Source: Fusarium oxysporum f. sp. lycopersici 4287
Lineage: Eukaryota > Ascomycota > Sordariomycetes > Hypocreales > Nectriaceae
Length of the DNA: 64,000 nucleotides
Direction of reading: 5' to 3'
Assembly (NCBI RefSeq): GCF_000149955.1
Contig: NC_030990.1
Coordinates: 4,453,482 to 4,517,481 of the forward strand
A program made the position numbers and the translations under genes. Below the pieces are notes generated by a model that was not told where the DNA came from, did not search any database, and was given only the letters and a program-made list of their open reading frames with translations. Positions 1 to 64,000 of the stretch are shown here, one piece after another. The first letter of the stretch is position 1, and every line of letters begins with the position of its first letter.

Positions 1-592
1 CCGACAGCTTCGGATCCGATGATGACGTAGTTCTTGTACGTGCGGATCTCGCGCCACTGGGAGGGGACAGAGTACTCGGGCAGACGGCCAAGGTAGACGA
101 GCTGTCCCTTCTTGGTGATCTCCGCGAAAGCAGTGCCGTCGTACTGACCGACAGCGACAAACTCACGTCCGTTATCGGAAGTCCATCCCCATGAGGACGA
201 ACCTCGACCACCCGTGCTACCAAGCGCAGCATGGCTCAAGAACGAGTAAAGATCAGCCTAGAGATTCGTTAGCCAGTGTAACCGATACCCCCCAGCAGGG
301 TAATACTAACGTTGTGGCAGGCAAAGGTGTTGTTGGCATCACCCTTGATAGCCTCTGCGTAACCCTTGACACACTTGGTGTAGCCGAGCTTGGGATACTG
401 CTCGCTGGCGAAAGCACCAGCAGCCTCCTGCTTAGCCCAGATAGCCTGCTTGCTGGCCATGAGCTTGTTGTGCACCTCGCCCGAGTCGTACAGCCTAGCG
501 GCCTTCTCCTCGTTCACCTTGATCTCCTTGGCGGCGACATAGGAGCTGACAGCGGCGAGGGCGCCGAGGAGCAGAGTGGACTTGACCATCAT
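1..592 (-). CDS. Choice-of-anchor B / LVIVD-type secreted protein, 5' part
   Basis: The gene runs off the left edge of the window. Exon 1 (311-592) starts MMVKSTLLLGALAAVSSYVA, a clear signal peptide, so the product should be secreted or cell-wall associated. A 53-nt intron (258-310) has a GTTAGT donor, a CTAAC branch site and a TAG acceptor. Exon 2 (1-257) continues in frame with ADLYSFLSHAALGS, then GRGSSSWGWTS and VGQYDGTAFAEI, and later REIRTYKNYVIIGSEA. This segment is typical of fungal choice-of-anchor-B proteins, annotated as regulatory P domain or LVIVD-repeat proteins, which carry beta-propeller-like repeats of unknown biochemical role. Without the splice the frame stops soon after CHN, so the splice is needed. 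Family assignment is from recognised sequence features and no substrate is known. Confidence 0.75.
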
Positions 593-2390
593 GAAAGGTT
601 GAGGATGATAGTTAGGGATGGAGTGAGAAGACCAACATGTTTAGCGAGGAGAGGGTGCCTTTTATGTATCAACTGGCGGTATGGCTATCTGGGGATGTAG
701 TGTTAGAATCTTTGTAGATCACGTATACCGGCAATCCTACCATAAGCGATCACAGCCGGAGGGTCAATGCACGTTCGCGCCTCGAGATCTCCCCTTCACC
801 AATCATCGCCTCCCCAGCGTCGCACCGAACCATTATCTCAACTTGGCGATAGTGACGGCATTTCCTGTCTACCCGGAAATACCCCAGATCTGGAAGGTGT
901 CTACCGCACACCCGCTCTGTTATCAGAACCTATGATCAACTCCACAGGCACCACCAAGGTTCTCCATTGCAACCCAAGAAGCCACTCTGCACAAAGAATG
1001 TCTTACAAAAGTTCTAACACGCTGAATCTCATTGGATACAAGGTATATCTTTCGCAATCCTTGGCGGCGAGTGTACCAATCCTAGTTCGGCAGGTAAGTT
1101 AAGCTTATTGGATAGACTTCTTTTCTCGGACATAGAGCCGATGGCATTTTTTTAATCTTATCGTGAAGTTTAAAGACGCAATGTGACCTTGGAGCGGGCT
1201 TGGCGGGGGGTGATTGGAGGAATTGGTATGGGGACTAATGGGGGATTAATGCCGATCACAGATTCAAGCTTGTTTTTTTGCTCCGTGGTTATCTATGCTT
1301 AAGTCATGGTTTTTGTCACTATTTGAATCGCTGGCTTTTGCGCTAGACTAGATTATAGCACGTGAGGCACCCCTGACGATCTTTGTACGAGATAATAATA
1401 GTAAATGTGCCTAAGCACTGCTCATCGAGGACACGGGCCTGAGAGTTCAACCACTTGAGAGTCCAAGTTCTCATACTTCTCAACCCCGTCATTCGTTGTA
1501 GCACCATAACCTAACCCACCCTTAATTCCACCCAAACACTCTGCCCATGTATTCGTTCTTCTAAATGACTTTGGCTGCCTTTCCAGCGTTGCCGTCTTTC
1601 ATGCCGTTCTGCGGTACTCTGTCTAGCCAATGATGGCGTCAATCACTGGCGGGCGCGTTTCGAGAAAAGTAGTTACGAATCCATTTAGGATATGTCTACT
1701 TTCTTGCAGAAATGAGAGATAACAGCCGACGTAGTAAAGCGTCCAATACTAGGAAGAAGAAAACTGATCACTTGGCTGTTCTGTGCTCAATATCCTGGTT
1801 GCAATAATCACCGAGAGGTGGTCAAGGCTGAGGAAAAAATAGATTGCTTCTCTTGCTTGATCCTTTCTCGCAAAAGTTCTTTTTTGTCCCCGGTTATCGT
1901 CAAATGACTCATTTAATAGTATTGAGCAGTCTCCGACAGTTTTCCAAGTCTTACAGGCCACCACGGACGAATGAGATGGACCCAAAGTCGCCAAGTTATT
2001 AATGATCTCGAATCATGAAAAATCCTCGCGTGCAGACTGCAGCATGCATCATCAAGTATGTCTTGCATGTCTATTTTTCAGATGCGATTATAGTTTCTAG
2101 GTCTTTGATTGAGGTCATTACGGGGACTTTGAAAACGCAGTGCTATCCCAGGAGGGAATCATACTAGAATAGCTGCTGGTTACGGGAAGTTATATAATAG
2201 TTTTAGAGCTCATTTAAGATGACAGCTTGACTCAAATTCATTGAATTGTAGCATAATGCCCTGAGACATAAGAGCGACCCGGCACTTTGTCTCTCGGTAT
2301 AAGACACCTCATAGTAAACATATGAAATTATTCTTAAGAGAGCCCAAGAGTCTATTCCATACACTGGCGTTCTATCTACAGCTTGCTCGA
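593..2390. other. Intergenic region, no gene supported
   Basis: This is about 1.8 kb between the secreted-protein gene and the MFS transporter. Short open frames occur on both strands, but none has a recognisable domain, a codon pattern like its neighbours or a convincing splice structure. It probably holds the promoter of the upstream minus-strand gene and the 3' UTR of the transporter. Confidence 0.5.
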
Positions 2391-4097
2391 CTAGCTATCG
2401 AAGAAAAAGTCCAAACGTTTGTTACCCTGGTCGCTAGTATTGTTGAGGTAATTCGCTTTTTCGTGCGCAGTCATGCTCTCCCACTTAGTCCTCTTGGACT
2501 TATTCCGGTAGGTATAATATCCCTTGGCAAAAGCATATGCAAAGATAGTTCCCACTGTGATGCCAATCAAGTTCTTGTTTCCGCGATGATAGAGCGGCTT
2601 GTCATCCTCACGGTAAATGTTGGACGAAGCAATGCCCGACAATTGGATGGTGATGTTGTACAAAGCCGCACTGATGGCTCGGGTTCGGACCGAGCCGGAC
2701 AGTCTGGAGCACCAACCAACTTGAGCTGCATGCACGGACGGCTGGCCGATGATCAAGAATGCCACAGCGTATTGGGCCCAATGCGATAGATTCTGGACCG
2801 ATGTGTACTCAACGATGAGTAAGGGAAGGACCCAAAGCTGGGTGAGGAGACCGAACAAGGCGATTTGATGGAACTTCTCAGTAAGAAAGGTGATCCAGAG
2901 CATGTTGACAGCGGCAAAAACTGTAGCAGGAATCGCCAAGAGCGTAGTGTTGAAAGTGCTAAAGCCTAAAGCTCGAAGAGACAACGTTAGGTAAGTTTTA
3001 GGCGGTGCGGTCGGAATCTCAAACAGTATGCCAATAGCGTACACAGGCCAGAGGTCGTAATCTTTGAGACTCTTCCAAAGCATCCCCAACGTAATCGGCT
3101 CGCGATTATGCATACCGCTCTTGGACGGATCATCCCGAAGAACACGATTAACAATGATCTTCTCCTCACGCTCGGTAAAGTAGCCCGAAGGATTCCACCA
3201 CGTCTTGGTCTGCGTTGGTCCAGGGACGAGGAACAGGAAACTCAGAACGCCAACTACCAAGCTGATCAAAGCTTCCAAGAGGAACAACCAACGCCAGCCT
3301 TCTCTCCCAGCGACACCGCGCATATGTAGAATACCGTATGCCATGAACGAAGCAACAACACCAGACATGGAATCGACGAACCAGAAGAGGGCAAGACGTA
3401 TAGGCATCTCAGTCTTCTTGTAGAAGTACGAGAGATAGAGGATCGAGTCTGGGATAAAACCACCCATGAACAAGCCGATAAAGAAACGGCATGCAAAGAA
3501 TCCTGCACGGTTATGCATGAAGAACTGTCCGCCCGACGCTAAACTCCAGAGGATGATCTGAACAGGGATCCAGCGATCAGGGCCAAGACGCTTGCCGATC
3601 ATCTGCGAAGGAATCTCCGCAACGAGGAATCCAATGCGATACATGTTCTGCGCATTATTAAAGTCGTTGGTATTAAGCTTGAGATCATCAAGTAAATTAT
3701 CAGCAGCTGCGTTACCGAGATTACCGCGATCGATGTTAAGACCGAAGAACATGACGAGGATCCAGATGAAGATCTTTAGGTCAGTCTTGCGGCGAACGGC
3801 GTATTCTTCGCGATAAGTCCATCTTTCGCTTGGGTCGAAGCGATGGAAGTTCTCATACTCTGGTGGTGGCTGGTAAAATTGGGAGAGGTGGGGATCGTCA
3901 AAGACACTACGCTCAGTGGCGATGGCGTCGAGGTCGGCGGGTTTGTTGCGACGGGTGAGGGCTTCCCAGATGCCGATGTTTCGGCTGGTATCTTGGGGCT
4001 CTACCAGATCGGTCGCTTCGTCTTTGGGAGAGGTGACTTCAAAGGATGGTGCCTTTGCGTCAATGTCTTGATGGACGAGATGACTAGGGTGAGCCAT
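2391..4097 (-). CDS. MFS transporter, anion:cation symporter (ACS) family
   Basis: An intronless gene for 568 aa. A hydrophilic N-terminus of about 105 residues is followed by the usual 12-helix MFS body. The segment NIDRGNLGNA after helix 1 and the MYRIGFLVAEIPSQMIGKRLGP block are hallmarks of the fungal ACS family (allantoate, pantothenate, nicotinate and vitamin-type permeases). GREGWRWLFLLEALIS at mid-protein matches the family's central loop and helix. The tail after the last helix contains KRTKWESMTAHEKANYL, a frequent feature of this group. It should be a plasma-membrane importer of an organic anion or vitamin-like solute, but the substrate cannot be read from sequence. It lies on the same strand as the sulfatase, 779 bp away. 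Uptake of a product released by that enzyme is possible but unproven. Confidence 0.85.
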   Translation of the reverse strand: MAHPSHLVHQDIDAKAPSFEVTSPKDEATDLVEPQDTSRNIGIWEALTRRNKPADLDAIATERSVFDDPHLSQFYQPPPEYENFHRFDPSERWTYREEYAVRRKTDLKIFIWILVMFFGLNIDRGNLGNAAADNLLDDLKLNTNDFNNAQNMYRIGFLVAEIPSQMIGKRLGPDRWIPVQIILWSLASGGQFFMHNRAGFFACRFFIGLFMGGFIPDSILYLSYFYKKTEMPIRLALFWFVDSMSGVVASFMAYGILHMRGVAGREGWRWLFLLEALISLVVGVLSFLFLVPGPTQTKTWWNPSGYFTEREEKIIVNRVLRDDPSKSGMHNREPITLGMLWKSLKDYDLWPVYAIGILFEIPTAPPKTYLTLSLRALGFSTFNTTLLAIPATVFAAVNMLWITFLTEKFHQIALFGLLTQLWVLPLLIVEYTSVQNLSHWAQYAVAFLIIGQPSVHAAQVGWCSRLSGSVRTRAISAALYNITIQLSGIASSNIYREDDKPLYHRGNKNLIGITVGTIFAYAFAKGYYTYRNKSKRTKWESMTAHEKANYLNNTSDQGNKRLDFFFDS

Positions 4098-4876
4098 TCT
4101 GGGCAGTGAAGGGCCAAATGTCCCTGAGAGTATATAACAATTGAAAGCTTGTAGGAATCAGCTTGGCGATTCTGTATTTTCAAGAGCGACAGTTATGCCT
4201 CTTATATGTAAACCCTTCCTGTGATTCTTTAAGAATCTGACTGACAACCAGCGCAAACGGTCATCTTCAACGTGATGGTGCGTGCAGATGGTGTGACCAG
4301 CCGGGCCCCCAGTTTCAGAGATAACCATCAATTCAAGCCTACTACCTTGTGCATCTCGGCACCGATGATCCGAGAAGCCATCACGACATTATGGGGATAA
4401 ATGGGGATTGACCAGCTACCCCCAACACCTATTACCATATGCGGGATGCCACCCGGAGCTATGTACCGGCCCTCCCACGCAAAGGAATGTACATATACAA
4501 AGGATGGGGGTCTTTTTGGGGGTTTTATACGGTTAGTCGGGATGACAAGCGATAGGCCGTGTTACCAAGACATTCCCCCGATCGCATGGGCCAATGTGCA
4601 TGGCGCAATGACAAACTCTGTGAACTTTGATACCGCGTGTGAGCAGCAGAAGGAGTAATCTCATCAATACTTTTATCGTGAATGTTTATATGCCAAAAGA
4701 ACTACGTGGCTGTAACAGGCTAAGAGAATACGCCTATTCTTTTGGGGGTTTGCAACCGTTTTAAAAGCAAACCAGGACCTTACGGTGGCTAATCGACACA
4801 TCACTCAGCTTTGATTCATGAAGTCAAGTAAAATGTATTCTCTGTAACTCTAGAAAGATACCCAGTATTCTAGCGA
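4098..4876. other. Intergenic region between transporter and sulfatase
   Basis: About 780 bp containing the promoter of the minus-strand transporter and the 3' flank of the sulfatase. I see no supported gene. There is no clear TATA box within 100 bp of the transporter ATG. Confidence 0.4.
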
Positions 4877-6349
4877 TCAATCTCGTGTCCCAGCTATACC
4901 AAACGGCAGATTCTTGTACTTTGGAACTCCCTCTGTTTTAGGATGCTCAACATCAAGATCCCATTTATCAGGAACTGCCAAACCAGCATCAAGATGATGC
5001 TTATTCAACAGCACAGAGACTCCATCCCGGTAAAGCCAGGGGTCATTCGTCCTCCTTTGCCAATCCTCAAGCCTATCCCTCAACTCCTCCAAAATCTCTT
5101 TATACTTAGGGTCTTTAGCTAGATTCACAACTTCCTGCGGGTCTTGCTCCAAGTCATGCAGCTCTTCAGCCGGGCGGAAGAAGTAATCTTTCAAGTTCCT
5201 CTGCCCAATCTTCTTGGGGCTGTCTTCTGAGTTGCGGATATCTTCCCACGTCAACGATCCGTAGATGTCGTTTGCAAATGGGAAATCGAGCCTCCACGCG
5301 ATGTTGCGATGGTACTTGTATCGCCGTGTCCGGATGAAGCGAGTGGGCCAGTAGTTGGTAGACTCGTGGAACGTGTGTGAGCCAAACACGTGGTCCCATG
5401 CATCAAGGTCCTCTTCTTGATTAAGAATCTGCAGGAACGAGCGACCTGATAATTGTTTCTTGGGCTCTTCCGCGGCTGGGCCAAGTGTCCAGTCGAGGAT
5501 CGTTGGAAGAATGTCCACATACGACACCAGGTTTGTGTTGACAGAGGCTCTGAAACCTGGGTGACGAACAATGAGTGGTAGCTGAACACCAGCGTCGTAT
5601 AAAGTTGTCTTTGAGTTCATGAACGGAGGCCCGTTATCGCTCATGAAGATGACCAATGTATTCGACGCAAGGCCTGCGTTCTCAAGCTCCTCTAGTATAA
5701 AACCAATGCCCTGATCTAAGCGACTAATGGCTTCCAGATACTCGGAAAGCTCTTGTCTGGCCCCAGGAGTGTTGGACAAAAATTTGGGAACGACCATATC
5801 TTCAGGCCGATACTTGACGCTTTGAATACGCCTGTCAACCGGCTCGTCATTCCCAAAGCCACCACGCGTTCGATCACGATGCGGGTCATGATATCCAACC
5901 GTCAAAACAAACGGCCTTTGATCCTCTTTGAACGCTTCAAAGAATTCTTTAGCCTTCTGAGAAGACCACCAGACATCTCTCGTCAAACTCTCAGCTCTCC
6001 ACTCCCATGGATAAACAGCCTCAGGCCCAACGTGGATCTTGCCAATGATTCCAGTTCTCACACCGTTCTTAGCTAGGATGGCAGGACCAGACTCGATGTG
6101 ATCAAATGTCATGAAATGATGCTTTCCACTGTTGAGACCATACTGCCCATTCTGGTGGGTATGCAGTCCGGTGTAGATGGTAGAGCGACTTCCACTGCAC
6201 GAAGCGGTGCTTGCAAATGCTCTGTCAAATCTTACACCATGGGAAGCAAGTTTGTCGATATTTGGAGTTTTGGCATTGGGATGGCCGTAGCAGCCTAGTT
6301 GTTTGCCTAGGTCGTCTGCGACAAGCAGGAGGACGTTTTTTGCCGTCAT
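4877..6349 (-). CDS. Sulfatase (N-sulfoglucosamine sulfohydrolase-like)
   Basis: An intronless gene for 490 aa of the alkaline phosphatase/sulfatase superfamily. Metal-binding Asp residues lie in LLLVADDLG (D12, D13). The modification site is C51-S-G-S-R55, followed by TIYTGLHTHQNGQYGL, the block seen in heparan N-sulfatase-like members. H153 in GYHDPH and D238/N239 in FMSDNGPP complete the expected metal and active-site set. Cys51 would have to be oxidised to formylglycine. The usual consensus is C-X-P-S-R and here the Pro is Gly, a variant I associate with this subfamily. There is no signal peptide, so it is probably cytosolic. The substrate is likely a small sulfated or sulfamated compound, but this is inference. 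A TATA-like AT run at 6531-6538 lies about 180 bp upstream of the start. Confidence 0.85.
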   Translation of the reverse strand: MTAKNVLLLVADDLGKQLGCYGHPNAKTPNIDKLASHGVRFDRAFASTASCSGSRSTIYTGLHTHQNGQYGLNSGKHHFMTFDHIESGPAILAKNGVRTGIIGKIHVGPEAVYPWEWRAESLTRDVWWSSQKAKEFFEAFKEDQRPFVLTVGYHDPHRDRTRGGFGNDEPVDRRIQSVKYRPEDMVVPKFLSNTPGARQELSEYLEAISRLDQGIGFILEELENAGLASNTLVIFMSDNGPPFMNSKTTLYDAGVQLPLIVRHPGFRASVNTNLVSYVDILPTILDWTLGPAAEEPKKQLSGRSFLQILNQEEDLDAWDHVFGSHTFHESTNYWPTRFIRTRRYKYHRNIAWRLDFPFANDIYGSLTWEDIRNSEDSPKKIGQRNLKDYFFRPAEELHDLEQDPQEVVNLAKDPKYKEILEELRDRLEDWQRRTNDPWLYRDGVSVLLNKHHLDAGLAVPDKWDLDVEHPKTEGVPKYKNLPFGIAGTRD

Positions 6350-7280
6350 ATCGAAAAGAGCAGATGAATAGCCGAGCGTTGGTTCGTGATGCTATACTAG
6401 AAGTGTAAAATAAATGATATTAAGATTCTTGACTTGTCTTTTCTGCTCAGGGTTTGGGCGCGGAGGTACATGTCGAGGTCCAGGTTGGCGATGGCGTGAC
6501 GAACGAGACTATGTCGCCATACAGCAAGAAATATATAACCCAGCATCCCACGCAATCAAACAATAGATGATATGTAACCGAAATCAAGACGGTGCCGAAT
6601 ATCCGTGCTTATCATCCTCACATCGTGAAACTACCCAGAATTGAGCCTCAATCATGTCGATCAAGTGTGTAAACAACCTAGTGCCCATCTGTCAGATTGG
6701 CTCATCCACGGCATCAGAAAAAGCGCACCAATGAGGATACATATAAGCGATTGTGACATCCGCGCTATTTCTGGATATAGCATGGTTGTGAACGGCCGAA
6801 GTGTAGGGATTCGGATCCGACTCTCAGGAACCCCCCAAGGCATAGGCCTACTTGCTCATTGTACCGGTACATACAAGGAATCTCTGGGTTTCTAGCACTT
6901 GATGGAGTAAAGCTCAGTATAATGACGACAAGTTCTAGTCTCGGAAAGGAGCGATGGTCCGAGATGGTATCAGCACTGCCCACGATTGAACGCTGCGAGG
7001 TGCAATGGCAAGAGTGAAGTCACCATCTCGATAGACCTTGCTCCGTAGGTCTGACCGGAACAACGGCAACATCATTCCAATCCAAAGGGGAAAATGTAAG
7101 ATGAAGGCCATATGTCGTGCTCATGATGGATATCAGTGATAGATTCTGAACCAGCGGGAGTAGATATCGAAGTGACAGGAGTACTTACAATCTGCCTTGG
7201 GATGAGTATATATTTCAGACTAGACTTTGAGGTTCAAAGAAGAATTCCAACTTCACCATCCAAAATAAAGTTCCTCCAAG
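6350..7280. promoter_or_regulatory. Divergent promoter region between sulfatase and rhamnogalacturonan hydrolase
   Basis: The 931-bp gap separates the starts of two divergent genes, so it must hold both promoters. TATATATT at 7207-7214 is 67 bp before the GH28 start codon, a typical fungal TATA distance. A second AT run at 6531-6538 could serve the sulfatase. No protein-coding gene is supported here. Confidence 0.5.
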
Positions 7281-9055
7281 ATGAAACTCGTTCTCATCAC
7301 AGGCTTATTCTCAGCCATCCTGGCAACCGCCCAACTCACAGGTCCCGTCGGCCCCCTCACAGCCCTCTCCCAAAAGACCCATGAGTGCAACATTCTCGAC
7401 TACGGCGCTGTAAACGACAACTCCACTGATATAGCAGACGCCATCGAGAAGACCTTCAAGACCTGCGTCCTCCCACACGCTGGAAGCCGTTTAATTGTCC
7501 CAGACGGACAGTACCTGATCAAACGCTCAGTCGTTCTGTCAAACGGTACAAATTGGGCGTTTCAGCTCGATGGACTTATCACTTTGGCGTATGGTGGGAA
7601 CTGGACTGTTGATCGTAAGTTGGTATTGCAGGGCTTTGCGGGAGTTGAGCTGCTGAACGCAACTATCAATGGCGAAGGTGATGGGCAATTCTTGCAGAAT
7701 GGACTCACCATTATAAATCGTACGTACATCGTCTACTACTCCACTCTTCCGTTTGTTAACAAAGTTACCAGCTGTCGACTTTGAGTTTTACTCGCAGAAT
7801 GGAAAGGGTGCCATTCAGGGACAGGGATACATCTACAGAAACTTGGCAAAGTAAGTCTCCCCCTTTAGCACAGTGATAGTTGCGAAATGCTTATTCCCAA
7901 TCAAGTACTTTCCGTCCCCGTCTTGTCAGAATAATTTCACCCATCAACACTTCTGTTCACGACCTCATTCTCGTTGACAGCCCAAAGTTTCACATCGTCT
8001 TTGACTTTGCAGAGAACCTCGAGGTATATCACCTCACCATCCGAGGGGCCAACCTGGGTTCTTATGATGGGGTTGACGTGGTTGGCACAAATTATTGGAT
8101 CCACGATATCGAGGTAAGAAGCGCTTCAGCTAAACTCATGGATCATGTACTTATCATATCAGGTGACAAACCGAGACGAATGTGTGTCGGTGAAAAGCCC
8201 TTCCAACCATGCTCTCATCGAGAACTTGGTTTGCAACCAAGCTGGTTCCGGCATCTCGATTGGCAGTCTTAACGTGTCAGCATCTATCGCCAATATCGTA
8301 AGTAAACCCTACCTATAAGGCTTGACGGTATTGACTGAGTTCTTCTAGCATGCACGCAATATCAACATCATCCAGGGAAACAATATTGCTTTTATCAAGA
8401 CTTACCCCGGAGGCTCTGGTCACGTTACCAATATCACTTTTGAGAACTTCCGATCCAAGGCATCTCTCTACGGCCTTGATATCAACCAGTATTGGCAGAA
8501 CACGTTTGAGCCTGATACCGGGGCTGTAGCTTTGAGTAACCTAGTCTTTAAGAACTTCTCCGGTAAGTGCAAAGTTGATAAGAAGACTTCAAAGACTGAC
8601 CATCATGTTCCAGGATCTGTCGCCGATGGTTCCAAGAGACCTCCTCTCTTCCTAGTAGCCAACGATCTATCATTCGCGACCAACGTCACAGTCGAAGACT
8701 TCAGCATCTGGACTGAATCTGGATCCTCAGTCGTCAACAAGATCAGCAACATCTTCGGCCACGGCGATAATTCTTATGGACAGGCGAACGGCATCAAGTC
8801 GCTTTCTTCTGGCCAGGCACCTACCGCATACACCAGCACTTACACTGTAACCGCTACACCTACCGGCTGGGCAGCTCCATCATTCCCTACGTGGGCTGCG
8901 GCAAGCACTGGTTATGGAAGTAAGTTACTTGATGAGCTTTATATGTATATGCGCTGACTATTGCTTTAGCTGATGTGCCCATTCCGGTTTATACGCCGGC
9001 TGCTCTGTGGAAGCCGGAGGGTGACTATGACAAGCATTACTGGGGATCCTTTTGA
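7281..9055 (+). CDS. Rhamnogalacturonan hydrolase, GH28, 7 exons
   Basis: The CDS is join(7281-7719, 7772-7850, 7906-8113, 8163-8297, 8349-8562, 8614-8919, 8970-9055). All six introns are 49-55 nt with GTRNGT-type donors and AG acceptors, and the joined frame gives 488 aa. It starts with a signal peptide (MKLVLITGLFSAILATAQLT), then GPVGPLTALSQ and CNILDYGAV, which match Aspergillus rhamnogalacturonase A more closely than polygalacturonases. The GH28 parallel beta-helix follows: [41 protein letters not shown] (the catalytic Asp region) and GSGISIGSL. The final exon ends DYDKHYWGSF. It is expected to be secreted and to hydrolyse alpha-1,2 linkages between galacturonate and rhamnose in pectin hairy regions. 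It is convergent with an MFS transporter 120 bp downstream. Confidence 0.9.
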
Positions 9056-9175
9056 GGTAACGTCATCGCAGGCTTGCTGTGACACTGACCACCAGTAAAA
9101 AGGCGCATTGAGCGAAAGAGGCATCTTGAGCTGTGGGTGATGGTCTTGAATAACTAGTAGCTATCAGACAACAAT

Positions 9176-10840
9176 CTAGTAAATGTACCTAAACCCTGAT
9201 CGTTGAGTTCCAGTAGCTGCAGCCATGTCGATCTTTCCATCCTCAGTAGCCACGGCATTCTCTTCAGCCTCTGCCTTATCCAACTTCTTGTTCTCCCATT
9301 TATGAACATATCGCAGTAACAGAGCAAGGAGAGCGACGATAACACAGATCGCGGCATTAGCACTTCCGCCTGGGGTGTATTGGGGACCGTCTTTGCTGGG
9401 ATACATGTATGATCCGTAAATACTGGCTGTGTTGCCGATCATGTTGCAGATGGCGATGACAGCTGATCGTTTTACCAAGGGACGGGGGAAGGAGTTTGCG
9501 ACCCATGATACGATGATTTGATCTGTAAAATGTTAGTTGCGGATTTGGGACTGAGGGGAGTTGCATGCTCACAAGAAGCAACAGAGCCCATGGGCATGAG
9601 AAACATGGCAAAGAAGCGAGCTCCAACGACGGTCGTCGCAGCTGCAATCGCGTTTCCAATAGCCGCTACAAGCATGAGGCAAATAATATGCAGCGATCTA
9701 TCATTCGTCTTGGCAGAGCTCAACGTTACGCAGACCGAGAGGAGGAAAGTCGCAAACTACAAGGTCAGTCAGTAAATTCCACTCTGACTCAAATAATAGT
9801 ATCTCAAACTTACCCAAGCAGGTGCAGTGAGCCACAGAGTGGTGATCTTTCCATAACCAAGCGTTCCAACAATAGTCGGGAAGAAGTATTGGAATGTCTG
9901 GGAAATCAAGCTGACGTGCTGAAGAAGAACGAAGAGGTAGAGTCGATAATCGCGTACAGCCAACTTGACACCGTCCCAGATTGTCTTTTCGCCGTAGGCG
10001 TCGACTTCGCTAATATCTTGTGCCAAGCGCCATGCTGCGAATGCTCGCTCTTCTTGGGTCAACCATTTGGTGGTGTGAGGGTAATTGGGCAGAGCGACTG
10101 CGGCGATGAAGGAGAATCCGATAGCGGCTACGCCTTCCTACTTGCTTGTTAGCCATGCTTTAACCCAATGCCGAAATTGAACTCACGATGATGAAAAGCC
10201 ATCTCCAACCGGCGATGCCATGAGCTCCCTCGAGATCACCGAGAATGGCGGCACCTAAAACACCCCCAAACATATTCGCCAACGCATTTCCTGAATAAAG
10301 CCAAGCTATGCGCCGAGTAAGCTCCGCTCTCGTATACCATGAACTCATCAAAAACACCGCCCCTGGAAAAAATGGCGCTTCAACAAAACCAAGAAAGAAC
10401 CGAATCACAATTAAATGGGTGAAGCTATCAGAAGCAGCATTACATGTCGACACAACGCCCCAAAGACAACACGAAGCGCTAAGATACAGCGACGGCCGAA
10501 GTTTTGTCAGGATGAGATTGGAGGGGAGTTGCATGAGTAAATATCCCACGAAGAAGATCGACGTGGCGAGGTTGAAATCTGTGCCTGACATGCCGAGATC
10601 TTCTTCCAGGGAGCCTTGTCTTGCTTGTGCGAGATTCGAGCGGTCGAGAAAGTTGAGGAGATACATGATGACGAGAGTTGGCATTAGTCGCATATCGACT
10701 TTGCGGAGGAGTTTCTTGTCGAAGTCTTTTCGCCATTCTTCGGTTTGGTTGTTAAAATCCCATGATTCGAGGTTTTGCTCACGACCGGCGGCGGGGGTAT
10801 CGCCTTCGTCCATCTGGACGGATGCCTTGCCTGTGTCCAT
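9176..10840 (-). CDS. MFS transporter, ACS family, 4 exons
   Basis: The CDS is complement(join(9176-9522, 9573-9756, 9814-10137, 10187-10840)), with introns of 50, 57 and 49 nt. The joined frame gives 502 aa. The N-terminal exon has MPTLVIMYLLNFLDRSNLAQAR and LPSNLILTKLRPSLYL, followed by GFVEAPFFPGAVFLMSSWYT, the signature of Tna1/allantoate-type ACS permeases. The second exon carries the cytosolic loop (TKWLTQEERAFAAWRLAQD) and the last exon ends in a charged C-terminus rich in Glu and Lys. It is convergent with the rhamnogalacturonan hydrolase (120 bp between stop codons), which invites the guess that it imports a pectin-derived acid or sugar. The sequence alone does not fix the substrate. 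An AT-rich TATA-like element at 10947-10954 is about 107 bp upstream of the start. Confidence 0.88.
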
Positions 10841-12983
10841 TATTGCGTCAAGAGTACTGAGTGACGAATAAACGAGATTTGCTACTTCAGTGAAAGACGA
10901 AGAGAGTTGGGGGATAAAAAGACCAAGACTTCAGCTCCAATGATGGTATATAAAGCCCTCCCAAACGAGAAAAGAGCAGACCCGGCACAAGTTTCGGCAA
11001 AGGAATACACCGAATCTCCATCATCATTGGTAACATTTCACCAAGATCAGCGAAAAATGTAACATCACCAACAGTCTGGCCAACGAGAAACAAGGTGATT
11101 GCTTCAAGTCGGTAGATCATCCCCCGCAATTGACGAGACTACCCCGCAGCTGAGTCGGGTTGATTCTGGGGTAAAATGGGCACGAGCAAGGTCTATGACT
11201 CGGGGAACAACCAGTGGTGTCATGATGACCCGCTGACTTGTGGGAAGGACGCTGTTCTTTTTCGTATGTGCTGTTTGATGGGTGTTGTAAGGATTGGGAT
11301 GGAGGATGCGAGGGTTGTATTAGGCTGCACCTACGGAGATATCATGGAGTTGGATGCATTTGCATGTTCTCTTATCCACAACACCTGGATCCGAGATGAA
11401 CCAGATCTCACCGAGACAGATATTCGATGCGGAAAACAGACCGCTGGCCGGGTTGATACTGTGACCCGACTGGCAGCATTCTTACGTGAGTACTTCTTAC
11501 GATGCCTCATTGCTGATGCGAGAAAGCTTCGCACTTTCACCGTGCGGTGCAGACCACTCTCGGAGCCAGAAGTAGCCATCGACACAGTCTCAAAAGCATG
11601 CCGAGGTCCTTTTGCAATGTAACTTCCGAGATTTCCTAACTTGAAGCGGCGAATTGGGGTTTGAATGCAACAGTAAAACGATGCAGGTATTCCCATTCAA
11701 CCAATCAAGTGCATTTCACTATTAGGCAAAATGGATGTTGTGATCGGCAATGCGGAGAGCAAGCAAACTGCATATCGGACAAAAGACCGATAAATGCTGG
11801 GTTGACTCAACAGATGCTGTCACCTGATCTGTCTCGAGCCAGGTAAAGGCGGACATAAAAGCAAGAGCTAACATTTTCGCTCGGTCATCGAGGGGCGTTG
11901 AGCCTAGACTCTATGGCCATGACTTGTATATATAGCATTTTCAACCATCGCCTCCGTTGTTTTGTGAATACGGAAAATAACCGCTTCTCAACCTAATTAT
12001 GTGTAGCGATTAGACTACTAGACTAATAACCCAAAAACAAAAGCCTCTGTTGGTCAGGTAACAGAAGAATAGGGCCTATGCCACTTCTTAACATCGTAAC
12101 TATAGTTTCTTCGTTTTAAATAGGCTTATATTAATATAAATTAAAATTTTCAGGTATGCTTAACTTAAACAGCGATAAGCTTAGTTTGCAGCTTGGAGCC
12201 ATTGTGTTAAATCAGAAGTGTATTTTCTAACCTTTGGACTGACTCATAAACTCAATACCGCCACGACCTTCTGATTGCTCCAAACCATCTTTCCAGCCTT
12301 CTTCTCAGCCCCGATGGCACCGACATACTTGTCATCACAAAACCTTCAGCCAAACTAAGGTCTGTTTGGTTTGGGTGATTTTGATAGAAGAACGCCCTTG
12401 TTGGTGCGGGAGCTGCCATCTTGAAGATCTGGGGCTTTTGTGGTGTTGAGCTAACCTATCTTGGCCGAGGGATTGGAGCATCTTATATGCCTTCAAGGCT
12501 GTTCAAAGAGTCATAATCTAGGTTTTCCTCATATCAGCTTTACGCTGTAGCAATTGGTCAGGCATTTTGGTATAATGTCTAAGTTGTGAGCCAGATGTGT
12601 TATTTGCAGTTGAGACTTGTGGCTGAGAGCTTAATTCAGCACAGAGAACTTAGTTAGCAGCTTGGAGCATACCCTATCATTTGACCTCACGTCGGTCACG
12701 GGACAGAGTAGCGCGAAATACCAATTGACAATCCCGATCGAGAAGTCGTGATAAGCGTTACTGCGCTAGGATGGAAGTAGTCAATTGATTGCAATATTAA
12801 TATACTGTCAACATTAGAGCTCATCTCTGATGGATTCAAGCATAGCCTCAGCGAGTTGGTGGGGTGATCAATATCGATGCTTAATCGCTCACTAATTCTT
12901 AGCAATGCCAAAGAAGAGCAAGGGTCCTTGAACTCTATTTCGCAGACTCGATTAAGTTATCATCAATGTGGCTCTATTAAGAC
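10841..12983. other. Intergenic region upstream of transporter, no gene supported
   Basis: About 2.1 kb. The left part is the promoter of the minus-strand transporter. Two overlapping open frames on opposite strands at 11176-11622 and 11331-11696 have no recognisable domain, and neither is convincing. From about 12000 the sequence becomes more AT-rich and looks like old, degraded intergenic or repeat DNA. No further structure is supported. Confidence 0.4.
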
Positions 12984-12985
12984 TA

Positions 12986-13029
12986 ACGTGTATGATAAGC
13001 GAGTGTCACAGATAAGCGAGTGTCACAAA
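12986..13029 (+). repeat. Left terminal inverted repeat of the Fot-like transposon
   Basis: A 44-bp repeat, a perfect reverse complement of 14802-14845. It begins ACGTGTAT and contains the 17-bp unit GATAAGCGAGTGTCACA twice in tandem. TA precedes it. Confidence 0.95.
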
Positions 13030-13091
13030 AATCTCAACCTCTTGACTTTAAATCGCTTTAAAACCACCATAAACCATCTAATCAATTAAAA

Positions 13092-14747
13092 CTACTCGCT
13101 ATACTCTTCTCCTGGGGTCTCAATCACTACCCGACAGGTCCTTGCATTATGCCCGGCCTTGCCGCATACACCGCAACGCCGACCACCCGGGCGCTCCGAC
13201 CTTCCTCGAGCACCATTTCTAGATGATTCGGCCACTACCTGCGCATCAACATCCATCTGATCAACTACTTGCGATGCTTCCTGTACTGTCATCGCCCCTC
13301 CTTTCTGTAGTCTAGTCCTTTTTGCCCTTCGGCGCCGGCTTAGTATCTTATTTGCTTGTTCAAGATCCTTTAACCTAGCCTCTACTAAGGCTAGCCGATG
13401 TAGAGCTGCCTTTGTTGCTTTAGTACTAGACTTTAAAGCTTCAATTATTGACTCTGGGGAGCTGCTTTTATGACTTCTGATTCGCCTTTCGAGGTATTCA
13501 GATTGAGATTGAGCCTCAGTTGCTGTCTTTGGGGTCTTTGAAACCCATGGGGTCGAAGGGTTAGCAGCCTCCCCGGGAGGCGTTGGAGTCCGTAGCTGCA
13601 CATCAAGCTTTGAGATTACATTTTCCGGGTTAAGAGGAGCAAGACCAGCTCCTCTAAAACCTCCCCGGATATTGCTTTCAGTAAAAGTATCTTTAAATGC
13701 AGCATAAAAGGCAGAAAAGAACTCGGTCTTAGAAATATGGGTTATAGAGCATCTAATCAGATGCTCTATTTCTCGACCATAAGCCTGTTTTAGCGGCCCA
13801 AAGCACCCAACATCAAGGGGTTGGAGTAGGTGAGATGCATGAGCAGGCATACAGAGCGTGATAATCTTGTTCTCCTGGCAATATCTCTCGAAATCGGCCG
13901 AGTGGTGGCTTTCGTGACCATCAAGGATCAGAAGACGATACCGAGCATTTAACCGTTTAGTTGTAGATCGATCAAAGTGCTTTAGCCACTCGAGACCCAG
14001 CTCGTTATTTGTCCATCCATTTTGGCTCGTTGCAATAACCCAATCGCCTGGGAGGTCGCATTCTCGGTACCAATTCGCAAGGTGATATTGGCCTGCACCA
14101 ATGATAAACGGCGCGATCGATTGGCCTTCTGCGTTAATCGCCTGGATCACAGTAATCCATTCCCGGTTTCCAGGCTGCACTGATTTTGGTCTTGCTTGCC
14201 TTTCTGAACCGGTGACAACCATTCCGGCCATAATAACGCCCATCATAAAGCCAGTCTCATCAAAGTTCCAGATATCATCTGATCGGATACCATACTTCGC
14301 GATTGTGTTCTGTACAAGCCTGAACCAGCCACGAATAATAGTCGGATCTTCGCATTTAGCTCTTTGATAGTCATATTTGCGAAATAAACGCGTCTTTAGC
14401 TCTGGTTGTCGCTTTATGAAGTTATGAGCCCAGCGCTTGCCAACAGGTGACGCGTCGCGGTCTATAAGCAGAGAATTGGCCATTTCTTCCACAAAACGCA
14501 ATCGCGAGGGAAATCCTCGCGAATCTAGGTCAAGGACGAATTGAACTATTATCTGTTCCTCTAGATCAGATAGTTTCCGTGAGTTTGGGATGGAATCGCG
14601 TCGTGAATGAATGCCATGTTGACGACGATGTAAGGTACGGTAATGGACTTTATAGATAGTTGCAGCGCGTCGGATACTTAATTTGGGGTCATTTTGAAGG
14701 GCCTGAAGGGCAAGAAGAATTCTAGCTTCATCTGAGGGTTGTGACAT
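13092..14747 (-). CDS. Fot/pogo-like transposase (DDE) with C-terminal zinc knuckle
   Basis: An intact gene for 551 aa. An N-terminal psq-type helix-turn-helix (about residues 10-55, SIRRAATIYKVHYRTLHRR) is followed by a CENP-B-type helix-turn-helix (about 60-130). The DDE_1 catalytic core comes next, with first Asp in IWNFDETGF, second in LLILDGHESHHS and third in SHLLQPLDVGCFGPLK. The C-terminal part is helical and basic, and ends with a CCHC knuckle, CGVCGKAGHNARTC, close to the stop. It cuts and reinserts its own element at TA dinucleotides in the nucleus. With an uninterrupted frame and perfect inverted repeats, the element may be autonomous. Confidence 0.93.
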   Translation of the reverse strand: MSQPSDEARILLALQALQNDPKLSIRRAATIYKVHYRTLHRRQHGIHSRRDSIPNSRKLSDLEEQIIVQFVLDLDSRGFPSRLRFVEEMANSLLIDRDASPVGKRWAHNFIKRQPELKTRLFRKYDYQRAKCEDPTIIRGWFRLVQNTIAKYGIRSDDIWNFDETGFMMGVIMAGMVVTGSERQARPKSVQPGNREWITVIQAINAEGQSIAPFIIGAGQYHLANWYRECDLPGDWVIATSQNGWTNNELGLEWLKHFDRSTTKRLNARYRLLILDGHESHHSADFERYCQENKIITLCMPAHASHLLQPLDVGCFGPLKQAYGREIEHLIRCSITHISKTEFFSAFYAAFKDTFTESNIRGGFRGAGLAPLNPENVISKLDVQLRTPTPPGEAANPSTPWVSKTPKTATEAQSQSEYLERRIRSHKSSSPESIIEALKSSTKATKAALHRLALVEARLKDLEQANKILSRRRRAKRTRLQKGGAMTVQEASQVVDQMDVDAQVVAESSRNGARGRSERPGGRRCGVCGKAGHNARTCRVVIETPGEEYSE

Positions 14748-14801
14748 ATTTGGTGGTTGAGAAGTATCTGATCAAATGGACATGTTGTAAATTGAGGGAT
14801 C

Positions 14802-14845
14802 TTTGTGACACTCGCTTATCTGTGACACTCGCTTATCATACACGT
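14802..14845 (-). repeat. Right terminal inverted repeat of the Fot-like transposon
   Basis: A 44-bp perfect inverted copy of 12986-13029, followed by the TA target duplicate at 14846-14847. Confidence 0.95.
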
Positions 14846-14847
14846 TA

Positions 14848-15451
14848 TATCGGATAATATCTATTCACTTCAAAATGTGTCGATAAAAGCGACAGATCTG
14901 TTTCTCTTTAACCCCCAAGGATTACATACGTCGTGAATATATGCAGTGGCGCCAAACATCCCTTTCACATTTCCTTTGAGGGTTTTCATAGTCAACTGCA
15001 ATACTAAGATGAAAGCGGTTTATTCGGCTGAATTGGTGCAGTCTAGATCAGTAGTCGAAGACATCAAGTCGTTGGGAAGTACGATAACCTATGACCAAAA
15101 AGGATAGTTCAAGCGACTTCCCCGCAAACCCATGGATCACGACAAGGGGGCTTGATAAGATGGTCACGATCATCTACCCTGGCTTCTGCAAAATTACGAA
15201 CAAGCCTATCATCAAGCATAACTCAATCTGTCTCCCGCATCTAGATAGATTATGGAAGCGGGAGCCGACTCTAGTATACGATTTGATGTCGCTTGTCAAT
15301 TTGACAGGTGAGGACGTAACGACCGAGACTTACGCTTGGGCCTTGGGACGGTTGTATAGGTAGAATAACTATATAAGGCTGTCCGGATGTTATTAGAGAA
15401 TAAAATAGATACCATTCCAGTTTTTCATATTCTCAATTCTCAAACAACTCA
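14848..15451. other. Intergenic region with TATA box for the amidohydrolase gene
   Basis: About 600 bp between the transposon and the amidohydrolase start. TATATAAGG at 15370-15378 lies roughly 75 bp upstream of the ATG and is a good TATA box. A 90-codon open frame at 15091-15363 has no recognisable features and is not called. Confidence 0.5.
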
Positions 15452-17568
15452 ATGAAAGCTCCAGGTTCGATCTCTAGCCTGCTTCTGGCAGTAGCTCTTC
15501 TGTTTTCAACCGGCTCAGCTGCTTCCGAGAAGTCAAACAACAAGACAGTTATTGCAGACACCGTCTTTCACAATGGATCCATTTATTCTCTCGATCTTCT
15601 ATCTACAAAATACACTGCCCTCGCCGTCAAAGATGGACGCATTGCCTTCCTAGGCGACGAGGAAGGCATTCAGTCATACATCGCAAAGAACACTTCGGTC
15701 TTCAACCTTGAAGGCCGCATGATGATGCCTGGTCTCGTGGACGCCCACATGCATCCCCTGCGTGGCGGAGCGAGTCTACTGAAGTGCAACATGAACTTTC
15801 AACCTTTGGGTCTTCGTAAAGTCCTTGAGAAAATCCAGAGTTGTCTTGATGACGACAAGGATAAGAGTAATGAAGATTGGCTAGAGGTTATCTCGCTTGA
15901 CTACTACGCCTTGGTCGACGATACGGGCGGCGTTACGAAGAAGGACCTAGATAAGCTCAAGACGAAAAGGCCTATCCTGGTTGCGTCAGCTGATTCACAT
16001 ACCTTCTGGGTCAACTCTGCTGCGTTGAAGGTATCATCTCTCACAAGCAAGACCAAAGACCCACGAAACGGCAAATTTGAGCGACTTGCGGGAAGTCAAG
16101 AACTTTCAGGAATTTTACAGATTCTGCGACGAGTTATTAGCAGGTCCGGCGCCACCAACGACCGAGGACACATTCGATCTGCCAGAGCAGCATTGAANNN
16201 NNNNNNNNNNNNNNNNNNNNNNNNNNNNNNNNNNNNNNNNNNNNNNNNNNNNNNNNNNNNNNNNNNNNNNNNNNNNNNNNNNNNNNNNNNNNNNNNNNNN
16301 NNNNNNNNNNNNNNNNNNNNNNNNNNNNNNNNNNNNNNNNNNNNNNNNNNNNNNNNNNNNNNNNNNNNNNNNNNNNNNNNNNNNNNNNNNNNNNNNNNNN
16401 NNNNNNNNNNNNNNNNNNNNNNNNNNNNNNNNNNNNNNNNNNNNNNNNNNNNNNNNNNNNNNNNNNNNNNNNNNNNNNNNNNNNNNNNNNNNNNNNNNNN
16501 NNNNNNNNNNNNNNNNNNNNNNNNNNNNNNNNNNNNNNNNNNNNNNNNNNNNNNNNNNNNNNNNNNNNNNNNNNNNNNNNNNNNNNNNNNNNNNNNNNNN
16601 NNNNNNNNNNNNNNNNNNNNNNNNNNNNNNNNNNNNNNNNNNNNNNNNNNNNNNNNNNNNNNNNNNNNNNNNNNNNNNNNNNNNNNNNNNNNNNNNNNNN
16701 NNNNNNNNNNNNNNNNNNNNNNNNNNNNNNNNNNNNNNNNNNNNNNNNNNNNNNNNNNNNNNNNNNNNNNNNNNNNNNNNNNNNNNNNNNNNNNNNNNNN
16801 NNNNNNNNNNNNNNNNNNNNNNNNNNNNNNNNNNNNNNNNNNNNNNNNNNNNNNNNNNNNNNNNNNNNNNNNNNNNNNNNNNNNNNNNNNNNNNNNNNNN
16901 NNNNNNNNNNNNNNNNNNNNNNNNNNNNNNNNNNNNNNNNNNNNNNNNNNNNNNNNNNNNNNNNNNNNNNNNNNNNNNNNNNNNNNNNNNNNNNNNNNNN
17001 NNNNNNNNNNNNNNNNNNNNNNNNNNNNNNNNNNNNNNNNNNNNNTCTCATTCGTAGATTGATCCTCTGGATGAGTGGCTTGCCATCAAAGTCGGCGTCA
17101 CGCGCTCAGGCGATCCCAAAAACCCCAACTCCCCAGCCTCGCAAGGCGGCTCCCTACAACGGCAACGGTCTTCCCGGTCTGACCCTCACACGCGATCAGG
17201 CTATCCGAGCCATCACGACCGAGAGCGCTCGCTTCCTTCGCGCTGATGCCTATATCGGATCACTTGAAGTTGGAAAGCTTGCAGATGCTATTATTCTAAA
17301 GGCCAATTACTTTGAAGTCCCTGAGCAGCATATCGCTAGACAGAAGACGCTTTTGACGATGGTTGGTGGTGAGGTTGTATATATCGCGGATGAGGTTGAT
17401 TTCAAGAATGGTGTTAAACCTAAGTTTAAGAATGATGATGATGTTGGTAGGATGATTAAGAGGAGGAGTGTTGGGGGGATTCAGGGGAGAAATTTGTCGG
17501 AGAAGGGGAAGAGATCTGTGCAGCGTTTGCAGACTCGAGGGGCTTGTGTGCATTCTAATCATCACTGA
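15452..17568 (+). pseudogene. Secreted metal-dependent amidohydrolase, interrupted by gap and frameshifts
   Basis: The N-terminus has a signal peptide (MKAPGSISSLLLAVALLFST), then VFHNGSIYSLD, LEGRMMMPGLVDAHMHP (the metal-binding HxH) and ADSHTFWVNSAALK. These are typical of the YtcJ-like amidohydrolase family. An 848-bp gap (16198-17045) removes the middle. Just before it, from about 16118, the reading frame slips away and back. The expected residues DELLAGPAPPTTED appear in another frame and SARAAL returns in the first, as if two single bases were missing. After the gap, TAG at 17051-17053 may be an intron acceptor leading into IDPLDEWLAIKVG. Near 17151 an extra base shifts the frame before YNGNGLPGLTLTRDQAIRAITT and the C-terminal GSLEVGKLADAIIL. 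Either a pseudogene or sequencing errors beside a gap; I cannot separate these. Confidence 0.7.
16198..17045. other. Assembly gap (N run, 848 bp)
   Basis: A run of N inside the amidohydrolase gene. Nothing can be read here, and translated frames across it are meaningless. Confidence 1.
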
Positions 17569-17615
17569 AAGCAAACAAGGCCCGCTTGATAGGTTACGCT
17601 TCTCTTTGTCCATTT

Positions 17616-19076
17616 TCACATTAATCCTCTAAACCCATCCTCAATCCTTGACCACTGCCGCGGTGTGAAGAAACCAGATAACCAATAATTACCATCAAGA
17701 TCTCTAGTGTGAATATTGACAAAGTTCCTCATTGTAATACCTGGATTGAGCGATGAAGCATAGTGATGAACTGGCCTTCCAGCACGGTTCTTCCGCTGGT
17801 TATCTTTACCAGCTTGAATCACCGCTGGTCCAAAGTCCGCAGCTGTAAAGAGATCGACCTTGAGCCTATTGTTGGTAACCAGAAGTTGGCTACCTGGTGC
17901 AGCGAAGATTGGCGCTCTTGTTTTGCCGTCATCCCAACGTTCGCGAAAGAGCTGAAGGATGCCTATCAAGTTCGACTCATCCAGCTGTTGCAACAAGCCT
18001 CGGCGGCTCGCGAGAGCTTGCTTTCCCAATGGTCCGTGAAGGTCACTTGGTGCGATATTGACGAAGGACCCTAGGATCATGTTCTGAACGTAAACGCCAT
18101 CAGAATTTTGGAGTTGAGATAATCGGGTGCGTGCGTCGATCGGAGTTGTCATGCTGATTGGACGGGGTGCTTTAGATAAATCGACCCGGGCGCGGGTGAG
18201 CCAGGCCAAGATAGCATCACTTGGACTGAGCCATGGATCATCCTGGTCTGAGTGCTCTCCCTTAATATCCTCTAGCGCTTGTTGATGGAGTTTGTCTACC
18301 ACGTCTTTCGGCAGGCAGATGATGCGGCTTTCAACGATCGGCTTAGTGAGTATGATCCAGAGCATACGGACGACGAAGAATATGAACGCTATACCAGAGA
18401 GAATTCGGGCTTCACTAGCTGCATACTGTGGTCCGGCTTGAGAGATAGCTCCAAGGTTGTATAGGACATCATCCTTGGCGCCGATGATATTTGGGACACG
18501 TTCTTTGTGACCAGCGAGTACTGCTGACCACGCTTGAACCAAATGAGAGAATGCAACTGCGTCAAAAATAACATGTGGCCACGTAACAGTAACAAGTGTC
18601 GCGTCTTGAAATGTGATAATATGAAGGCCTATTATGGGGACATCTCGACTGGTATAATCTTTCAGCGATGCCGGTGCACCAGGTGATATACCAAAGTCCC
18701 GAGGCCCCGATGCTCCTGGAAAGGTTGACGGTCGACTAGTCGCATTTGGCAATAGCTTTGCTGCATTGTGACCTTCGATGCTGATATCGTAATGTTGATG
18801 CGAGTAAGACACGGCGGGTTGTTCATTTGTGTAAGTAGTCGGGACATGAACTTCGAGAGCTCCTCGTTTGTTATGCCCATTTCTCAATCTTCCACCAAGT
18901 TTCTTCCAATCGCCAATGGTAAGTAATTCCGATAGCGATTTGTGAAGTTTGTTAGCGTCCAAGACGTCGCTGAAGCGCATAGTCCAGGCCATCACGAGGA
19001 ATTTGAGGATGGACACATTGTCTATCATGTGCGTGGGGTACAGAATGTCGTCTGACGGTGAGTTTGAAGAAGCCAT
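17616..19076 (-). CDS. BAHD-like acyltransferase (transferase family)
   Basis: An intronless gene for 486 aa. The catalytic motif H168-V-I-F-D172 (HXXXD) lies in a hydrophobic strand context, TVTWPHVIFDAVA. A second motif, TAADFGPA near the C-terminus, stands in for the DFGWG structural motif of BAHD enzymes. The domain layout (N-terminal condensation-like half, central hydrophobic insert around residues 220-250, then LSPSDAILAWLTRARVDLS) matches fungal transferases related to trichothecene 3-O-acetyltransferase and similar secondary-metabolite enzymes. It would transfer an acyl group from CoA to an alcohol or amine, with acceptor unknown. The hydrophobic insert could be a membrane anchor. 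A TATATA run lies about 40 bp upstream of the start. It is tail-to-tail with the amidohydrolase. Confidence 0.8.
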   Translation of the reverse strand: MASSNSPSDDILYPTHMIDNVSILKFLVMAWTMRFSDVLDANKLHKSLSELLTIGDWKKLGGRLRNGHNKRGALEVHVPTTYTNEQPAVSYSHQHYDISIEGHNAAKLLPNATSRPSTFPGASGPRDFGISPGAPASLKDYTSRDVPIIGLHIITFQDATLVTVTWPHVIFDAVAFSHLVQAWSAVLAGHKERVPNIIGAKDDVLYNLGAISQAGPQYAASEARILSGIAFIFFVVRMLWIILTKPIVESRIICLPKDVVDKLHQQALEDIKGEHSDQDDPWLSPSDAILAWLTRARVDLSKAPRPISMTTPIDARTRLSQLQNSDGVYVQNMILGSFVNIAPSDLHGPLGKQALASRRGLLQQLDESNLIGILQLFRERWDDGKTRAPIFAAPGSQLLVTNNRLKVDLFTAADFGPAVIQAGKDNQRKNRAGRPVHHYASSLNPGITMRNFVNIHTRDLDGNYWLSGFFTPRQWSRIEDGFRGLM

Positions 19077-19225
19077 ATTTTCAGATGAATTGAATGATGA
19101 TAATGTACTAAAATGAAGATATATACACTGCGAAAGACTGGCGAGATATTTTACTAGTCGCGCTCACCAAGATCCGAATCTCACGTAAGCGCAGCCCTCA
19201 CAACAACCCTCTCAACGCAACATTC

Positions 19226-20500
19226 CTAGATCTTTCCGAATCCAGCATTTCCAGGAACCTTGCTCCGCGCAGTAGTAGCCTGCGTAGACCTCGCAATAGG
19301 CAGTCCCTTAAACTCCGACAAAAAGCCAGTATCCTTCCTGTTGAAAGCACCAGACGAAATGAAGATATTACCCTGGCAAACGCGACCGAGGTACTGCTGA
19401 GTAGCGCTAGCAGCGGCGTTATCAGGGCAACTGTTAAGTTGGCCCTTGAAGTCGGGGACGACGACTTGCTTGACGTTCTGGAAGACATTTCCTTCAAAAA
19501 GACCCTTGCCGGCGGTGTCGCCTTCGATGGCGTGGCCGTTGATGTCGCGCCAGACGTTGTTGACGGCGTGGAGGAAGGTGGTGGCTGAGAGGGCTGGGCC
19601 ACGGCCTGCTGTGTGCTCGATGAGGTTGTCTATGTAGTATCAGTATAGCCCATGTGTTGGTGCTAAGTGAAGACTTACTCTGAAGGGTGATTTGATCACC
19701 CTGGCCGACCATCTCGATGGTCCAGTAGTGGTAACCGTCGCAGCCAGCGGACCACTGTGTGCGGCCATCGATGTGATTGTTGGAGAGTGTGATGCCAGTG
19801 CTCTTGTCGCGGCCAAAAACGTAGTGCTGACGACCAAGCAGAGATGTCTAGGAATGTTAGCAATCCTTCGGGCCATCTGGATAGCTGGGCTTACGGTGCA
19901 GTGATCAACCCAGATCTTGCTGGTGCCGGAGAAGGTGAAGGCATCACCGCCCCAGACATATTGAGGGTTCAAGTTCGTGACATCTATCACAACATTAGTC
20001 ATCAAGCATATAAACGGCCAGCAGTGTACTCACGGATGTTCTGAACAATAATGTTCTTGACATTAACAAACCGCAATCCCTTGCCCTTGATAATACCCTT
20101 ATTCCCAACACCAATAATCGTCTTATCAGAAGCGACGTTGATCCCACTCGTTCCAGCCTTGCTGTACGTAACATCAACCTTGGGGTTGTTACCGCACCAG
20201 TTCCCAGCAGCGTTGATAGCCAATTGACATCCCGCCCCAGTCTTCCACGGCGCACATCCCTTCTCTTTAACAGTACCCTCTGATCCGATGAAGTCGTACG
20301 TTCGGTCAAGTACAATAACGCGGGGCGCCTTGTCGGTGAGATATGTTACCAGCTCTTGAATGTTCTTGGGCGTAACTGCTGCAGCGGAACCACCGCCCGT
20401 GACACCTTGGGCGAAACCTTGTGCTGAACCGGAGACTTTTTGGGCGGTCACGGAAGTAAGGAGCGCTGTGAGCGCGCTGAGGCAGAGGGGTGAACTTCAT
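19226..20500 (-). CDS. Pectin lyase, polysaccharide lyase family 1, 4 exons, frameshift in signal peptide
   Basis: The coding parts are 20034-20500, 19895-19983, 19679-19847 and 19226-19629 (minus strand), with introns of 50, 47 and 49 nt. The mature protein begins QKVSGSAQGFAQGVTGGG. It contains the PL1 beta-helix landmarks VWGGDAFTFSGTSKIWVDHC, GRQHYVFGRDKSTGITLSNN, HIDGRTQWSAGCDGYHYWTI and IEHTAGRGPALS (the catalytic Arg region), and ends PGNAGFGKI. Expected length is about 375 aa, normal for fungal pectin lyase. The only suitable start, ATG at 20498-20500, is one base out of frame with the signal-peptide core LCLSALTALLTSVTA. The slip is in a run of four C (20487-20490), where one base seems to be extra. 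It cleaves methyl-esterified homogalacturonan by beta-elimination outside the cell. Confidence 0.85.
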
Positions 20501-21252
20501 GACGGCGAGTCGGTGATAAGGTTGAATCCTGCAAGCCAAGAGATCGGCTGGAGAACCAGTCTCGTCTTAAGTGAAACAATCATCTGAACAATAGTCTCAA
20601 AGTAAAGGGATGCGCGGATTCGTCGGAATGTTCCTCGGAGAAATTGCCCTATGCGAAGTTATCTAGCTCCTTGTTTCAGTTAAGTCTAAAGCACGGTTGC
20701 AGTGGAGAATATTATTTCCGTCAGTGACAAGCCAGTGTAGCCTTCCTTATACGACCCTTAATTTCGTTAGCTTCGTTACAACGGTCGCGACTATCGTATA
20801 AATGCCAGTGACATTTATTCTAGCTATTGTGTAGGGCGATTGTTTATTGGAGGATACAGATCTAGTCATTCCATCTTGTATCAAAAGGGAAAAGTGATAT
20901 GCGGCGGAGCTGAAACAACGATGTTTCCAGATCGTATCGTAACCAGTCCGGACATCAGATGAGAAAGTGGATTAGTGATTGAAACGGAACATTCCGTGGG
21001 CTCGGGGAATTGACAAGATGCCGGAGATGGTTATCGAAATGAGAATCAGTGAGATAAAAGTATGATATCCTCGTATGGGGGAATTGCTACCGGTAGCTTG
21101 AAGAATGAAGTTCAGGTAGATAACATGGGTCAAAGAACATTCTGATAGCTATTCTCTCCGACAAAATCGGGGAATACGATTTTTGTAACTGCATAGACGT
21201 TCAATATTCATAACCTGTCCCTAATCTGGCCCTTCCAAAAATCGACTTTCAT
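20501..21252. other. Intergenic region, pectin lyase promoter
   Basis: About 750 bp. It lies upstream of the minus-strand pectin lyase and downstream of the alpha/beta hydrolase. I see no gene and no recognisable structured element. Confidence 0.4.
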
Positions 21253-22090
21253 TCATCGCAGAGCAATTTGCCCAAACAGCTTAGCCGTCTCTTCAGGAAT
21301 GCTCACAAAAGGGAAATGACCTGATGGTAGCTTCTCTACCTTGTCAAAACCTCCAGCCTGGATAAGCATCTCCTGTAACTCTGGAGGAACAGTCTGATCT
21401 TTCTCGCAAAGAACATATGTTTTTGGAATCGTGACGTCAGAGTTGATAAACTCAGATACGTCGCTGAGACTCTTTTGGCTTTGACTTCCTAGGACAAGTT
21501 TCCAAGCTTCATCTTGTTTGTCGGGGGAAAGATCGCTGAAGAAGAGAGGCTTTGCGGCTTCTGTCATGTGAAAGATTCCATCCTGAGTTAAATTATGTCA
21601 GCGGAGGTATATGCAGGGTAGGTGGTTGACATACCTCGTGCTCGAAATATGGCATTGGTGGTGCTGGCTCCGTGTCGCCTCTGGCATTCTTCCCTCTCTG
21701 AGCATATGCAAATCCGGCTACCGCGACATAACCTTTGATACCGCCAGAAAGACCTTTCGCTTGACGCTCCTCAACCGTATGCCCTTCAATGGCGAGCAAT
21801 CCGGGGAGGCTTCCATAGCTATGTCCATAAATGACAACCTCAGACCCTTTCTCGAACTCTGAAGCTAGGCGGTCGTGGATTTCTTTAACGTCATCGAGAA
21901 GACCTTTGTTAGCCAAATCTTTGAACTCGGGGCTTGCAGGATCTTTGGAAGTGAGGTTTTTAGTGACTGTCAATCTTGGGATGATGACAGTGAACCCATC
22001 TTGCTCCAGAATGTTAGCGACGGATTGGTAGACTTCGGGGCTGCAGAAGCCACCAGGGACGATGACAACTGCGGGTTTGCTCTCTCCCAT
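21253..22090 (-). CDS. Alpha/beta hydrolase fold protein, 2 exons
   Basis: The CDS is complement(join(21253-21582, 21635-22090)) with a 52-nt intron (GTATGT donor, TTTAACTCAG acceptor), giving 261 aa. The N-terminus MGESKPAVVIVPGGFCSPEVY has the oxyanion-hole region typical of small salicylate-esterase/AB hydrolase proteins. The nucleophile elbow is GHSYGS, the acid is in CEKDQTVPPE and the catalytic His is in LPSGHFPFVSIPEE. There is no signal peptide, so it is probably cytosolic. Similar proteins act as esterases or in tailoring of small molecules, but no substrate is implied here. A TATATAAAG element at about 22168-22176 on the minus strand is some 80 bp upstream of the start. Confidence 0.85.
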
Positions 22091-22436
22091 TTTGTAGATT
22101 TAGTAAGATGGAGATGGGATAATGGGAGTTTTCGAATAGCTGGATATTGTGTGAGCGCTCAGGGATGGCTTTATATGGTTGCGTAAGCGCTAAACGGGAT
22201 TCCGCTTGTAAGCTGATGTGTACCAGATCCAGTATAGCTCTACGGCCATCGCTTACAACTTGGCACAGTTGTATTCTGTAAGACTTTAGCTAGCCAACCC
22301 AGCTTACTCATATGATAAGATCCTCAAGTCCAAGTGGCTGCAATAATCCTGCCAGCGTTACATCTCAATTGTTCTCAGTCTACCATTCACATACCTATAC
22401 GCACACTCGCGCAATCGTACAGCGCCCAACCTCAAC

Positions 22437-23973
22437 ATGACAGCCAGGCAAGATGCCGACAATCTGGCCTAGGACCAGAGCGATGAGCGCTGGGAAAAAG
22501 CCATAAAACACGTCCGAGCTTCAGCTACGTGTCGTAAAGTCGAAGCTTTCGCCAGCCGAACTTTCGGAAAACAAGCGACTTTGGTTACTCCGTTGATCAT
22601 TGGCGGCTTCAATGTCGTCTACCCTTTCAAAGTCGAAGGCCTAACATTTCAAGTTCTCGTCCGGCTACCTTGTCCCGATCAGGCGATGTTTCCGGAAGAG
22701 AAGACGATGTTAGAGGTCGCAACAGCAGCCTGCATCAAACAGCAAACTCAACTTCTCATCCCCGAAATCTTTCATCATGGTGTCGATGATGAGATCGGGC
22801 CGTACATGATTATCAAGGATCTTGGCACCCGGCGTGGGATGAGTCATGCCTTGGAGGCTCCCCGTGACGACCCAAACGACACGCCCATCTTGAACCCCAA
22901 AATCTCAGAAGTATTTTTCAGGAATCTTTAATTGAAGATAGCGGAATGCGTCTTGCAGCTTGCCCGGCCTACGTTCCCGCGTATTGGTGCTCTGATCGAG
23001 TCGAGTCCAGGCACATATGAAGTATTGGAGCGGCCTATCACCCTCAACATGAATAACGTGTTCCAGCTCTCCAACATCCCTCCTCCAATATTTCCATCAG
23101 AAGGGACCACCTACAGTGCCGCTGACGAGTGGTACGCTGTACTAGCTGAGATGCAAATGGCAACTCTCGTATTTCAACATAATGACATGATATCATCAGA
23201 AGGCGACTACAGAACGAAATACATCGCTCGGAAATTATTTCAAAGACTTCCTAAGCAGAATCGACTCACAAAATTTGGATTCTGTGACGATGACTGGTCC
23301 GCCTCTTCCGAACAGTCTAATGCAACATTGCCGTCACCAGACAACTCCGGTTCATTCCGTCTTTGGTCAGATGACTTCAGACCAGTGAATGTACTCGTAA
23401 ACAATGAGAACGATGTCCTCGGTGCAATAGATTGGGAGTTCGCCTACGTCGGTCCATCACAATTCATACTGGATCCACCTTGGTGGTTACTACTAGAGGT
23501 TCCCGAGATGTGAAATAATGGCATTGAAGCCTGGGCAATTACCTATGAGCGATGGCTTGAGACCTGGCTCTCCACTATGGAAGAGGTCGGAAAAGGGAAT
23601 AGCTCTAGCTTATGGCTTTCAGCGTATATGAGAGAGTTGGGCCACTGGTCGATTTTGGCTGAATTATGCTGCCTGAAAGAGCTGGTCCTTTGACGCTATC
23701 TATTGAAAATATTTAGACGAAAGATTCTTTGGCAAGAGAGTAAAAGATATGCCTATAGAGGAGTTATGGAAGACCAGAGTACAACTGCTAACCGAGGATG
23801 AGCGAGAAGCGATGGAGGCACTGGTAAAGAAAAAAGTGGAAGAATCCAAGGAGCGCATTCTGATAAGCTGGGAGGCTGAAAAAGCAAGACAGCACCTATC
23901 TTCCTTTTTAGTTACAGAATGCAATATCTTTATTTCTGCTGTATCAGTTATTTGCAAAAACCTACTGCCCTAG
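22437..23973 (+). pseudogene. APH-type phosphotransferase family protein, decayed
   Basis: From ATG at 22437 the frame encodes a phosphotransferase-like protein but is broken by TAG (22470-22472), TAA (22929-22931) and TGA (23511-23513). Recognisable parts are the N-lobe (TFGKQATLVTPLIIGGFNVVY), the hinge (GPYMIIKDLGT), and the catalytic and metal region DDFRPVNVLVNNENDVLGAIDWEFAY. After about 23640 the coding frame moves by one. There GRFWLNYAA, FDAIY, YLDERFFGKRVKDMPIEELW and the C-terminal KKVEESKERILISWEAEKAR appear, with TGA codons where Arg and Trp are expected. The nonsense codons are mostly explained by C-to-T or G-to-A transitions. The family phosphorylates small substrates with ATP. 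This copy is almost certainly non-functional. Confidence 0.8.
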
Positions 23974-24409
23974 GTAGTCAGATCTTATAGAAACTACGCA
24001 ATTGCTTGGTGCTGACCGTTCCTAGTTCTTATAGAGGGGCCCATGTTTATGCCTCGACATGGACTCACTACGGTTCATACTACTAAACAACTTGCGACGG
24101 GGCTATGGAGCAGTGTCTGCATCTTTTCTCTATAAGGAATCTTTGAGCTATATATAAAAAATCCCAGGAAGCATAAGCGAGCTACCTGTGCATATAGCTC
24201 GGTTGTCAGTTGTTGAGGAAACACGGTGCCTTGATTATCACTGCTGCCCGATGGTGATAGTACGGACACGGCGCTGAAGAAAGTCAAATGGAAGCCATTG
24301 GATTTTGCATGTGTTTCTCAGTGTGGGGCTTGCTGGGTTCGCTGCCTAAATATCTAAGACGTCGAACCAACTCAGTCCTTCTCCAAATCACACCATACCT
24401 CATTATTCT
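23974..24409. other. Intergenic region, no gene supported
   Basis: About 430 bp following the decayed phosphotransferase. No supported feature. Confidence 0.4.
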
Positions 24410-24931
24410 GTGCACCAAGCCGACGTTGGTGAATTGCACATAATTGCCCTTCCTCCTTATCATTACGGACGCAAGTGGGTATATCTATATAGCCTTTTTT
24501 TTTTTAAAGAAGGTACCTCAATACTGACATACACAGCGCTAAACATCGACGAGTCTCGGGCCCCGGAGACTCTGTTCCTTGATATATCTGTGCAAAGAGT
24601 CCTCGGCGGGACAGGACCTGACCCCGTTGAGCCTTGGGCAACCTCGTACGTGGATGCCGTACGCGACGGAAGGCTCGGAGATGCGATCTGGGCACGCTAT
24701 CACATTTTTGGAAACGTTGTAGATGGCAAACTTGAGGATGGATCAACGGTACTCGACAGTATTGAAGAGGAGGCAATGAGGTACAAAAAGCTTGCTTCTA
24801 AAGAGTGGGCTGATGCAGTGGTACTCTACAAACAGACAAGTAGTGCCGATACCCATCCTGAGGTTATCGAAGTTATCTTTCGGGTTGATAAGAAGGATGT
24901 CAGTCAGATACAGGTCTCGGAAAGCGGCTAG
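24410..24931 (+). CDS. Hypothetical protein, weak support
   Basis: An open frame of 173 codons that lacks an ATG at its upstream end (it opens with GTG). The part from about 24540 looks genuinely coding: NIDESRAPETLFLDIS, DPVEPWATSYVDAVRDGRLGD, and then acidic and hydrophobic alternation to IEVIFRVDKKDVSQI. The preceding stretch (24477-24537) starts with GTATAT, has a T-run and ends CATACACAG, so it may be an intron and the true 5' exon may lie upstream. I do not recognise the family and suggest no function. It could also be a fragment. Confidence 0.35.
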   Translation: MHQADVGELHIIALPPYHYGRKWVYLYSLFFFKEGTSILTYTALNIDESRAPETLFLDISVQRVLGGTGPDPVEPWATSYVDAVRDGRLGDAIWARYHIFGNVVDGKLEDGSTVLDSIEEEAMRYKKLASKEWADAVVLYKQTSSADTHPEVIEVIFRVDKKDVSQIQVSESG

Positions 24932-25565
24932 GTCTCTCACAGTCTTATCTTCACGTAAATTGAGTCAATTCAAAGCTGAAAGAGCGATATGCAGCTCATC
25001 ATCGAGAAGATAAGATGCCGAGCTATTCTCCAGAAAGGTAGAATCCAACTTCGTTAGCCCTGTGACTCGGCACAAAGAAGCCGAATCAACAGGGATCAAA
25101 TTGACCGACCAACGGACAATAAATGAGTCAACCGCACCCAAATTGTTGACATAGTTGTGGTCCGATAACTTAAGATCAGAACACCTTATTATCCATGCCT
25201 TATGGCTATTATTGCATTTGACAAATAAGAGAGCATTCATATCGTACTGGTAACTCTCAACTTCGACGTCTCACTGAATGCAAACTAGTAGACAAGTGAT
25301 CAGGAGTAAACATTTATTTTACGGTGCAAAGAATAATTCGTCGATGAGAAAGGGTCTTGACATTAATCTAACTACAGGTTTACACAGTGCAATCCACGCC
25401 ATGACATCGAATACCAATCGCTGGGCTTCAACATCGCCTCCCTAGAACACCTTATGTGTTTCATTAAGCTTGGGGCTCGCCGGACATATGGATGGGCTGC
25501 TTGAAAATGCTAGTCACCTGTCCTCAATTGCGCCAGGGGACAAGGGCTTCGTTCGACTCACATCA
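24932..25565. other. Intergenic region, no gene supported
   Basis: About 630 bp between the weak hypothetical ORF and the end of the BTB gene. Nothing recognisable. Confidence 0.4.
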
Positions 25566-26551
25566 TTAGTGGCGACACTGACAGCCTGAGCAACGAAGAG
25601 CATAACGACTTGGATCGTTAACAGCGCCAGCGGGCTCCTGGATATAGCATCCGAACTCCTTATTGCAATTACGACATTTCGTGGTATTCTCCAATAGCTC
25701 AAGGACGGACCTGATTTTGGCGACAGTGAGGTTTTTGTGTCGTTGCTGAACATTTCTAGCCTGTTTGTATGAATTCTGTAGAACTCTAGCAGCGCTTAAG
25801 TCTTCCAGGAGGGGCTGGATTCTTTTACCATAGGCCTCAAGTATGTCAATGGCGAGATTGTGTTCAAGTTCGAGAGTTCGAAGGACTTGCGACGAGGTGA
25901 GTTCCCCGATGTACTTAGCCGTAGCCTTGGCGATGAGCGAGCGGAGGTCCGCGTCTCTGGTTGTGGTAGACATCTCCTCAATGATCTTGGGAAGGATCAA
26001 AAAGTCCAAGTCGTCCTGAAGAATGGTGTAGATCTTTGAAGTCGAATGCTTGGCCAACTTTTCGATGTTGTAATAGTCGGCGATTGCGTTGACGCGAAGG
26101 TGGGAGAGGATCTTTTCGGCAGTCTTGTCTTCAATCTTCTGTGACGCTGGAGAATCTTTGGACATATTGTCGTCCTCGCTATCGATCTCGCCTTCCTCGC
26201 TCTTTTCATCGCCGTCTTTAACCTGGACAGGCTTCTCGGTTTCGGGTGCGAGCTTGTAGTCTCCGGTGTAGAGGAAAGTGACCATGCTCTGAACGGTCGC
26301 GACATCGAATTCGTTGACTGTGACCACCTTTGATGTTGTTTCCTGTTTAAATAGTCAGCGAGAAACTAGTGGATGAGGTTCCAGGCACGTACCTCAAAGC
26401 CGCTGTGAAGCGCAGCGCTGATGACAGGCGACTGAGGGCAAACGATCACCTGGTGAAGCTTGAACTCGCGATCCTTGCAAATGAGAGTGAAGTCGCTGAA
26501 CTCTCCGGATTCCACCAAGTGCAGGAGAAAGGAATGAGGTTGGGGTGCCAT
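25566..26551 (-). CDS. BTB/POZ domain protein, 2 exons
   Basis: The CDS is complement(join(25566-26342, 26393-26551)) with a 50-nt intron (GTACGT donor, TAAACAG acceptor), giving 311 aa. The start chosen is the ATG at 26549-26551, giving MAPQPHSFLLHLVESGEFSDF. The BTB fold follows: SDFTLICKDREFKLHQVIVCPQ, then after the intron FDVATVQSMVTFLYTGDYKL, interrupted by an acidic insert (EKSEEGEIDSEDDNMS). An alpha-helical region follows (YYNIEKLAKHSTSKIY). The C-terminus has paired cysteines, CRNCNKEFGC and CSGCQC, that could bind zinc. Fungal proteins of this type are common and mostly of unknown function. Some act as protein-interaction adaptors, for example with Cul3 ligases, but that is only a family-level possibility. 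Confidence 0.8.
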
Positions 26552-27069
26552 CGCGAAGAGTCCCCTGTTCAATCAATCAGGCTCGGTGGTGTGGTGTGAA
26601 GATGCGAAGAGAGTGAGAAGGTGTTGACATTTGGGAAAAGAGGAAAACAAAGAAGGGCCACGGTGGTCAATGATGTCATAATGGTGCAGCAGGCTTCTCT
26701 CACAATTGTTTGGTTGCAAATTGTTTGATGTTTGCCGGTAGTTTGCAGTGCCAAACACTGCCGTAGGTCCCAAGTTTAAATGCCATTCCAAACGCCCAGT
26801 CACTTTCTCATATTGCCAACTACTGTATAATTGATTGATACAAGACAGAAAATTGTGTTACGTGCTGATTTTGGAATTGATTGGCAATCACCAGAGAGTT
26901 CTCGAAAGGTGTGCCGTCTCATCCAGACACGGTGGACTTACAGCAGACTGGCCGCTATGACAAATCGCCTTTGTGTTACACCACACACCGACTTGCAATC
27001 ACATGTATCAGCAGCCCACAGCTTGGCCTTGTAGCGAGGAATTGTTTCTCTGACTAAGTATTAGGAGCC
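26552..27069. other. Intergenic region, no gene supported
   Basis: About 520 bp: the BTB promoter and then the 3' flank of the decayed secreted-protein gene. Several short frames on both strands, none convincing. Confidence 0.4.
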
Positions 27070-27553
27070 TCAACCATCTTTATATATCAAAGTTACTTCC
27101 TCCCTGTTATTCATATCAACATAAAAAGGGGGGCCATCAAAATAGTTAATCATCATACCACTTTCGCTCTTCGAAAACCAGATCACAAATTCGTTCAAGG
27201 GAGAAAGGTCAACTGAATAACCGCTGTCTTGCCAAATACAATCATCTGCGAAGCAAACCGGACTCTTTTACCCATTGATGGTTTGGTACACAACAGAAGA
27301 AGCTTTGCCGGCCTCGTTGAAGAATGGGATTCCATGCATGGGTGCGTCTGGATTAGTGCTATCCGCTACCGTACCAAGACTCCCGTCTCGAGGAAGGGTA
27401 TAAGTCTGGCCAAGCTTGATATCAGAGATGGGTGTGAATACGGAGAACTTGGCTGGTGGTAAGTTAACACCCCCATCGTGTGAAAAGAGGAGTTGCGTAG
27501 ATTCTTACATTTGCGGCTGAAACTGTCCCGACTAGCAGCAATTCCATAGTCAT
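27070..27553 (-). pseudogene. Small secreted protein gene with one in-frame stop
   Basis: Exon 1 (27509-27553) encodes a short signal peptide, MTMELLLVGTVSAAN. A 61-nt intron (27448-27508; GTAAGA donor, GTTAAC branch, CCAAG acceptor) leads to exon 2 (27070-27447). This encodes FSVFTPISDIKLGQTYTLPRD and PDAPMHGIPFFNEAGK, then after the stop PVCFADDCIWQDSGYSVDLS and NEFVIWFSKSESG, ending at TGA. The single break is TAA at 27268-27270, readily derived from CAA by one C-to-T change. Both sides of the stop keep a coherent protein-like composition. About 140 aa in total, with a pair of nearby cysteines. I do not recognise the family. It resembles a small secreted fungal protein. Confidence 0.5.
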
Positions 27554-27769
27554 CAGTCCACTAAATTTCAATCTCACTACTTATTTCTAGGCAATTCTGG
27601 TTAGTTTGTCATTCCAAAAGGAATACTTTAGGTTTACCATGAGCTGAAGCGATGACGTTATAGCATTTCTTTTCGAAAACAGTTACTGCGCAACTGAAGC
27701 GGAGTCTATAGCCATTTCGCTGGGGTTCGCGAATTTGAGGACCGTTGGTCTTAATATAAAGAGTGTACT

Positions 27770-28589
27770 TAGTTATTCTAAAAAGTGAAAATAAATAAGT
27801 TAGATTAGTTAGGGTTGTTTTTGTATGCTGAGCAAGCTTTGGTAAATGTTCTAGTAAATTATAAGGAATAACTTAATTATTTATATATTTACTACTAGCT
27901 AGATATTAATAATATATTAATATTTAACTAATTTATTAAATTTATTATATATTATATCCTATAATTTATTTAATTTTTTTTATATTACTAATACTAATAT
28001 TATAACTTTAGGTCTCTAAGTTTAAGTAATTAAACTTATTTCTTTTTTTTTTTAAGTTTATAAATTAGCCTTAAAAGGCATATCTAAGCATCTCTAAAGT
28101 CTAATATAATTTAAATATTTATTACCCCTTAGTAGGTAAAGCTTTATTAAGTTAATATTATTATAGTTAGCTGCCTTAATTGCAGCCTAAACCTAGCTGT
28201 ATATAACCCAGCTAGAAAGCCTTGCTCTTCAGCTGGCCCTAATCTTCTTCCTGCAACTTACTTTAAAGGTCTTTTGCTAACCCCTGCATATACTATGCTT
28301 AAATTATCTACTGCGCTTCCACAGTAAATAATCTAATCCGACTTCCCCTATACCTTCTGATTACAACCGCTAACAGCATCACAGCTGCCCTATCGCGATG
28401 CTCCGAAGAAGCCTGCGGCCACCTAGGCCTAATGAGCCCTACCTAACGGAAGACCACAATGTGATCCGAATGATTAAAAGAGCTCTCTCGAGCGCTGAGC
28501 AGAGCAATCGCGATAAGCTTTATGCGATGGCTGCTGAAATCGGAGTAGCCTGGATAGTTGAAGATGATATTGGCCGAAATATTTAAATT
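27770..28589. repeat. RIP-degraded repeat at left edge of the transposon island
   Basis: Sequence becomes extremely AT-rich here. The stretch around 27980-28220 is repeated, with many transitions, at about 52360-52430 and 52990-53190, and near 54490-54660, and appears inverted near 54240-54470. A less AT-rich core at about 28240-28580 is matched by a far more degraded copy at about 53200-53520. A short open frame within it (28398-28586) is probably a fragment of the element's own gene. Family not recognised. Confidence 0.6.
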
Positions 28590-28641
28590 ATAATATATAT
28601 AATAAGCATGTAAACCATCTAAGTATATAAACCACTTTTCC
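28590..28641 (+). repeat. Left inverted repeat of the degraded Fot-like element
   Basis: About 52 bp, an imperfect inverted match to 46246-46297. The mismatches are C/T and G/A. It carries a 17-bp direct repeat pair starting TAAGCATGTAAACC and TAAGTATATAAACC. Confidence 0.75.
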
Positions 28642-29223
28642 TGCACTATATAGGTAGATATTATTATAAAAATATAATAAATTAATTAATTAATTAAAAC
28701 TACTTATTATATTCTTCCCTAGATATTTTAATTACTACCTAATATATTCTTATATTATATCTAGGCTTATTATATACTTTATAGCACTTAACCCTTAGTC
28801 TAACTAACTTTCTTTAACTACTACTTCTTAATAATTTTATAACTACCTATATATTAATATCTATTTAATTAATTATCTGCTTTATTTTATTTACTATTAT
28901 TATTCCTCCCTTCTATAGTTAGGTTTTTTTTGCCTTTTAGTACTGGCTTAGTATCTTATTTGCCTTTTAAATATTATCTAGCCTAGCTATTAATAAGGTA
29001 ATCTTATATATATATTTCTTTATTAACTTCTCTAGAGACTTTATAGCTTTAATAACTAACTTTAGAGAGCTATTATAATATCTTCTAATTTATTATTTAA
29101 GGTATTTAGACTAAGAGCTAGCCTTAAGTATAGTCTTTGGTATCTTTAAGACCTAAGGGGTTAAAGGGTTAATAACCTCTTTAGCAGGTATTAAAGTCTA
29201 TAGCTATATATTAAGCTTTAAGA

Positions 29224-29602
29224 TGTGACGAATATGGTTTCAAACAGGGAAACTAGTCCGTACTAGGTTTATGTTTGCAGATAGCATAGGGCGTTAATAC
29301 TAAGCAAGTTAGTTATCACGTCTCTTAATAATCAAGTAATGCATATTAAGCTTATTAATGTAAAGAAGTCTTATTAATAGCTAGTAAGCTAAGTTCTATC
29401 TAGTGCTAAATAAATATATATATATATACTAGGTGGCTTACGGTAAGTCGAGCCTGGCTTACGGTAAGTCGTAAGTCCATATCATAAGCCAAGTCGCAAG
29501 GCTTACAGAATGTTCTAGGTTAAAGTGTAAGTCCTTATATAATTAGTAAGAATAAAGTAGGGTATATGTAATATAAGCGCTTTTACCTATTAGGTTATAA
29601 CA
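29224..29602 (-). repeat. Left (3') LTR of element B
   Basis: 379 bp, from TGTGACGAAT to GTTATAACA. It contains two tandem copies of GGCTTACGGTAAGTCG (around 29450-29480). It differs from 44675-45053 mainly by C/T and G/A. Confidence 0.85.
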
Positions 29603-29790
29603 CGATCTCCCTCCCTTTGTTAGTCTTATCCTTAAGACCTATATATCTGCTTTCTTTTTACATTATCCTAGTACATACTAACTTAGACTTATAATCATCT
29701 ATTAAATTTGCTAACACTATATTAGAGTCTAAGGCTACTTATAATTATTAAGTATAAGCAGTTTTAATTAAAAATACTAGTTTCCTTATT

Positions 29791-30310
29791 ATGCTATGCA
29801 GTTATTATAAGCCCTAAGGCCTTAAATGCTAGGCCAAGGAAGGTCATTCTAAATGCACTTAGTATACTTGCTGCAGCCATAAATATAATAGTAAGGGTAT
29901 CTTAATACTTAAAGGTTTATTCCCTTATAGTCTGATTTCTGTGTATTAGGCTGATCTTATAGCCGATTATTTTGCTGCAGAGAAGCGTCGTTTAGAGTAT
30001 AAGGAGGAGGTTACTAAGACTAAGTTATTATAATTATAGCAGCAAGTAAATAAGCGTTTAAGTTATCTAATGCAACTTTATTATTAGAAAAGACAGTTAT
30101 AGAAGCATAGTAATAAAATGCTTTATTATAATATTAAGACTATAGATAATCTTAAAGCTTTAGATAATATAAAGTCTTTTACTGCTATTAAAGCCTAGCT
30201 ATCTAGGGCTTCTAATGTTATTAATTAGGGCAAGGTTTTTTCTACTAGTATTATTAATAGAAGTTCCTTAATAGTTATTAGGCATTAGTAAGATATTTTA
30301 GTAATTCCTA
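29791..30310 (+). pseudogene. Relic antisense Zn2Cys6/coiled-coil gene of element B
   Basis: Read on the plus strand from ATG at 29791, i.e. antisense to element B and between its pol end and 3' LTR. Three of the six Zn2Cys6 cysteines are intact and the other three positions are TAT codons, exactly one RIP-type G-to-A change away from TGT. The spacing is C-X2-C-X6-C-X8-C-X2-C-X6-C. Remaining stops are TAG or TAA, the result expected from CAG, CAA or TGG by transition. Downstream, a charged helical stretch (YFAAEKRRLEYKEEVTKTK and further Lys/Glu/Gln-rich sequence) resembles a coiled coil. The position, strand and domain order are the same as the intact antisense gene of the skippy-like element (39650-40249). 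The gene is dead. Its end is approximate. Confidence 0.6.
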
Positions 30311-31477
30311 TATGTTTTTGCCTTCTAGGTAGTTTTTCTATTTAATTAGGTATATAGTTTATCTGTTAATTTTATCTATATCTCTAATAGCCTCTGCCTT
30401 ATAGACTTCTAGTCCTGTAATTTATTATAGTTTATTACCGGTTTTAATATATATTATATCTGCTGCTAACTCTAGCATTAAGATATAATATACCAGGTAA
30501 TATTAAATTATTAGGGGTAAGTTTAGTTTATAGATATCCTTCTTTTTCTTTTATTTAATTTTAACCACTCTAAGATATTTATAGTCTAACTTATGGCTTA
30601 GTTAGTCTGTTTTAATGTTTTTAGTAGATAGATAAACCATATCCCCCTCCGAGAAGGTTAGTCCCTTTAACCTCTTGGGGTTATAATATTATTGTATCCG
30701 TTTTCTAATGTATTTAAGTTCTGTTTTTATTTCCTTATATAGGTTTTTTAACTTATTACTTTTAATTATAGCAGCTAGGTTAATTAATTTAGGTTTTTAT
30801 GCTTTATAATAAGCATCTAGTATAAATCTAAAGTTTATATCTAATAGTATAAGCTTTATATTTTTATTATAGGCAGTATTATAGGCTAGTTAGGTATATA
30901 GCAGCTTTTTAACCTAATTATCCTGTTTATAGTTAATATAATACTATAGGTATTATTCTAATACTTAGTTTATTTATTCTGTTTATCTATCTATTTAGGG
31001 TCTAAATATTATCGAGAGTCAGTAATTTAGTCCTAAATATAATATAAGTACTTACTAAAATTTTAATGCAAAGATAGGTCCTTTATCTAATAGGATTTCC
31101 CTTAGCAGTCCTTTTTCTCTTACTACCCTATTATAAAAGATATAGGCTATTATTTCTGTATCTATTGCCTCTCTATAGGGTAAGTAGATTAAAAATTTTA
31201 TAAGTCTATCTATAATAACTATAATACTATTATAGAGGATTCTAGTTAAGGGTTCTTCTAATAACGGTAATTTAGTTATAAAGTCTATTATAATTAAACT
31301 TTATAGTTATTCTATTACTTCTAATAGTTGCAGTTCTCTATATGGTTTATGCTATTATGCCTTTATCCTTATATATAGGTTATATTATTTAACTATTTTT
31401 TCTATTTCTTTTCTCTGAATCTTATATCCTTATTATAGTAGTTATCTAAGAGTTTTATTAACTCCTTAATATCTATG

Positions 31478-31608
31478 TGTAACGGTTGCACAAGCCGTTA
31501 AACCACAGGGCAAAAGATCGGGCCATAATCGCTATGCAAGCAATCATGGGTGTGCTACAGCTGCCTTATAGAAGCCTTACAGCGCTGTTACGGGCACGAA
31601 TCGTAACA
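31478..31608. repeat. TRIM LTR, left
   Basis: 131 bp, apparently identical to 31826-31956. TG...CA ends. Confidence 0.9.
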
Positions 31609-31825
31609 CGATGCTCCCTCTTCAGGGGCTTTCGTCCTCGAAGCCCGCTGAAGCCGGCCGCCACAGGGGGAACCAAGCCCTGTGCGGTGCAGCTGCCAAC
31701 CTCCCAAGGCGTACCCCGCAGTGCCCCTCTGCGTTACGTAGGCACCCTTGTGAGCAGCTATACCAAAGGCTGCAAGGGGGAATCGAACCCTTGACCTTCG
31801 GGCCACCCGCTAACAGCGATTATCG

Positions 31826-31956
31826 TGTAACGGTTGCACAAGCCGTTAAACCACAGGGCAAAAGATCGGGCCATAATCGCTATGCAAGCAATCATGGGTG
31901 TGCTACAGCTGCCTTATAGAAGCCTTACAGCGCTGTTACGGGCACGAATCGTAACA
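31826..31956. repeat. TRIM LTR, right
   Basis: 131 bp, apparently identical to 31478-31608. On the minus strand it holds TGGTTTAACGG (31843-31853), an A-box-like sequence. Confidence 0.9.
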
Positions 31957-33026
31957 CTATGTAGTAGGTATAAGTAGAATTTGCAAAGAAAGTTATATAT
32001 TTTATCTTTTAGGATCTCCTTTATTAGTGCTATTTATATCTATCCTAATATTTGCATTAGTTATATAAATTAGTATTCTTCTTTCTAGTTCTTCTCTAGG
32101 AGTTATTCCTTAGTCTTAGGTGCGCTAGTATTATAGTCTAGTTATCTGCTAATTGTATCTGCTCTTTTATTATCTAAGCCTTTTTTATAAATAATTATAA
32201 AATTAAATTTATATAAGTATTTAGCATAGTATAGTTATTATTAATTAAGTTCTTATATTATAATAAAGTATAAAATATTCTAATAGTCAGTATAGACTTT
32301 AATTTAGTATATACTTCCTATAAGGTAGTATCTAAATTCCTTAAAACAGTTAATAATTACTAGGAATTCTTTATTATAGATAGGGTAATTAAGTTCTAGT
32401 CTATATAACTTATGTAAGTAAAACGCAATAGGGTATAACTTGCCTTAATTATCTTATTAACCTATTTATCCTCCTAGTGCAAAGTCTAATAAGTCGGTCT
32501 CTAGTTCTATTTCCTTATTAGGGTTAAATATAACTAGTATAAGTTTACTAAGGATAGCTTATTATAGTTATTTAAATACATCCTAAGCTTCTAGTAATTA
32601 AATAAACTTTTGCTCCTTCTTAGTTAATTCTATAAGAGGGTTTATAATTTTACTAAAGTCTTTAATAAATTATTAGTAGTAGTTAGCAAAGCCTAAGAAG
32701 CTTTATACTTCCTTAACTATAGTAAGTCTTAGCTAATCTGCTACTGCTAAGATTTTCTTTTATTTTATTCTAATTTTGCCTAGGGTAATAATATATCCTA
32801 GGAAGTTTACTTCTTTTATATAAAAGTGACTTTTCTCTAGTTTAACTAGTAGGTTAGCATCTTATAGGGCTTTTAAGACCTTATAGATATATTCCTTATG
32901 TTTTTTTTTATTATCTAAGAAGATTAGGATATTATCTAGGTAGTATATGTTACGACCCTAGCGGTTACATCACGTGTACCTCATTATTTTTCTCCAATCA
33001 CAGGAACGGACCCACCACCTCACATT

Positions 33027-33155
33027 GGACCGACCTTCCAATACTTTCGGTCCAAAGATAAGATAAGGACCGACGACTCTCGTTCAACGGTCCTACAGAC
33101 CGATGCATAAACAATATCGGTCCTGAGGGGACCGACGCCAGCACACTATCGGTCC
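33027..33155. promoter_or_regulatory. Array of GGACCG/CGGTCC sites in the LTR (candidate operator)
   Basis: Seven sites occur in 129 bp: GGACCGAC at 33027-33034, 33067-33074 and 33129-33136, and CGGTCC at 33048-33053, 33088-33093, 33118-33123 and 33150-33155. A partial GACCGA is at 33098-33103. The two orientations largely alternate. They lie just upstream of the TATA box, in U3. CGG triplets in defined orientation and spacing are the usual targets of Zn2Cys6 proteins, and this element carries an antisense gene with a Zn2Cys6 motif. The same array recurs in the 3' LTR (about 40443-40571). Function is inferred. Confidence 0.55.
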
Positions 33156-33171
33156 TCACGAAGACCTCTAG

Positions 33172-33179
33172 TATATATA
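33172..33179 (+). promoter_or_regulatory. TATA box of the skippy-like LTR promoter
   Basis: TATATATA, about 35-42 nt upstream of the presumed transcript 5' end. Confidence 0.6.
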
Positions 33180-33378
33180 CACTCCTTTAGCAGTAGATAG
33201 AACTTAGCTCACCAGCTATCAATAAAACTTCTTTACATTGATCAAGCCTAACACGCATTGAATCTACCATTAAGAGACGTGACACTTCGACAAGCTCAGC
33301 ATCACGCCCTACGCCATCTGCCAACAATAAACCTAGCACGGCTTAGTTTATCCACAGTTGGGAACCAACCGTCACACG

Positions 33379-33387
33379 TTGATAGCT
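33379..33387 (+). other. Self-priming primer-binding site
   Basis: TTGATAGCT starts 2 nt after the 5' LTR and is the exact reverse complement of AGCTATCAA at 33214-33222, the probable 5' end of the genomic RNA. Tf1/sushi-group elements prime reverse transcription from their own RNA 5' end in this way. There is no obvious match to a tRNA 3' end. Confidence 0.6.
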
Positions 33388-33388
33388 C

Positions 33389-35992
33389 TTGTTCAGACCG
33401 TACCGCGTAACGCTGAGCAATACAAACGCAATGTCTGCGAACGTCAACCCCGTCCAACAGCAGAACGCAGCTGCCAACCTTCAGGGTCACCAGCCTGCAG
33501 CACCTGCTAACCCTGCACCGGTCAATCGCCCGCCAACCGATCAGAACATGGACGACGCAGACGACTCTTCCCAGAGTTCCGACGACTCGGAGGTCGAACG
33601 ACTTCGCGAGCAGCTCGGGAACGTCACCAATGAGATGAACGAAATGCGACAGATGCTGGAAGAATTCACCGCTCTGCAGCACCAGCAGAATCAGAGCAAC
33701 AACAACACCCAGCAGGAGATGTACAACCTGGCCTCGGCAGCCAACAATGGGAGAGACCCAGGAGAAGTCCTCAAGCCTAGCCCGCCTGAGTACTTCGACG
33801 GAACCCCGAGCAAGCTACCCACGTTCCTTACTCAAAGCCGAGCCTTCATCACGTACTATCCGAATCAGTTTCGCAACGATTCCGCCAAAGTAATGTACAT
33901 GGCAGGAAGACTCATCAAAACTGCAGCCCAATGGTTTCAACCCATCATGAATGACTACATGACAAACCCACCTTACAAACTACAACCACGAACCGCTTTA
34001 CTCTTCGGAGAAAACGGACGTCACGAGATGGAAGAAGCACTCAAAATGGCGTTCGGAACCATTGACGAAAAAGGCCAAGCAGAAAGGAAAATCAAAACAC
34101 TTAAGCAAACCGGATCAGCATCTACCCTAGGAGTTGAGTTTTTGCAACTCGCAAGCAAGCTACCCTGGGACCAAGACGTATTGATGTCATTTTTCTTCGA
34201 CGCACTCAAAGAACAAGTCCAACAAGAATTATGGGAGAAAGATCGACCCAGGACATTGGTCGAATACATCAATATGGCAGTCAAAATCGATGACCGACAA
34301 TTCGCATGGAGAACTCGTAACTCACGAGGAAACAAGGGACGACAAGACAATAAACCTAGATACCATGCCAACCAAGGGAGAACTCGACAAACTGACACGT
34401 CCTACGGCACCGAAGCAGGACCAATGGCTATAGGAATGACTAAACGAGACAAGTCCAAAGTCACTTGCTACAACTGTGGCAAGAAAGGACACTACGAACG
34501 AGAATGTAAGAACCCCGTCAAAACTAACCAAAAATACAGACCTGTTCCAGAAGGTAAGAAAATCAACATGGTCAAGAAAAACGAAGAACCTCAGATGGCA
34601 ATCAAAACCATCAACATGACTCGAAAAGACGGATACGATATGACACAAGCAAAGTACATCAACAACTTCGATCCAACCCTCGATGTACACGACCCGTTCC
34701 TTAGCAAAGAAGAAACCCTCGAAAAATACTATTCCAAACTGGAACCAGAACAACGACCTGTTCTAGGACATACGGCCCCAACCACAGAAGTTCTCTATTC
34801 ACGAAGCAAGGAAGAAAAAAGAGAGAAAAGAAACAACCGCGAACAGAAGAAACGGCAACAGGCCAAAAAAGACAAAACAATTGAGTTAGAATGGGTACCA
34901 GTACCCGAGCACAACCAACAACCCACCAAAGGAAAATCCATTTTTATGGTCAGAAAGGGAAAGGAAATTGCCCCTAAAACGGACAATGAACCTAGTACCA
35001 AGGAGGTCAACCAGGAAATCGACAACATTCCTGTCAAAGTCACCTCACGACGACCAAACCGACATACCAATGATCCCAATTACTTGGAATCCTGCAGAGT
35101 TCAAAGGGAGTCCGACGCCAGGAAACTCAGGAATAAGAACGAGAAAACAATCTGGAACACCCCTATCGTACCACAATACGATGAATTCAACCAACGTTTC
35201 TGGACCAACAAACACCAGAAATATACGGAACTCGCCAGGGAACGAGCCATCACGGAACAAGATGACGACATCTACATCCGAGCGTACACAAAAGAAATGT
35301 TGGAAGACCCTACAACTCCAGAAGAACGTATGCAAGCGGAAAAGGACCTAAGGAGGTACCCTAATCACCCGAACCACAAGCAGATATCATGGGTATCATG
35401 CACACGACACTACTGCTCGAGACACCAGCAAGATAAGATAGCAAACGATTGCTTCCCAGTACAAGTTCCGGAACATCAAGAACAGAAACCCTACCTGATA
35501 ATCGACACAGTTGGGTACCGAGTTACAAAGAAATACAGGGGATCTCAAGTAGCAAAACTAGAAGCTCACACAGAAACACGAGAACGAGCTCTAGCACATA
35601 TTCAAAATTCTAGACACGTCTCTCAGTGGAGACAACGGGTACAGCAGGAAGTCGAGATCGCCGAAGACGAAACACTCGACCAAGAACTCAGTCAAATCAA
35701 TCAGGACATCACCCGATGGGAAGGAGAACTATCCCAAGATGAACAAGATATCCTTCGACAGCTAGACAAGCAACAGTTGCAAGAACGATTGATACAAACT
35801 GAAGAAGAAAAAGGAAGACCCCTCACTGAAGGAGAAAAAGCAGACATCATCCTAGACCACGAGGTAGGAAAGATGGAAGCTGCTTATCAACAAAAATTAG
35901 CCACCCAGAACGAATGTCCCGACGACATCAACTGCACCAAGAGCGAATGCAGCATGGATCACCCATGGGGAAAAGGCACGCGCCATCTGTAA
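33389..35992 (+). CDS. Gag polyprotein of the skippy-like element
   Basis: An open frame of 867 codons from the start of the interior. The first ATG in good position is at 33431 (MSANVNPVQQQNAAA). The N-terminal third has a Gln/Asn-rich stretch and a short coiled coil (about 70-105), then the retrotransposon Gag/capsid core (PPEYFDGTPSKLPTFLTQ through FAWRTRNSRGNK). A CCHC zinc knuckle, CYNCGKKGHYEREC, follows near residue 360. The long charged C-terminal region is larger than in most gypsy Gags. Gag forms the cytoplasmic virus-like particle and packages element RNA. The frame overlaps pol by 79 nt. Confidence 0.9.
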   Translation: MFRPYRVTLSNTNAMSANVNPVQQQNAAANLQGHQPAAPANPAPVNRPPTDQNMDDADDSSQSSDDSEVERLREQLGNVTNEMNEMRQMLEEFTALQHQQNQSNNNTQQEMYNLASAANNGRDPGEVLKPSPPEYFDGTPSKLPTFLTQSRAFITYYPNQFRNDSAKVMYMAGRLIKTAAQWFQPIMNDYMTNPPYKLQPRTALLFGENGRHEMEEALKMAFGTIDEKGQAERKIKTLKQTGSASTLGVEFLQLASKLPWDQDVLMSFFFDALKEQVQQELWEKDRPRTLVEYINMAVKIDDRQFAWRTRNSRGNKGRQDNKPRYHANQGRTRQTDTSYGTEAGPMAIGMTKRDKSKVTCYNCGKKGHYERECKNPVKTNQKYRPVPEGKKINMVKKNEEPQMAIKTINMTRKDGYDMTQAKYINNFDPTLDVHDPFLSKEETLEKYYSKLEPEQRPVLGHTAPTTEVLYSRSKEEKREKRNNREQKKRQQAKKDKTIELEWVPVPEHNQQPTKGKSIFMVRKGKEIAPKTDNEPSTKEVNQEIDNIPVKVTSRRPNRHTNDPNYLESCRVQRESDARKLRNKNEKTIWNTPIVPQYDEFNQRFWTNKHQKYTELARERAITEQDDDIYIRAYTKEMLEDPTTPEERMQAEKDLRRYPNHPNHKQISWVSCTRHYCSRHQQDKIANDCFPVQVPEHQEQKPYLIIDTVGYRVTKKYRGSQVAKLEAHTETRERALAHIQNSRHVSQWRQRVQQEVEIAEDETLDQELSQINQDITRWEGELSQDEQDILRQLDKQQLQERLIQTEEEKGRPLTEGEKADIILDHEVGKMEAAYQQKLATQNECPDDINCTKSECSMDHPWGKGTRHL

Positions 35993-38900
35993 CGGAGCGA
36001 CAGATAGGCGAGAAATCAGAGGCTAAACTACCTAAGAAAGCTCTGAGAATGGCAACGAAAGGACGCCAACGAACCTGCCTAGAACTAAAAGTCAGAATCA
36101 AGGGCAAGTGGCTAAGTGCACTTGTAGATAGCGGAGCCGACATGAACTTCATTTCCCCTACAACGGTTAATGAACTAAGGCTACCATGGAAGGACAAGAA
36201 CGACCCATATACAGTACATGACGGACAAGGAGAAACCTATCTTTACGAAAACGGAAATATCACCAGAGAGATTGATCACCTCAAGGTATTCGTTAACGGA
36301 AAAAACCAAGGTATCGACTTCGACATCATCCCAGTATGGAGATACGATCTAGTACTCGGATACCCATGGCTATTACGCTACAACCCACAATTCAACTGGA
36401 GAACTGGCCAGGTGGACTGCGAAGACCACCCTTCAGATGATGAAAGCGATTCAGGCTACGACACGAGATCTCGAACTTCGACTGAAGAGAGCAGCGAAGA
36501 CAGGAGCGGCAAAGTACCGCCCATTCCAAAAGGAACACGACACAAGTACCACAAAGGCAAGGTTAAATGCATCAGACGAACGATAGCATCTCTCAAAGGA
36601 CAGTTCAAACAACTGGACCAAGACATCAAGCAAATGAAACAGATTGCCGCGAAGGAATCTGACGAACGACTCAAGAACATACCACCGGAGTATCGTATCT
36701 ATGAGAAATTGTTTCAAGAGGAACTAGACACAAAGTTACCCCAACACACGGACTACGATATTGAAATCGTACTAAAGGATGGAAAGAACCCGAAATTCTT
36801 CCCCATCTATAATCTATCTCAAGATGAGCTAGGAACGCTCAGAGAATGGATAAACGACATGATACGGAAAGGATACATTAGACCATCAAAATCCTCAGCA
36901 GGATTCCCGGTCATGTTCGTACCAAAACCCAATTCGAACAAACTACGACTTGTAGTGGATTACCGACAACTTAACGAAATCACGGAAAAGGACAGAACAC
37001 CGTTACCACTCATCACCGAACTCAAGGACCGTCTATTCGGCAAAAAATGGTTTACCGCCCTCGATCTCAAATCTGCTTACAATCTCATTCGAATCAAAGA
37101 AGGCGACGAATGGAAAACAGCCTTTCGAACGAAATACGGACTATTCGAATACTTGGTTATGCCTTTTGGATTAACCAACGCACCCGCAGTATTCCAACGC
37201 ATGATCACGAACGTACTTCGAGAATACCTTGACATCTTTGTAGTCTGCTACCTAGACGATATCCTCATCTTCTCTGACACAGAAGAAGAGCACACAGAAC
37301 ACGTCCACAAGGTTTTGAAAGCACTGCAAGACGCCAACATGCTCGTCGAACCCACCAAAAGTCACTTTCATCAGTCTCAAGTAACGTACTTAGGACATGA
37401 AATCTCGCACAACGAAATCAGGATGGACAGACGAAAGATAGCAGCAGTCGCTGAATGGAAAGTCCCAACATCGGTAAAAGAAACCCAATCCTTCTTAGGA
37501 TTCGCCAACTACTACCGACGATTCATCAAAGACTTCAGTAAAACCGCTATCCCACTCACGGAAATCACCAAAAAGGATAAACAATTCCAATGGAACGACA
37601 AGGCACAAGAAGCTTTCGAGAAGCTTAAATCAGCCATCACAAGCGAACCCGTCCTTGTTATGTTTGACCCCGACCGGCAAGTTGAACTCGAGACCGATGC
37701 TTCCGACTTCGCCTTGGGAGGACAAATAGGACAACGAGACGACAACGGTGTACTACACCCTATTGCTTTCTACTCTCATAAGATGCACGGAGCAGAACTC
37801 AACTACCCCATCTATGACAAAGAATTCCTAGCTATCGTCAACTGCTTTAAGGAATTCAGGCACTACCTCAGAGGAAGCAAACACCCAGTGAAAGTGTTCA
37901 CCGATCACAAAAACATAGCTTACTTTGCAACGACGCAAGAGCTAAACCGACGACAATTACGCTACGCCGAATACCTATGTGAATTCGACTTCACCATAGC
38001 GCACTGTAAAGGAACAGACAATGGACGCGCAGACGCCATTAGTCGACGACCAGACTTTGACACTGGAACTGTCAAGACCAAGGAACAACTCTTGGAAACC
38101 AACTCTAAGGGAGAATATCAGTTCACACAACCTGTCAAAACCATCGCCTTAACCCGCAAAGGAATAACAGAAGAAGAGAAACAACGCTACATCGGATTCA
38201 AGAAGTACATCTCGATGCAACAACTAAAAGAACACCATCGAGACATGCACGAGAAACCCGAAGAAGCCAGCGCAAGCCATCTTTCTTGGTATTTCGGATC
38301 AGGAAGAGATGAACGAATCAGACAAATCATGGACAAATGCCCAACCTGCAAACAAAAACCACAGGGATGGAGATACCCGATACAATCCCTCACAGACCAA
38401 GATGAACAAGAAAGAGTGGAACAAGAATTTATCTACGAAATCCACGCACACCCATTACATGGACACCAAGGAGTCACGAAAACAATGAAACGACTTCAAG
38501 AACTAGGCTACCGCCATTTCAAAAAGGGACAAGTTGAAAAAGTCATAAAACAATGCGATTTGTGTGCAAAAACAAAGGCGCAAAGACACAAACCCTATGG
38601 ACAACTACAGCCCTTACCAGTAGCACAACGACCTTGGGACTCGATCACAATGGACTTCATAACCAAACTACCTTTGTCAGAAGAACCCTCAACCGGAATC
38701 TTCTATGACAGTATCATGGTTATTGTTGACCGACTCACAAAGTTCTCTTACTACCTACCCTACAGAGAAGCAACAGACGCAGAAGAACTTTCTTATGTTT
38801 TTTACAGACACATTGTTAGCATACACGGGTTACCTACGGAAATCCTTTCGGATAGAGGACCTACGTTTGCAGCAACATTTTGGCAATCACTTATGGCACG

Positions 38901-39717
38901 ACTTGGACTGAACCACCGACTCACGACAGCGTTTCGACCGCAAGTCGATGGACAAACCGAACGAATGAACCAAGTACTTGAACAGTACTTACGGTGTTAC
39001 ATCAACTACGAACAGAACGATTGGGTTGAGAAACTACCAATAGCCCAACTAGCCTACAACACCGCCTACAACGAAAGTACGAAGCTTACACCAGCCTACG
39101 CAAATTTCGGTTTCACACCAAACGCATACCACAATGCACGACCAGAGAAGTCAATCAATCCAGCCGCCATTATCAAAAGCGAAGACATGCAGGATCTACA
39201 TGAATATCTGAAGACAGAACTCGAATTTGTTAGAAAACGCATGAAAAATTACTATGACCCAAAACGGTTGAAGGGACCAACCTTTTCGGAGGGAGACATG
39301 GTCTACCTAGCCACAAAAAACATCAAAACAGACCGACCAAGTCACAAATTGGACTACAAATTCATCGGACCTTACAAGGTACTACAAAAAATCTCAGAAA
39401 ACAACTACAAACTGGACCTACCACCGAAAGTTAGGCTCCATCCGATCTTTCACGTTTCATTACTCGAATCAGCAGCGGACACAATACAAGTCAAAACAGG
39501 CAACGAACCACGAGAAATCTCAGGACCAGAAGTCTATGAAGCAGAGGCTATCAGGGACACCCGCAAAATAAACGGTCAAAGAGAATACTTGATAAAATGG
39601 AAAAACTACCCAGAAAATGAAAATACATGGGAACCACCAAAACACCTCGTTAATGCCCAGCGACTTCTGAAGGATTTTCATCAACGGGCTCGAAAAAAGG
39701 AACGTCGCCCAAAATAG
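35914..39717 (+). CDS. Pol polyprotein of the skippy-like element (PR-RT-RH-IN-chromodomain)
   Basis: 1,267 codons in the -1 frame relative to gag, overlapping it at 35914-35992, so expression may need -1 frameshifting. Domains in order are the aspartic protease (LVDSGADMNF, about 70), reverse transcriptase (VDYRQLN, then YLDDILIFS near 450), RNase H (ETDASDFALGG, then TDHKNIAYF), and integrase with an HHCC finger (HPLHGHQG ... CDLCAKTK). The integrase D,D-35-E core has MDFITKLP, ILSDRGPTF and DGQTERMNQVLEQYL. A C-terminal chromodomain (YEAEAIRDTR ... EYLIKWKNYPENENTWEP) marks it as a chromovirus and may direct integration to marked chromatin. All catalytic residues are present. The last 68 nt overlap the antisense gene tail-to-tail. 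Confidence 0.93.
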   Translation: MSRRHQLHQERMQHGSPMGKRHAPSVTERQIGEKSEAKLPKKALRMATKGRQRTCLELKVRIKGKWLSALVDSGADMNFISPTTVNELRLPWKDKNDPYTVHDGQGETYLYENGNITREIDHLKVFVNGKNQGIDFDIIPVWRYDLVLGYPWLLRYNPQFNWRTGQVDCEDHPSDDESDSGYDTRSRTSTEESSEDRSGKVPPIPKGTRHKYHKGKVKCIRRTIASLKGQFKQLDQDIKQMKQIAAKESDERLKNIPPEYRIYEKLFQEELDTKLPQHTDYDIEIVLKDGKNPKFFPIYNLSQDELGTLREWINDMIRKGYIRPSKSSAGFPVMFVPKPNSNKLRLVVDYRQLNEITEKDRTPLPLITELKDRLFGKKWFTALDLKSAYNLIRIKEGDEWKTAFRTKYGLFEYLVMPFGLTNAPAVFQRMITNVLREYLDIFVVCYLDDILIFSDTEEEHTEHVHKVLKALQDANMLVEPTKSHFHQSQVTYLGHEISHNEIRMDRRKIAAVAEWKVPTSVKETQSFLGFANYYRRFIKDFSKTAIPLTEITKKDKQFQWNDKAQEAFEKLKSAITSEPVLVMFDPDRQVELETDASDFALGGQIGQRDDNGVLHPIAFYSHKMHGAELNYPIYDKEFLAIVNCFKEFRHYLRGSKHPVKVFTDHKNIAYFATTQELNRRQLRYAEYLCEFDFTIAHCKGTDNGRADAISRRPDFDTGTVKTKEQLLETNSKGEYQFTQPVKTIALTRKGITEEEKQRYIGFKKYISMQQLKEHHRDMHEKPEEASASHLSWYFGSGRDERIRQIMDKCPTCKQKPQGWRYPIQSLTDQDEQERVEQEFIYEIHAHPLHGHQGVTKTMKRLQELGYRHFKKGQVEKVIKQCDLCAKTKAQRHKPYGQLQPLPVAQRPWDSITMDFITKLPLSEEPSTGIFYDSIMVIVDRLTKFSYYLPYREATDAEELSYVFYRHIVSIHGLPTEILSDRGPTFAATFWQSLMARLGLNHRLTTAFRPQVDGQTERMNQVLEQYLRCYINYEQNDWVEKLPIAQLAYNTAYNESTKLTPAYANFGFTPNAYHNARPEKSINPAAIIKSEDMQDLHEYLKTELEFVRKRMKNYYDPKRLKGPTFSEGDMVYLATKNIKTDRPSHKLDYKFIGPYKVLQKISENNYKLDLPPKVRLHPIFHVSLLESAADTIQVKTGNEPREISGPEVYEAEAIRDTRKINGQREYLIKWKNYPENENTWEPPKHLVNAQRLLKDFHQRARKKERRPK

Positions 39718-40249
39718 AATTCCAATCGATCATGTCCACGGCACCCAGGGACTGAGCATTAGAAATCACCACGGACTCGTCCTGGAGCTCACCAGACTCC
39801 TCCTGGGATTGCATCCCACGAGCAAACAACTCATCACCCTTCTTCTTCAACAAACGCTTCTGACTGCGAATACGAGCCAATTTCGCCATAGCAGCTTCAA
39901 GAGCCTTTTCAGCTTGCTCTTCCTCCTTCTCCAACTTAACGCGAGCTTTCATGTTCTTTTCCACTATTCGAAGAAAAGAACGTCAGAACAACATCAGAAA
40001 CAGAAAACAAAAAAAAAAAAAACGGAACATACAGTAGGAAGCAACACCCGAACCATCGCACACCACCTTGGCCTCAGTACAATTCTGGCACCGATGAGAT
40101 TGATCGCCTTTGACCTGACAAGAAAGGCCCTTGCGGAAACAACGGGAACACGGCATGATCTCGTCACCAAACCTGACAATGTACTCAGAAAGTTTGACGG
40201 CCTCTAACGTTTTCGGATGAGGTTTGCTTTTGGAAACACGACCTGACAT
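39650..40249 (-). CDS. Antisense spliced Zn2Cys6/coiled-coil gene inside the skippy-like element
   Basis: Exon 1 is 40033-40249 and exon 2 is 39650-39963, both minus strand. The 69-nt intron (39964-40032) has GTATGT and TTCGAATAG boundaries. Joined, they give 176 aa without interruption. Residues 34-64 have cysteines at 34, 37, 44, 54, 57 and 64, i.e. C-X2-C-X6-C-X9-C-X2-C-X6-C, the fungal binuclear zinc-cluster pattern. Unlike GAL4-type proteins, the segment between C37 and C44 has only two basic residues. Residues about 74-115 form a Lys/Glu-rich coiled coil (KARVKLEKEEEQAEKALEA) suited to dimerisation. The rest is acidic with hydrophobic patches (VDMIDWNSILGDVPFFEP), like an activation region. 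It lies between pol and the 3' LTR. A DNA-binding role is inference. Confidence 0.72.
39964..40032 (-). other. Intron of the antisense gene
   Basis: 69 nt, GTATGTTCC donor, a long T tract on the minus strand, AATAG acceptor. Removal joins exon 1 (phase 1) to exon 2 (phase 2) and restores one frame. Confidence 0.65.
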
Positions 40250-40363
40250 TTTGTCAGCATTGAAAATAAAAAAACAAGACTAGGTTTGACTCACGACCAA
40301 CGGATGGAAGAAACGACGGTTATGCAGGTCTTGAGGACAAGACCCAACGGAGGGGAGAGATCG

Positions 40364-40792
40364 TGTTACGACCCTAGCGGTTACATCACGTGTACCTCAT
40401 TATTTTTCTCCAATCACAGGAACGGACCCACCACCTCACATTGGACCGACCTTCCAATACTTTCGGTCCAAAGATAAGATAAGGACCGACGACTCTCGTT
40501 CAACGGTCCTACAGACCGATGCATAAACAATATCGGTCCTGAGGGGACCGACGCCAGCACACTATCGGTCCTCACGAAGACCTCTAGTATATATACACTC
40601 CTTTAGCAGTAGATAGAACTTAGCTCACCAGCTATCAATAAAACTTCTTTACATTGATCAAGCCTAACACGCATTGAATCTACCATTAAGAGACGTGACA
40701 CTTCGACAAGCTCAGCATCACGCCCTACGCCATCTGCCAACAATAAACCTAGCACGGCTTAGTTTATCCACAGTTGGGAACCAACCGTCACA
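40364..40792 (+). repeat. 3' LTR of the skippy-like element
   Basis: 429 bp, apparently identical to the 5' LTR. It also lies 115 bp upstream of the start codon of the antisense gene (40249), so it could supply that gene's promoter. Confidence 0.95.
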
Positions 40793-43700
40793 GTATACTA
40801 TAAAGATATCTAAGTACTATTAAAGTATATTATTAATTATCTGCTAAAACATTATAGGTATATTAGTAAGTCTAAATAGCATTACTAAATATTTAAAGAG
40901 TCTAAACTTAGTTCTAAATGCTATCTTCTATTTATCTCCTTCTTTAATGCAGATTAGGTTATAAGCTCCCTTAAGGTCTAAAGCAGTAAAGATCTATTTA
41001 CCTTATAGGCAGTCCTTAAGTTCTATAATAAGCAGAAGTAGGGTCTTATCCTTAATTATAAGGGTATTTAGCTTCCTATAGTTTATAATAAGTTATAGTT
41101 TCCTATTCTTCTTAGGAATAAATATTACTAGGAATCCTACTAATAAAGTAAATATCCTAATATTTCCTTTTGCTAATTCTATTTCTAGGTATTCTTTTAA
41201 GGTAATAAGTTCTTTTTTATTAAGGTTATAAATCTTCTAGAATAGCAAATTATCTATTTTAAGCTATATTTTATAGTCCTAGCGATTATACTATAGTACC
41301 TTTATTTTAAGTTCTTCCTTAAATAGTTTCTTATAGATATAGTATTCTTTAGGGATATTCTTAAGTTTATCTTATTATTTCTTTTCCTTAACGTTCTTTT
41401 ATACTTTTAGCTGCTTATTTAGGTTATATAGTTAGGTTCTAAGGAAACCTAAGATCTAGTAGTTTTATTATTTCTTGCCTTTTATATACTTATATTATGC
41501 TCCTATTAGAGGTAGTAAATTCTTTATTTTATACTTTCCCTTGCTATCCTCTTTAATTAGGGTTTAAGATCTCTTATTATTTATTATAATTATTTTATTA
41601 TTACTATTAGGGTTATTAAAAAAGGTAACCTAGCTAGTCCTCTAGTTAATATATAGGTTCTTTGCTTATAGCTAATTTATACCGAGGAGGATATTAATTT
41701 CCCTATTTAGGGGAAGGATATTAAAGTTTATTCCTTAATTCTTTCCTTAGATAAAGACCTTAAGGTAATTAATCTCTTAATCTATAATTCTATTATTATA
41801 ATTAAAGAATTGCCCTTCTGTATTATATAGTAAGTATAGGTCTTATTTCTTTCTCTATAGTAGTTTTAGCTATATAACTATTTTTAGGTTAATAAAGTTA
41901 CTTTTGGCTTTATAATTAATCTAAGCATTTAGCTATATTCCCTTAATCTAAACCTTTAGTATTAGGCGTTTTAGTATTAGGTCTTTATATAATCCTAGAG
42001 TATTTATTAAATCGAGTTATTCTTATTCCTGCTCTTTGCTTATCTAATACTCTATTACAGATAGTATATAACTTTTCCTAATATATCTTAGTATATCTAT
42101 TTATAGTTACTATTATTATACCCTTCTCTGTTAGGGCAGTTATTAATAAATTCTTTATTAAATAGCTATTACTAGAAATATTCCTTTAATTCTGCATCTT
42201 ATTTATCTAGTATAATTCCTTATCTGGATTATTTATTATTAATTAGGGCCTACTTAAATCCTTCCTTAAGGTTAATAGGTTTAAAGATATATTCTTTTTC
42301 TAGTAATAATTCGTTACTATCTGTATCTTCTGTAGTTATAATTTTATTATATTATTAGAGATCTATAGGGTTATTATATAGGTAAAGTCTATTATCTTCC
42401 TATTATCCTTATAATTCTTTAGTAGTATCTAAGCTTATATTATTAGTTAATAGCCACTTTATTAGGTAATTAATCTGTTTAATACCGGTTTATTCTTAGT
42501 ACTGCTTTATAATCCCTTCCTTTTTATTAGCATACTTCCCTTAAGTTGCCTTTTTAAATTCTCTTTTGGCTTCTTTAATTAGCTGCTAAAAGTACTTAAT
42601 TCCCTCTAGTAGTTCCTTTGTCTTATAGATTTATTAGTAGTATACTAGGTTGAATTATAGTATGGTTACTCTAAGATTTTTATGCTAGTAGTATACTAAA
42701 TATCTATATGTTTCCTATTTATAGTATAGGTTATTATTAGGTATACTAGGTATTACTACTAGGAAATAGTTATTATCTGCCTTATTCTATTAATAGTGCT
42801 TATACTAATAGTATTTATATAATACCTATAAAATATCTTTATAATTTAGGTTAGCAGGTAATATCCTAATATTATTATTCCTATTAAACTTTTATTCCTG
42901 GTATAGTAGATTTATAGTATTATATTAGTAGTAGGCTCTAATATATATCTCTTTAACTCTTTTTATATTTTTATATTCCTTAGCTCCCTAAATATACCTA
43001 TCTTTAGGTAATAAGTATATTCTTTTTCTGACTTTATCGTATAGTAGTTTATAGGATTATTTTTACTTATTCTTAATTTATTTATCTTCCTTGCAGAGGT
43101 ATTATGCTGTTAGTTGCGCTATACCTCCTCTGTATCTTATGCTTTAGAAGTATTACTTATAGTAGGTATAGGTCCTGGTTTCTGCCTCTTATTCTTATCT
43201 AATAGCTTTCTCTTTCTTTTAAAGTGTTATTATAGCAAATCTAGGTGCTTTATACTTTATAATATGTCCCTTTTTGGTATTTACTGCAATAGTTAATCCG
43301 TCTTATTAAATAGTTATTTTTATAGGGATATTATCTACTGCTTTAGATAGTTAGGCTTATTTGTTTTCCTTAGGTAGAGTTATTTTTCCTTCCCTAAGGA
43401 CTCTAAGAGTCTAAGGTTCTCTAAGGTATTTTCTTTCTTTATTTTCCTATTATCTTCTGTTTTCTTCCTTGTAATACTTAGGATCTAGTTATTTCTCCTT
43501 TTTATACTGCTTCCTTCTTTCTTTTATTTCTTCCTTTATATTATATCTCTGTTATGCTTATTATAAGTCCTTATAGCGTTTTTTGGCTTTGGCTTGTTTT
43601 TCTATGTCTTCCTCTGCTTGCTTTTCTTTTACTTCCCTAAGGCATTCTCCTAGGTAGTAGTAGAGTTCTGCATTATATCCCGATTTATATATGCCTAATA

Positions 43701-43892
43701 TTTATATGCATATAGCTATTTAAGGGTCCTGTTATTTAATTAGTCCTAGGGTCTACTTACCTTAGTTTAGGTCCCTGGCTCTTCTAGGTTTTAGGCAGCT
43801 ATATACTATATATCTAAACTAGTTGCAGTTATAATATTTATATCTAGATATATCTTATTAGTAATAGTTATTACCTAGCTAGATAGCTCTAA

Positions 43893-44456
43893 NNNNNNNN
43901 NNNNNNNNNNNNNNNNNNNNNNNNNNNNNNNNNNNNNNNNNNNNNNNNNNNNNNNNNNNNNNNNNNNNNNNNNNNNNNNNNNNNNNNNNNNNNNNNNNNN
44001 NNNNNNNNNNNNNNNNNNNNNNNNNNNNNNNNNNNNNNNNNNNNNNNNNNNNNNNNNNNNNNNNNNNNNNNNNNNNNNNNNNNNNNNNNNNNNNNNNNNN
44101 NNNNNNNNNNNNNNNNNNNNNNNNNNNNNNNNNNNNNNNNNNNNNNNNNNNNNNNNNNNNNNNNNNNNNNNNNNNNNNNNNNNNNNNNNNNNNNNNNNNN
44201 NNNNNNNNNNNNNNNNNNNNNNNNNNNNNNNNNNNNNNNNNNNNNNNNNNNNNNNNNNNNNNNNNNNNNNNNNNNNNNNNNNNNNNNNNNNNNNNNNNNN
44301 NNNNNNNNNNNNNNNNNNNNNNNNNNNNNNNNNNNNNNNNNNNNNNNNNNNNNNNNNNNNNNNNNNNNNNNNNNNNNNNNNNNNNNNNNNNNNNNNNNNN
44401 NNNNNNNNNNNNNNNNNNNNNNNNNNNNNNNNNNNNNNNNNNNNNNNNNNNNNNNN
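43893..44456. other. Assembly gap (N run, 564 bp)
   Basis: Lies within the gag end of element B. Open frames of undefined residues across it have no meaning. Confidence 1.
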
Positions 44457-44674
44457 CACCCTGCATATTCGTAGTAGGGTATTTATTAATATTAGGGCAC
44501 AAAGAGTATTAATAGTTCCCCGTATCTAGTAAATCTTAGCTATAAGTTTAGCCATACTAGGTAGTGCTCTAGTATAAGGAGGTGCTAGTCTAGTATTTAT
44601 ATTACTAGATATCTTAATAGTATAATATTACTTAGTTATTTAATGTAGTATATTCTAAATAAGAGCTATTAATA

Positions 44675-45053
44675 TGTAATAAATGTGGTTTTAAATAGGG
44701 AAACTAGTTTATACTAGGTTTATATTTATAGATAGCATAGGGCATTAATACTAAGCAAGTTAGTTATTACATCTCTTAATAATTAAGTAATACGTATTAA
44801 GCTTATTAATATAAAGAAGTCTTATTAATAGCTAGTAAGCTAAGTTCTATCTAGTGCTAAATAAATATGTATATATATACTAGGTGGCTTATAGTAAGTT
44901 AAGCCTGGCTTATAGTAAGTCGTAAGTCTATATCATAAGCCGAGTTGCAAGGCTTACGGAATGTTCTAGGTTAAAGCGTGAGTCCTTACGTGATTGGTGA
45001 GAATAAAGTGGGGTGCACGTGACGTAAGCGCTTTTACCCGTTAGGTCGTAATA
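44675..45053 (-). repeat. Right (5') LTR of element B
   Basis: 379 bp. Its left half is more degraded and its right half (GTGGGGTGCACGTGACG region) less degraded than the other LTR. The adjoining minus-strand sequence, TTAATAGCTCTT starting 2 nt after the LTR, is a probable self-priming primer-binding site. It can pair with TTAATAGCT at 44825-44833 inside the LTR. Confidence 0.82.
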
Positions 45054-46245
45054 TAAGACTATACTTTCTAAATCTAAAGAAATAAGCCTGGCTCCTCTAA
45101 AGGCTAACTTAATATTTCTTTTAGTTATAATAACTTAATGCATTATATAAAAGGGCCAGGAAGAACTTACTCTTAGAAATATATATTATAAAGTATCTAA
45201 TTAAATACTTAATTTCTTAACTATAAGTATTTTTAAGTAGGGTTAAAATACCTAATATTAAGAGGCTAAAGTAAATAAGATAAATAAGGTAATATATAAA
45301 GTATAATAATTTTATATTTCTTATAATATCTCTTAAAAATTAATAAAGTAATAACTTTTATAGCTATTAAGAATTAGAAGATAATAAAAACTAATTAATT
45401 AATTACTTATATATTAGTTAAAGTGCCTTAGCTCCTTAAGACCTATCTTATTATTAATCTAGCTATTTTAGCTTATTATAATAGCTTAATTGCCTAAAAG
45501 GTTATTTTCTTAGTATTAATTAGTAAGGTAATATTAGCCCTTACTAATAATAAATAGCTAGATTACCTAGCCTACTATATTAATTGCCTAAATAACTATA
45601 ATTTATTCCTGGTTTCTAAAGGCTATATTAATTTAGGTTATTTATGCCTATTTATGCCTATAATAACTATTCTGCTTATAATTATGCCTATAAGGAAGCC
45701 AATCTTATTAAAGTTCTAGATATTATCTAATTAAATACTATACTTTATAATTATATTTTATATAAGCCTAAACTAGCTATAAATAATAATTAAATCTTTA
45801 TATTTAGCTCTCTAATAGTTATATCTCTGAAATAAATATATCTTTAACTCTAGTTACTACTTAATAAATTTATAAGCCTAGCACTTACTAATAGGTAGTA
45901 TATTATAGTTAGTAAGCAGTTAATTAGCTATTTCTTTAATAGTATATAATTAAGAAGGAAATCCTTATATATCTAAGTTAAGAATAAACTAAACTATAAT
46001 TTTTTCCTTTAGATTTAATAAATAGTATAATTTTAGAATCTAATTATATTAAGATTAAAGACTATTTTATCGGCGACTTAAGGTTATATAATTAACTTTA
46101 TATATATCTATAGTGCATTAGAGGCTTAATTTAGGATTAGTTTAAAGTGCCTAAAGGGCAAGAAGTATTTTAGCTTTATAATTTAGGTCTAATATTCTTA
46201 GTGGTTAATAAATTAATTAATTAAGTGAAAAGTTAGGTATAAGAG

Positions 46246-46297
46246 GGAAAAGTAGTTTATATGCTTAGATAGTTTATATACTTATTATATATATTAT
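46246..46297 (-). repeat. Right inverted repeat of the degraded Fot-like element
   Basis: An inverted counterpart of 28590-28641. Its outer end touches the first base of LTR element C (46298). Confidence 0.75.
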
Positions 46298-46535
46298 TGT
46301 CACGGGCTGGGCTCGGTAGGGCAGGTGAACGGGGAACGCTTCAGGCAGAATACGGTCTATTGCTACGGATAGGCACTGCAGGCAGGTCAGGCTCTATTAA
46401 CAAGACGTAGCTCGAGGAGCTACGTTCAGGAACTATCTGGTCGGTAAACAAAGTCTCTGCGATAACGTATCGCCACGTGATCCGGATCTACCTTGTTAGT
46501 GGTCTAGGGTAGGCCAGTCTGGTCGAGCTGTGACA
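46298..46535 (-). repeat. Left (3') LTR of element C
   Basis: 238 bp, apparently identical to 51750-51987. Confidence 0.92.
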
Positions 46536-46574
46536 GTACCCCCCTCTCTTAGCATCGAGCTCTGTCGAGATAGG

Positions 46575-50213
<3,639 letters not shown>

Positions 50214-50323
50214 TAAGTTAGAACGTTGGTTCCCTTCCTCTTCAACTGGAATCCCATGGACCGAGGCGGCAGATAGTCTGATCTTCAGTGCGGGTGGTAG
50301 TGAGGCGGGAGCCTGCCGCCGAC

Positions 50324-51715
50324 TTAGGACAGGCTCGCCCCGTTTTCCTGGTGCCTTCGTGAGTTGCGGGAGTCGGATCGGTCTAGAGCCGGGGATCTTG
50401 GAGAGGAGTGACGGCTATAGCGGTAAGGGCTCTGGGGAATAGCTGCGTGTCGGAATTTAGCAGGCCGGGTGTCGGGTTCAGGGCAGTCGCGGAGGTAGTG
50501 AGATGACGACCCGCAACGGAAGCACTGGTTATTCTCTCTGCGGTAGTTCGGGCGGATATAGCGGCGTTGATTGCTTAAGTCCATGGGGTCTCCGGCAAGC
50601 TGGGGATTCTCAGGGGGGCTTCGACCCCTACGGGGCGAGGGGGACTTCCTCTCTTGTCTCTCGGCCCGTGTGCGTGTAGGACCTACACGAGGTATAGGGT
50701 TCGACCTCTTAGGGATATAGGGTCGGCTCTTCTCACGGTATTCTTGCAGGCGTATATCCAGTTCCTTGAAGTGCGATACTAATGTATTATAGCTGTAATC
50801 GGCAGGGGGGTTATTCAGGAGCATCTCGGATAGCTCTTTCGATACGGCCTTCTCGAGGAAAGGGGCCAGGGCATCTCCCTCAAGGCCGCTATCAAGGCTC
50901 AGGCTCTGAAACTCGGCATAGAAGGTAGAGAAGTCTCTATCTCTCTGTTTGATAACATCTAGCTTCCGTCGTGCTGTTCTGGCTTCGTTCGGGTCCCCAT
51001 AGGCGCCCTGTAGGATATCCAAGATATCCTGATAGTCTGGAAGGCGGCAAGCTCCCTTAAAGATGTAAGGTTGTATGAGCTTGTAGGATTCCTTGTTCAG
51101 TCGGCTATTCACATAAGCCATACGGCTCACTGCAGTCGGGTATCGGTCTTCATTAACGGTTAGTTTCTCTGTAATGGCATCACGGAAGCGGCGTAAGTCT
51201 GCGCGGGTAGCTTCAAACTTCTCAGGGTCGGGTAGTCGTTCTGAAAGGTAGGCGGAGGCGGTAGATCGGGTAGTAGGAGGCGGAGCCGCTCCCACAATCT
51301 CAGCTGCTTGCGTCTTAGCAAGGGGATCAGGCGTAGCGGAGGGCGTTAGGGCTGATACAGTAGGTAGTCTAGAGGCTATAGCTTGGCGGGCTTCATCCCG
51401 GGCCGCCTCTAGTTCCTTTTCTTTCTTATCAAGCCGGTCCTCTACCCATGACCTCTGCATCATGGCGGCGGACTTCTCGATCTGTACCGCCTGTAGGGTG
51501 TTCTGGAGGTTCAGGATTTCCTCTTGCTGGGTCTCGACCTGGACTTGGAGCTCTACGAGCTTCCTATCGGCTGCGACCTGGTTGGATTCCTGTTCTTTCA
51601 TCCAGGCGTAGGCGTCGCTTAGGTATTGGTACCACTTATCGGGGTCCTCTGCATAGCATGCCTCATATTCGGCGCGGCTTCCTGGGATAGCGGGGGGAGT
51701 CGGGTGGGCAGGCAT
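50324..51715 (-). CDS. Gag of element C
   Basis: 463 aa, starting [20 protein letters not shown] coiled-coil region (about 45-115) is followed by a capsid core ([20 protein letters not shown] ... [11 protein letters not shown]). A basic linker leads to one CCHC knuckle, [14 protein letters not shown]. It assembles the virus-like particle. The stop precedes the pol ATG by about 110 nt, but the pol frame is open upstream across the gag end, so pol is probably made by -1 frameshifting. Confidence 0.88.
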
Positions 51716-51749
51716 TGCGTTCGGCGTCCAATTGGTGGGAGCTACGTAG

Positions 51750-51987
51750 TGTCACGGGCTGGGCTCGGTAGGGCAGGTGAACGGGGAACGCTTCAGGCAG
51801 AATACGGTCTATTGCTACGGATAGGCACTGCAGGCAGGTCAGGCTCTATTAACAAGACGTAGCTCGAGGAGCTACGTTCAGGAACTATCTGGTCGGTAAA
51901 CAAAGTCTCTGCGATAACGTATCGCCACGTGATCCGGATCTACCTTGTTAGTGGTCTAGGGTAGGCCAGTCTGGTCGAGCTGTGACA
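51750..51987 (-). repeat. Right (5') LTR of element C, with hairpin and self-priming site
   Basis: 238 bp. It contains inverted arms ACGTAGCTC (51857-51865) and GAGCTACGT (51869-51877) separated by 3 nt. On the minus strand, 2 nt after the LTR, ACGTAGCTC (51739-51747) can pair with GAGCTACGT of the LTR, a self-priming arrangement like that of the skippy-like element. Confidence 0.85.
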
Positions 51988-52210
51988 TAAACTAAGTTAT
52001 ATTAAGTTTATTGTTAGCAGATTATATAAGATATATAACTAAGCTTATTAAAGTATTATATCTCTTAATAGTAAATTTAATATATATTAGGCTTAATTAA
52101 TATAAAGAAGTTTTTATTAATAGCTAATAAGCTAGCATTTATAAAAGTTATAATAAAAAGCTATAATTAATATATTAAAAAGCTTAAAAAGTATTATTTA
52201 TTATAATATT
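51988..52210. repeat. Degraded fragment of an element B LTR
   Basis: The stretch resembles the middle of the element B LTR (TAGCAGAT..., TCTCTTAATA..., AAGAAGTYTTTATTAATAGCTARTAAGCTA) with many transitions. It directly follows the right LTR of element C. It is a truncated or solo LTR relic. Confidence 0.6.
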
Positions 52211-52329
52211 TTAATAAAGTTAAATATATTAAATTAATTAACTCAATTTTTATAAAAAAAGCTTATTAAGACTTAAGTTAATTAATACTTTTATTTTATT
52301 AATATAATTATATTATTTCTTATTTATAT

Positions 52330-54060
52330 TAAATTTATTATATATTATATCTTATAACTTATTTAATCCTCTTTATGTTATTAATACTAATATTATAACT
52401 TTAAGTCTTAAACTTTAGGTAATTAAACTTATATAAAACCTAATATATTTTCTTCTTAAACCCTATAATTACCCCTTTTCTATCCTAAATATTATAAAAT
52501 AATATATCCTTATTCTAGTTATATTTTAATAATCTAAGATTATAACTAGCCTAATTTTTACCAGGGCTTAGCCTTTTTTAGTACCCTCTTGGCCTGCCCT
52601 TAAATAGCCTTAAGCTACTTATTATATAAGCCGCCTAGGCAAAGGGCCTTAAAAAACTTTATTTCCTTCTAGCTTAAATTTACCACTTAAGTTAACTTCC
52701 CTTTTAGTATATTAAGTTTTTCTATCTTAGAATTAAAAAAGGCTTCTTTAATAAGAGGGTAAGGGTTATAAAAAAGGTATATAAGCAGGAGGATTTTATA
52801 ATTAAAGGCTATTAGCCTAATATAATTAGTATTATCCTTATATAATTAGGCCTTTTTTATTTCTATTATTATATTATAAAGCTTATTATAATAATCTTCC
52901 TTAATAGCTTAATTAATTATATTAATTATATTATAGCCTTTTATTAAATAAGGCTTATTAAGATTAGGTATTTATAAGCTTCTTTTAATAATAAGTATTA
53001 TTATTTTTTTAAGTTTATAAGTTAGCCTTAAAAAATATATCTAAGTATCTTTAAAGTCTAATATAATTTAAATATTTATTCCTCTTAGCAGGCAAAGCTT
53101 TGTTAAGTTAATATTATTATAATTAGCTATCTTAATTATAGCCTAAACCCTAGCTATATATAACCCAGCTAGAGAGCCTTATTTGCTTTTTAGCTGGCCC
53201 TAATCTTCTTCCTATAACCCACTTTAAAGGCTACTTTTTTACTGACCCCCTGTAGTATGCTTAAATTATCTACTACGCTTCCACTTTTAGATTAGCCAGA
53301 GGCTAAGTAGTAAAAACTGCACTGCAAACTCACCAGTAAGTAATCTAATCTAACTTCCCCTCTTCTAATTATAACTGCTAATAGCATTATAGCTTTACTA
53401 TTATAATACCTATTATTAGGAGAAGCCTATAAATACCTAATCCTAATAAGCCTTATTTAATAAAAGGCTATAATATAATTAATATAATTAACTAAGCTAT
53501 TAAAAAAGATAATTATAATAAGCTTTATAATATAATAATAGAAATTAAAATAGACTAAGGAAAAAAGGATAATACTAACTGCATTAAATTAATAATCTTT
53601 AGTTATAAGATCCTCCTGCTTATATAGTATTACTATAAGCTAATTAATAAAGGCTTCCTTAATTATAAGATAGAGCTGCTTTATAAGCTAGAAAGGAAGT
53701 TACTTAGAGGGGTAAATCCAAGCCAGAGGGAAAGAGAATTTATTAAGGCCCTTTGCAGCGGCTTATACGATAAGTAGCTTAAGGCTATCCGAGGGCAGGC
53801 CAAGAGGGTACTAGAGAAGACCGAGCCCCTGTGATATATAGACCAGGCTGGCCATGGTCTTGGACTACGAGAGCGCAAAGACGAGGGGGGCGGCGTACTG
53901 CGATGTAGATAGAAGAGGGGTAATTACAGGGTTTAGGAAGAAAATGTATTAAGTTTTATATAAGTTTAGTTACCTAAAGTTAAAGACCTAAAGTTATAAT
54001 ATTGGCATCGGCGGCGTAAGGAGGGTTAAATAAGTTATAGGATACAGCATATAATAACTT
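52330..54060. repeat. Large imperfect inverted repeat of RIP-degraded DNA
   Basis: The left arm (about 52330-52830) matches the reverse complement of the right arm (about 53590-54060) over several hundred bases, with many transitions. Matching landmarks include CCTCTTGGCCTGCC, GCCTTAAGCTACTTAT and the 3' TTACCCC stretch. The right arm is less degraded (53690-53900). The centre (about 52990-53520) is another repeat, shared with 28050-28580. It is either two copies of one element in opposite orientation or a transposon with long inverted ends. A short recognisable peptide in the right arm (NPSQREREFIKAL) does not identify the family. Confidence 0.6.
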
Positions 54061-54658
54061 TAATAGATTAGCTAAATATTAGTATATTATTAATATAAAT
54101 AAGGGAATAGGTATTATTATAATATAACTATAATATTATTAGTAATTATAATTAAAAAAAGGGAAGTTAAATTAAATTACTTATTATATAATAAATAATT
54201 TAAGTATATTATAAGGGTTAGTATAAAAGTGGCCTTTAAAGTAGGTTATATAAAGAAGATTAAAACTAGTTAAAAAGTAAGTAAGGCTTTCTACTTAGGT
54301 TATATATAGCTAGGTTTAAGTTATAATTAAGGCAGCTAATTATACTAATATTAACTTAGTAAAGCTTTACTTACTAAGAGGTAATAAATATTTAAATTAT
54401 ATTAGACTTTAGAGATACTTAGATATACCTTTAAAGGCTAACTTAGAAACTTAAAAGAATAATTATATTATAAGTTATTAATTTATATATATATTTTTTT
54501 AAGTATATAAGTTAGCCTTAAAAGGTATATTTAAGTATTTTTAAAGTTTAATATAATTTAAATATTTATAACTCTTAGTAAGTAAAGTTTTATTTAATTA
54601 ATATTATTATAATTAGCTGCCTTAATTATAACTTAAACCTAGTTATATATAACCTAAC
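54061..54658. repeat. RIP-degraded repeat, including an inverted copy of the 28.1-kb family
   Basis: 54240-54470 is an inverted degraded copy of the repeat seen at 28050-28230 and 52990-53190, and 54490-54658 is a direct copy. These two form another inverted pair. No coding frame. Confidence 0.5.
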
Positions 54659-54698
54659 TGTAATAGTTATATAAGCCATTAAATCACAGGGCAAAAGA
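54659..54698. mobile_element. Start of a second TRIM copy, truncated by gap
   Basis: The 40 bases before the gap match the first 40 bases of the TRIM LTR (31478-31517) with about six differences, all transitions. The rest is lost in the gap. Confidence 0.7.
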
Positions 54699-55383
54699 NN
54701 NNNNNNNNNNNNNNNNNNNNNNNNNNNNNNNNNNNNNNNNNNNNNNNNNNNNNNNNNNNNNNNNNNNNNNNNNNNNNNNNNNNNNNNNNNNNNNNNNNNN
54801 NNNNNNNNNNNNNNNNNNNNNNNNNNNNNNNNNNNNNNNNNNNNNNNNNNNNNNNNNNNNNNNNNNNNNNNNNNNNNNNNNNNNNNNNNNNNNNNNNNNN
54901 NNNNNNNNNNNNNNNNNNNNNNNNNNNNNNNNNNNNNNNNNNNNNNNNNNNNNNNNNNNNNNNNNNNNNNNNNNNNNNNNNNNNNNNNNNNNNNNNNNNN
55001 NNNNNNNNNNNNNNNNNNNNNNNNNNNNNNNNNNNNNNNNNNNNNNNNNNNNNNNNNNNNNNNNNNNNNNNNNNNNNNNNNNNNNNNNNNNNNNNNNNNN
55101 NNNNNNNNNNNNNNNNNNNNNNNNNNNNNNNNNNNNNNNNNNNNNNNNNNNNNNNNNNNNNNNNNNNNNNNNNNNNNNNNNNNNNNNNNNNNNNNNNNNN
55201 NNNNNNNNNNNNNNNNNNNNNNNNNNNNNNNNNNNNNNNNNNNNNNNNNNNNNNNNNNNNNNNNNNNNNNNNNNNNNNNNNNNNNNNNNNNNNNNNNNNN
55301 NNNNNNNNNNNNNNNNNNNNNNNNNNNNNNNNNNNNNNNNNNNNNNNNNNNNNNNNNNNNNNNNNNNNNNNNNNNNNNNNNNN
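54699..55383. other. Assembly gap (N run, 685 bp)
   Basis: No sequence. It begins inside a TRIM copy. Confidence 1.
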
Positions 55384-55900
55384 ATATTAAATAAAAAGCC
55401 TTAAGACTCTTAGATAGGTAATAAGTAGAGGGTATCTATAAAGGAGGTAAAATAAGTTCTTAAAGAAATCTTATAATAGCTTATATAATAAATAGCTTTA
55501 TAATATTAGGAAGTAGATAATAAAGCTATTACTTTTATTAAAGAAGATTAATAACTTATAATAGGCTAATTATAATCTTAAACCATAGTATAACTACTAA
55601 TAATAACAAGGTTAGTAATAACTAAGAAGGTTAATAAAATATAAGGCAGGTAAGGGCTTATAAATAAGGGAGACAGCATGCTATAATATCTAGGATAGAA
55701 GAGGGGTAATTATAGGGTTTAGGAAGAAAATATATTAAGTTTTATATAAGTTTAGTTACCTTAAGTCAAAGACTATCGACATCGGTAGCATAAAGAGGGT
55801 TAAATAGGTTATAAGATACAGCATATAATAGACTTAACGGATTAGCTAAATATTAATATACTATTAATATAAACAGGGGAAGTTAATAATATATATAAGC
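55384..55900. repeat. RIP-degraded repeat at right edge of the island
   Basis: AT-rich. 55690-55830 is a copy of 53915-54055 (the less degraded arm of the large inverted repeat). Unique, balanced sequence resumes at about 55900. Confidence 0.55.
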
Positions 55901-56316
55901 TCCTAAAGAGTCACCTTTATATATTTTTACTACCTATAGTTTAATAGTTCTTATGCTATTTATACTAGCATCTGGTTTAGACCAGTCTGTTAACGTAAGA
56001 GTATAGCAGGCCAATGGGACCTTAATGGGAGTCCTAATGGGTGTGTCTATTAGCTCGCCTTCGCTTTATCGAATTCCAAGCAGCTCTTAGAGATCACAAG
56101 TTGAACAATTTAGCCATTCCGCTGTAGGCACTATCATTTATATAGTTCCGGTCATACTTGACTCTTGGCTCTGGGAAGGCACCCTAGGCTCCCATTGTGA
56201 TGATCTCAATAACACAACGGGGACCATTTGTCGGCACTTGTTCAGGAAATCAATCGAGCTTATCTCATAGATAACCATGTGCCCCCAGCCACGAACGGAG
56301 ATTAGAGATATCAAGG
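55901..56316. other. Transition from transposon island to gene region
   Basis: About 400 bp of ordinary composition, with no supported gene before the end of the decayed aminopeptidase. Confidence 0.4.
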
Positions 56317-59165
56317 TCAGCCCAGCATTTCCATGCGCTCCAATTTCTGATCAAGCACCATCTGATAGCCTTTCGTATCGCGAATGGCAAACAATACTCT
56401 CACGTCTTGAATATGCTTCTTCGTATCCAGACCCTCGAGAGCAGTTCCAAGGAACAAAGAAGAGATATCCACCGGAACCTCCTTCCCAACTCTCTCCCAA
56501 TGCTGCTTGGTCCACCCCCAAAGCTCGACTGCCCCGTGAGCCGTACCACCCGCCAGCCAGGTGAGATACAACACCTGGTCTCCAATCAGCTTCATCTTTC
56601 GCTGTGTAGATTTGTCTCAACTTACGCCGTGGTTCTTGACAGTGTCAGTAGGTGGCCGAGTACCCACTTCATGAGCTCAGCGTTGGGTGCTCGTCCAGGA
56701 TACTCCAAAGCAAGACACTGCTCATCCTCTTTGGAGGAATTCTTCTCTAAAGCTCGACAAGACCTTGGAGTTCTTCAAGATCACTGTGGAATTCAACGAT
56801 CCCATCGTAGGGATCCTGGGATTCCATTATTGTCGCAGGCAATGTCCTTCGCAAAAGGTTTCTCTGCAGTTGAGACGACGCTGCACGGAAAATGTCAGTT
56901 ACCTGTGGATCCAGAAGGATATTGAACTTACCTGGTTTATCCTGCAACGCCCGCGCCTCTGAATATTGATGTTATGAACGTGAAAAGTTTCTCATCATCA
57001 TCATTTGAGATAGTCCACCCAAGTTCCTCAGCCTTGGGGCCGATCACATCCCCGGTGGGTTTCCGAAGAGCCTCATCCAGCTCAGACCCACGAGACTTGT
57101 AGACAGTCTGCATAGACCTGAGATTGCAGCGAATCATCTCCATACATCAAATGAGTACAGTTCAGCGATCTTGACGCTGAGGTCGAGAAGTTCACTGGTC
57201 TTGTTCACTCCTGCGGCAACCAAAGTTGAGGTCACAGGACAACCCGATGCAGTCGCGCCTCTTCGAGGAGACGCGTGAGTAGCTTTTGCGAGTAAGAGGT
57301 GCGAAAGAAGCTCCCCTGGTCCGCGTTGACTCTGAATAGACCACCGGAGGAGGAAGGGCCAACTCCCTGCGATCATATCAATTGTCTCAACATCCTGTCT
57401 GTGCCAAATTGCATTGCAGATCTGAGCTGATAGATTGTATCAGATACCACATTCTCTTGCTTTACCACACCGCTGGCCAGGAAATGGTGCTGGAAGAGTC
57501 GAACACCTATCCCGTTTCGACTCTCGTCACGAGGCTCGAAGGACAGGGGAGCCAGGCTCTTTGGTCCAGGCGCTCATGGTCGCGGTGATAGATTCGCCAG
57601 TGGCCTTCTTCCAGGCCCCCCAGAAGCCATGCGACTCAGTACTCTGGAATTCGTGACGTCGAAGATAAATCCTCAAGCGGTCGAAGAATTTGGTGTCCCT
57701 GAGATTGTTCAGAACCATTCTGAGGACACATGAGCCTCTTTAATAAGAGATCTTGTCATAGACCTGATTCGCGTCGATCGAGTCCGAACGTAATAGCTCA
57801 ACTAAATAACTGCTGGTAAGGGAGTCGAGGCTGAGGGCTTTCTGAAGGGCGTTGGCGTCATGGGAGTCCCAAAAATGCCAGTTAGGGAACATCTTGGTTA
57901 CAGCGTATCAGGAGATCAATGGAGCGAAACCTTCTGTTAGCCACATACCATCCCAGTACCTCATTGTAACCAGGTTACCGAGCCACATATGAGAAATCTC
58001 ATGGAGGATAGTCTCTGCGATTCTCTGTTATTCTTTCTAGAACAGAGTCTTCCGGGTCACGTGAAAGCTTTGCAGTTGTGATGATGATGGCTCCCAAGTT
58101 ATTCCTGGCGCCCATGGAATATTCGGGAACTCCAATCAAGTCTAGCTTTGGTCATGGGTACGGCAGCTCGAATGAGTCTTCGAAGAACCGGAGGCCTTTG
58201 GTTGCAAGGTCCACTGCAAAGTTAGCCTGTTCTTCACTGCCGAAAGGACAAAGGACAGATATCAGGACCCTGCTGTGGGTGCATTTTACCTCGGCCAAGG
58301 GTCCCACTACTAAGCCGAGATGATTTGACAATTCTGCGATGCTTCTGGCATGACATAAGATCTTTACTCGCATATGTTGGCTTGGAAATGTTCTTCTTGA
58401 AGGGTTCGAGCTTCTTAGATGAAGAGAAGGTCTCTGACTTCTCCACGGCCATATCTGAAACGGTAATGAAGGACTCATCGACTACGATGGAGTAAATGAA
58501 CTCGGCTTTTATGCTAGGCTCATCAGAACAAGGGAAAGCCTATGGCAAGCCAATCATGAGTCAGTTATCAATGCATAATATTGTATCAAAGGCCGAGAGG
58601 CTCCTACTTCCCTCGCATATATCGGCTCCATGGCCGTAGCCGCAATGCGATGCTTCACACCGCCATCTGTCTTATAGCTCGCCTGGTAGAGCCCAGTCAA
58701 ATCGCCACGAAACTTCCCTGTGTAAGAAATAATTATGTGCCGTTCGTCTGGATCCCCTGGAGTAAGTAAAATTTTGCGGCAGTTCGATCTTCAAAGTCTC
58801 CCGTGTCTTGTTGTAGCTTTATCAAGGCGGCATGTTAATGAATGTCAGTTGCAGTAGCGTTTCCCATATAAGGATACCTCACTATATCCAGAACGTCCCA
58901 AGGATCATGCTTAAACTAGACGCGCCCTTCATTTAACTTGATTAAAGTGCAATTCAATTCAAGATATGAGCAGATGTCAATTACGGTGCAGCTGGGAATA
59001 AAGTTTGTCAGTGCTACAAGATATCTGACGCGCAGTTGGCTGGAGGCCTCATCTGACCTTGAAATGGCCCTTAAATTTCTCTTCATCGAAATCAGGATCA
59101 AGCATGATCTCATAGGAGACAGGCTTGACACTTGCGGGCAGGAGGAGGCGCTCTTTCTTCTCCAT
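56317..59165 (-). pseudogene. M1-family aminopeptidase (Ape2-like), heavily decayed
   Basis: The start at 59163-59165 reads MEKKERLLLPASVKPVSYEI and DPDFDEEKFKGHF, typical of the puromycin-sensitive aminopeptidase family. An intron follows. Further pieces occur in several frames: AGFYRS-region equivalents near 58700 (RMYMRE-like WSRYMREVGASR), the zinc site H-E-I-S-H (57989-58003) with GNLVTMRYWDGMWLTEGFA, and a C-terminal helical part (LWGWTKQHWERVGKEVP, RDTKGYQMVLDQ) ending near 56317. Frames change repeatedly and stops are common, so no product is made. The intact family removes N-terminal residues from peptides using one zinc ion. The gene decayed beside the transposon island. Confidence 0.75.
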
Positions 59166-60119
59166 GATGGGGCTGAATGAAAACGCTCGAGGAGTCGACA
59201 ATCTTGGGTGAATCAGGAGTTGGTCAAGGAGACAGGTAAAATAAATAGTGTGATTGATGAAGTTTTATAATGCCGAGATAAGACCAAGCACAAAACTTTT
59301 GTCTGAGTCAATTTTCTTTTCTGCAGCGGAGGAACTACAGGGCCCCTGCTTGTAGTGTTGTTCTGTGTTGTTGCACGCCCGAGCGGGGTGTAGGAATAGT
59401 AACGAGCCTACCTGCGGCTTACGTACTCGGAATCTTTGAGGCCTTTGTCTTGGCGAGGCAGGTTGGTAGAAACAAGTGTGCAGCTGCAAAGTCGGGGAAA
59501 GGAAGGCCGAATCAAATGATGCGGGTTGCCTACCCCAGGCTCTCGCTTCACTCCTGGCTCGGCTTGGTCGCAAGTACAAGATACTCTCTGCGAGCAGTCA
59601 AGTGAATACATCATGTGACCACGATAACTCGGTGTGGCTCGCCAGGTTTCTGTAGGTCCGCAGGTAACGAGCTCTGTTACGTGAGTGGGATTTTGGGCTT
59701 CTTCTGAAGCAATCACCGCACGCAGCTCGAATGGGGTCGCTATAGCACGTTAGGTAGGGCACAATTAGGATGTGTGACTTTCGTTTGATGCTCTGGCCAG
59801 GTACTTGCAAATAATACCTAACTATTGGTTTCTGTTTAGTGAGGATGAAGGACAAGGCAATAAATAGATATGCATCAAAGAATAATGCCCGCACGGCGTG
59901 GATATCAACCAGGCTGACCCAGTACGTTGACAGGAGTTACAGTACAACAGCTAGAATCTGTATTGTGAAGTGTGTTTCTAGAAACTTCATGTTCCTTTTT
60001 ATTCCAGACATAGGTATTTACTCTGTGATAGAAAGATGTGGCTTTTCTTAGAGTGTAAGAATTAGGGCTGGATATGGTGAAGCAACACACTAACGCCGAT
60101 AGTAGACCTGTCACGTCCA
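59166..60119. other. Intergenic region, no gene supported
   Basis: About 950 bp. Several frames on the minus strand (59265-59894) have no domain or signal and are not called. Confidence 0.4.
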
Positions 60120-62865
60120 TTATTCAGAACTACTAAAGTTAACAACATGCCTTCCAAATTCCGCCAAGTCTCCAACGTCTTGCCCAGTGAGATACCAATC
60201 AGAATTATCCAACAGTGACTGGAAGTAGCCGTAATACTCATCCAGTGGTATGTCCATAGGGAGTAGGTCATCGCTTGGCACAGTCCCTGTTTTAACTGCG
60301 GATTGTATCCAGGCTTGTGACATCTCGTTCAAGTTTGACGGATGCTGTTCGGCGTCTAAACGCAAGGCCAAACTATCATGTTCAGCACTTGTCACGCCAG
60401 GAGCAGGCCTCGATAGACCTGCGTCTACCACTGGCTGTGGCGTATTATCTGCTTCGTCGGTATTGTTCACGGGCTCTACAGGGTCATGGCCTTGACTATC
60501 ATCAGCGCCCTGGCGTACATTGTTATACGCAGGTTGCGAGCGATCGCGCGAGGGCAAAGCTGTACCCTCATTTCTTTGTAAATGCTCAGGCAAATGATGC
60601 AAAATCTCATGGATCTCTTGGAGTCGTTCAACGGCGGTAGTGTTGTGGTTGTCGGCCAGGTACTGTAAACTCTCCATGGCCTCCCCCAGTCCAGGCGACG
60701 GGTTGATCTTATCCTCATCTTCACAAGCAGAGTCACACAAAGCTGTGAGAATCAACACAAACGTAGCGGAAAATATGGCATCGCAGTCGAAGAACCCAAA
60801 GATAGCTATAGGTCGGTAGTTTTAGCCTTTTTCTCAGCTCCAATGATACATTGAGGGCTCTTACCTAGCAGATTCATTCGTCGTAGTGTTATAATAGTAC
60901 GTACTATACGCCTAGCTGCTTCAGTGCATGCTCGACAAAGCTGTGCGAGCGAAGAGTTCCCCATTGGCTCCAGGCCAGAACTCGCTCCCGCAAGGATTAA
61001 ATGTGCTACGTGTAGCATTACCGGACGTATGGTGAGTAAGGTGGCCTGTGCTTGTCAGCTTCAACGCTACTTAAAGCTTGAAGGATAACATGTAGGGAAT
61101 GGCTAGCTGCCACGAGGAAACAACTTACCTGGTATAGCATCAGCTGAAGAGAGGCAGTTGTTCTCACAGAAACATTTGCATTTGGTCCGTGAGCTACCGT
61201 TGTTAGATTCTCTGGTATCTCGCTCGAAATATTATGCAGACATCTTATGATCTCTTTGACATCATGCACGAAAGAGTCTTGGTACTGACGATTAGGGCTA
61301 TAGAGGTCTAGTGATTCTCAGTCAGTCGAAAGCATCGCGTTGAGATAGATCCATTACCTATAAGGATACGGCTTGTAACTCTTGCGATTCGAGCATTTGT
61401 GCGTATTGGTTGGGTGGAGCTGAAGCCCGGCTGGTCGGTGGGATACTCTAGCACGATGAAAGCGTCGTCAATACCATATGGGTGGCCCGTCGCTGCTGCC
61501 AACCGTCTAGTGATCGACATGTTAACAAAAGCTAGTAGAAGGAACAAGTGTGCGAAAGCATTACCTTTCTTGCATATAAATCGTCCACCATAGCCTACCG
61601 ATGTGGGCTTTCTCCGATCGAAGTATTCGTGTTCCCTCCAGAGGACGGTGGTAACCATGTGTGACTGCGAGCCGCAAGGCTATGCTGGTCTAAATGATCA
61701 GGTACAATACTCATGACTCAGGATAAAGATAGTTAAAGGCTTACATATATGTACGCTTCTTCCTTTCGGTTCATGGCTTGTAGGTAAACACCGAGCAGCG
61801 TCAATGTCTCAATTGCAACCCTCCTTGAGCATGTTGCTCGCTAGGTGTTGGCAATTGTGCATGGACAAACTCAAATAAACTAGTTCCTAAGTCCGTATCG
61901 CCATTGCTCGCTGAGCTTTCACCAGACATTAGCTTTCCAACTGCAAATATGATGCTCATGCGCAAAAACCATGGCGTAGGCGGGAGCTGGCCTTCTGGAT
62001 CCGTATAGTAGAGCTCGATGTTGTCGGAGACCTCTCGCGCGTCAAAGTGACTTTGACTCTGACCGATGTACAGGGTGACAACGTCTAGGAGACGGTAGGC
62101 TTCTGATTCGCTGGGAAGAAGGGGCAGAGAGCCATGATACGTGTTGTTGGCTTGTCTTGGAGACGAGTTGTGATTGTTAGAGACGTGAGCGGCAGGGCGG
62201 GGAATGTCGCGAATATGTCGAGCATTAGTGAGCAGGTTCTGGACCCTGAAGCCGAAGGTAGCGCTTGAGCTCAACGACGAGTCGGTTTCTATTGCTGTAC
62301 CATGAATTAGCACATGCTGCTCCCCATCTCAAACGTGAATTGCATACACCGGCCCGTTAATGGTATCGAGGTCGCTGGTCTGGTCGTAGATCTTGGAATC
62401 GGTGACGGCGCAACGGGAGGTGTGTCTTGCGGCTGTTGAGCGTCGTGACCAGTAGAGATAGGACTTGGGACATCAACAGCATCGGGGACCCATTCTCCAA
62501 TGTCTTGATTCCTCCCTTCATACTGAGCCAGGCGGTTCTCGAGATCCTCAACGTGACTAGAAGATTGTCAATATTGATGCAAAACGACGCGTGAATGGCA
62601 AACCATGAGGGGGAGTTTACGTTACTGAATAGACTTTTCTTTCTTGACGAAGAGGAACACTGCACTTAAGTCCACGCTTGTGGCAATACTCACAAGGTAC
62701 GGTCCCGGAACATTTGACCTTCTTCTTCCGACATGTCAGGCATCTAGATACGCGTTTGTCAGGGAGGCACAGCTGATAAGCGAGGGAGTTCACTCACGCT
62801 AATGACGTCTTGTTCTGTGTTCTTCTCACGCCCGAAACCCTGGGAGATCGAGACGAGGTAGGCAT
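60120..62865 (-). CDS. Zn2Cys6 transcription factor (Fungal_trans), 9 exons, one frameshift
   Basis: Exons on the minus strand: 62798-62865, 62621-62743, 62348-62556, 61745-62294, 61565-61689, 61358-61506, 61129-61307, 60865-61045 and 60120-60805. All eight introns (50-83 nt) have GT/AG ends and fit the frame. The zinc cluster CLTCRKKKVKCSG...CEYCHKRGLKC (C-X2-C-X6-C-X5-C-X2-C-X6-C) lies at about residues 24-46, then a coiled linker (HVEDLENRLAQYE). The Fungal_trans middle-homology region spans about 190-430 (YLQAMNRKEEAYIYTSIALRLAVTHG, GTRILRSEKAHIGRLWW). The C-terminus is acidic. A one-base deficit in a run of three C (61819-61821) shifts the frame within exon 4. Correcting it gives about 756 aa. 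No target is evident. The tail-to-tail and neighbouring genes give no clear pathway. Confidence 0.82.
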
Positions 62866-63126
62866 TGCTGCTGAGAACGGAAATGAGGAGTTTGGGTTCG
62901 GGAAGCGGGCCCCGAAGGTTCATGTATTTAAATCCACGCTAAGCTTTGCTAGCCTCGGAGAGAGGGGTCCGATGCTAAGCTCGGTTTGACGCAGCCCGGG
63001 TCCTTAGAATAATTCTAAGGTGGAAATTGAGCCGACTACTGTATTGTTGATACAATAAAATATGAAAGCGAGCGACAGAGTTAGCTCCGTTTCAGCTCCA
63101 GATTTCGAGGACAAGAATCAACTCAA
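62866..63126. other. Intergenic region, transcription factor promoter
   Basis: About 260 bp upstream of the transcription factor, with no separate element recognised. Confidence 0.4.
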
Positions 63127-63399
63127 TTGTTCGCCAACATGATCTTCGACAATGTGCACCAGGGCGCGCCTGATGTTATGTATGGGCTCAAGCTTCGCGC
63201 TGATGGCGATGCAAATCTCGAAAAGGCCGACCTTGGCGTTAGTATCTACCGCAATAAACAAGGTCTTTACCACGAGATGAAGGCTTTGAAAGATATACTA
63301 TTACCCACTCGTCTCTGCCTTCAGGGTCAAGACCTAACAAGACTGATTATGCAACAGGTGGAAGATCATCTTGCTGTTCTAAACTATATCTTTCTGTAA
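63127..63399 (+). pseudogene. Aspartate aminotransferase N-terminal relic
   Basis: The frame encodes FDNVHQGAPDVMYGLKLRAD and NLEKADLGVSIYRNKQGLYHE, a close match to the N-terminal arm of class I aspartate aminotransferases (usual form: APPDPILGL... KVNLGVGVY). The resemblance fades after about 63300, and the PLP-binding part is absent. It is therefore a fragment. Its 3' end overlaps the terminal exon of the GNAT gene on the other strand by 21 bp. Confidence 0.55.
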
Positions 63400-64000
63400 G
63401 AAGACTGTTCTACAAGGCCAAACCTTCCCATTTGGATCTGGATATTGATATATGTTTTCAGCTGTGCCAATCAACCTATACCCCCGTCTCTCATACCAGG
63501 CCTGAGTGGGAATCTAAATCAACAATTAGCATTCCTCATAGGTAACTACTTAATACCAGTCATTTACCTTGAAAGCTCCTCCATAGACAGCTACAGCAAA
63601 TTCCTCATTTGCCTGATCTTCTTGGTGCACCGTGTCTAATAGGAGATGCCTAGCATTGAGAGGCTCATCCGTGGCCACGCATTCAGCGATTTTCATAGCA
63701 GCTCCGCCGACACCCAGGCCTTGAAGTCTGTAAGATACGTAAAGACTCTTGACCCAGTATGCGTCAGATTTGGGGAAGTCTAGTTCAAGCTTTTCTGCAT
63801 AGTCTGAGATATGGGTGTCGAGAGCGACGTGCCCAACCGGAAGGAACTTTGCGTCGGTGGGAACGCGTGGTTTTCCGAGTAGCGTCTTGCTCGAGTCGAG
63901 GAGTTCTTCTGTCTCCTACAAAGCATAAGTAAAAAAATGGATTGGCTTCATATACTGAACCTACCTTGGGATAAGCCTCAGTATGCATCTTGAGGTATTT
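63379..64000 (-). CDS. GNAT-family N-acetyltransferase, 3' part
   Basis: Three exons on the minus strand: 63965-64000 (continuing beyond the window), 63568-63915 and 63379-63513, with introns of 49 and 54 nt. The acetyl-CoA site is YVSYRLQGLGVGGAAM (Q-G-x-G-x-G), followed by LLLDTVHQED and AFKIPTQAWYERRGYRLIGTAENIYQYPD, the conserved beta-alpha end of the GNAT fold. It would transfer acetyl from acetyl-CoA to an amine, with substrate unknown. The N-terminus is outside the window. Confidence 0.8.

Follow-up and report, generated by a model that had tools for sequence, protein, structure and literature searches.

An intron-bearing antisense gene and U3 palindrome arrays in skippy-type retrotransposons of Fusarium oxysporum

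The window analysed here, a stretch of 64,000 nucleotides from Fusarium oxysporum f. sp. lycopersici 4287, contains an intact Ty3/gypsy element of the skippy type at positions 32948-40792 (positions without a contig label refer to the window). Its 5' LTR (32948-33376) and 3' LTR (40364-40792), both on the plus strand and of the form TG...CA, are exact repeats with 429/429 identical bases, and the element is flanked by a 5-bp target site duplication (TSD), GTATA. A gag ORF (33389-35992, plus strand; 867 aa from the start given by the ORF tool) with capsid-like and CCHC matches overlaps a pol ORF (35914-39717, plus strand; 1267 aa) with matches to protease, reverse transcriptase, RNase H, integrase and chromodomain. 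The LTR pair, the TSD, gag and pol with all five domains characterize a chromodomain Ty3/gypsy element, in agreement with the preliminary description of this DNA, which had spoken of an intact skippy-like retrotransposon. Judged by position and sequence, a purine-rich stretch ahead of the 3' LTR (40334-40363, plus strand) is probably the polypurine tract. Going by the lengths, we take the element to be skippy itself of F. oxysporum (7846 bp with 429-bp LTRs). A survey of chromoviruses places skippy under the heading Pyret; one of its figure legends shows extra ORFs whose function is unknown, and "antisense" is a term that it never uses (PMC2864245).

Between pol and the 3' LTR, the minus strand carries a gene of two exons (40033-40249 and 39650-39963) separated by a phase-1 GT-AG intron of 69 nt (39964-40032; GTATGT...CTGAC...TAG). 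Joining 40249-40033 to 39963-39650 gave the open frame of 176 aa that had been predicted beforehand, and an in-frame TGA within the intron closes the unspliced frame and rules out an unspliced reading. Exon 1, for which homologous exons exist in relatives, contains a six-cysteine cluster (40058-40150), while exon 2 encodes a charged helical stretch, probably a coiled coil, and an acidic-aromatic tail; its last 68 nt, corresponding to the last 22 codons of a coding sequence of 531 nt, overlap the end of pol. The cysteines follow the plan C-X2-C-X6-C-X9-C-X2-C-X6-C exactly as originally claimed, and the more permissive expression C-X2-C-X6-C-X5-12-C-X2-C-X6-9-C matched twice in the six frames of the window and in 0/30 windows from a Markov simulation. 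The second match (62662-62742, minus strand) lies outside the element and belongs to a Zn2Cys6 cluster of host type. The label Zn2Cys6, given to the antisense protein in the preliminary description, thus held with respect to the cysteine spacing but not by the Pfam profile PF00172, since the window protein scored 15.1 bits and the paralogue on C6 9.1 bits, both below the gathering cut-off of 21.

Across lineages the six cysteines align, with losses in decayed copies, and their spacing is consistent with a zinc cluster. An AlphaFold model of exon 1, based on an alignment of 6 sequences, was of low confidence (pLDDT 53.9), and a search of solved structures returned only weak matches of the coiled-coil type. 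Compared with aligned relatives, the helical stretch of the window protein is shorter by 14 residues, which equals two heptads and therefore suits a coiled coil. A motif [VI]-[DE]-W in the tail is kept in the copies without a stop at this place, and in the window it lies directly ahead of the pol overlap; together with further acidic and hydrophobic residues, it may form part of an activation region. The predicted architecture is accordingly that of a putative zinc cluster, followed by a probably dimerizing coiled coil and an acidic-aromatic tail. Near the start of each LTR (32962-32976 and 40378-40392) lies a block CGGTTAC[AG]TCACGTG, which is kept in several lineages despite replacement of the remaining U3 and is a possible core promoter of the antisense gene.

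Searching the genome (61.2 Mb, 71 contigs) with two antisense proteins as queries revealed relatives at at least 18 distinct loci; these and all other whole-genome counts given here are lower bounds. Four weak matches with E >= 0.01 are left out of this count (C10:499506, C7:3015862, C13:194957 and C1:5192381), and the first two of them were rejected as relatives because their sequences are host-type Zn2Cys6. Four copies are nearly identical (C5, C63, C14 and C68): the exons do not differ among C5, C63 and C14, whereas C68 combines an identical exon 1 with a frame-shifting small indel in exon 2, and a T-run in the intron differs in length in the C14 copy, where it is longer by one T, and in the C68 copy. 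In the element on contig C68 (L036), the antisense gene has small indels and the matches to pol are interrupted, and both are perhaps assembly errors. Open exons together with all six cysteines were found at 4 of the at least 18 loci (C5, C63, C14 and C6), and at C4:4977413 the exons are open but one cysteine has apparently been lost. The remaining 13 loci contain stops or, in C68, the frameshift, and the stops in the aligned decayed copies fall where relatives carry glutamine or tryptophan. At C6, the locus L026:7827-8511 is a deletion derivative or mosaic in which a piece of an LTR, the tail of pol, the antisense gene (spliced and intact, 210 aa) and a further LTR have been kept; its two LTR pieces differ from each other, and it is possibly a retained copy.

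The gene is tied to one clade of elements. Pairing with pol ends drew on 46 listed matches, 19 from the skippy clade (44-100% identity) and 27 from other gypsy elements of at least two families (37-40% identity). Among these, the antisense gene overlaps or lies at most 83 nt away from 16/19 skippy-clade pol ends, as against 0/27 of the others. The three skippy-clade pol ends without the gene (C68:152351, C1:161798 and C5:4483717) carry 7 to 13 stops each, and the gene at C10:2873467 and at C65:25, the latter on the end of a contig, lacks a pol partner among the matches listed. Scans of viral contigs and genome contigs, made with an alignment of two proteins, recovered no relative. Intron position and phase 1 are homologous in the window and seven further loci, with intron lengths of 69, 52, 51, 49, 50, 49, 47 and 49 nt (acceptor lost in the last), and a motif scan placed a candidate intron of 52 nt at the same position in the divergent locus C4:4977413; including the window-type copies, lengths range from 47 to 71 nt. 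Together with the clade association and the selection described below, this strongly supports the view of the preliminary description that a genuine spliced antisense gene is present. Its argument that a kept antisense intron means that the antisense RNA is not the template of reverse transcription is sound in logic, and the homologous introns add a comparative argument that such an intron persists through reverse transcription.

Selection was assessed on aligned exon codons, excluding the pol overlap and leaving out L041. Between the relatives on C6 and C12, differences at first, second and third codon positions numbered 46/29/111 over 194 codons (pN 0.19, pS 0.77), and between the window and C6 72/52/93 over 142 codons (pN 0.45, pS 0.73). 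Repeat-induced mutation produces transitions, and transversions are for this reason the cleaner test of selection. For C6 and C12 they were distributed as 17/12/48, and among distant pairs transversions were more frequent at third than at first positions in 17/19 and at third than at second positions in 19/19 pairs. First and third positions were equal within one (52, 51) in the pairs window-L027 and window-L029, and the close pairs L027-L029 and L028-L030 had almost no transversions. In pairs with finite dS, dN/dS of the antisense gene ranged from 0.18 to 0.66, and it was not low everywhere, with values of 0.66 for window-L027 and 0.58 for window-L029. The comparison among copies proposed in the preliminary description thus indicates that the antisense protein frame is under purifying selection; the skippy clade has kept this accessory gene for a long time.

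The U3 regions of both LTRs contain an array of four palindromes of the form [GA]GACCG-N15-CGGTCC (33027-33155 in the 5' LTR and 40443-40571 in the 3' LTR), all with the same inner spacing of 15 bases. The array in the 5' LTR is followed by a TATA-like sequence, AGTATATATA, at 33170, and the palindrome of the 3' LTR that is nearest to the antisense gene lies about 190 bp upstream of its start codon. Seven copies of the 6-mer CGGTCC/GGACCG are present in the window U3, a count reached in 0/500 shuffles, as compared to 106-500 of 500 shuffles for six control stretches (three R-U5 regions, the leader, pol and the LTR of another family). Genome-wide, the palindrome occurs at at least 43 places and a reversed control at at least 3; judged by the spacers, C4:93583 and C8:2022682 are the only ones of the 43 listed places that match no LTR copy. 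The palindrome pattern of a second lineage was found at at least 19 places and its control at none, among the matches listed. This second lineage is represented by L028 with three GATCACG-N8-CGTGATC units 32 bp apart and by L030, which has the same arrangement with decay, whereas L027 and L029 carry AGGACCG as direct repeats.

Five further LTRs were chosen solely by homology of their other half, with 40 of 140 candidates scored; the U3 was read for these 5 of 14 selected extra LTRs. Several LTRs, among them those on C39, C11, C42 and C13, are known from pattern matches. Arrays were present in 4/5: L071 (CTGATC six times, 0/500 shuffles), L072 (GGATCA six times, 0/500), L073 (CTGATC four times, 4/500) and L075 (GCTCAC three times, 18/500). 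The fifth, L074, had no U3-like sequence and no array (499/500); at this locus (C14:65620-65850), the R-U5 half of an LTR is fused to upstream DNA that is unrelated and has a TATA-like region of another kind. In total, 21 U3 stretches, many of them siblings, were compared with 500 shuffles each. The observed count was reached in at most 5/500 shuffles for the window, L028, L030, L067, L069, L071, L072, L073, L049, L048 and L053, of which L067 and L069 had entered the test via the palindrome pattern search itself and L048 and L053 were significant through AT-rich words that may reflect decay. Intermediate values (8-28 of 500) were obtained for L029, L075 and L047, and 7/21 stretches had no significant array (L027 122/500, L031 67, L041 91, L045 234, L026 496 and 498, and L074).

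Half-sites are unchanged where neighbouring bases have diverged. Comparing the window U3 with a diverged LTR on C3, to which a stretch at C6:1617780 is identical and which was therefore counted once, 0/48 half-site positions were changed as opposed to 25/132 others (p = 2e-4; p = 0.001-0.003 with any single palindrome omitted). Between L028 and an LTR on C15, the numbers were 0/28 and 16/75 (p = 0.004), and p rose to 0.05 and 0.13 when either of the shared palindromes was omitted. The loci for both comparisons came from the pattern search and are biased toward intact arms, a bias that the omission of single palindromes and an imperfect third palindrome not demanded by the search reduce but do not eliminate.

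Gene and U3 have diverged much more strongly than pol. Between the window and L027-L030, pol dS is 0.28-0.50 and gene dS 1.2-2.8, and in the same pairs the U3 has been replaced (56-68% of alignable bases identical) while R-U5 is 85-92% identical. L027 and L029 share 93% identity in the gene, 96% in its upstream region and 91-94% in U3, but only 65% in the N-terminal part of gag, 81% in the C-terminal part and 83-85% in pol, and the gag N-part of L027 resembles that of the window (83%). Since L027 shares gene and U3 with L029, and gag and pol far less, gene and U3 appear to have moved as one block, and these elements form a mosaic of related elements, for which template switching is the probable cause. 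In L028 and L029, divergence is strong in the gag N-part as well, so that the antisense gene is not the sole swapped or fast-evolving module. Gene type and array type match in 11/13 gene loci with a U3 that was read, with decayed arrays typed by remnants and L026 and L045 unassignable to an array type; the matching groups are the window, L028/L030/L041, L027/L029/L047/L048 and L031/L049/L053. The window's array is also carried by the C63, C14 and C68 copies. Gene and U3 adjoin each other, and their joint inheritance is in itself no proof of an interaction. From cysteine two to cysteine three, the loop reads FRKGLS or FRSGKK in proteins that accompany GGACCG arrays and FKNKKE or FKYxKE in those that accompany GATCAC arrays; in L026 it is FKNKIN, and the half-sites next to it are GCTCAC-like but do not reach significance as an array. 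Recognition may be set by this loop. At C2:5401384, a single window-type palindrome lies near a gene locus of another array type (C2:5403408) and is perhaps part of an inserted LTR.

On balance, we lean towards the interpretation that the antisense gene encodes a small sequence-specific DNA-binding protein with the U3 palindromes of its own LTRs as main target. The protein would bind zinc and, as a dimer, attach to the palindromes in both LTRs. The array lies directly upstream of the sense TATA-like box in the 5' LTR and ahead of the antisense gene in the 3' LTR, and one protein could therefore drive the synthesis of genomic RNA as well as the expression of its own gene. In view of the acidic tail, activation or interference with silencing is more probable than repression. 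In LTR elements, both U3 copies are made from the 3' U3 during reverse transcription, and since the gene adjoins this 3' U3, regulator and sites could be exchanged in a single template switch. We tentatively propose, as a plausible extension held with less conviction, that skippy-clade elements carry a swappable control cassette, in which the antisense gene, with its intron, codes for a DNA-binding regulator and the adjoining U3 holds a private palindrome array for it. If so, one template switch would place the entire transcription of an element under a new pair of regulator and sites; activation between lineages would thereby be prevented, and lineages could escape silencing.

Alternatively, the gene may restrain its own element, with copy number being limited either by U3 binding of the protein or by pairing of the antisense mRNA with the pol end. 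HTLV HBZ and antisense RNAs damp their own elements in much this way, and the 68-nt overlap with pol could yield double-stranded RNA. Skippy-like elements of F. oxysporum have been reported to form small RNAs (PMC11130915). We nevertheless regard negative self-regulation as unlikely, because purifying selection on the protein argues that a purely RNA-based role is not the whole story and the kept [VI]-[DE]-W tail with its acidic and hydrophobic residues resembles an activation region in sequence.

Arrays of enhancer sites for host factors are common in the U3 of LTRs, and the palindromes could likewise serve host transcription factors and be exchanged as a means of evading control by the host. 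The antisense protein would then have another task, such as nuclear RNA handling, integration targeting or Gag binding. In favour of this reading, the gag N-part of L028 and L029 has diverged strongly too, and the gene is hence not the only fast module. On the other hand, the L027 gene follows U3 and not gag, and the exact palindrome is almost absent beyond these LTRs (2 of 43 listed places; control 3), so that we consider host-factor sites, and with them the other roles of the protein, rather improbable. A function of the palindromes as hairpins in RNA or single-stranded DNA, serving, for instance, strand transfer or the formation of the 3' end, is suggested by the folding of the array, which as a single DNA strand folds far better than shuffles (z = -6.6), but it appears very improbable given that the half-sites of other lineages (L072, L027 and L029) are mainly direct repeats and that the two versions of the window array differ outside the arms, with no compensatory changes within them. 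A chance ORF, kept open merely through the pol overlap or recent transposition, might be invoked for the last 22 codons and the four nearly identical copies, but is virtually dismissed by the small extent of the overlap and its exclusion from the codon tests, the occurrence of the gene at at least 18 loci across divergent elements with exon structure and intron kept, its presence at 16/19 versus 0/27 pol ends and the purifying selection.

LTR elements with antisense accessory genes have been described before, and the new observations made here are the U3 palindrome arrays beside such a gene, the conservation of half-sites and the joint exchange of gene and U3; the LTR palindromes, the pol overlap and the four nearly identical copies also go beyond the preliminary description. 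HTLV-1 HBZ is a spliced antisense bZIP gene that is driven from the 3' LTR and encodes a nuclear regulator of its own LTR. The skippy gene resembles it as a spliced antisense gene near the 3' LTR, but HBZ comes from a retrovirus and is of the bZIP type. A review mentions that the 3' LTR of HTLV has an antisense promoter and describes the function of antisense accessory genes in LTR retrotransposons as unknown (PMC7264820). Boty brtn and genes of plant elements lie antisense between pol and the 3' LTR (PMC7264820; PMC8365987; PMC4227169), and the skippy gene belongs to this kind (aORF-3R) by virtue of its location and its presence in most family copies (16/19 listed). With Boty, skippy has in common that a fungal LTR element with gag-pol and chromodomain bears an extra antisense gene at this place; the likeness to brtn concerns position and strand as given in descriptions, and the accounts of brtn, as far as accessible, mention neither LTR arrays nor cassette exchange. 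The plant aORF-3R genes, namely Grande gene23 and those of RIRE2, Retand and PvRetro13, share place and strand and are kept in families, and gene23 is transcribed from its own promoter and has a nuclear product; according to the sections consulted, their proteins have no clear similarity to others, apart from an SMC domain for PvRetro13 (PMC7264820). The skippy gene departs from them in its six-cysteine cluster, its conserved intron and its candidate target sites.

The best functional parallel is the VANC system of the Arabidopsis VANDAL DNA transposons. VANC proteins are sequence-specific, with short repeat motifs that vary between related elements as targets, they are more variable than the transposase, and they were experimentally shown to cause loss of DNA methylation (PMC5735166). 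In skippy, regulator and repeated motifs likewise both vary between related elements, as read from sequence. VANC belongs to a plant DNA transposon and has the domains DUF1985 and DUF287 (PMC5735166), and homology is not expected. If our interpretation is correct, the skippy gene would be the counterpart of this system in LTR elements, and the antisense siting beside the 3' U3 would find its reason in the travel of regulator and sites in one recombination event. A search of open-licence literature, weak as evidence of absence, found no account of the skippy antisense gene and none of a fungal retrotransposon whose own protein binds palindromes in LTRs. The case offers a defined candidate protein and a defined short palindrome, and related pairs can serve as controls for specificity.

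Two further observations concern the surroundings of the element. Direct repeats with 90% identity at 29218-29517 and 44669-44968 resemble the LTRs of a related degraded element of opposite orientation, within which the skippy copy looks nested. The pol end of this older element lies at about 30236-30583 on the minus strand, and five proteins of the antisense family gave no match in 28901-30700. A pair of 241-bp repeats with 99.6% identity (46295-46535 and 51747-51987) has the look of LTRs from a different gypsy family, in which pol reaches almost to the 3' LTR.
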